Virus record (IMG/VR): IMGVR_UViG_3300044912_000288
Span: 1-20,033 of that record
Origin: a virus
Length of the DNA: 20,033 nucleotides
Reading direction: 5' to 3' (one strand)
Numbering within the stretch: position 1 is the stretch's first letter; each line of letters begins with the position of its first letter. A program made the translations under genes and the position numbers. The notes below the pieces were generated by a model. It was not told the origin of the DNA and searched no databases. It saw only the letters and a program-made list of their open reading frames with translations. Shown piece by piece: positions 1 to 20,033 of the stretch.

Positions 1-41
1 TGAATAGTGGGTGTTGCAAACCCACGGTAACCTGTTGCCAT
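1..41 (-). CDS. Partial gene start, probable Mu gp47-like baseplate J protein
   Basis: The first 13 codons of a gene that runs off the left edge, read from the ATG at 41-39. The visible residues are MATGYRGFATPTI. An AAGGGAG ribosome binding site lies about 10 bases upstream, inside the end of the gp46-like gene, and only TAATAA separates the two genes. In Mu-like tails the gene after gp46 is gp47, a baseplate wedge protein of the baseplate-J family, and those proteins often begin with a short stretch ending in a PTL/PTI-like motif. The identification rests on position and this short N terminus, so it is an inference. The neighbouring sequence to the left would settle it. Confidence 0.55.
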   Translation of the reverse strand, partial: MATGYRGFATPTI

Positions 42-44
42 TTA

Positions 45-461
45 TTATTGCTCCCTTACGTGCTCCCATAAATCCTCGAATCTCAAATTAAGAGACTTGC
101 CATCATTTTTGTTGATTGAAATAGTGCTTTTGATTTTGTCGTATTCTTGCCAAACCATGACATCAATTGAATTGGCAATTCCGTCTGTAATTATCCATTC
201 AAGTGAATCTTCAATAATTTGCTTGATACGAGGTAAAGTTTTAGGTTGAATCTTGGTTCGTAATTGAGTCCATATTTTTGAACCGACTTGACCTGCCCAC
301 CAACCATAACGTGAATTGCCTTCTGCTTCTTCAGAAGTTCCACGACTATAGCAAAACAAACTCATCAAGATTGCTGAAGTTAGTGGGTCGCCTTGATTGA
401 AAGATATATCGCATGTGCCAAATGCTGGACTATCTACGTCCGAAATGTATTGTAAAAACAT
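45..461 (-). CDS. Mu gp46-like baseplate protein
   Basis: A 138-residue protein resembling the phage GP46 family, a baseplate wedge component of Mu-like contractile tails (comparable in role to T4 gp25 / P2 gpW). Family signs are the N-terminal D-x-x-x-x-x-F-G-T segment, a central R-Y-G-W-W-A-G block at about residues 51-57 (usually RRGWWGD), a following K-I-W segment, and the late S-L-E-W-I-I-T-D-G stretch at about 87-95. The length is normal for the family. The ATG at 461 follows the upstream endonuclease stop by one base, and an AGGAG ribosome binding site overlaps that stop. In Mu this gene directly follows gp45; here four genes separate them. Assignment is by pattern and context. Confidence 0.85.
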   Translation of the reverse strand: MFLQYISDVDSPAFGTCDISFNQGDPLTSAILMSLFCYSRGTSEEAEGNSRYGWWAGQVGSKIWTQLRTKIQPKTLPRIKQIIEDSLEWIITDGIANSIDVMVWQEYDKIKSTISINKNDGKSLNLRFEDLWEHVREQ

Positions 462-462
462 A

Positions 463-1152
463 TTACTCCTGTTTTAATTTGCAATTGTCGTTATGCCAAC
501 GGGTAAAGTTTCCAGCCGAAATCTCCCTATTACAATGTGGGCATTTTATAGTTGGCATAATATTTCCTTTATTTTTACCCAACATTGATTGTCTTGATTT
601 TTCACGTGACTCCTGAGATTTAACCAAAGAAACACCATACATATTGTTCCCTTCTCCTTTTCTGTCTTCGCTCATTTTCGCCTTTGTTTCCGGGGTATGG
701 TGAAATAATCCCGTTTTTCCTTTATTTGGTGAAGTTTTACCCGTTAAAGTTTTACTAATTTTCGCTTTGCTCTCTGGGGTGTGATTGTTTTTTCCATTCG
801 ATTTCCTAGTTTTACTGCCTTTTTCGTATATGTCTTTTCTGCCAGTCGTGTTCCAATTTTTGTTTGAATGTGTGTTGAACAAAATCCCAGATTTTAGATA
901 CATGTCAATCATCTCATTCTCTAATTCTTTCACTTCATCAATAGTTCCTTCAAAGACAATCTCCCATTCAAATTCGTTGAAAATTGGTTTCACTTTATTA
1001 CAACTTGTAAAATAATAATGTCCAAAATCCTTTTCAGCTGGTCTGTTTAGTTTTAAATTATGCCACCTCGCACCAACATATATTTTGTCAGTTAGCGGGT
1101 GATAACCCATATAAACATAGGGTTTTACGTCTTGATAAATAGTATCAGTCAT
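463..1152 (-). CDS. Free-standing GIY-YIG homing endonuclease with NUMOD3 motifs
   Basis: A 229-residue predicted site-specific endonuclease. Residues 12-29 carry a degenerate GIY-YIG core (V-Y-M at 13-15, Y-V-G at 25-27, R29). Acidic residues around 75-80 (E-L-E-N-E) are candidates for the metal-binding Glu. Residues about 119-170 hold NUMOD3-type DNA-binding repeats (H-T-P-E-S-K-A-K-I-S and H-T-P-E-T-K-A-K-M-S, with G-K-T-S-P-N-K-G-K between). The C terminus has a C-x2-C...H-x3-C finger (C204, C207, H220, C224), common in phage GIY-YIG enzymes. The ATG at 1152 has a CGGAG ribosome binding site. It sits between complete tail genes, not in an intron, so it is probably mobile by cutting a nearby site in phages lacking it. 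All domains look intact. Confidence 0.9.
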   Translation of the reverse strand: MTDTIYQDVKPYVYMGYHPLTDKIYVGARWHNLKLNRPAEKDFGHYYFTSCNKVKPIFNEFEWEIVFEGTIDEVKELENEMIDMYLKSGILFNTHSNKNWNTTGRKDIYEKGSKTRKSNGKNNHTPESKAKISKTLTGKTSPNKGKTGLFHHTPETKAKMSEDRKGEGNNMYGVSLVKSQESREKSRQSMLGKNKGNIMPTIKCPHCNREISAGNFTRWHNDNCKLKQE

Positions 1153-1183
1153 GATTTACTCCGGTTTAGTAAGTTGTGATTAG

Positions 1184-1215
1184 AAGGAAGTAAAGATTGG
1201 CGTCTTTACTTCCTT
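1184..1215 (-). terminator. 13-bp perfect hairpin between the Z-like gene and the endonuclease
   Basis: Positions 1184-1196 and 1203-1215 are perfect inverted copies (AAGGAAGTAAAGA on the plus strand) around a 6-base loop. It begins 13 bases after the stop of the Z-like gene. In the direction of transcription the stem is followed by only a short interrupted T-rich run (CTAATC), so it is a weak classical terminator. It may instead protect or process mRNA ends. A TATAAATA box at 1226-1219 lies just before it. Confidence 0.55.
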
Positions 1216-1218
1216 TGT

Positions 1219-1226
1219 TATTTATA
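1219..1226 (-). promoter_or_regulatory. TATAAATA box upstream of the endonuclease gene
   Basis: An exact TATAAATA on the minus strand, immediately after the Z-like gene stop codon and about 65 bases upstream of the endonuclease ATG. The sequence equals the T4-type late promoter core, but such an 8-mer is expected a few times by chance in 20 kb of AT-rich DNA. If used as a promoter, the transcript would begin inside the adjacent hairpin. Confidence 0.25.
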
Positions 1227-1227
1227 T

Positions 1228-1821
1228 TTATTTGATTGCTTGTAGTAATGCGTCCTGCATCATTTGTTCGAAGTCATGACGACTTGCAGAATCCTCGACT
1301 ATACGAAAGAAATCCAAGTAAGGTGCTTCATCATATTCAGTTGATTTCTCAAAGTCATACATCAATTGAATACCGCCACCTTTTAGTTTCTTCCAAATAC
1401 CTTTGACTCCGTTTATTTCTTTGAAGAAATAACCTTTCTTGTTGAGAAGAGCCGCAGGTTTATTTGCTTTAGTTACTCGACCAGTTTTACCACGACCTGC
1501 ATTGATAGGAACTGCGATATTACTGGCAGTAATTGGTGTGCGGGTTCCACCTTCAACTAATCGTTCGCCAAATTTGACTCGTTCGAGTAATCCTATTTCT
1601 GATTGCAAATTTGACTTCTTTGCCATTTCAACTTGAGTTGAGTTCTTTAGGAAGTTGGTCGTATTATGTAAGTCTGATTGAATATGTGATATGACATCAG
1701 CACGAGCAGCAAAAGCGACTTTTGTAAGCGCACGACTTGCAGCAAATGGATATTGCTTTAGAAACTGTTTTGATAACTTACTTTCTAGGTCGTTATCATG
1801 AAGTTCAATTTGAATTGTCAT
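1228..1821 (-). CDS. Minor tail protein Z-like (displaced head-tail/tail protein)
   Basis: A 197-residue protein resembling the prophage minor tail protein Z family (lambda gpZ), which acts at the top of the tail near the head-tail joint. Family-like signs are the N-terminal run with P-F-A-A-S-R-A-L-T-K-V-A-F-A-A-R at about residues 25-40 (usually an A-x-x-x-A-L-N-x-x-A pattern), a basic centre, and an acidic C-terminal helix. The ATG overlaps the stop of the upstream gene (ATGA), so translation is probably coupled. In lambda, Z lies between FII and U; here the FII-like and terminator genes overlap directly at 12646-12649 and this gene lies about 11 kb downstream, after the fibre. The family call is by resemblance. 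An alternative is an unrelated basic tail-tip protein. Confidence 0.6.
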   Translation of the reverse strand: MTIQIELHDNDLESKLSKQFLKQYPFAASRALTKVAFAARADVISHIQSDLHNTTNFLKNSTQVEMAKKSNLQSEIGLLERVKFGERLVEGGTRTPITASNIAVPINAGRGKTGRVTKANKPAALLNKKGYFFKEINGVKGIWKKLKGGGIQLMYDFEKSTEYDEAPYLDFFRIVEDSASRHDFEQMMQDALLQAIK

Positions 1822-2441
1822 ACGTTGAATAAATCCTCAACAGAATAACTAGTTATACTATTTATATCACTAAGCGAATCAACGATTTCTTTACCTTGCC
1901 AACTTATTGCATATAGTTCGGTTCGGCGCATTGATATTTTGTTGAATAAACCTTGTAACCAAGCAAGATATTCACCAGCATCAGTCCAAGTATGAACGAC
2001 ATTATTTGCGTCTTTCCAAAATAAATTAGTGCTTGGGTAATTTAGTTCAATATCGTTCTTTAGTTCTGTAATTTTGCCAGATATATTAGCTTGTGCAGTT
2101 GTGTCTGCGTCTAATAACTTCCCGTCATATTGAATTGGTTGAAGATGTATCCAATCTGCTTGTTGTGTAATTGCTGATTTCTTGTTTGTTTTTGCAACTT
2201 CAATTTGTTCAGATGATAGAACCCATTCTTTGATTGAATAGTGAAATTGATGAAATGGAGTAGGTTGAACGGGTTTTTCAACAACTTCCGCATTTTCGTC
2301 AATATAATAGTTTTCAACTAAAGCAACATCACCTTCAATATAAGAAAGGTCTGGGTTTATTGCTATCATTTGTTCAAGACATTGTCCAGAATAGACTATC
2401 TTGATTTCACCGTCAGAATTATAGAATATGTAATTTGTCAT
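1818..2441 (-). CDS. Tail fibre companion protein, DUF4376-like C-terminal domain
   Basis: A 207-residue protein starting at the ATG at 2441, which overlaps the fibre stop by one base (TAATG) and has an AGGGAAGAG ribosome binding site. A longer reading from a TTG at 2462 lies inside the fibre gene and is less likely. The N-terminal third contains V-V-E-K-P followed by P-x-P-F-H-Q-F and K-E-W-V, a signature of small proteins encoded next to phage fibres. The C-terminal part (about residues 95-195) has Y-D-G-K-L-L-D-A-D and then W-K-D-A-N-N-V-V-H-T-W, the DUF4376 pattern. Its likely role is fibre assembly or attachment of a receptor-binding tip, inferred from position and family. No catalytic motif is visible. 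Confidence 0.65.
   Translation of the reverse strand: MTNYIFYNSDGEIKIVYSGQCLEQMIAINPDLSYIEGDVALVENYYIDENAEVVEKPVQPTPFHQFHYSIKEWVLSSEQIEVAKTNKKSAITQQADWIHLQPIQYDGKLLDADTTAQANISGKITELKNDIELNYPSTNLFWKDANNVVHTWTDAGEYLAWLQGLFNKISMRRTELYAISWQGKEIVDSLSDINSITSYSVEDLFNV
1857..1864 (-). promoter_or_regulatory. ATAAATAG motif ahead of the Z-like gene
   Basis: Reads TATAAATAGT on the minus strand, about 36-43 bases upstream of the Z-like ATG and inside the end of the DUF4376-type gene. It is followed at once by the 12-base palindrome ATAACTAGTTAT. It is one of six ATAAATAG copies, all in the direction of transcription. A promoter role is only a suggestion. Confidence 0.25.
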
Positions 2442-4846
2442 TATCTCTTCCCTGTAAAACAAAAAATCTTTGTTTGTCTTATTCCTATTTCACTTGTAGC
2501 TGACCAAGCATTTGTTGTACTTGTATAATTTTCTGCTGCTATTGTTAACATAATTGAGTTAGAAAGATTTGCATAAGTATCAATTGACCATAATAAAGTA
2601 TATGAAGTATTATTGTACCCGCCTATCATTCTTGTTTGAGGGCTGATAGTATAAAAATGTCCAGTACTTCCAGAAGTTGCCACACCCGATGAATTATATT
2701 TTGCTCTCATATAAACTCTTAGTGTTCCAGGAGTATCCTCAGAATGTTCTAATTCAAACGATAATATAACTAATCTTGTAGTATTTATATCAATTGTGGT
2801 AATTGGGAATTCAATAATATTGTAATTATAATAAATTGAATTCAACGTACCAGCTGGATGGTTACTTAACCCAATCAAAGGTATCCATGTGTAAACCTCA
2901 GGAGCAGTAATTGCGCCACCTTGAACTTTTAGTGTAGTAATGTTTGCATCAATGATATTTGCGGTTCCAATTGCGGCATTTGCAATAAGTGCATTACCGA
3001 TTGCTGCATTAGCGATATAAGTTGTTGCATTACTTGCGTTGATTTGAGATAGTTCTGCAAACGCTCCAGAACTTGTTGCAGGACTCCAAGGAGATAAAAC
3101 AGTTTGACCTGTTTTAGTTAGACCGAAGAATATCTTAGTTGCCCAGAAATAAGGTTCTGATTGACCAGCATCAACACCACTTCCACGAACCCAAATTCTT
3201 ACATAAGCAGTATTAGCAGGAGTTGTTGCAATTCCACCTAACCTTGCCCAATTATTCAGGTCATTACCACCAGAAGGGGGAGTGCTTGTCCCCCAACCGG
3301 TTTCGCTAATATATGCTTGAGCACTGGTGTAATAAGCAATTCTTAGTTCCACTCCGCAACGATGAGCAGCAAGATAACCAGATAATTCAAATGAAATACC
3401 TGCTTGCATTGGAAAGAATTTGTCATACATAATATCAAACCAACTTGATGCTGCTTGAGTAGTTCCATTTCTAACAACACCAATAGTATGACCACCTGCG
3501 GGTGCCCAATATGAAGTCGCTAAATCCCAAACCATTTGGTAATTAGTTCCGCCACCTGCATTCCAACTTACAACCCAATTTTGAATACCGCTTACAAAAT
3601 CAGAATTAGGTAACATATTCCCTGAATGTGAAATACTCAGATTTGAACCATTTGCTCCATAAGTTGCATTATTCTCAGGTTTAGTCGAACCATTGATACG
3701 ACTGAAATCCATATTCCCACCAGTCGATAAAACTATTGCTCCAGTGTTATCACGGATTTCCAAGGTTCCATAAGTAAGAATGTTGCCATTTCGGTCGATA
3801 TTCCAACCAGTATGATTACTTGTATTGAAATTGTAACTGGAGATATTTTGCTTGATTGCAGCAGATTTTAGATAAGTAACTCCGCCAGTTACTTCAAATG
3901 GCATACTTGATTCTGAAGGAGTAGTTCCCGAAGTATATTGAGTAAATGGGTCAACGATAGCAAAAGAATTAGCAGCAATAACGACTGCAGAAGTTGGAGT
4001 TCCTCCATTAGCTGCTCCAGTCGAATTTAATACTATGCCAGATATAGTTCCATTATTATTGACAGTGACGCCCCAACGAGCATTTAGTCCATTCGTTGTC
4101 GAAGTAAGTGTGCTAATTGAAGTGGTATGACTTCCGACTGTGCTTGTCAAAGTAGTGATACTATTTGCATTTGCAGTATCACCTGCCACACGAGCACTTG
4201 TTTCTGAAGTTATGTTTGCTTCCGCAGTTCCCACACGAGCAGATAAAGCAGAATAATCGACTGCAGCCGCCGAAGCAGAAGCAGCAGCATTTTGAGCACT
4301 TGTATAAGCAGAACTTGCTGAATTAGCAGACGCTGTAGCTGAGTTACCCGCCGCACTTTCCGAAGCAGCCGCTAAATTTGCTTTCGTGCTTGCGAGTGAA
4401 GCCGAGTTACCAGCGTTAGTCGCATACGTGCCGGCTTGACTTGCTGAATTAGCAGACGCTGACGCTGAGTTTCCCGCTTGAGTTGCACTAGTTGAAGCAT
4501 TATTTGAGGAGGTAGCCGCCTGTGATGCACTCCCAGCTGCTTCTCCTTTTGCAATAACTGCGTCTATTTTTGCTTGAATAGCTGCCTGTTCTGAAGCGTA
4601 TGCATTAGCAGCCGAAGTAGCAGCATCATTGACACTTCCAACTGCAGTTTGTAAGTCCGCTACTTCGTTGTTGAGATTATTGATTTCCGTTAGAACATTT
4701 GGGTCAGTTGGAATATTAGTTGTTCCAGTAACATTTATATTACCTTCAACGAATAAATCTTTCTTTATTCCAACCCCACCATTTACGACTAATGCGCCAG
4801 TTGAACCTGAAGTTGAATTAGTTGTGCTTTGAATAGTTGTTGCCAT
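2441..4846 (-). CDS. Tail fibre with DUF1983-like (lambda J C-terminal type) domains
   Basis: An 801-residue structural protein, probably the receptor-binding fibre. Residues 10-36 carry the S-T-G-A-L-V-V-N-G-G-V-G-I module found in many phage fibre and neck proteins. Residues about 75-198 are an Ala/Ser/Asn-rich repetitive helix region like lambda Stf. Residues about 200-345 resemble DUF1983, the C-terminal domain of J-type central fibres (E-T-S-A-R-V-A, later G-I-V-L-N-S-T and F-A-I-V-D-P). Residues about 410-600 begin N-M-L-P-N-S-D-F, a start typical of carbohydrate-binding-like beta-sandwich modules. Residues about 610-655 are I-A-N-A-A-I-G repeats as in J proteins. The C-terminal 140 residues are unrecognised and may be the receptor-binding head. 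It lacks the N-terminal hub part of J. Its place between gp45 and gp46 is unusual for a Mu-like tail. Confidence 0.8.
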   Translation of the reverse strand: MATTIQSTTNSTSGSTGALVVNGGVGIKKDLFVEGNINVTGTTNIPTDPNVLTEINNLNNEVADLQTAVGSVNDAATSAANAYASEQAAIQAKIDAVIAKGEAAGSASQAATSSNNASTSATQAGNSASASANSASQAGTYATNAGNSASLASTKANLAAASESAAGNSATASANSASSAYTSAQNAAASASAAAVDYSALSARVGTAEANITSETSARVAGDTANANSITTLTSTVGSHTTSISTLTSTTNGLNARWGVTVNNNGTISGIVLNSTGAANGGTPTSAVVIAANSFAIVDPFTQYTSGTTPSESSMPFEVTGGVTYLKSAAIKQNISSYNFNTSNHTGWNIDRNGNILTYGTLEIRDNTGAIVLSTGGNMDFSRINGSTKPENNATYGANGSNLSISHSGNMLPNSDFVSGIQNWVVSWNAGGGTNYQMVWDLATSYWAPAGGHTIGVVRNGTTQAASSWFDIMYDKFFPMQAGISFELSGYLAAHRCGVELRIAYYTSAQAYISETGWGTSTPPSGGNDLNNWARLGGIATTPANTAYVRIWVRGSGVDAGQSEPYFWATKIFFGLTKTGQTVLSPWSPATSSGAFAELSQINASNATTYIANAAIGNALIANAAIGTANIIDANITTLKVQGGAITAPEVYTWIPLIGLSNHPAGTLNSIYYNYNIIEFPITTIDINTTRLVILSFELEHSEDTPGTLRVYMRAKYNSSGVATSGSTGHFYTISPQTRMIGGYNNTSYTLLWSIDTYANLSNSIMLTIAAENYTSTTNAWSATSEIGIRQTKIFCFTGKR
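4313..4351 (-). repeat. 39-base direct repeat in the fibre gene, copy 1
   Basis: Matches 4439-4477 with three differences; the first 23 bases are identical. The copies are 126 bases (42 codons) apart, so both encode the same A-G-N-S-A-x-A-S-A-N-S-A-S segment in frame. This is a recent or recurrent in-frame duplication inside the Ala/Ser-rich shaft, a place where fibre length can change by recombination. Confidence 0.8.
4439..4477 (-). repeat. 39-base direct repeat in the fibre gene, copy 2
   Basis: Second copy of the repeat at 4313-4351, encoding A-G-N-S-A-S-A-S-A-N-S-A-S in the same frame of the shaft region. It is the upstream copy in the direction of transcription. Confidence 0.8.
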
Positions 4847-4855
4847 AAAATCCTT

Positions 4856-5443
4856 TTACAAATTTACGTTTTGGGCGTTTAGATTGATAGTCGTAGCTGA
4901 TATTGAAACACTAGTCGCTGACATATTTATTTGATTTCCAGTTAGAGTAATTGTGACCTGTCCATTAGTAGCAACTAAAGTGGTTCCATTCATCGTAATA
5001 CTGCAACCCATTCCATTTTCAACAGTAACCGCTCCATCTGATTTCATTTCAAACTTACAGTTATTGATTTTCAATATCGAACGATATATCTCGCTATCAT
5101 CATCAGTTAGAACGAACCTTTGTTTTGCTTGGTCATGAACTGCGGTTGGGTTATCTCGATACGAATAAACAATAGTATCTCCCCATGCTACGGCACCTCT
5201 TGGTCGGTAACGTTTATCATCAGTTGCTAAAACGACTTTGTGGTCAGAGCCACCCAAATCAGCAATAACACATTCCGCTCCACGCCCATCTTCTTCAACT
5301 GGAACTATGTGGGAACTGAAACCAAAGTTTTGATATCTTTCTACTTTGCTATCTACTTCACCGGATAAACCTTCAACTTGAACTTGTTGAGTTTTGTTGA
5401 AAGGTCCATCGACAAAATTAATAACCCCTTTGCGTATTTTCAT
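4856..5443 (-). CDS. Mu gp45-like baseplate assembly protein V / central spike
   Basis: A 195-residue homologue of the Mu gp45 / P2 gpV central spike, the trimeric membrane-piercing needle under the baseplate. The N-terminal half matches the Mu gp45 family: V-Q-V-E-G-L at about 21-26, then Y-Q-N-F-G-F-S-S, G-R-G-A-E-C-V-I, H-K-V-V-L-A-T-D-D, and R-P-R-G-A-V-A-W-G-D at about 80-89 before an OB-fold-like region. The C-terminal 60 residues are short alternating beta strands typical of a spike helix. The ATG overlaps the gpP stop (ATGA). There is no histidine after residue 103, so the H-x-H iron-binding tip of the P2 spike is not present in this chain. The spike may be capped differently. Confidence 0.9.
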   Translation of the reverse strand: MKIRKGVINFVDGPFNKTQQVQVEGLSGEVDSKVERYQNFGFSSHIVPVEEDGRGAECVIADLGGSDHKVVLATDDKRYRPRGAVAWGDTIVYSYRDNPTAVHDQAKQRFVLTDDDSEIYRSILKINNCKFEMKSDGAVTVENGMGCSITMNGTTLVATNGQVTITLTGNQINMSATSVSISATTINLNAQNVNL

Positions 5444-6546
5444 AATGGGTCACCATCTTTCCAAAATGTTGAAACCGATTTAGCAATTTTCTTCTTCGCC
5501 TTCGACTTAGGTTTGTTTTCCGGTTTAGGGTCTTTTTGATATGCTTCTTTTGGATTGAACTTGAGTGAGCAAATAGTTCCGTTTTCATCAATCTTAAAAT
5601 TGACTTCAGATAGCATCAAAAACACAGCGTCGATGCCACAAATCGGAATAGTAACCCTAACCAGTTGGTTGGGTTGCCATAGGTCACCAGCGCTCCCATA
5701 CCAATCCTGAACGTCAAGTGTTAGTTCGACTCCTTTTGATGCATTTCCTTGTGATTGATACCTTGCTTTTTTGATTGCATCGCCTTGGTCAAGTGAAGTA
5801 TCAGCGACTAAGATTTTCTTACGGGTGCTTCTTACTTCCGGGTCAATATGTGTTGCTTCAACTTGGGAGGTTTTCTTCCCGTATGCTTCATCACTGGATT
5901 TATATTGACCTTTGACAATCACTTCATGAAATCGCTCGCTCTCATTGTTCGTAAAACGACCACGAAGCACCTTTGTGTTCTCGTTATGGCTCATTCTTAT
6001 TTCGTTTCGAGATTTACCACTTGATTTGTTGGTGATAAGTAGATGTCCTTCTGGTGTGTCTGTTATCAGCAATTCTCGTTTTTCAGCCAAACGTTGAATT
6101 GCTTCAAATGGAGATTCGCCATCTTGATTGACTTGAAATGATTCAATGGTGTCTTCTGCTTCGCCTTTTACTTGAACGTTGTAAGGAGCGGCTAAATCAG
6201 ATGCAATTTGCTTAATCGTTTGTTTTTTGAATGCTTTTGAATTAAGAGCTGAACAATCAATTAAGTCTTTGGTTTTAGAACGACCTGTAAAACTGTGTTG
6301 ATGAGATTCGCGGTCAAAATCAATATCAAAATTATCAACCGAACCACTAAGAACTAAAGTTTTGCCGTAAAAGATTTTGACTGAACTGCCGGGATAAACT
6401 TCAAGTGGTGATTTCTCATTTAGTGGATGAGGCGCTACAGATATTGTAAAACTCGATGCTGCTTTATCAATTGAACGTGTTACTTGAACAGAAGTCCAGC
6501 CAACCCATTCAACGCCATCAATTTTGACTATTACTTGATTAGACAT
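5440..6546 (-). CDS. Mu gpP/gp44-like baseplate hub protein
   Basis: A 368-residue homologue of Mu gp44 (gpP), the trimeric baseplate hub that joins the tube to the spike, structurally related to P2 gpD and T4 gp27. The N terminus has the usual D-G-V-E-W-x-G-W-T-S-V-Q-V-T-R-S-I-D-x-A pattern at about residues 10-29. Next come F-Y-G-K-T-L-V-L-S-G-S-V-D at about 59-71 and R-S-K-T-K-D-L-I-D-C-S, then Q-R-L-A-E-K-R-E-L-L at about 146-155. The C terminus is Lys-rich. Length is normal for the family. It overlaps the N-like gene by eight bases and the spike gene by four, consistent with coupled production of interacting baseplate parts. Confidence 0.9.
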   Translation of the reverse strand: MSNQVIVKIDGVEWVGWTSVQVTRSIDKAASSFTISVAPHPLNEKSPLEVYPGSSVKIFYGKTLVLSGSVDNFDIDFDRESHQHSFTGRSKTKDLIDCSALNSKAFKKQTIKQIASDLAAPYNVQVKGEAEDTIESFQVNQDGESPFEAIQRLAEKRELLITDTPEGHLLITNKSSGKSRNEIRMSHNENTKVLRGRFTNNESERFHEVIVKGQYKSSDEAYGKKTSQVEATHIDPEVRSTRKKILVADTSLDQGDAIKKARYQSQGNASKGVELTLDVQDWYGSAGDLWQPNQLVRVTIPICGIDAVFLMLSEVNFKIDENGTICSLKFNPKEAYQKDPKPENKPKSKAKKKIAKSVSTFWKDGDPL

Positions 6547-7789
6547 TCAATAATTCCAATTTTGCACGTGAAACAAAACCAGGATGACGGATTTTATTTC
6601 GATTCATTATTTCGTCATGTCGAGTAATATCTTCATAAACGTCATATGCAATAGTAAGCATAGGTTGCGGGTCAAGATAATCTCGATATACTATTACTGC
6701 TAAATTCGGTGCGCGTTCTTGAATATCTTCTTGAAATAACCCGCGTTGTTTGCGTAATTCGATATAAGAATTAGTATCATTAAGTTCAGTGGCTAATGCT
6801 ATAACTTGGTCATAACTATTTAACACTTGTGCCCAAATAATTTGTGCTTCGTTGATTGATTTGTAATCAAGTTGAGAAGCAGCAACACCCGCTTCAATGC
6901 AACAATAGGATTTCATCAATAATTCAACTCGTTTCCCTGCTTCAAGTTGTTCTTTCTGAGAATTAGTATAAGGGGTTAGGTGATTCAATTCGACATTGAC
7001 AATATCAACATAAGTTTTGAGTGCTATTCTTGCAACAATAGTATTGGTTTGAAGTGTTTCATCTGGAATTATTGAAGAATAGACATTATTCTCATATTTG
7101 ATAGATGAACCTTTATTCGAATAGTCATTATTGAAAGAAGCAGTAAAAGCAGAAGCCAAAACAGGTAATTGCCAAGGTAAAGTAATATCTCCATCCATCA
7201 AATCAGTAATTGCATTTGATACTGCTAATAATGAATAAGGATTATAAATCCCAGTCATATCTCCAATAAAACCCATGACATAATCAGTCGCATATTGTGG
7301 TAATTGAGTGATTTTATAAAGTGCTTTGAATGCATCGGCTAATTTGAATTTGCCAGAAGTGGCTGCATCTTGAATAGCAGAGATAGTATTCTTTTGAACT
7401 GACGGAAAACCTTTCTCAGTCGTTTCATAGAAGACAAGAGAGAATGTTGCTTTACGTGCTGCAGTTTGTTTGGATTCATCGACCGTGCAACTTCCAACTT
7501 GCACTAACATTTCCCCTAAGTCAGGATGAACTAATTTGCCTGGGCCTAGTTGTTTGCATACTTTTATTAAGTCGTCACGTTGTTTTTCCCAATCATCTCC
7601 GGTAACCCATGCTTCAAGTTTGATTGCGTCTTGAAGTTTCCCCATATCTTCAGAATATGGTTTATCGAATTGTGGAAACTCGTGATTTGCAGTTCTGCGA
7701 CCAAATGTCAATGAACTGGTTTCGCAGAAGAAAGGAACTCCTTTGAAACTCGGTTTGATAAACTTCTTTTGTAATTCTGAGCCTGCCAT
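6539..7789 (-). CDS. Mu gpN/gp43-like tail protein (DNA circularization protein N family)
   Basis: A 416-residue protein of the family named for its N-terminal DNA circularization domain; in Mu, gpN is a structural baseplate/tail component. Residues about 13-125 are diagnostic: F-K-G-V-P-F, then G-R-R-x-x-x-H-E-F-P, Y-S-E-D-M-G-K, a G-D-D segment, and G-P-G-K-L-V-H-P-D-L-G. The rest is mostly helical and unrecognised, with Y-R-D-Y-L-D-P and D-V-Y-E-D-I near the C terminus. It starts two bases after the tape measure stop, with AAGGA 13 bases upstream of the ATG, a long spacing. Its place between tape measure and gpP is the standard Mu order. Confidence 0.88.
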   Translation of the reverse strand: MAGSELQKKFIKPSFKGVPFFCETSSLTFGRRTANHEFPQFDKPYSEDMGKLQDAIKLEAWVTGDDWEKQRDDLIKVCKQLGPGKLVHPDLGEMLVQVGSCTVDESKQTAARKATFSLVFYETTEKGFPSVQKNTISAIQDAATSGKFKLADAFKALYKITQLPQYATDYVMGFIGDMTGIYNPYSLLAVSNAITDLMDGDITLPWQLPVLASAFTASFNNDYSNKGSSIKYENNVYSSIIPDETLQTNTIVARIALKTYVDIVNVELNHLTPYTNSQKEQLEAGKRVELLMKSYCCIEAGVAASQLDYKSINEAQIIWAQVLNSYDQVIALATELNDTNSYIELRKQRGLFQEDIQERAPNLAVIVYRDYLDPQPMLTIAYDVYEDITRHDEIMNRNKIRHPGFVSRAKLELLNV

Positions 7790-7791
7790 AA

Positions 7792-9477
7792 TTATTTAGA
7801 TGTCCTTCTTGAATCGCCAGTATTGGTTTTGATTGTTGGTTTAGCGCCTGTGGCAGAATTAGTAGCTACAGTTGATGCAGTTCCGTTTGCTACGTTGGTA
7901 TTGATGTTATTACTTATATTGACAACGGGAACTGAACTAGCAATAGTATTAGGTTTTGATAAAGCACTTGACGGTGTTGCTAAATTACTAGTTGCACCCG
8001 ATGGACCAGTTATTGAAGCGGATAATGAACCTCCAATTCCAGGGATACTTGCAAGAAGACCAGCAAACTTTTCAAGTAACCAACTTTTGAATGCGTCCCA
8101 TTTACTTGAAATTCCAGTTTGGATATTTGTTACAAGTTGAGTTCCAATATCTATCCATTGAGTAACCCAATTCGTAATAGCCATTACTATTTCTGAGAAC
8201 TTAGCAATAAACCATTCCCCAAACATTGAAAAACCCGATTGGATATCACCCCATAAGTTCGAGAAATATGTTTTGATTGGTTCCCAATTTTGATAAATCA
8301 GATATGCGGCACCCGCTAATGCAGCTATTGCCGCAATAGTTAGTCCGATAGGACCGACCATGAATAGCATGGCTGCTTTAGTTGCTGCAAATAACGATAC
8401 TAATCCGCCGAATGCGAAACCTAATACCTGAACTGCAACACCAATTCCCAATAATGCCGGAATAGCTATTAGTAACCCGGTTGTTAATTCTTTGTTGTTA
8501 TTTGCAAATTGAATGAAAGGTTTTAATGCTTCAGTTACTTGTGCGGCTAACTTCGGAAGTTTCTCAGTAATCAGGTCAAGTTTCTCAGCATAAAGTTGAG
8601 CTAATCCTGATTGTTCCGCAAAATTAATTGAAGCACCGGATAAAGCATCACCTACGTTGGATTCTTTACCGCTAATGGTTTTCATGAATGCTTCAGTCGA
8701 ACCAGCGTATTTCTTATTTCCTAACTGAGAAATGTATTTCAATACATCAGCTGGATTAGCAAAAGTTGTTTCTTGACCCGTCTTTATATCTGTTAGTTTT
8801 GTTTTGCCTTTATCAGAACCTGCTTTCAGACCAAACTTTTTGAATAAATCAACATCATTACCGCCTGCACCTGCTTGAAGTGCTCGAACAAATTCTCCAT
8901 CAAACTTTTCTCCAATAGCACTTGAGATATTAGTGAATCCTTTCATTAGGTCTAACGAACCTTCAAGACCGAAGTTTTTGGTCATGGCTCGTGCTTCAGC
9001 AAAATCCTGAACTGCTCCCGGTAATTGGGTTGCCATTTGTTGGGTTTTGACAAACTCTGCTTCACCTAATCTTTGTCTTTCTTCAGGGGTTTTGCCTTGA
9101 CCATATAAAGTGCCAAATCGGGTTACGACTGATTGTTTTTCACGTAACGGGTCAAGTCCTTTATAAACTGCATACCCAGCACCCATTCCTGCGGCACCAA
9201 TTGTTGTTGCAGTTTGACCGAGGTCTTTGATATGTCCCTGAAGATTCTTAACTTGAAACTTCAGTTTATTGAAGTTGATGTTATTGAAAGACGAACTGAT
9301 TTTTGAAGCAGTGCTTTGAGCAGCTGTGCCAACACCAGCGAATGAAGATTTGGTTGTCTGTGAAGATGATTTAACGACCTGTGCGAACTGACTAATTTGT
9401 CTAGTCATTGCTTGCACAGGTGCAGTTAATTTATTGACCGCAGTGAAGACTGCCGATATGTTGAAACTTTTTGCCAT
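7792..9477 (-). CDS. Tail tape measure protein (Mu gp42-like)
   Basis: A 561-residue protein that sets tail length and is packed inside the tube. It starts M-A-K-S-F-N-I-S-A-V-F with a helical N terminus (T-A-P-V-Q-A-M-T-R-Q-I). A hydrophobic region with about three potential membrane segments lies at 334-396, followed by W-E-P-I-K-T-Y-F-S-N-L-W-G-D-I at about 398-412, a stretch typical of Mu-like tape measures. The C terminus is Ser/Thr/Asn-rich and low complexity. From the usual rule of about 0.15 nm per residue, the tail would be near 84 nm, an inference. The ATG follows the frameshift-extended chaperone stop by two bases. The AAGGA ribosome binding site is 12 bases away. Confidence 0.88.
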   Translation of the reverse strand: MAKSFNISAVFTAVNKLTAPVQAMTRQISQFAQVVKSSSQTTKSSFAGVGTAAQSTASKISSSFNNINFNKLKFQVKNLQGHIKDLGQTATTIGAAGMGAGYAVYKGLDPLREKQSVVTRFGTLYGQGKTPEERQRLGEAEFVKTQQMATQLPGAVQDFAEARAMTKNFGLEGSLDLMKGFTNISSAIGEKFDGEFVRALQAGAGGNDVDLFKKFGLKAGSDKGKTKLTDIKTGQETTFANPADVLKYISQLGNKKYAGSTEAFMKTISGKESNVGDALSGASINFAEQSGLAQLYAEKLDLITEKLPKLAAQVTEALKPFIQFANNNKELTTGLLIAIPALLGIGVAVQVLGFAFGGLVSLFAATKAAMLFMVGPIGLTIAAIAALAGAAYLIYQNWEPIKTYFSNLWGDIQSGFSMFGEWFIAKFSEIVMAITNWVTQWIDIGTQLVTNIQTGISSKWDAFKSWLLEKFAGLLASIPGIGGSLSASITGPSGATSNLATPSSALSKPNTIASSVPVVNISNNINTNVANGTASTVATNSATGAKPTIKTNTGDSRRTSK

Positions 9478-9479
9478 GG

Positions 9480-9656
9480 TTAATTCATTTCCTTATGTTC
9501 TTTCTCCGAGATACGTTGCGCTTGAACGAGGAATAGTTCCAATTCTTCAACTGTGGCATCCATCAAATCCGATTTGCTCCAATTCCAAAATCGGGCTACA
9601 TCGAAGCAGTTATCAATTATTGTTCTTGCGTTTGGGTCGAGGGGGTTACCAAATCC
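9480..9656 (-). CDS. Tail assembly chaperone extension, read only after a -1 frameshift
   Basis: This is the 58-residue -1-frame extension of the chaperone at 9617-9940. The frame is open from the slippery site at 9662-9656 through the zero-frame stop to a TAA at 9482-9480, just before the tape measure ATG. It begins G-F-G-N-P-L-D-P-N-A and contains F-W-N-W-S-K-S-D-L-M at about residues 23-32, then E-E-L-E-L-F-L-V-Q-A-Q-R-I. Such a W-x-x-S/D-x-x-x-x-T/S-x-E-E-L pattern is typical of chaperone extensions such as P2 E'. No good independent ribosome binding site is seen. The fused product would be 153 residues (95 + 58). It would bind and solubilise the tape measure protein. Confidence 0.85.
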   Translation of the reverse strand, partial: GFGNPLDPNARTIIDNCFDVARFWNWSKSDLMDATVEELELFLVQAQRISEKEHKEMN

Positions 9657-9940
9657 AAAAAAGATTGCAACTGACCTGCTATTTCGATTGCTATTTCTGG
9701 GTCAAGCATTTCTATTTCAACGTCGTTTAGATTTGCCATTGTGCGAAGCATTCTTTGAATAAGTTCGATTTCGGATGGGTTACGCCAAACGACGTCAAGT
9801 GCTTTCGAAAATGGATTTCTTTCAGCAATTGGTTTGCCAAAACCGATGAAATCTTTGAATGTTGGTTTTGTGATAGTCAAGGTTGTTGTCATTGAACCAT
9901 TGACCATAATAGGTTTAGATATTTGTATTGTTTCTGTCAT
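9617..9940 (-). CDS. Tail assembly chaperone (Mu gp41-like), short form
   Basis: A 107-residue protein of the Mu gp41 / P2 gpE tail assembly chaperone type. It opens with a small beta domain (I-Q-I-S-K-P-I, then T-L-T-I-T-K-P-T-F-K-D-F), followed by helices with E-I-E-L-I-Q-R-M-L and a late I-E-I-A-G-Q-L-Q-S-F-L segment. Position between tube and tape measure is the conserved one. The heptamer T TTT TTG lies in frame near its end and directs an extended form, so this is the abundant zero-frame product. It is not expected in the mature virion. Initiation is at the ATG at 9940, after an 84-base gap containing a hairpin. Confidence 0.88.
   Translation of the reverse strand: MTETIQISKPIMVNGSMTTTLTITKPTFKDFIGFGKPIAERNPFSKALDVVWRNPSEIELIQRMLRTMANLNDVEIEMLDPEIAIEIAGQLQSFLDLVTPSTQTQEQ
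9656..9662 (-). other. T TTT TTG slippery heptamer for -1 frameshift
   Basis: The minus strand reads T TTT TTG with zero-frame codons TCT TTT TTG, encoding residues 93-95 of the chaperone. It matches X XXY YYZ and is the heptamer reported for the P2 E/E' frameshift. Slippage by -1 moves decoding to GGA TTT GGT, and the new frame stays open for 58 codons. No strong downstream stem was evident by eye. Confidence 0.88.
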
Positions 9941-9971
9941 AGTTATCGATAGTTATTAATGAATAGTTAAA

Positions 9972-9986
9972 GAGGGGGTTGCCCTC
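9972..9986 (-). terminator. GAGGG/CCCTC hairpin between tube and chaperone genes
   Basis: On the minus strand GAGGG (9986-9982), loop CAACC, CCCTC (9976-9972), then TTT. The GC-rich 5-bp stem with a very short U run suggests a partial terminator. It sits where copy number demand drops from tube and sheath (many per virion) to chaperone and tape measure (few), so attenuation makes sense, although this is inference. Confidence 0.5.
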
Positions 9987-9992
9987 AATAAC

Positions 9993-10000
9993 TATTTATA
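9993..10000 (-). promoter_or_regulatory. TATAAATA box between tube and chaperone genes
   Basis: Exact TATAAATAGT on the minus strand in the 84-base gap. It ends seven bases before the GAGGG hairpin, so a T4-late-like start would place the hairpin at the mRNA 5' end. It includes one of the six ATAAATAG copies. Promoter activity is untested. Confidence 0.3.
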
Positions 10001-10024
10001 TAACTTTCAGATACTAACTAATAC

Positions 10025-10390
10025 TTATAGCCAGGTGCCATCACCTGAGAATTCAAAATCAAATGTGCCTTCTTTTGTTGATATTTTGCCGTCCCCAGTA
10101 TAACCAGCACGACTTAATACAAAAGTGGTTCCATTTGCTAATTGAATAGTAATAGAAACATTGGTTGCAAGAACTAATGGTTCTGGGTCGAAACCTGGAT
10201 TAGTTGTAATAGAACCAGCGACTTTATCAAATTCAGGCATTTCTGAATATGTGCTTGTTCCATCACTTGCTTTTTGAAACTCACGTTTTACGCCACCAAG
10301 ATAGGTAATGTCGAAGTTACCGTCAGCCGGTTGTGAATAATTAACTCCGTCGATTTTGAAGTGAGCTACACCTCTTACTAATTTTGACAT
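10025..10390 (-). CDS. Tail tube protein (Mu gpM/gp40-like)
   Basis: A 121-residue protein, the usual size for the Mu gpM tail tube family, whose hexameric rings form the inner tube of the contractile tail. It reads R-G-V-A-H-F-K-I-D-G-V-N-Y at residues 6-18, then G-G-V-K-R-E-F at 32-38 and Y-S-E-M-P-E-F-D-K-V-A-G-S-I at about 47-60. The C-terminal F-D-F-E-F-S-G-D-G-T-W-L is also typical. It lies four bases after the sheath gene, the standard sheath-tube order. Codon use and composition match its neighbours. Confidence 0.92.
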   Translation of the reverse strand: MSKLVRGVAHFKIDGVNYSQPADGNFDITYLGGVKREFQKASDGTSTYSEMPEFDKVAGSITTNPGFDPEPLVLATNVSITIQLANGTTFVLSRAGYTGDGKISTKEGTFDFEFSGDGTWL

Positions 10391-10394
10391 TTGA

Positions 10395-11876
10395 TTATGC
10401 TCCTACGTTCAATCTGAACTCTGTTTTGATTGCAATTACACGAAGATTATTTACCAAGTATGGAGCGAATAACACATTAACGCGATTTGGGTCATTACCA
10501 TCAAGTTCTACGAATGAAGCAGTTTTGAATTTCTTCATTTCCTGAACGATACCTTGAGTTTCCCATTCAGAATACTGAGCAACTAATTCCGCAAATAAAT
10601 CTTTTGGAGTTACTATTGCTTGTCCGAATCCAAACTTAGTTCCATCAGCCGCTAATTTCATTCTTGGGAATTTTTGAGTGAAACGATAGGTCAATGCTTT
10701 TTGCATATAAGCAAGAGTCGTTAAAGTTTCTACGTCAAGATAACTTGGGTCTGCTTGGTCGTAACTATTCTTTTGATACGTGGTAACACTTCTTTCGATT
10801 TGAACGTCAGATACATTATGTTTGACTGTTGCTATTCCATTCCAAAGTAAAGTATTACGTGTGGTCGCAGTAAATCTATCTGCTTCGCGTGGTGCAATAA
10901 TTCCATTCAAACGTAAAGTTTGCACAGTTCTGGCTGGGTCAATAGAAAGCGCATTTGCCACTTTACCAAGAATAGCGCCAACCACATCAGTTACTGAATT
11001 AGGCACACCTGTTTCATATCCAAACAATGAATGATGTTGGTCATTAATTGCGTTACCTAAAGTAACCAGAGCTGAAGAGGTTTCAGGTTTTGCTGTCCAA
11101 GCGTGACCATATTGTGCTTTCAAAGGTGACCAGCGACCTGTGTCGTCATTCAAGAAGGCAGTGAAGGCGGCGATACTTGAAGTATCAGCATAAGGATGAC
11201 CGTAATACATGAAATCTTGGTCACCTAGTAATGATAATTTTGAGCTAATCGTTGGGTCAGTTGCTCCACCACTTGCAGCCGAGATAACGACTGTGATTCC
11301 GTCTGGTGTAATTTCATTAGCTAATTTGCCACGGAAATTAAGAACGACAGGAATTGAGTTACCAATAGTGCCTTTATTCTTTGCGGTCAAAGTAACTACC
11401 CCTAACGCAGAAGTTGCGGTGAAAGGAACATCTTTTGCTGCGGTAATTGCTGCGACAGTTGCTGAAGCTAACGCTGTAGGTGAGTCGCCAATAACGACAG
11501 GAACTTTGACTAAGTCACCTGCAATATAAAGGCTGATTGAACCTGAACCTGTTGCTGAACCTGTGTAAGTAATAGTGCGTGTTGCTGCAGTGCCACCACT
11601 TACGTCATTTAGTGGAAGAACCCATAATTCAGAGAAGTCGTTATTACGTCTGAAGTAATCAACCATTCTAGCAAGCATTGAACCCGTGCCAAATAATGAC
11701 TTGGCATGGTCGATACTTTGAATAAGAACTGGTTCTTCGGTTATCGCCGTCACGGATTGACCAATTAGTAATGCGCGAGAGTTTTGAACGAAATATCCTG
11801 CCTTTTCGTTTGAAACTTCACCGAATACTAACGGAATACGTAAGTTTGATGAAATGTTGTTGAATGAGATTGCCAT
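10395..11876 (-). CDS. Contractile tail sheath protein (Mu gpL-like)
   Basis: A 493-residue sheath subunit, similar in length to Mu gpL (about 495 residues). The N terminus M-A-I-S-F-N-N-I-S-S-N-L-R-I-P-L-V-F-G-E matches the gpL family start (F-N-x-I-P-x-x-L-R-V-P). Central segments include L-L-I-G-Q-S near residue 38, D-F-M-Y-Y-G-H-P-Y near 220, and G-I-I-A-P-R-E-A-D-R-F near 325. The C-terminal A-P-Y-L-V-N-N-L-R-V-I-A-I-K-T-E-F-R-L-N is a classic sheath ending. It proves a contractile, myovirus-type tail. Its ATG shares a base with the stop of the DUF2635 gene, so translation is likely coupled. Confidence 0.95.
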   Translation of the reverse strand: MAISFNNISSNLRIPLVFGEVSNEKAGYFVQNSRALLIGQSVTAITEEPVLIQSIDHAKSLFGTGSMLARMVDYFRRNNDFSELWVLPLNDVSGGTAATRTITYTGSATGSGSISLYIAGDLVKVPVVIGDSPTALASATVAAITAAKDVPFTATSALGVVTLTAKNKGTIGNSIPVVLNFRGKLANEITPDGITVVISAASGGATDPTISSKLSLLGDQDFMYYGHPYADTSSIAAFTAFLNDDTGRWSPLKAQYGHAWTAKPETSSALVTLGNAINDQHHSLFGYETGVPNSVTDVVGAILGKVANALSIDPARTVQTLRLNGIIAPREADRFTATTRNTLLWNGIATVKHNVSDVQIERSVTTYQKNSYDQADPSYLDVETLTTLAYMQKALTYRFTQKFPRMKLAADGTKFGFGQAIVTPKDLFAELVAQYSEWETQGIVQEMKKFKTASFVELDGNDPNRVNVLFAPYLVNNLRVIAIKTEFRLNVGA

Positions 11877-12100
11877 TATTTGTCTCCGTTTGGCTTGGTT
11901 GTTTGTTTAGTTACTGGTTTTTCAACATATTCAACTAAATCACCTTCAGCCAATATCCTTTGATAATACATCTGCATATCCAACGATAAAGTATCTAGGT
12001 CGATAATTGCATCATCTTCATGGAATTGATTGCGTTGTGGGTCGAATACTTTAGTAACTAGTCCGTCCTTAATTTTATAAACGTTCGGTGTGAGTTTCAT
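11876..12100 (-). CDS. DUF2635 protein (Mu gp38-like)
   Basis: A 74-residue protein of the DUF2635 type found between tail terminator and sheath genes in Mu-like phages. The signature is the C-terminal-half pattern Y-Y-Q-R-I-L-A-E-G-D-L-V (residues about 45-56; the family usually has W-x-R-R-L-x-D-G-D-V). The exact function is not established, although the strict synteny with the sheath suggests a head-tail interface or sheath-assembly role. Lys/Thr-rich tail at the C terminus. Confidence 0.8.
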   Translation of the reverse strand: MKLTPNVYKIKDGLVTKVFDPQRNQFHEDDAIIDLDTLSLDMQMYYQRILAEGDLVEYVEKPVTKQTTKPNGDK

Positions 12101-12103
12101 TTG

Positions 12104-12649
12104 CTATTCCAAGTTGTAATCAGAAGTCATTTCTATTCTGCCGTCAGGTCCAAGTTTCTCGCCCGGTGGTAGTAGATTCGGGTCAGCGGCGGGATAAATG
12201 ACATCCGTGTCCATATGAATCCTTTCTAACAACGCTTCGATACTTGGCACAAACTCATCTTGATATTCGAGAGATAACAGAATCTTTGCTGATGCCTTAT
12301 TTGTTTCACCTGCTTTTTCATATCCATAAGCAGTATCAATTTCAGGTGTTTTACTAAACTGAGATACCCAATTTGCATTAGTCATCAAAGTAGTTTCAAT
12401 CAGTAATACTATGTCATCCAATAAATTGAAATAAGTATTAGGATTTGTAATCGTTATGAAGATTTCAACTTGCTCATTTACGTCATGTGTTCCACCAGTA
12501 TCAAAATTACTTCTTTTCTTTGATAAAGTTTGAACACTAACGCCCGCTTTAAGCATTGGTTCTTGAAATGCATCAACACGACATTGAAATACTGAATAAG
12601 GTAAGGCACTTACTAAATTGTAGATTTCCTGTCTTTTACTAATTATCAT
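12104..12649 (-). CDS. Tail terminator / tail completion protein (Mu gp37-like)
   Basis: A 181-residue protein in the position of the tail terminator, which caps the tube and sheath and connects the tail to the head. It has an alpha/beta start with an R-x-x-I-Y-N-L-V helix, a central V-E-I-F-I-T-I-T-N-P strand at about residues 61-70, and an I-L-L-S-L-E-Y-Q-D-E-F segment at about 124-134, all of which fit gpU/gp37-type terminators. The P/G-rich C terminus is unusual and probably disordered. The ATG overlaps the upstream stop (ATGA). The family call depends mostly on length, layout and synteny. Confidence 0.68.
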   Translation of the reverse strand: MIISKRQEIYNLVSALPYSVFQCRVDAFQEPMLKAGVSVQTLSKKRSNFDTGGTHDVNEQVEIFITITNPNTYFNLLDDIVLLIETTLMTNANWVSQFSKTPEIDTAYGYEKAGETNKASAKILLSLEYQDEFVPSIEALLERIHMDTDVIYPAADPNLLPPGEKLGPDGRIEMTSDYNLE

Positions 12650-12942
12650 TCCTTAATTATCCCGATAGTAGTAATTCCAACAGTATCATGAAGTAATTCT
12701 CTTACTTTGAAACTAATGTTATTTACAAGGATTGGATTCGTTTGGTCGAGTGAAGTTACATCATTTGTTCGACAAACTAAATTAGTATCCATTGCTATAA
12801 CATTTAACATTTCATCAAAAACTTTTTGTCCTTTATTGAATATCGCCTTGAACTCAAATTGGTCACCTGTTTCAGCGAAAGCAATCACTGGAACCCCGAA
12901 AGGTTCCAGTAATCCTAATAAGTCATCTTCAGAAAATATCAT
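12646..12942 (-). CDS. gpFII-like head-tail joining protein
   Basis: A 98-residue protein resembling the lambda gpFII head-tail joining family. Shared pattern: F-K-A-I-F-N-K-G (usually G-V-F-D near residue 30), then L-V-C-R-T-N-D-V at about 54-61 (L-x-V-R-T-x-D-V in gpFII), then a beta hairpin I-S-F-K-V-R-E-L with D-T-V-G-I-T at the end. It follows the capsid gene by 22 bases and overlaps the terminator by four. The adaptor role, binding below the gpW-like ring, is from family knowledge. Slightly shorter than lambda FII (117). Confidence 0.68.
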   Translation of the reverse strand: MIFSEDDLLGLLEPFGVPVIAFAETGDQFEFKAIFNKGQKVFDEMLNVIAMDTNLVCRTNDVTSLDQTNPILVNNISFKVRELLHDTVGITTIGIIKE

Positions 12943-12964
12943 TAACTTCTAGGCTCAGTGGCTA

Positions 12965-14299
12965 TTAAAGAGTGATTACGTCTTTGATTGCTACGAATGC
13001 TTCAAGACGTTTAATCATGAAGTCCCACCAGCTATATGAACGGATGAAGACAAGGCTATTATCAGCGCCTGTAGTTTCATCTACTTTTACGACTAGGTTA
13101 TTCCACTGTCCAACGAAGAACTCGCTGAAATCGCCCGCGATAATTGGAGATAAACCTGTTCCAGTTCCTTTGGTCAAAGTAGCAGGAACATTGTTTGAAA
13201 CAGCGACTGGTTTGCCAAGCAATGAATCAGCAGTAACACCTAATGGGATGATATATCCGCTATTAGTATTAGCAGAATCATTCAAAGTATTACCAAGGGT
13301 TAGCATAGTGCCACGGTTAGTAAGCCATCTTAAACCTGCATCCGAAATGTTATTATCAGAAAGGATTTTTTGAAGTTTTAGCAAGTTAGTTCTGCTAGGA
13401 GCAGCACCATTAGTTCCACCTGCCACAACTTGACCACCAGTGATAGCTGCTAACAACGAAGTTAATTCGCCAACAGTTTGAGAAGGAGCAAGTAACATTT
13501 GGTCAAGTTTCAAACCAATTGCTTCAAAGATTTGTTTGTAGATGATTGCTTCAGTTGAAGGAGTGGTTTGGAATTGAGCCATCAAAGATAGCGCAGATTT
13601 AGTAACCATTTGTTTTGGTGAAGCATTTTTGGTTGTAGTGGTAACACTTTCTGAATCACCAATAGCGCCAGTTTCCCCAACCATCCAAGCGGTTGCTTTT
13701 GAAGTTACAACTGGGAATAATTGATTATCTTTCAAACCAGTTTCACGATGAACAGGTAATTGAGATAAAGCAGTTTTTGACCAAAGCACGTCAATCAAAT
13801 CTTGAGGACGATAATTTTCAGCAACCAAATTGCCTACTGAACCTGCAGTGCCTACGGTTGAAATAGAATCAGCACGTTGATTCAAATCAACAGTGAAGGT
13901 TCTTTTGTTCCATGATTGACCTGTTCCGCGAACGCCTTCTTGTGACATTTCTTTTTCAAAACCAGCGTTAGTCCAGTCTTCATCGATAGCCGCACGTAAT
14001 GCTTTGGCTACGTTGAATACGTCTTTTTCACGAGTATGAACTGCAGGCGCACTTTGTCTAACAGCATCCACCGGAGTTTTGTTGATTTCGATATCAGCTG
14101 AACGTTTTTCAACTTCAGTTAATACTTCACTTCTGATTTCGTCAAATGATTTATCGGAAGCAATAAACTCTGCAGCACGAGCAGACATATTCCATTTGCC
14201 GCATAAGTCGTTAATTGAAACGGCGCGTTGGGTTGCTTCTTTGATAGCAGCAGAACGAACTTCTGCTTCATTAATTTGTTTTGATTCTTGGATTTCCAT
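12965..14299 (-). CDS. Possible internally started capsid chain (delta domain + capsid)
   Basis: In-frame ATG at 14299-14297 (codon 176 of the fusion), 10 bases after an AAGGA at 14314-14310. The start falls exactly between the protease domain and the charged delta-like domain, so the product would be 444 residues, a normal unprocessed HK97-type capsid length. Making mostly protease-free subunits would suit an icosahedral shell needing hundreds of capsid copies. This is analogous to lambda Nu3 starting inside C. Unproven; the AAGGA could be coincidental. Confidence 0.5.
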   Translation of the reverse strand: MEIQESKQINEAEVRSAAIKEATQRAVSINDLCGKWNMSARAAEFIASDKSFDEIRSEVLTEVEKRSADIEINKTPVDAVRQSAPAVHTREKDVFNVAKALRAAIDEDWTNAGFEKEMSQEGVRGTGQSWNKRTFTVDLNQRADSISTVGTAGSVGNLVAENYRPQDLIDVLWSKTALSQLPVHRETGLKDNQLFPVVTSKATAWMVGETGAIGDSESVTTTTKNASPKQMVTKSALSLMAQFQTTPSTEAIIYKQIFEAIGLKLDQMLLAPSQTVGELTSLLAAITGGQVVAGGTNGAAPSRTNLLKLQKILSDNNISDAGLRWLTNRGTMLTLGNTLNDSANTNSGYIIPLGVTADSLLGKPVAVSNNVPATLTKGTGTGLSPIIAGDFSEFFVGQWNNLVVKVDETTGADNSLVFIRSYSWWDFMIKRLEAFVAIKDVITL

Positions 14300-14824
14300 T
14301 TTCTTAGATTCCTTGGTTGGGTTGGTAATTGGTTCGATTGTTCTATTTAGTCCTACGGTGGTATCTGCAGGAACGCTTACTGAAGAAATCTCATACGGCA
14401 TAAACTTGTAACGAAATGCCTTGATTCCTTCGATTTGCCCTACCAAAGTTTCATCCCAACGGGTATAGCCAACTGATATATTTGGTCGAACGCCCGACTT
14501 AATGTCGTTAATAATTCCTTGCTTTTCTTCGTCAGACGAAAACTTGATTAATGCTTTTCCTTTTGTTCCTTCTATCCAGCCACGAAGCACTGTTCCTATA
14601 TGCGCTTCAGGGTCGGATGTGTTATGTTCGAGAATAAATGGAACTGCATTTGCTTCGATACGACTAAAATCAGCGTCATTTGGAGAATGAGATAAGATTT
14701 CCCATCCTGTTGCTCTCAAATAAGGAGTTTCACTTGAGAACGATATTTCTATTGTGTTGTCATCAGGGTTGTATGTATCGGCTTCAAATTCTGCTGACCG
14801 AGAAAAAGATTCTCTGTCTTGCAT
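12965..14824 (-). CDS. Prohead protease-major capsid protein fusion (HK97-type)
   Basis: A 619-residue fusion. Residues about 1-165 are an HK97-type prohead protease: F-I-L-E-H-N with H67 and G-x-V-L at 77-80, then N-I-S-V-G-Y with S117 as likely nucleophile, and I-S-S-V-S-V-P-A-D at 146-154. Residues about 176-260 are a charged, helical delta/scaffold-like domain. The rest is an HK97-fold capsid protein (Q-D-L-I-D-V-L-W-S-K-T-A-L-S near 340; W-W-D-F-M-I-K-R-L-E-A at the end). It follows the portal gene, where lambda has separate C, Nu3, D and E genes. The start has AAGGA seven bases upstream. A second ribosome binding site and ATG at 14299 could give capsid subunits without the protease. Self-processing is inferred from the family. 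Confidence 0.93.
   Translation of the reverse strand: MQDRESFSRSAEFEADTYNPDDNTIEISFSSETPYLRATGWEILSHSPNDADFSRIEANAVPFILEHNTSDPEAHIGTVLRGWIEGTKGKALIKFSSDEEKQGIINDIKSGVRPNISVGYTRWDETLVGQIEGIKAFRYKFMPYEISSVSVPADTTVGLNRTIEPITNPTKESKKMEIQESKQINEAEVRSAAIKEATQRAVSINDLCGKWNMSARAAEFIASDKSFDEIRSEVLTEVEKRSADIEINKTPVDAVRQSAPAVHTREKDVFNVAKALRAAIDEDWTNAGFEKEMSQEGVRGTGQSWNKRTFTVDLNQRADSISTVGTAGSVGNLVAENYRPQDLIDVLWSKTALSQLPVHRETGLKDNQLFPVVTSKATAWMVGETGAIGDSESVTTTTKNASPKQMVTKSALSLMAQFQTTPSTEAIIYKQIFEAIGLKLDQMLLAPSQTVGELTSLLAAITGGQVVAGGTNGAAPSRTNLLKLQKILSDNNISDAGLRWLTNRGTMLTLGNTLNDSANTNSGYIIPLGVTADSLLGKPVAVSNNVPATLTKGTGTGLSPIIAGDFSEFFVGQWNNLVVKVDETTGADNSLVFIRSYSWWDFMIKRLEAFVAIKDVITL
14310..14314 (-). promoter_or_regulatory. 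Internal AAGGA ribosome binding site in the capsid fusion gene
   Basis: Minus-strand AAGGA, the same core used by most genes in this window, 10 bases before an in-frame ATG at 14299. It lies in the linker coding for N-P-T-K-E-S-K-K-M. Spacing is a little long but within the range used here (the N-like and tape measure genes use 12-13). Confidence 0.5.
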
Positions 14825-14862
14825 AATTATTTCCTTTTTAGATTTTCATAATTTTCACCAAT

Positions 14863-14881
14863 CTATTTATTGATTTTTGAA
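14863..14881 (-). repeat. CAATAAATAG direct repeat, copy near the capsid gene
   Basis: Minus strand TTCAAAAATCAATAAATAG, repeating 14898-14915 with one extra A. The copies flank a small TAGTG/CACTA hairpin at 14883-14897 in the 77-base gap between portal and capsid genes. This copy is about 40 bases upstream of the capsid ATG, a plausible promoter distance. It contains one of the six ATAAATAG motifs. Confidence 0.6.
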
Positions 14882-14882
14882 A

Positions 14883-14897
14883 TAGTGCTTTTCACTA
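14883..14897 (-). other. Small hairpin between portal and capsid genes
   Basis: TAGTG, loop AAAAG, CACTA on the minus strand, followed by TTT. The stem is only 5 bp; flanking AAATA and TATTT could extend it around a small bulge. It might attenuate or protect RNA ends; too weak to call a terminator. Confidence 0.35.
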
Positions 14898-14915
14898 CTA
14901 TTTATTGATTTTGAA
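14898..14915 (-). repeat. CAATAAATAG direct repeat, copy at the portal stop
   Basis: Minus strand TTCAAAATCAATAAATAG; it includes the last codons and TAA stop of the portal gene. Partner of 14863-14881. The duplication makes the highest-demand gene, the capsid, the only one preceded by two ATAAATAG copies. Confidence 0.6.
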
Positions 14916-16377
14916 CTGGGTTAGTTTCAGCGGCAGTTAATGCTTCAAGTTTCAAAATATCAATCATTGCAGGTAATTTAATACCCAATGCTTCAAGTCG
15001 TTTATTCTCAGCAGCTATTTGAGTTATTGTTTCCTCGAAATCAACACCTAATAATTCAGCGCTAAGTTGAGTCAAACTCGCTAAACCTAATTGATAAAGT
15101 AAAGTCGCTGCTTTAGCTGTTTCTACTAAATTAACTGACTTGAATCCGCGTGGTGTCCATTTGACATCTAAACATTTAGTGTATTTGCTGCCGGGGATTG
15201 AGATTCTTCCCGTGTCAAATTGATACTTGAGCCAATCGACATAAACACGTCCTAAGAAATGGTCAATAAACCATGCTTGCTTGTTTTGATACATGGTTAC
15301 GTCTTCAGCAAAAGCATATTTCGCTGAACTGAAATTGATTGATTCAAGGTCATTAGCAAGCGCGGAATAAGACATACATAATCCCGAACTGATTGCCTTC
15401 AATTGCGCCTTGATAAAGTCAGGCATATCCGAATTAGGGGAATTAAAGTCGATGACCTGAGGAACAACCCCTTGAGGAAGGATATCAGCGCCTCCTGGTT
15501 CAAGACGTGTGTTAATACGTCCTGCAGCATCAATGTCCTCCTGACTCATCCCTTCGCTTCCAGCAGGCATCGTATAAAACAACTGCTTCAATGAAGCGAT
15601 ACGTGCTTGCTCTAACTCTGAAATGCGATAAGAATTAAGATGATGAATTGGCAATACTGCGCTAACTATCCATGGGAATCCACGAACCTGACCAACATAA
15701 TGTTTTTCAAAGATGTGATAACAATCTTCAGCCGGAATACGAATTGAAGGCTGCTTATAACTTTGTGTGAATGTTGTAACTGTTGGATTGATTAGCTCAT
15801 CGCTAATCCAATAAGCAACAGGTCGTAAGTAACGATTGAACTCAATTGACTGGAAAATGATGTTGCCGTTATCTGCATAACCATTAAACGCATGAGAAAG
15901 ATATTCGATTGGAATTAAATCAAGTTGAAATCCTGACGGTCCAAATTGCGAACCAAACTTTTTGATGGCAAGAAATTCGCCGTCCCTGGCAATCGATTCA
16001 ATAATCAACTTCTCCAACTCAACAAAAGTCATGGTCCCGCAAGTAGTGCTTACCCCATATTTGCCAAATTCCCACCAAGCATCTTCAACTAATTTATTTA
16101 ATACATCATCCAAAGTTCCATTTTGCTTACGTGCTTGGACATGTAAATCAATGCCGGTGTTGCCGATGATATTGTTACGCCAACTATTAAGTGCTTTAGT
16201 GATATGAGGGTCGTTTTGGGCTAACGCACGACATCTGCTTCTTAAAGTTGCAATACTGCTTGATAGGTCGAAATTAATGTTGCGGGTTTCGTTAAGGTCT
16301 TCCATACGACCAATACGACCTGCATCAAATGACCTGCCGAAGTTCTTGTATTTTGGTGTTACTGCTTTCTTAGCCAT
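14902..16377 (-). CDS. Portal protein (lambda gpB family)
   Basis: A 491-residue lambda-type portal subunit that forms the dodecameric DNA channel at one vertex and docks terminase and the head-tail connectors. Family marks: R-C-R-A-L-A-Q-N-D-P-H-I-T-K-A-L at about residues 47-62, then I-I-G-N-T-G-I near 69, R-D-G-E-F-L near 130, then H-I-F-E-K-H-Y-V-G-Q-V-R-G-F-P-W near 221, and later S-S-A-K-Y-A-F-A-E-D and the W-F-I-D-H-F-L stretch. Lambda gpB is about 533 residues, so the length is near normal. AAGGA lies seven bases before the ATG. It follows the gpW-like gene by nine bases, matching lambda W-B order. Confidence 0.95.
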   Translation of the reverse strand: MAKKAVTPKYKNFGRSFDAGRIGRMEDLNETRNINFDLSSSIATLRSRCRALAQNDPHITKALNSWRNNIIGNTGIDLHVQARKQNGTLDDVLNKLVEDAWWEFGKYGVSTTCGTMTFVELEKLIIESIARDGEFLAIKKFGSQFGPSGFQLDLIPIEYLSHAFNGYADNGNIIFQSIEFNRYLRPVAYWISDELINPTVTTFTQSYKQPSIRIPAEDCYHIFEKHYVGQVRGFPWIVSAVLPIHHLNSYRISELEQARIASLKQLFYTMPAGSEGMSQEDIDAAGRINTRLEPGGADILPQGVVPQVIDFNSPNSDMPDFIKAQLKAISSGLCMSYSALANDLESINFSSAKYAFAEDVTMYQNKQAWFIDHFLGRVYVDWLKYQFDTGRISIPGSKYTKCLDVKWTPRGFKSVNLVETAKAATLLYQLGLASLTQLSAELLGVDFEETITQIAAENKRLEALGIKLPAMIDILKLEALTAAETNPVQNQ

Positions 16378-16386
16378 TTGATTTCC

Positions 16387-16917
16387 TTATCGTGTGAATT
16401 GATACAAGAATTTGCGAGGTGCTGTGTTCTTAATAGCCATCACCTTTGATTTGTAATGGTCACGAAGGGCAACTAATTCAGTCATTGACATACGTTGAAG
16501 TTTCTTTTGGTCAATCTCGGACATCAAATGGTCAAGTTGCCCTTGGGTTGCTCGCTTTTCAATAAATGCTTCAATAGCGTCAAGCATAATTTCTTCATGC
16601 GAACGCATATCAATGTTACCCATTAGGATTGGGTCTTCGAGAACTTCAAGTGATTTACTGTAAAGAGTTACTCGCTCAATTCCTTTCGTTACAAAGAAGA
16701 TTGCCTTATAAGTTCCAGGTGTGAGTGTTGATGATATTGATGACGGAATATCAATAATGTAATCACTTAATAAGGTCGTCGCTACAATATCTGCTGAAGA
16801 TAACCCTCGAATTGCTAAATTAAGAGTATAGCCATCAGTTGGAGTATATTCGTCGATTGGTGTGGTAAATTTGAATGAATCACCTTGCGTGATAGTCGAT
16901 GGAAAATCTGTAAGCAT
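16387..16917 (-). CDS. Ig-like plus gpW-like head-tail joining protein
   Basis: A 176-residue protein between large terminase and portal, where lambda has W. Residues 1-95 form a beta-rich domain beginning F-P-S-T-I-T-Q-G-D-S and ending S-L-E-V-L-E-D-P, a pattern found in other phages at this locus. Residues about 105-176 resemble gpW-linked C termini: R-S-H-E-E-I-M-L-D-A-I-E-A-F-I-E-K-R-A-T, then Q-R-M-S-M-T-E-L-V-A-L-R-D-H-Y, ending P-R-K-F-L-Y-Q-F. gpW plugs the portal and recruits the next connector. Much longer than lambda gpW (68 residues) because of the extra N-terminal domain. AAGGA is five bases before the ATG. Confidence 0.7.
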   Translation of the reverse strand: MLTDFPSTITQGDSFKFTTPIDEYTPTDGYTLNLAIRGLSSADIVATTLLSDYIIDIPSSISSTLTPGTYKAIFFVTKGIERVTLYSKSLEVLEDPILMGNIDMRSHEEIMLDAIEAFIEKRATQGQLDHLMSEIDQKKLQRMSMTELVALRDHYKSKVMAIKNTAPRKFLYQFTR

Positions 16918-16929
16918 ATAGTTCCTTTA

Positions 16930-18801
16930 TTAATTTGACTTCAAGTTACCCCAATTCGCATACTTGCTAGGTTTATTAGGGATAACCGCTGTTGAACTAT
17001 TTATCGGATTTTCAACTGGTGCTTTTTCTTCACTTTTGATTAAATCTACTTGTTTTTTGATGTTATATACCGCGTTTTTCTTATCAACATTCTTGAGTAA
17101 ATCTTTTGCTGCTAATCCATAAACAAAAGTATCAAGCATTTCGTTTGCAACACCACTTCCTTTACGTTTTTCAAAATGCGCATATGTTCTACCACGTTTA
17201 TCTGTGGTTATGATTCTTGATTCGGATTGAGTTAATTGTTGAAAGTAATCGTCGTTTTGGTCGATACTAAAATGAATATAACCCGATTTAGAAGTATCTT
17301 TAATCGCCAGTGAATTGAATATAAACTCTTTGTAGATATCAACACCAACAACATAAAACTGCTGCCTGTGCAAATTACGAGATAAAGTTAATGAAGCACG
17401 TAATCCTTCTTTACCCTTACTTGCGAAGATGTTAAGTTTCTTATGACGATTAGCCGCAGCATAAACTATCTTTGTGTTATACCCGCTGTCAATCAATCCA
17501 GATTTTAGATATAACTGAATACCATCTTGTCTGATATAAGTCGTCTTTGAATAAAGCTGATTTACAAACTCGTCATATACTTCTATTTCGCTTGTATCAC
17601 CTGGATAAACCAATGTGTGAATAACATATATTGAATCATTTTCAGTATGACCTAATACCTGTGCTTCAATACGGTCACCTTGAACGTCAGCTCCAAACGT
17701 AAGTAATATCACATCATTTGGAATTGAATTGATTGAATAATCTTCACGTCTTTCAATTAATTCGTTAGTATCAGCAAGGGTTTCTCCAACCTCTTCATAA
17801 GGTTGCCCTAAAATCGTGTTATAAAATGGACCTAGTTTTGAAGGTAAGCCATCACACTTAATGTATTCGTTTGCAATAAAGGCTAACGAAACGAAAGGGG
17901 ACGAGAAGGCATTCGTATGATATGAATAATCCCGTGCGGTTGGATTACGCGGAATCCATACACCTCGGTTTGCTGCTCTCCAACGTTCAACATCATTCAT
18001 TCCTGAACCACAATGAGGGCAATGCAGCAAAGCAGTATCTGGGTCGTTATTAACCCATTTCAAATGACTAAGTTCGGGATAAAAGTGCTCATCACAATGA
18101 ACGCATTGAAACTCAAATACGTGTTGGGTTCCTGCAAGGAATAACTCTTCAATCTTTGACTTTCCTTTTACAACCGGCGTTGATACCCAAATATGTTTAT
18201 AGTTGTGATAAGTAAGGGTTCGACGTGAAGCAATTTCAACTGGACTTCCTTCGCCTTTGGCATTCACTGCCCATCTATCAATTTCGTCACCAACGACAAC
18301 GCGAATTGGTTTTGAAGCCAGACCTGATGGGCTATTCGAACCTTGAAGCGACCAAAATCCTCCAGGGAACTCCTTATAGTTGATTGTGTTTTGCTTGTTC
18401 TTATATTGGTCGATTCCAAAGATTCTTCTAAGAACAGGTGTGCATTCAATCTGTTTGGATATTCGTTCTTTGGAAAAGGCTGATGCTGCATCCAAAGTTG
18501 GCTGGATAATCATAATTGGGCAAGGTTCATAATCCGCGTAATACTGCAAAACCGAAAGGAGGGTTTCTGATTTCGCGGTCTGAGAACTAAACATCAAGGT
18601 AATGCTATGCACGTCATGACGGGAAATAGTGCGGAGGACTTCTTCGATATAACGGGTGCGGCTAGTTCTATAACGTCCGGGTTCAGCGTTGCCTTGTGCT
18701 AAGTATCGAAAGTTATTCGCATACTCACATAAATCCATTACAACTTTTGGTTTGAGGTGTTCCCTCGCTACATCTTTGATTATTTCAAATGCATTACTCA
18801 A
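16930..18801 (-). CDS. terL: Terminase large subunit, GpA family
   Basis: A 623-residue packaging ATPase-nuclease of the lambda gpA family (lambda gpA is 641). ATPase: a deviant Walker A S-Q-T-A-K-S-E at about 73-79, and Walker B V-V-V-G-D-E-I-D near 168-175 (D172, E173). Two Cys pairs, C233/C236 and C261/C264, probably bind zinc, as is common in the family. Nuclease: F-G-A-D-V-Q-G-D near 369-376 and L-I-D-S-G near 436-440 carry the likely acidic metal ligands. The start is a TTG at 18801 with AAGGA five bases upstream; the next ATG would be codon 22. It overlaps the small subunit by eight bases, so the two are probably made together. Confidence 0.95.
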   Translation of the reverse strand: MSNAFEIIKDVAREHLKPKVVMDLCEYANNFRYLAQGNAEPGRYRTSRTRYIEEVLRTISRHDVHSITLMFSSQTAKSETLLSVLQYYADYEPCPIMIIQPTLDAASAFSKERISKQIECTPVLRRIFGIDQYKNKQNTINYKEFPGGFWSLQGSNSPSGLASKPIRVVVGDEIDRWAVNAKGEGSPVEIASRRTLTYHNYKHIWVSTPVVKGKSKIEELFLAGTQHVFEFQCVHCDEHFYPELSHLKWVNNDPDTALLHCPHCGSGMNDVERWRAANRGVWIPRNPTARDYSYHTNAFSSPFVSLAFIANEYIKCDGLPSKLGPFYNTILGQPYEEVGETLADTNELIERREDYSINSIPNDVILLTFGADVQGDRIEAQVLGHTENDSIYVIHTLVYPGDTSEIEVYDEFVNQLYSKTTYIRQDGIQLYLKSGLIDSGYNTKIVYAAANRHKKLNIFASKGKEGLRASLTLSRNLHRQQFYVVGVDIYKEFIFNSLAIKDTSKSGYIHFSIDQNDDYFQQLTQSESRIITTDKRGRTYAHFEKRKGSGVANEMLDTFVYGLAAKDLLKNVDKKNAVYNIKKQVDLIKSEEKAPVENPINSSTAVIPNKPSKYANWGNLKSN

Positions 18802-19204
18802 GTAATTCCTTTTCGTATGAAAGTTCGGATAATATCTCTGCTATCTCTGTATCAAAATATGTTGTTGCTTCGTTTATGTCGGTCATCGATAATAATGATT
18901 TCAATATCTTTGGACGCAACGAAAGTAGTTTTGTTCGCACCCTCATATAGTCTTGAGCGACAGCCGCTTTTACTTCGCCAGTCGGTAAGTAATCCTTCAA
19001 CATAATTGCGTTCTTCAATTCGATTTGATTTGCTTCGGCTTTAATCTTGCGAAGTTTCTCAAGATATAAGGGGTCCGAGCTACCAAGGTTATCTATTTCC
19101 GGGTCGTCTTCTTCGGGATTCGATATTGGATTTTTGGTAAGACGGTTGGATTTGCTTGGATATGAAGAGTTTTCGATAAAGTTCTTACTGCGGGGTTTAG
19201 CCAT
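18794..19204 (-). CDS. terS: Terminase small subunit (Nu1-like C-terminal type)
   Basis: A 136-residue protein immediately upstream of and overlapping the large terminase. Residues 48-78, L-E-K-L-R-K-I-K-A-E-A-N-Q-I-E-L-K-N-A then L-P-T-G-E-V, match the conserved segment of Nu1-like small subunits, which recognise packaging sites and assemble with the large subunit. The N-terminal 45 residues are charged and Pro/Asn-rich and show no clear winged helix-turn-helix, unlike lambda Nu1 (181 residues). DNA recognition may use a different element or another protein. ATG at 19204 has AAGGA about nine bases upstream. Family call is good; the missing HTH is from eye only. Confidence 0.8.
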   Translation of the reverse strand: MAKPRSKNFIENSSYPSKSNRLTKNPISNPEEDDPEIDNLGSSDPLYLEKLRKIKAEANQIELKNAIMLKDYLPTGEVKAAVAQDYMRVRTKLLSLRPKILKSLLSMTDINEATTYFDTEIAEILSELSYEKELLE

Positions 19205-19298
19205 ATTCTAATCCTTGAATGTCAAAATGGATTTCTTACTAGTGGGAAATGAAATGAAGATGTGAAAAACACCTGTCCGTCGGCAAAAATAATAATTA
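19205..19298 (-). other. 94-base gap upstream of the terminase genes
   Basis: Contains the AT-only palindrome AATAATAATTATTATT (19288-19303, overlapping the upstream stop), followed by TTT, which may be a weak terminator. It also holds a TTGACA at 19225-19220 without a matching -10 box, and the terminase ribosome binding site. No cos-like or other packaging site can be recognised by eye. Confidence 0.4.
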
Positions 19299-19622
19299 TT
19301 ATTCATTTTTGACAGCATTCTCATGATTCCTTGTTATCTCGCGACTCGCCTTTAATTGTGATATCCATTTATCTCGTAACTCAGATATTTGTTCAATAGT
19401 TATAGAATTAATATCATGAGGAAGAAACTCTCTTATCTTGAAATCATACATCATTAATTTAATACTCTGATTATTATCTATTACTAATGTCAGCTCATCT
19501 TCCATTCCCATATCTAATAACATATTCAATCGTGCTAACTTAACCTTACGAACTTTATCCTGAGGTTCCGAATAATAAACATTCCCATCCTTATCCCGGA
19601 CTATTGCTGTGTATTGCTTCAT
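19299..19622 (-). CDS. Unknown 107-residue phage protein
   Basis: Not recognised. The N terminus (T-A-I-V-R-D-K-D-G-N-V-Y-Y) looks like a small beta hairpin, followed by a basic helix (K-V-R-K-V-K-L-A-R-L-N-M-L-L-D-M) and alternating strands with an acidic centre. The last third is helical (Q-I-S-E-L-R-D-K-W-I-S-Q-L-K-A-S). No signal peptide, membrane segment or Cys pair is present. It overlaps the lipoprotein gene by four bases (ATGA) and precedes the terminase genes. A small internal regulatory or DNA-binding role is possible but unsupported. It is well packed in the operon and matches neighbour composition, so it is likely real. Confidence 0.65.
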   Translation of the reverse strand: MKQYTAIVRDKDGNVYYSEPQDKVRKVKLARLNMLLDMGMEDELTLVIDNNQSIKLMMYDFKIREFLPHDINSITIEQISELRDKWISQLKASREITRNHENAVKNE

Positions 19623-19783
19623 TTAATATCCGGGACAGGTGGTGCATTTGAATAATCATGTCTAAAATGGTCGCGCCAGTAATAGCCGCTCTGATTACTA
19701 GCGTGCCAACGTGGTTCCTTATCAGGTGTTGGTTCAACTGTTGAACAGCCTGCCAACAAAATTAATATCAATATTTGTTTCAT
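19619..19783 (-). CDS. Small lipoprotein, possible Rz1-like outer spanin
   Basis: A 54-residue protein from the ATG at 19783: M-K-Q, a short hydrophobic run, then the lipobox L-A-G-C with C13 as lipid-modified residue. The mature part is polar, W/H/Y-rich, with P-P-V-P near the end. A longer reading from 19822 would put 13 mostly charged residues before the signal peptide, and has no ribosome binding site, so the shorter start is preferred. A short Pro-containing lipoprotein suggests an outer-membrane spanin subunit for lysis, but no inner spanin, holin or endolysin is adjacent in the window. A moron-type surface lipoprotein is an alternative. Confidence 0.55.
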   Translation of the reverse strand: MKQILILILLAGCSTVEPTPDKEPRWHASNQSGYYWRDHFRHDYSNAPPVPDIK

Positions 19784-19805
19784 AACATTTATCCGTTTGA
19801 AATAT

Positions 19806-19813
19806 CTATTTAT
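19806..19813 (-). promoter_or_regulatory. ATAAATAG motif ahead of the lipoprotein gene
   Basis: One of six ATAAATAG copies on the minus strand, 22 bases upstream of the preferred lipoprotein ATG. If used as a promoter core, transcription would start downstream of the longer alternative ATG, which fits the shorter start. Promoter role is speculative. Confidence 0.25.
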
Positions 19814-19874
19814 CAGTTTCATTTATTTAGCAGTTTGTGATGAATATAATGATGTCTAGTGCATTTACTTATGG

Positions 19875-20033
19875 TTAGCCACTGTTACTGTCATCTATCC
19901 CTCTAAACTCGTCCCAGTCGAGTTCAGGGAATAGTTCTTTGAGGTGCAGATATTCCGCTCGTAAGTCGTTATCTCGAATAAGGATTTTTCCACGATTGAA
20001 TGGTTCGGATAATTCGAGTTCGTCGTGTTCAAT
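19875..20033 (-). CDS. C-terminal fragment of an unknown gene
   Basis: The minus strand is open from the right edge to a TAA at 19877-19875, giving 52 residues. It includes L-S-E-P-F-N-R-G-K-I-L-I-R-D-N-D-L-R-A-E-Y-L and ends in an acidic stretch with W-D-E-F-R-G-I-D-D. It is polar, acidic and soluble-looking. The family is not recognised, and the start lies outside the window. Codon composition and strand match the neighbouring genes, so it is probably a genuine gene end and not chance. Confidence 0.6.
   Translation of the reverse strand: MEHDELELSEPFNRGKILIRDNDLRAEYLHLKELFPELDWDEFRGIDDSNSG

Follow-up and report, generated by a model that had tools for sequence, protein, structure and literature searches.

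Introduction

Phage HK97 encodes its prohead protease (gp4) and its capsid protein (gp5) in two separate genes, in which the parts follow the order protease, delta domain and HK97-fold capsid. Nested head genes are also known. The C and Nu3 proteins of phage lambda are read in one frame, with an internal in-frame start after the protease domain, and the two head proteins co-assemble; the shorter of them is the scaffold, and the lambda capsid protein E is encoded by a separate gene. A related arrangement occurs in the herpesviruses (UL26/UL26.5), where a protease is fused to the assembly protein and a protease-less form, produced from its own transcript, is present in excess.

Fusions of a prohead protease with the capsid protein itself are already known (NF045541, PHROG 617; PMC7302621). 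Fusions of protease, scaffold and capsid in actinobacteriophage clusters EE, AN, AX, FE, CW, DM and RRH1 are reported as unusual in small-genome phages, and the passages of that report that deal with the fusion describe no internal start (PMC7302621). The head of the Dinoroseobacter phage vB_DshS-R4C contains 415 copies of its subunit, and the passages on its capsid mention neither a protease part nor cleavage nor an internal start (PMC10276861). The R4C major capsid protein is, like the protein studied here, a member of the same fusion family. A search of a literature collection with few subscription papers turned up no description of an internal start in such fusions. Databases label such genes as encoding a single protein, either "major capsid protein" or "protease/MCP fusion".

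Organization of the locus and of the fusion protein

The window, that is, the whole stretch of 20,033 nucleotides analysed here, is a virus contig whose minus strand carries genes for terminase, portal, the protease-capsid fusion and head-tail joining, as well as a contractile-tail module. A homing endonuclease gene (NUMOD3 motif, PHROG 314; 463-1152, minus strand) lies among the tail genes. The large terminase gene at 18801 (minus strand) has an apparent TTG start behind a good Shine-Dalgarno (SD) sequence, AAAAGGAATTAC.

The fusion gene (12965..14824, minus strand) encodes an HK97-type (S78/U35-like) prohead protease joined to an HK97-fold major capsid protein, in total 619 amino acids and 67.5 kDa. 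Its start is preceded by a ribosome binding site (AAAAAGGAAATAATT-ATG; 14825..14860, minus strand) with an anti-SD pairing energy of -5.6 kcal/mol. The protein matches the profile of PHROG 617 (major head protein, fused type) over its full length (residues 17-616 of 619, E 7.6e-73), and residues 334-614 match PF05065 (Phage_capsid, HK97 fold) with 71 bits, above the gathering cut-off of 24.2. The match to NCBIfam NF045541 (prohead protease/MCP fusion) covers residues 18-260 only, at 133 bits against a curated cut-off of 525, and by this NCBI cut-off the protein is a relative of that family and not a member. At E 0.001 the window protein has no match to PF04586 (Peptidase_S78); this family is matched by two aligned relatives (L009, L107) and by the separate protease of FP_Epona (L102). 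Residues H67, S117, E145 and D154 of the protease part, putatively of catalytic type, are invariant across an alignment of 43 sequences.

An AlphaFold2 model built from 43 relatives, with six rows from annotated records left out, comprises a beta-rich protease domain (residues about 5-152; 14368..14812, minus strand; pLDDT 80-90), a disordered linker (residues 156-182; 14279..14359, minus strand; pLDDT <50) that varies in length and sequence among relatives, helices at residues 186-300 and a capsid fold from about residue 309. In the PDB, the capsid of roseophage R4C (8gta) matches the model best; the next matches are further HK97-fold capsids, among them that of HK97.

A candidate internal start at the seam

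The sequence-only reading had placed an AAGGA and an in-frame ATG at codon 176, between the protease and the delta-like and capsid regions, and the coordinates, the spacer and the modelled linker all agree with this. The AAGGA (14310..14314, minus strand) spans the Lys-Glu codons AAG GAA and is separated by a 10-nt spacer, ATCTAAGAAA, from the in-frame ATG of M176 (codon 176 of 619; 14297..14299, minus strand). M176 lies inside the disordered linker, directly before the delta-like helices; because the modelled order of protease, linker, helices and capsid places it there, we refer to this position as the seam. Initiation at M176 would give a protease-free capsid precursor of delta-like helices and capsid (12965..14299, minus strand). 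The sizes of about 68 and 48 kDa and the short chain of 444 residues suggested earlier correspond to computed masses of 67.5 and 47.9 kDa.

The predicted pairing of the internal site with the 16S tail (-5.4 kcal/mol) is close to that of the gene's own start (-5.6) and similar to that of most neighbouring genes, and no in-frame ATG of the gene other than M176 has a clear SD. Judged from the window sequence alone, the strength of the internal SD is not beyond chance (-5.4 kcal/mol, where synonymous recoding gives -2.1 +/- 2.1; p about 0.21).

Conservation of the signal across the fusion family

Close relatives of the window gene keep both AAGGA and ATG, in two pairs at 85-89% amino acid identity (L002/L003, L017/L018) and in others at 54-58% (L004/L019, L005), and those that keep AAGGA use the minority Lys codon AAG every time. 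In far relatives (22-30% identity) the linker differs in length and sequence, the seam methionine is retained, and an SD stands at the standard distance in most. These SDs (AAGGAG, GGAGG, GAGG and others) encode different residues and occur in all three codon phases, and the residues that flank the seam methionine are not conserved.

Family statistics were computed on 77 relatives that are pairwise less than 60% identical. All 77 representatives have a seam methionine: the distance from the protease end to an ATG is at most 60 codons, and at most 45 in 74 of the 77. SD and ATG together occur in 80.5% of the linkers; windows of equal size from other parts of these genes have the pair in 13.5% of cases, and the two other reading frames have it in 9% and 0%. 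The share with an SD is unchanged when the first linker ATG is picked blind to the SD, and an SD-like stretch precedes 14.8% of the non-Met codon positions of the same linkers. Only the stretch about 6-15 nt ahead of the ATG shows the signal, which reaches -5.4 there versus -0.7 in controls. It also exceeds random synonymous recoding (z about -6.9 for the family), so the SD is not a by-product of the encoded amino acids. Three relatives that seemed to lack the methionine (L113, L269, L270) turned out to have longer linkers, with SD and ATG in L113 and L270 and a methionine behind a weak SD in L269.

Conservation among relatives had been set beforehand as the test on which an internal start could fail, and the signal persists down to about 23% amino acid identity. 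Together, these comparisons of sequence strongly support that a capsid chain free of the protease is genuinely started at the seam; in the window gene it would have the 444 residues first proposed.

Two further kinds of signal were considered and not counted as evidence. At the seam the mRNA is less structured than in the remainder of the gene (mean z +2.0) but not less than in composition-matched shuffles (z -0.2), so that base composition explains the difference. Synonymous codon conservation near the methionine, in pairs 55-92% identical, is only mildly raised and is pseudo-replicated.

Other fusion types and split relatives

The same arrangement recurs in fusions with an unrelated protease. 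Protease-capsid fusions of the ClpP type (L311-L313 and the fused members of L342-L421) have a different protease fold, as seen in L311, which matches PF00574 and PF25209, and all 16 representatives have SD and ATG in the linker, against a background of 8%. The actinobacteriophage fusions reported previously (PMC7302621) follow the same fusion idea as the window gene. Seven small-genome fusions were examined here (L341, L422-L427), mostly from actinobacterial phages; their hosts are Rhodococcus, Gordonia, Arthrobacter and Pseudomonas. Six of the seven, those of RRH1, GMA5, Rahul, Schiebs, BlueFeather and the Pseudomonas phage Hadban, have SD and ATG at the seam, whereas a seam start is missing from SallySpecial (L425).

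Protease and capsid are encoded by separate genes in FP_Epona, and in the split-gene relatives L103 and L105 a stop, GGAGG and ATG occupy the seam position. The predicted short product equals the separate MCP gene of L103 and L105. As the stop, SD and ATG of the split relatives lie in the same place, the internal start of the fusion matches the point where the capsid gene of these relatives begins. We consider it likely that phage fusions of prohead protease and capsid, whether of S78 or ClpP type, generally keep the capsid ribosome binding site within the frame to start a protease-free capsid chain, as a rule reached by convergent evolution; the genes now annotated as single would then be nested pairs.

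A third kind of fusion (L286, L289, L290), of about 800 amino acids with the capsid domain last, has SD and ATG before a delta-like region. It was left uncounted because these GC-rich genes hold many SD-like sites.

Proposed function of the nested gene

We propose, with a probability of roughly 0.86, that the fusion gene is a nested in-frame pair that encodes a protease-delta-capsid chain and a protease-free capsid precursor, which co-assemble and thereby lower the dosage of protease. Ribosomes initiating at 14824 would produce the 619-residue chain, and ribosomes that bind the AAGGA of the linker would initiate at M176 and produce a delta-capsid chain equivalent to the one that other HK97-type phages encode in a separate capsid gene. 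Long and short chains could then join one prohead through their common delta-like and capsid parts, and the fusion chain would carry its own protease into the prohead. The protease may subsequently cut the capsid domain free of everything N-terminal to it. The internal start would thus hold the protease below one copy per subunit.

Compared with HK97, the order of parts is the same, and the internal start would yield a gp5-like product from a fused gene. The layout resembles that of lambda C/Nu3, whereas the shorter chain predicted here is no scaffold but the capsid protein together with a delta-like part. In contrast to herpesvirus UL26/UL26.5, the short form would arise from an internal ribosome binding site and would be the shell protein.

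In R4C, the internal SD is strong (-9.5), and the solved mature subunit (PDB 8gta) consists of residues 362-629 only of a 629-residue reading frame. We infer that two chains are made and co-assembled and that their purpose concerns protease dosage or room inside the prohead. Dosage control seems the most plausible purpose of the internal start because 415 protease domains inside would burden the head heavily and needlessly.

Alternative explanations

Several other accounts of the seam signal were weighed. An AAGGA and an ATG could have arisen by chance in the Lys/Glu-rich linker of a single phage, as the single-gene p of about 0.21 would allow, but conservation across the family rules this out, and we give chance almost no weight. 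Nor does it seem at all probable that Met-Glu and the charged linker form a protease recognition site, with the SD as a by-product of Lys, Glu and Gly codons. The linkers are indeed charged, and the mature R4C subunit starts far downstream, so a precursor does get cleaved; such a site would, however, leave the excess over synonymous recoding (z -6.9) unexplained. The residues around the methionine are also not conserved, the SD keeps a fixed distance from the ATG and seldom occurs at other codon positions in these linkers, and unrelated proteases carry the same DNA signal.

The seam could also be a fossil of the fusion event, in which the SD and ATG of once separate protease and capsid genes remain in place, unused and unselected. 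Exactly such a layout is found in the split relatives L103 and L105, from which it follows that the internal start could be inherited. An unused signal is nevertheless expected to decay, and here the SD persists in fusions less than 60% identical despite changing residues and codon phases, with an excess at the synonymous level. In the window's own clade AAGGA survives at 54-58% identity, written with the less common Lys codon, and the ClpP-type fusions have the same signal independently of any kinship with this family. We therefore regard a fossil as unlikely, if somewhat less so than a recognition site.

Ratio of the two predicted products

The earlier proposal that few protease-bearing and many protease-free chains are made is not borne out by the SDs, which are about equal in strength at the two starts (-5.6 and -5.4 in the window gene). 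Among 13 annotated relatives, mean SD pairing is -5.5 at the full-length start and -5.7 at the internal start (p = 0.89). A stronger SD at the internal start was thus found neither in the window gene nor in these relatives. Equal SD strengths imply that the ratio of long to short chains need not be strongly skewed.

This equality also fits a real internal start with a role other than the setting of a ratio: it could act as a safeguard, so that most capsid chains stay competent for assembly, or serve in timing. Nothing decisive speaks against such a role, which shares the main claim of an internal start; we hold it as a tentative option, less probable than dosage control through a nested pair.

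Consequences for related phages

If the seam start is used, a second gene is hidden in a large and diverse class of phages and the composition of their proheads is mis-stated. Its use would also solve the puzzle of how a shell is assembled from protease-bearing subunits alone. A short chain would then be predicted in much-studied isolates, namely VP882, phiHAP-1, R4C, the E. coli jilinviruses, and Arthrobacter and Gordonia phages.

Exceptions and variant fusions

About one fifth of the 77 representatives are without a good SD. Most of the SD-less cases belong to a cyanophage-like group, S-CBS1 (L012), S-LBS1 (L014), L130, L150, L176 and L190, in which the methionine is kept and the SD is absent. 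S-CBS1 has strong SDs at other genes, and host habit alone therefore does not account for the missing SD at its seam.

In several relatives (L026, L051, L052, L065, L172 and others) the reading frame is longer, at 800-1000 amino acids, with an extra stretch ahead of the protease. The capsid encoded on a contig from Yoonia (L118) has a protease part that is shortened and appears degenerate, and Met-Ser-Asp-Asn is still present at its seam.
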